Source: Candidatus Zhuqueibacterota bacterium
GTDB lineage: Bacteria; SM23-31
Length of the DNA: 6,123 nucleotides
NCBI GenBank assembly: GCA_022562855.1
Contig: JADFON010000120.1
Location: forward strand, 1 to 6,123
Reading direction: 5' to 3'
The number at the start of each line of letters is the position of its first letter. The first letter of the stretch is position 1. Shown here piece by piece: positions 1 through 6,123 of this stretch. The notes under the pieces are model-generated. The model saw nothing but the letters and a program-made list of their open reading frames with translations, did not search any database and was not told the origin of the DNA. The position numbers were made by a program, and so were the translations under genes.

Positions 1-371
1 CTGTCTGAGGCAACTAACATAGTACCGGGAAACGCATACCCTTCCTCACACATAATCTGGTGACCGATACCCCTTCCGGCAGGATAAAAATCGACGCCCA
101 TTTCGGCGGCAAAGTTTTCAATGTTACGGTATTTTTCAAGATTTTTGTCGGTTTTATCTTGAATATTGTGGTCAAGGGTAAATACCGGCTGCCGCGGATC
201 AGCCATTTTTACCGCGCCCGTCGACCTGAACTTTCCTATCACTGCCCCTGTGTTGTCGTGGGTCATTACATGGGCGGGTCGGATAAAGATGTATTCTTCA
301 CTGTGAACCTCCTGTCCGGGTTCCAGGTCAACGGCATACTTTTGGGCTATTTTTTCTACAAGATTTTGCAT
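1..371 (-). CDS. Aconitase family protein, homoaconitase-like, N-terminal part (runs off left edge)
   Basis: Not in frame with any plus-strand gene: read on the minus strand from the ATG at 371 it gives 123 codons before the window edge. Aconitase-family enzymes are [4Fe-4S] hydro-lyases that isomerise citrate/isocitrate or homologous acids in the cytoplasm. Visible family motifs are [14 protein letters not shown] (31-44), [18 protein letters not shown] (64-81), [13 protein letters not shown] (95-107) and the start of the VASDSH motif (120 onward). The combination of [12 protein letters not shown] with EEGYAFPGT resembles the homoaconitase (Lys4) branch more than classical AcnA or AcnB. The cysteines that bind the cluster would lie beyond the edge. 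The start is supported by homology beginning soon after it, although there is no good ribosome binding site. Placement after citryl-CoA synthetase and lyase genes suggests it acts on citrate/isocitrate, that is, as an aconitase. A true homoaconitase of lysine synthesis or an isopropylmalate isomerase relative cannot be excluded from the fragment. Confidence 0.85.
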
Positions 372-467
372 TGACAGTTGGTGTTTTTTTGCAAGTATGA
401 GTTAGCTAACAAACACACCTGACGAATTGTCGACGGTAGGCGTGCATGTGCTGATTTTTGTTTTACA

Positions 468-496
468 ATTATCTCATTAACAGACAAAAATGTCTG
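468..496 (-). promoter_or_regulatory. Possible promoter of the aconitase-family gene
   Basis: On the minus strand CAGACA (491-496, four of six matches to TTGACA) is followed after 17 bases by GATAAT (468-473, five of six matches to TATAAT), about 100 bases before the ATG at 371. The -35 lies inside one arm of the inverted repeat. The 175-base gap between the HD gene and this gene is the largest within the cluster, consistent with a second promoter. A perfect ten-base palindrome GTTAGCTAAC (401-410) lies further into the leader. Confidence 0.35.
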
Positions 497-498
497 TT
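479..498. repeat. Perfect 8-4-8 inverted repeat upstream of the aconitase-family gene
   Basis: Plus-strand arms AACAGACA (479-486) and TGTCTGTT (491-498) flank an AAAA spacer. On the minus strand the hairpin is not followed by a T-run, so it is unlikely to be an intrinsic terminator for the HD gene. It overlaps a candidate -35, which makes an operator for a dimeric repressor the more attractive reading; an mRNA hairpin is the alternative. Confidence 0.5.
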
Positions 499-546
499 CT
501 ACTATTATATTAAATTGCGATCTGTAGTTCTCTTTCCAGGTGATTT

Positions 547-1071
547 CTATTTAAAAATATCAAAGTTTATAAAATCGGCGTGGTGGAGAATCCATGCCTC
601 CGGAGTCCGTATCCCGTGGTCGCCTTCCTTCGAATGAACAGCGATTATATGCATCACTTCATCGGGAATACCTTCATCAAAACACAGTCCGACTCCCGTA
701 AAGGGGTGACGCAGGATTTTTCCCTGCTTACTTTTAACAAAACCGTCGTCTGTCTTCTCGTATTCAAGCATCTTTGCAACATCATGCAAAACGGCTCCCG
801 CAGCCAGAATATTGAGATCGATCTCCTTATCGGGATAAATTTCCTTGATTTTCCGTCCTGCTCCCATTGTTACGCCTATTACGCCCCGCATATGCATAAT
901 AAAATTGACGTCTGTTTTGAAAAATAATGTAAACGGCATATTAAGAAGATCGTCCGGCGTCATTTTTACATAATCAAACGCTTTGATCCACACATTCACA
1001 CATTTTTCCAATAGTTCTTTGTCTTTTATCTCATAGAATTCCGGTATGAGTTCTAATAAACGTTCCCGCAT
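547..1071 (-). CDS. HD-domain protein, predicted metal-dependent phosphohydrolase
   Basis: A complete 174-residue cytoplasmic protein. The HD superfamily uses histidines and aspartates to bind one or two metals and usually hydrolyses phosphate esters or nucleotides. All expected ligands are visible in order: H60 (FIMHMRG), the H96-D97 doublet (AVLHDVAK), H122 (LRHPFTG), H146 (AVHSKEGD) and D166 (LHHADFIN). That is the full H...HD...H...H...D pattern, so the site should be active. There is no signal peptide, membrane segment, GYP motif or partner domain. The start at 1071 is well supported by AAGGA five bases upstream. It begins 68 bases after the lyase stop, in the same direction, and precedes the aconitase gene, so it is probably part of the same operon. 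The substrate is unknown; regulation of a nucleotide signal or clean-up of a damaged metabolite are both possible, and neither can be read from the sequence. Confidence 0.9.
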   Translation of the reverse strand: MRERLLELIPEFYEIKDKELLEKCVNVWIKAFDYVKMTPDDLLNMPFTLFFKTDVNFIMHMRGVIGVTMGAGRKIKEIYPDKEIDLNILAAGAVLHDVAKMLEYEKTDDGFVKSKQGKILRHPFTGVGLCFDEGIPDEVMHIIAVHSKEGDHGIRTPEAWILHHADFINFDIFK

Positions 1072-1076
1072 AGTTT

Positions 1077-1081
1077 TCCTT
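1077..1081 (-). promoter_or_regulatory. Ribosome binding site of the HD-domain gene
   Basis: On the minus strand AAGGA lies five bases before the ATG at 1071. It fixes the start of the HD gene and is the clearest Shine-Dalgarno sequence in the window. Confidence 0.7.
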
Positions 1082-1139
1082 TGGTTTATTTTGAATATAT
1101 AATGTTATAGTGTTTTTTTAATGAGCGCAAAGATACCTG

Positions 1140-1916
1140 TTAACCGTCAATCTCCCGGTCGTCCGGGCCGTCATATTCCCACGAAAACGGATCGATTCTG
1201 CGCATCGGTTTGTAACGGTTTTTCTCTTCAAATACATGAGCCGCATGACCGGATATCCTGCTCACAATAAAAAACAAATTGCCATATTCGGGTGTAAATC
1301 CGAGGTCGCATAAGACAGCCGCAATCGCACCGTCAACGTTTATGGGCAGACTCTTGTTGATTAATTTCTGAAGTGACTTTTCTATGGACCTTGCAATTTT
1401 GACAAAATCACCGGCAACTTCATATTGTTCTGCAAGATCAAATAATTTAGCAGTTCTCGGATCTTGAGTGTGAATCCGGTGTCCGAATCCAAATACCACT
1501 TCTTTCTTTTCTCTCATTTCTGCAATAACTAATTTCGCGCTATCGTTAATAGAGAGATTTTTTTCACCGCGAAGTTCATCGATAGTGGAAAAAATTCTCA
1601 TAGCCGACTCTATAGCGCCGCCATGATACTTGTTTATCGACAAAATTCCTGCAGCAAGCGCTGCGTTTAGTTCGGAGCCGGTCGAAGCTACCGTAATGGC
1701 TGCCTGCGTGGATGGCGATGTTACTCCATGATCAATCGATGACACTAAAATCGCATCAAGCAGTTTTCCGATATTATCAGACGGCAGATTTCCTTTCAAT
1801 ACAAGATAAATCGATTGGGCAAATGAGATTCTGCCCATCAATTTATCAATGGAATAACCACGAACAGATATTTTGTTCGGTTCGATTTTTGTGATTGCGC
1901 TTTTCCACTTATCCAT
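1140..1916 (-). CDS. ccl: Citryl-CoA lyase (citrate-synthase fold)
   Basis: A 258-residue protein with the citrate synthase catalytic core but far shorter than citrate synthase (about 370-440 residues); this length matches the stand-alone citryl-CoA lyase of the reductive TCA cycle and the C-terminal lyase domain of ATP-citrate lyase. It would split citryl-CoA into acetyl-CoA and oxaloacetate. The catalytic residues can be placed: H98 (KYHGGAIESA, equivalent to pig His274), H146 (FGFGHRIHTQDPR, His320) and D195 (INVDGAIAAVL, Asp375). SIDHG (60-64) and SRISGHAAHVFEE (219-231) add substrate-binding positions. The opening ITKIEPNKISVRGY and the ending KPMRRIDP with EYDGP also look like the lyase family. 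It follows the SucD-like gene by 76 bases and has GAGGT ten bases before its ATG. The reverse, citrate-forming direction, or a related 2-methylcitryl or citramalyl-type substrate, is possible, but the neighbours favour citryl-CoA. Confidence 0.85.
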   Translation of the reverse strand: MDKWKSAITKIEPNKISVRGYSIDKLMGRISFAQSIYLVLKGNLPSDNIGKLLDAILVSSIDHGVTSPSTQAAITVASTGSELNAALAAGILSINKYHGGAIESAMRIFSTIDELRGEKNLSINDSAKLVIAEMREKKEVVFGFGHRIHTQDPRTAKLFDLAEQYEVAGDFVKIARSIEKSLQKLINKSLPINVDGAIAAVLCDLGFTPEYGNLFFIVSRISGHAAHVFEEKNRYKPMRRIDPFSWEYDGPDDREIDG

Positions 1917-1926
1917 TACTTATGTA

Positions 1927-1931
1927 ACCTC
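1927..1931 (-). promoter_or_regulatory. Ribosome binding site of the citryl-CoA lyase gene
   Basis: GAGGT on the minus strand, ten bases before the ATG at 1916. The spacing is slightly long but acceptable, and it supports the chosen start. Confidence 0.5.
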
Positions 1932-1959
1932 ATTTAACTTCAAAAATTTTCATTAACTT

Positions 1960-1986
1960 GCGAAAATCGCTGTCAATTCAAATTGA
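1960..1986. repeat. Two adjacent short inverted repeats between ccsB and ccl
   Basis: Plus-strand arms GCGA-AAA-TCGC (1960-1970) and TCAATT-CA-AATTGA (1973-1986) lie two bases apart in the 76-base gap after the SucD-like stop. Neither is followed by a T-run on the transcribed strand, so they do not form a standard intrinsic terminator. A perfect TTGACA, in the minus-strand direction, sits across the junction at 1971-1976, but no convincing -10 follows at 16-18 bases. They could be a processing hairpin, a weak operator or chance in AT-rich DNA. Confidence 0.35.
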
Positions 1987-1992
1987 TAGATT

Positions 1993-2892
1993 TTATAATT
2001 TTCCAACAATTTTTCGCGTTGTCTCCCAAAGATCATCGAAAGAATCAACTACTGTAGCTCCAACCTCCCGCAAACGCTTCACTTTGCCTTCATGGCTTCC
2101 CCTGTCGCCCTCGATAATCGCCCCGGCGTGTGAAAAGCGGGTCCCTTTTTTTGCCGCCTTACCCCCGATAAATGAAATCAAGGGTTTTGTAAATTCCCCA
2201 CTTTCGATCAGATCGGCAACCTGTTCCTCCTGGGATGATCCAATTTCACCAAACATTACAACTGCATTCGTGTCGTCATCTTTTTCGAACAGTTTTATCA
2301 CCTCAGGATGCGGCATACCGACAATTGCGTCTCCGCCAACGTGAACAAGAGTAGAAAGCCCCACGCCAACCCTGCTGAGATAATACCCAATCGAAGTAGT
2401 TATTCCCCCGCTTCTCGATGTTACGCCGACATTTCCCTTTTTGAACCAGGTTGACGCGGTCGCCGCTCTTCCGCCGATCATCCCAAGCACGCCGTTTTCT
2501 ACGCTGAGAATTCCAAGAGTATTCGGTCCGATAAATCGTGCACCTGTTATCCTTGAAACCTTTTCGATTTCCAAAACATCATAAATCGGAACCCTGTCCG
2601 GAATTATCACGACAAGCTTTACGCCGGCGTACATTGCTTCAAGAGCCGCGTTTTTAACTAAAGGCGCAGGCACAAAGATCACACTGATATCAATATCGCC
2701 TACTTCCTCTTTAGCTTCTTCTACCGTATTGAAAACCGGAATGTTCTCTACTTTCTCTCCTTTTTTTCCCGGAGTACATCCGGCAATAACATTGGTCCCG
2801 TATTCCACCATCAGGCGGGTCCTGGCTCTGCCCTCCCTGCCGGTTATACCCTGAACGAGAACTCTTTTATTTTTGTCGATTAAAATTGCCAT
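1993..2892 (-). CDS. ccsB: Citryl-CoA synthetase small subunit (succinyl-CoA synthetase alpha-like)
   Basis: A 299-residue protein of ordinary SucD length. The family forms an acid-CoA thioester through a phosphohistidine. The N-terminal CoA-binding Rossmann domain shows QGITGREGRARTRLM (14-28) and AGCTPGKKG (37-45). The central ligase part shows RFIGPNTLGILS (119-130) and VGVTSRSGG (155-163). E216 (MFGEIGSS) and the phosphorylated histidine H255 (FSHAGAII) match E. coli SucD Glu208 and His246. The usual cysteine of GPNCPG, which lies by CoA, is a threonine here (T125). It starts 38 bases after the large-subunit stop and precedes the lyase, so the pair is probably citryl-CoA synthetase. True succinyl-CoA synthetase is the main alternative; sequence alone does not separate them, but linkage to the citryl-CoA lyase argues for citrate. 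The start has no clear Shine-Dalgarno sequence, so translation may be coupled to the gene before. Confidence 0.8.
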   Translation of the reverse strand: MAILIDKNKRVLVQGITGREGRARTRLMVEYGTNVIAGCTPGKKGEKVENIPVFNTVEEAKEEVGDIDISVIFVPAPLVKNAALEAMYAGVKLVVIIPDRVPIYDVLEIEKVSRITGARFIGPNTLGILSVENGVLGMIGGRAATASTWFKKGNVGVTSRSGGITTSIGYYLSRVGVGLSTLVHVGGDAIVGMPHPEVIKLFEKDDDTNAVVMFGEIGSSQEEQVADLIESGEFTKPLISFIGGKAAKKGTRFSHAGAIIEGDRGSHEGKVKRLREVGATVVDSFDDLWETTRKIVGKL

Positions 2893-2930
2893 TTACGGTG
2901 ATAAAAGCTATTTTTTGCGCCTTGTATGAG

Positions 2931-4451
2931 CTATGCAAAATCCTCGACCGGCAGGTCGACATAGCATCCGTTTTCTCCGTGCATTCTACATTCCAGTTCG
3001 CATCCGAGACATTCTGTGCACTTCCCTTTTTTTGCATCAGCTACGCTGACAGCGAGCACCGGCGCCCCGTTTTCGAGCTTTAATATATTGGGTTCGCACG
3101 ATTCGATACAAATCTTTGAGGAGCATTTCATACACAAATCGTATTGAAACTTTACGCTTCCGGTCACGGTCTCAAATTCGTAATCAACTTTTTTTAGACC
3201 GACTTCCGGTTTTTTATTGTCTTTTAAAGGTTTATATTCTTTTAACAATTCGTCCATTCGTTCTGCGCAGTAGTCCGCTGAATCATCCTTGGTATAGCCT
3301 TCAACAGGGGCGGGAACGCCTTTTGTATAATTCTGAAGGATCTCTACTGCTTTTTCCTCCATGTTTCCGCCAAGACGTATAACTGCAGGAATGTTGAGGT
3401 TTTCCTCAAGAAACGCCTTGACAAGCCCTCTCGCAGAATGTATCTGCTCCTGGCTCGCGACTCCCGAACCGGACCCAAAATATCCGTCGATGCCTTTTTG
3501 AGAGAGAATTATTTTCGCAGCGCGATAGACTTTTGACGCCGGCGGATTACCGCTGGTATCGCAGAAATTAGCGAGTTTGTACCCTCTTCTCTGAATAGCA
3601 TCCATTGACATCATCGACCCGCCGCCGCCGGCTCCGTGAAAACCCAGGTATCTTTCGTTTTTTTTGAAATTCTTTTCTAATTGGATAAAATAAAACGTAC
3701 CCCTGTAATCGTCCTTTTCAATCGAGTAGGCAAGTTTGTCAAGAGGTGTCGGAGGAGCGTCGAGTTCACGTGCATAGGTAATCCCAAGATCGGGATGTCT
3801 AAATACAGCGTAGTCATCCACAGTAATTCGACAATCGGCGGCAAAAACTTTGCCTTCTTCTGTAACGGCAATGGGGTTAATCTCTACGGATCTCGCTTCA
3901 TAAGCGAGGGCAACTTTTACAAGATTCACCAGCAATCTGCTAACCTGCAGTAGAATTTTACCTTCAATATCAAATTTGCGCAGAAGGTTTAAGGCTTCAA
4001 AATCTCGAAGACCTGAATTGATGTCAATCGTATATTTAATGATGGATTCGGGATAATCACGGGCGATTTTTTCGATGCCGGAGCCGCCTTTTAAGCTAAA
4101 TAAGAGGACTGGCGCACGTTCAAGGTCGTCGATCGTTATGCTTGCGAACATTTCGTCTTTTATCGAAAGCTTTTCTTCAACCAGCACTTCACCGACCGTA
4201 AAATTTCGAATAGTCTTCCCAAGAATGTTTTTTGCGATTCCGGAAGCTTCTTCGGGATTTTCCGCAAATCCGATTCCTCCGACCGCAGCACGCCCGGTGA
4301 ACCAAGTTTGCGCTTTTATTGCCACTGGTTTATTTATCTCACGGGCGGCATCGGAAGCTTGCTTCGGAGTTTGACAAACCTTTCCGGAAGGGACAGGGAT
4401 ATTTTGTTTCTTCAGCAGTTCTTTACTTTGATATTCAAATAGTCTTGCCAT
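2931..4451 (-). CDS. ccsA: Citryl-CoA synthetase large subunit (SucC-like ATP-grasp) with C-terminal ferredoxin-like cysteine domain
   Basis: A 506-residue protein, against about 390 for SucC. The first ~390 residues align along SucC: LFEYQSKELLKKQNIPVPSGKV (4-25, in part) opens the ATP-grasp fold; EGKILLQ (163-169), VEINPIAVTEEG (189-200) and DCRITVDDYAVFRHPDL (206-222) carry the metal/ATP site; FHGAGGGGSMMSMD (271-284), CDTSGNPPASKVYRAAKIIL (297-316) and PAVIRLGGN (355-363) form the ligase domain that meets the small subunit. A charged linker (about 400-425) is followed by a cysteine-rich end: C440-x2-C443-x4-C448-x3-C452-E-P and C478-x2-C481-x2-C484-x3-C488, plus C496. The second set is a textbook [4Fe-4S] spacing, the first a variant. 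With the small subunit it should activate citrate with ATP and CoA. It leads the operon. The ATG at 4451 fits homology but lacks a Shine-Dalgarno sequence. Succinyl-CoA synthetase is the main alternative substrate assignment. Confidence 0.8.
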   Translation of the reverse strand: MARLFEYQSKELLKKQNIPVPSGKVCQTPKQASDAAREINKPVAIKAQTWFTGRAAVGGIGFAENPEEASGIAKNILGKTIRNFTVGEVLVEEKLSIKDEMFASITIDDLERAPVLLFSLKGGSGIEKIARDYPESIIKYTIDINSGLRDFEALNLLRKFDIEGKILLQVSRLLVNLVKVALAYEARSVEINPIAVTEEGKVFAADCRITVDDYAVFRHPDLGITYARELDAPPTPLDKLAYSIEKDDYRGTFYFIQLEKNFKKNERYLGFHGAGGGGSMMSMDAIQRRGYKLANFCDTSGNPPASKVYRAAKIILSQKGIDGYFGSGSGVASQEQIHSARGLVKAFLEENLNIPAVIRLGGNMEEKAVEILQNYTKGVPAPVEGYTKDDSADYCAERMDELLKEYKPLKDNKKPEVGLKKVDYEFETVTGSVKFQYDLCMKCSSKICIESCEPNILKLENGAPVLAVSVADAKKGKCTECLGCELECRMHGENGCYVDLPVEDFA

Positions 4452-4510
4452 TTTTGGAATTGTTCTTATCTACTCCGGAATAATGATATGCCCCTGCTTA
4501 AATCGGATGG

Positions 4511-4552
4511 AATATTTGATACCATTTTACGTAATATATTGATAAAAATCAA
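4511..4552 (-). promoter_or_regulatory. Candidate promoter region of the citrate-cleavage operon
   Basis: Two readings are possible on the minus strand. In the first, TTGATT (4547-4552), a 17-base spacer and TAAAAT (4524-4529) form a sigma-70-like promoter, with the FNR-type box inside it, which would imply repression. In the second, AATATT (4511-4516) acts as a -10 lying 22 bases after the box, the geometry of an FNR class II promoter with the box near -41.5, which would imply activation. Both would give a leader of roughly 50-65 bases before the ATG at 4451. Sequence alone does not decide between them. Confidence 0.45.
4539..4552. promoter_or_regulatory. FNR/CRP-family binding site, perfect TTGAT-N4-ATCAA
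   Basis: The plus strand reads TTGAT-AAAA-ATCAA, and the site is symmetric. It matches all ten fixed bases of the FNR consensus and stands in the non-coding DNA about 90 bases before the large-subunit start. Regulators that read this box include FNR (oxygen, through a [4Fe-4S] cluster) and relatives such as DNR, ANR or NtcA-like CRP-family proteins with other effectors. The regulator itself is not in the window. Confidence 0.6.
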
Positions 4553-4586
4553 CTACAAACAAACTATCGTATAAAGGAAAAAGGAG

Positions 4587-4599
4587 CTTTGAGGCAAAG
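4587..4599 (-). terminator. Weak possible terminator downstream of the small ORF
   Basis: The minus strand has a five-base stem, CTTTG-CCT-CAAAG, followed closely by CTCCTTTTTCCTTT. The stem is short and AT-rich, so at best it is a weak intrinsic terminator between the small ORF (or lon) transcript and the operon promoter. Confidence 0.2.
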
Positions 4600-4645
4600 A
4601 GAAACTATTTTGGGTGATTAAACGAAGAGTTAAGATTTGGAAAAG

Positions 4646-4825
4646 TTATAATACAAAAAATATAAGAAAAATAATGATCCCGATAAGCGTAACCGATGTT
4701 TCAACAAGCATCGTAAAAGATACAATGTCATCAAACGATATCCCTGTTTCTTCTTCTTCTCGGTAATCGTCGGATAAAGACTCATCCTCCTGGTCCGCCG
4801 ACGCGGTTACATCTATATCATCCAT
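4646..4825 (-). CDS. Candidate small acidic protein with C-terminal membrane segment
   Basis: An unrecognised 59-residue reading frame from ATG at 4825 to TAA at 4646. The first ~33 residues are strongly acidic and polar (MDDIDVTASADQEDESLSDD, then YREEEETG), and the last ~15 are almost wholly hydrophobic (LIGIIIFLIFFVL at the very end), the layout of a tail-anchored, single-span protein with its head in the cytoplasm. The sharp change from acidic to hydrophobic makes a chance frame less likely, although AT-rich DNA readily encodes Phe, Ile and Leu. There is no clear Shine-Dalgarno sequence. It stands alone between lon and the citrate operon, on the same strand, 205 bases after the lon stop. 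No function can be given. Confidence 0.45.
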   Translation of the reverse strand: MDDIDVTASADQEDESLSDDYREEEETGISFDDIVSFTMLVETSVTLIGIIIFLIFFVL

Positions 4826-4893
4826 AAACTAATCAGACGTTGTTTTGAATCAAAATTATTGTTTTAATTCGATACCGGGACAATTATTCTCTC

Positions 4894-4921
4894 TTTATAA
4901 TTATCAGGATTTATTAGTAAA
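4894..4921 (-). promoter_or_regulatory. Possible promoter of the small ORF
   Basis: On the minus strand TTTACT (4916-4921) is followed after 16 bases by TATAAA (4894-4899), roughly 60 bases before the ATG at 4825. The surrounding 4826-5030 gap is very AT-rich and contains several such matches, so this is a weak call. Apart from small chance-level palindromes (TTTTGA-A-TCAAAA at 4843-4855 and ATTAC-TTT-GTAAT at 4941-4953) nothing else is seen in that gap, and no clear terminator follows lon. Confidence 0.25.
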
Positions 4922-5030
4922 ACTTTAATCAATTGCATTAATTACTTTGTAATCCGGAATATATTTTTTTGTGCGGAAAATTATGAAACTTGTTTACAGA
5001 ATATAACCTCAATAAAAACAAATACATAGC

Positions 5031-6123
5031 TTATCTAACAGCACGTTTTCGATTGACGGCAGATTTATTAGCACTATTATCTGAAAGTGCAAGTTTCCAG
5101 ACCTCTTCTACAGTGTCGACCGGGTAAAAAATGAGTTTCTTTGTTATGTTTTCCGGTATTTTTTCAAGGTCGGGAACATTAGTTTTCGGTATAATGATAG
5201 AGGTGATTCCTGCACGTTTTGCGGCAATCACTTTTTCCCGAATACCTCCGACAGGCATTACTTTGCCACGTAACGTAATTTCTCCTGTCATCGCTATTTC
5301 ATGTTTGATAGGTCTTCTTGTTATGAGCGAAGCTAGAGAGGTGGCAATGGTAATTCCGGCTGAGGGTCCATCCTTTGGAATAGCGCCCGAAGGAATATGA
5401 ATATGTATGTCATTAGTTTTAAAAACATTTGCGTTAATCTTTAGCTCTGCGGACTTTGACCGGAGATAACTCAAAGCCGCACGAGCTGATTCTTTCATTA
5501 TTTCCCCAAGATGTCCGGTCAGAATAAAACCGCCATTTCCTTTCATCAATACAGATTCAATATAGAGAATTTCCCCGCCAAACGGCGTCCATGCTAAACC
5601 GGTTGCGATCCCTATTTCATTTTCGCGGTTTGCAGTTTCCTGGATGAATTTAACCGGTCCAAGTATTTTTTCGATTTTGTCTTTGGTTATCCTGACAGGT
5701 TTCTTATCTCCCTCAGCAAATTTTCGTGCAATTTTCCGGCAGATACTTCCGATTTCTCTTTCGATATTTCGGACGCCCGCTTCCCTGGTATATCCCGTTA
5801 TGATTTTTTGAATTGCCTGGGAAGTAAATGAAATATTCCCTTTTTTCAGACCATTCTGTTTTATCTGGCGCGGGATTAAATATCTCATTGCGATTTGGAC
5901 TTTATCTTCAGTAATATACCCCGGAAGCCGGATAATTTCCATCCTGTCACGAAGCGGAGGCGGAATCGGGTGTAAATCATTTGCCGTTGTAATGAATATT
6001 ACCTTTGAAAGATCAAAAGAAACTTCAAGATAATGGTCCGAGAATTTCGAATTTTGCTCCGGATCAAGGACTTCAAGCAGCGCCGATGAAGGGTCCCCGC
6101 GAAAGTCTGTTCCTATTTTGTCG
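5031..6123 (-). CDS. lon: ATP-dependent protease Lon, C-terminal part (5' end outside window)
   Basis: The frame is open to the window edge and gives 363 residues, so the real start lies outside; the ATG at 5942 is internal. Lon is a cytoplasmic hexameric AAA+ serine protease that degrades misfolded and regulatory proteins. The fragment begins just after the Walker B motif (DKIGTDFRGDPSSALLEVLD), continues with DPEQNSKFSDHYLEV and the sensor/arginine part (PPPLRDRMEIIRLPGY), then the alpha-helical lid (YTREAGVRNIEREIGSICRK). The protease domain has the catalytic serine in PKDGPSAG (visible residue 254) and the catalytic lysine in GGIREKV (297), 43 residues apart as in E. coli Lon (Ser679, Lys722). 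GEITLRGKVMPVGG is also present. It ends in a short basic tail (NRKRAVR). The gene is typical of the family and appears unrelated in function to the citrate genes; 205 bases separate it from the next frame. Confidence 0.97.
   Translation of the reverse strand, partial: DKIGTDFRGDPSSALLEVLDPEQNSKFSDHYLEVSFDLSKVIFITTANDLHPIPPPLRDRMEIIRLPGYITEDKVQIAMRYLIPRQIKQNGLKKGNISFTSQAIQKIITGYTREAGVRNIEREIGSICRKIARKFAEGDKKPVRITKDKIEKILGPVKFIQETANRENEIGIATGLAWTPFGGEILYIESVLMKGNGGFILTGHLGEIMKESARAALSYLRSKSAELKINANVFKTNDIHIHIPSGAIPKDGPSAGITIATSLASLITRRPIKHEIAMTGEITLRGKVMPVGGIREKVIAAKRAGITSIIIPKTNVPDLEKIPENITKKLIFYPVDTVEEVWKLALSDNSANKSAVNRKRAVR

Follow-up and report, generated by a model that had tools for sequence, protein, structure and literature searches.

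A conserved ferredoxin-like domain fused to a citryl-CoA synthetase large-subunit homolog in uncultured bacteria

The window analysed here (the whole stretch of 6,123 nucleotides) carries a ccsA-like gene in which a complete succinyl-CoA synthetase-like body is followed by a ferredoxin-like domain with eight cysteines. This fusion recurs across several bacterial phyla with its cysteines conserved, its tail is matched by ferredoxin profiles, and its gene stands in an operon with a citryl-CoA lyase gene. The best reading of these observations is that the tailed proteins form a distinct clade of citryl-CoA synthetase equipped with a permanent ferredoxin module. Citrate cleavage is one of the steps on which reversal of the TCA cycle for CO2 fixation depends, and the conserved fusion hints that in these uncultured bacteria this step is tied to the redox state of the cell. 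We speculate, with a probability of roughly one in three, that the fused ferredoxin senses how reduced the cell is and in response activates citryl-CoA synthetase or determines which way it runs.

Gene architecture and the ferredoxin-like domain

The gene reads on the minus strand from an ATG start, with no interruption, as a protein of 506 residues. The features of the gene are as follows.

2931..4451, minus strand: ccsA-like gene, homolog of the citryl-CoA synthetase large subunit with a C-terminal ferredoxin domain (506 aa; family of 26 genomes)
3867..4442, minus strand: ATP-grasp_2 domain, residues 4-195 (Pfam PF08442, E 2.5e-48)
3252..3770, minus strand: CoA-ligase/citrate-binding-type domain, residues 228-400 (best PDB match 6hxq; Citrate_bind in 15/15 members)
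3267..3269, minus strand: Cys395, directly before the linker (invariant in 26/26 homologs)
2943..3176, minus strand: ferredoxin-like domain of 2[4Fe-4S] type, residues 426-503 (Fer4_9, HgcB and OorD profiles; PDB profile matches)
3096..3134, minus strand: first cysteine motif, C440-x2-C443-x4-C448-x3-C452, then E-P (conserved in 25/26)
2988..3020, minus strand: second cysteine motif, C478-x2-C481-x2-C484-x3-C488 (first three in 26/26 homologs, C488 in 25/26)

Succinyl-CoA synthetase beta chains (SucC) of known structure align with residues 3-375, which, together with the ATP-grasp_2 match, places the cysteine region beyond a complete SucC-like body, from which it is separated by a poorly conserved linker. 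The first-pass annotation of this DNA had proposed just such an arrangement, a ferredoxin-type domain joined to the end of a complete CcsA-like subunit. Its position for the domain, 2964-3134, and both of its cysteine motifs agree exactly with the sequence (cysteines 440 to 496 map to window positions 3134 down to 2964), and the fusion itself is upheld by Pfam and NCBIfam profiles, PDB profile matches, the eight cysteines and the operon. The one additional cysteine it counted does exist, at position 496, but it lies outside the conserved pattern, being present in only 3 of the 26 homologs, and as a cluster ligand it is ruled out. Two cysteines of the body, Cys395 and Cys207 (window 3831-3833; adjoining the invariant Asp206 and present in 22/25 homologs), might be regulatory thiols.

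Profile searches point to a ferredoxin. The search against the Pfam 4Fe-4S families that the first-pass annotation had suggested detected Fer4_9 in 14 of 15 family members, with E values down to 8.4e-6; in the window protein itself the match is weak (E 0.0026) and under Pfam's curated cut-off. The NCBIfam model that matches the most tails is HgcB (24 of 25, best E 5.6e-7); OorD matches 19/25 (best 1.8e-5), and DmsB and HydN models match some tails. A profile built from the tails aligns across both motifs with PDB entries 8ys5_D, the ferredoxin subunit of a 2-oxoglutarate oxidoreductase, 1xer, a ferredoxin, and PsaC; a single-sequence search of the PDB with the window tail gave no match. In the first motif the spacing is x4 where a classical 2[4Fe-4S] ferredoxin has x2, and we take the resulting C-x2-C-x4-C-x3-C to be the spacing familiar from subunits of the DmsB/HydN type. 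AlphaFold2 models of the full protein and of the tail, made with only two sequences in the alignment, have a mean pLDDT of 34-35. Judging from the sequence, it is very probable that the tail holds [4Fe-4S] clusters. A ferredoxin fold with two clusters pairs its ligands crosswise, with cysteines 1, 2, 3 and 8 for one cluster and cysteines 4, 5, 6 and 7 for the other.

Conservation of the tail and a natural variant

Members of the family come from 26 genomes, which represent five or more phylum-level groups with non-overlapping genome sets, and the tail is present in every one of them. Cysteines C452, C478, C481 and C484 occur in all 26, and C440, C443, C448 and C488 in 25, so that all eight are kept in 25 of the 26 genomes; the loss of these cysteines among homologs, which the first-pass annotation had named as evidence against a cluster-bearing domain, is confined to a single genome and does not refute its proposal. 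Such retention across at least five phyla puts the tail far beyond chance. Within the window's own family-level group the tail is found in 3/3 genomes, and within a second phylum in 4/4. A sample of 386 diverse genomes yielded 15 tailed members, which score at least 530 bits with the family profile as against at most 270 bits for ordinary SucC in the same sample; a second broad genome sample added no further members. Across 116 genomes, a search with the tail profile at a threshold of E 1e-8 detected the domain neither on its own nor in any other fusion. A scan of genome contigs returned a sole match, bacterium SM23_31, with tail and flanks identical in reading to those of family genome G001, while all matches in a plasmid search lay below 60% identity and, where annotated, were SucC among the matches listed.

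A frameshift or assembly chimera is ruled out as the origin of the fusion, which is common to all 26 genomes. Separately, one member (G378, L070) has an in-frame TAG inside its ccsA frame.

With the cysteines left out, mean identity among homologs is 47% in the tail and 48% in the ATP-grasp domain, compared to 18% in the linker, and for the closely related G520 and G521 dN/dS amounts to about 0.04 in the tail and about 0.03 in the body. The tail is under strong purifying selection and about as conserved as the ATP-grasp domain.

The sole exception to the cysteine pattern, G309 (L069 8369-9931), has lost cysteines 1-3, has number 8 one place later and has kept cysteines 4-7. In the tree it nests inside the eight-cysteine clade, which indicates a secondary loss. 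The loss, although from a single lineage, follows the pattern that the ferredoxin cross-over would predict, unlike that expected of two sequential zinc knuckles. This bears on the possibility that the cysteines bind zinc, or that the domain is a ferredoxin in decay that no longer holds clusters. Cys4 motifs can indeed bind zinc, and the sub-threshold Fer4 match of the window's own tail could be read in the same direction. Against this stand the near-universal retention of the eight cysteines under strong purifying selection and their spacing, which together with the G309 loss fits the cross-over pairing; we regard both versions as very improbable. The zinc option that the first-pass annotation had left open is likewise made less likely, as two sequential Cys4 motifs, by the removal of cysteines 1-3 with 4-7 intact. 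G309 would hold one cluster at most, a state that a redox wire would not easily tolerate, and its existence speaks against an electron wire that strictly needs both clusters. No citryl-CoA lyase gene was found in the 18 kb neighbourhood of ccsA in G309.

Operon, substrate and the possible role of the tail

The ccsA-like gene is the first of an operon in the order ccsA, ccsB, citryl-CoA lyase, HD-domain protein, aconitase, whose further members lie in the window as listed here.

1993..2892, minus strand: ccsB-like gene, SucD-type small subunit with a HAGA phosphohistidine motif (CoA_binding and Ligase_CoA)
1140..1916, minus strand: citryl-CoA lyase gene (NF004869, 266 bits, cut-off 212; NF004866, 263 bits, cut-off 245)
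547..1071, minus strand: gene for an HD-domain protein, between the lyase and aconitase genes (PF01966, E 1.2e-10)
3..371, minus strand: beginning of an aconitase-family gene that runs off the window (PF00330, E 6.9e-15)

Neighbourhoods were surveyed for up to about 9 kb on each side of ccsA where contigs allow. The ccsB gene adjoins ccsA in 24 of the 26 genomes and a citryl-CoA lyase gene is nearby in 21. Other recurring neighbours of ccsA are genes for an HD-domain protein (15 genomes), an aconitase-family protein (13) and a dehydrogenase of the isocitrate/isopropylmalate type (10). All of these counts are lower bounds because several contigs end early. Over the same distances no 2-oxoacid:ferredoxin oxidoreductase or ferredoxin gene recurs, and hence no redox partner is indicated. 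We note that G247 and G112 (L062 and L063), both of one small phylum, have neither a ccsB nor a lyase gene near ccsA, and that in G001 the ccsB gene (L058 9177-10096) is split into two overlapping frames, possibly by an assembly frameshift.

The window protein misses the cut-offs of the SucC models (NF001913, 248.7 bits as against 370; TIGR01016, 238.5 as against 375.55), and its C-terminal ligase domain finds its best match among PDB structures in Hydrogenobacter CcsA (6hxq, E 3.5e-12). This domain carries the CcsA-like motifs IEKDDYRG and GGGGS..ANF.D.SGNPPASK, and in the general form D-D-x-R-G and GGGGS..ANF.D..GNPPA.K these are common to the window protein, 6hxq and a canonical-type CcsA from another genome, G016. 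In the tree the tailed proteins cluster together, separate from SucC and from the one canonical CcsA included, and a tree of the body only agrees; since this canonical CcsA sits on a long branch, its position is unsure. The window protein scores 26.2 with Citrate_bind, just below the Pfam cut-off of 26.8. At the substrate site, the citrate-binding loop of ATP-citrate lyase and CcsA is replaced in the tailed proteins by an invariant SGSGxAxQEQ, where Hydrogenobacter-type CcsA has GGTAxNTR, a loop that is not known to be a requirement for a CcsA. The SGSGxAxQEQ loop, and an operon aconitase that exceeds a homoaconitase cut-off, leave citrate as the likely, not the proven, substrate, and on present sequence evidence we consider that the enzyme probably acts on it.

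Alternatively, the ligase might act on a relative of citrate such as homocitrate, the operon then being a homocitrate or other tricarboxylate module, a possibility that is compatible with any role of the tail. Besides the altered loop, the full-length aconitase relative in G001 (L058 3332-5296) scores 889 bits with the homoaconitase model TIGR00139, whose cut-off is 529.9, and the dehydrogenase neighbouring the operon aconitase has homoisocitrate dehydrogenase models as its closest matches, without reaching their cut-offs. Set against these are a lyase above the cut-offs of two citryl-CoA lyase subfamily models, the citrate-binding domain profile found in all 15 members tested and the CcsA-like motifs of the ligase domain; a substrate other than citrate is accordingly improbable in our view.

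As to the tail, we propose the following scheme. The window gene would encode the large subunit of CcsAB, a two-subunit citryl-CoA synthetase, which with citryl-CoA lyase would interconvert citrate and acetyl-CoA plus oxaloacetate, ATP being spent or gained. A bacterial-type 2[4Fe-4S] ferredoxin domain, permanently fused to this subunit, would bind one cluster through cysteines 1, 2, 3 and 8 and the other through 4, 5, 6 and 7, and the ligase chemistry would remain non-redox and without need of electrons. The ferredoxin module would most likely sense oxygen or how reduced the ferredoxin pool is, or else dock the complex to a ferredoxin-using 2-oxoacid oxidoreductase, and cleavage of citrate would then be restricted to conditions in which reduced ferredoxin is at hand for making use of the acetyl-CoA. 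That the module either responds to oxygen or to ferredoxin-pool redox, or docks a ferredoxin-using enzyme, and is not purely structural, we put slightly short of an even chance, which makes it the likeliest of the readings considered.

The genome from which the window comes offers some context. It holds three alpha genes of the 2-oxoacid:ferredoxin oxidoreductase type and, beside the citryl-CoA lyase operon, a separate citrate (Si)-synthase over cut-off (L114 2089-3201, G000:C146), which together suggest that CcsAB and the lyase are used for cleavage, with ferredoxin-dependent enzymes downstream. One 2-oxoacid oxidoreductase operon of this genome (L111 664-3104, G000:C299) has an alpha gene whose closest match is oxalate oxidoreductase (378 bits, below the cut-off of 500), adjoined by a cysteine-rich subunit that bears a ferredoxin domain.

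One could go further and suppose that the tail is itself an electron carrier, serving a 2-oxoacid:ferredoxin oxidoreductase seated on the CcsAB-lyase assembly, so that acetyl-CoA would be handed over and carboxylated within one complex. The matches of the tails to OorD and to subunits of the OGOR/PorD type, and of the tail profile to 8ys5_D, are what such a carrier would lead one to expect, as are the three alpha genes. None of those oxidoreductase genes was seen in the ccsA operons, however, HgcB and other ferredoxins match the tails as well as or better than OorD does, and G309 lacks the ligands for one of the clusters; we consider an electron-carrying role quite unlikely.

The main rival to a sensing or docking module, and by sequence inseparable from it, is a purely structural role, in which the two [4Fe-4S] clusters would hold the C-terminus in place or build an oligomer, either of CcsA with CcsB or of CcsAB with the lyase in a complex that channels citryl-CoA, with no part in regulation or electron transfer. 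Some non-redox enzymes do have structural Fe-S clusters. The catalysed reaction needs no electrons, G309 does without the ligands of one cluster, the surroundings of ccsA show no conserved redox partner, and the poorly conserved linker sets the tail off from the body as in an add-on module. A structural role would nonetheless leave unexplained why SucC and canonical CcsA manage without the tail, and why the tail looks like OorD and other ferredoxin subunits that transfer electrons, and we rate it as a serious but rather unlikely explanation. If the redox-sensing reading is true, a ferredoxin domain on the citrate-activating subunit would link redox state directly to citrate cleavage, and in several deep-branching phyla, most of them uncultured, a non-redox step of the TCA cycle would be under the direct control of an Fe-S switch.

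Comparison with known systems

In the open full-text literature we found no description of a ferredoxin domain on citryl-CoA or succinyl-CoA synthetase (subscription papers and database annotations lay outside the search). The accessible part of the Nitrospina genome paper describes two low-similarity ATP-citrate-lyase-like genes and in that part mentions no Fe-S domain for them. A survey with Hydrogenobacter references reported the two-step cycle in 10 MAGs (PMC9802188). Since the clade is about 32% identical to the Hydrogenobacter type, it may be overlooked by searches with such references.

Among the enzymes of known structure, the ferredoxin domain is absent from SucC, from Hydrogenobacter CcsA and from the subunits of ATP-citrate lyase, and it is likewise absent from the SucC and canonical CcsA sequences compared, in keeping with the earlier suggestion that ordinary SucC and the Hydrogenobacter enzyme lack such a tail. 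A close characterised relative is Hydrogenobacter thermophilus CcsA (PDB 6hxq), which shares with the window protein the SucC-type fold, a CcsB-type partner subunit and a citryl-CoA lyase partner, but which has 429 residues, no ferredoxin tail and a different loop at the substrate site, and falls in a separate group of the tree. The canonical-type CcsA of G016, 413 residues long and 32% identical to the window protein, also has no tail. SucC has the same two-domain body, over residues 3-375 of the window protein, but at about 385 residues it lacks both the tail and the GNPPA motif.

For the tail itself, OorD/KorD, the ferredoxin subunit of 2-oxoglutarate:acceptor oxidoreductase, has a comparable eight-cysteine ferredoxin domain; it is a free-standing subunit of the oxidoreductase, whereas the window domain is fused to a CoA ligase and differs in its first motif, C-x2-C-x4-C-x3-C. 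HgcB, the mercury-methylation ferredoxin, has in common with most tails a match to its NCBIfam model; it is free-standing, has the corrinoid protein HgcA as its partner and has no link to citrate metabolism. A parallel in design is ABCE1/Rli1, in which, as in the window protein, a ferredoxin-like two-cluster domain is fused to an enzyme with non-redox chemistry, although ABCE1/Rli1 is an ABC ATPase of ribosome recycling with its domain at the N-terminus and an unrelated body.
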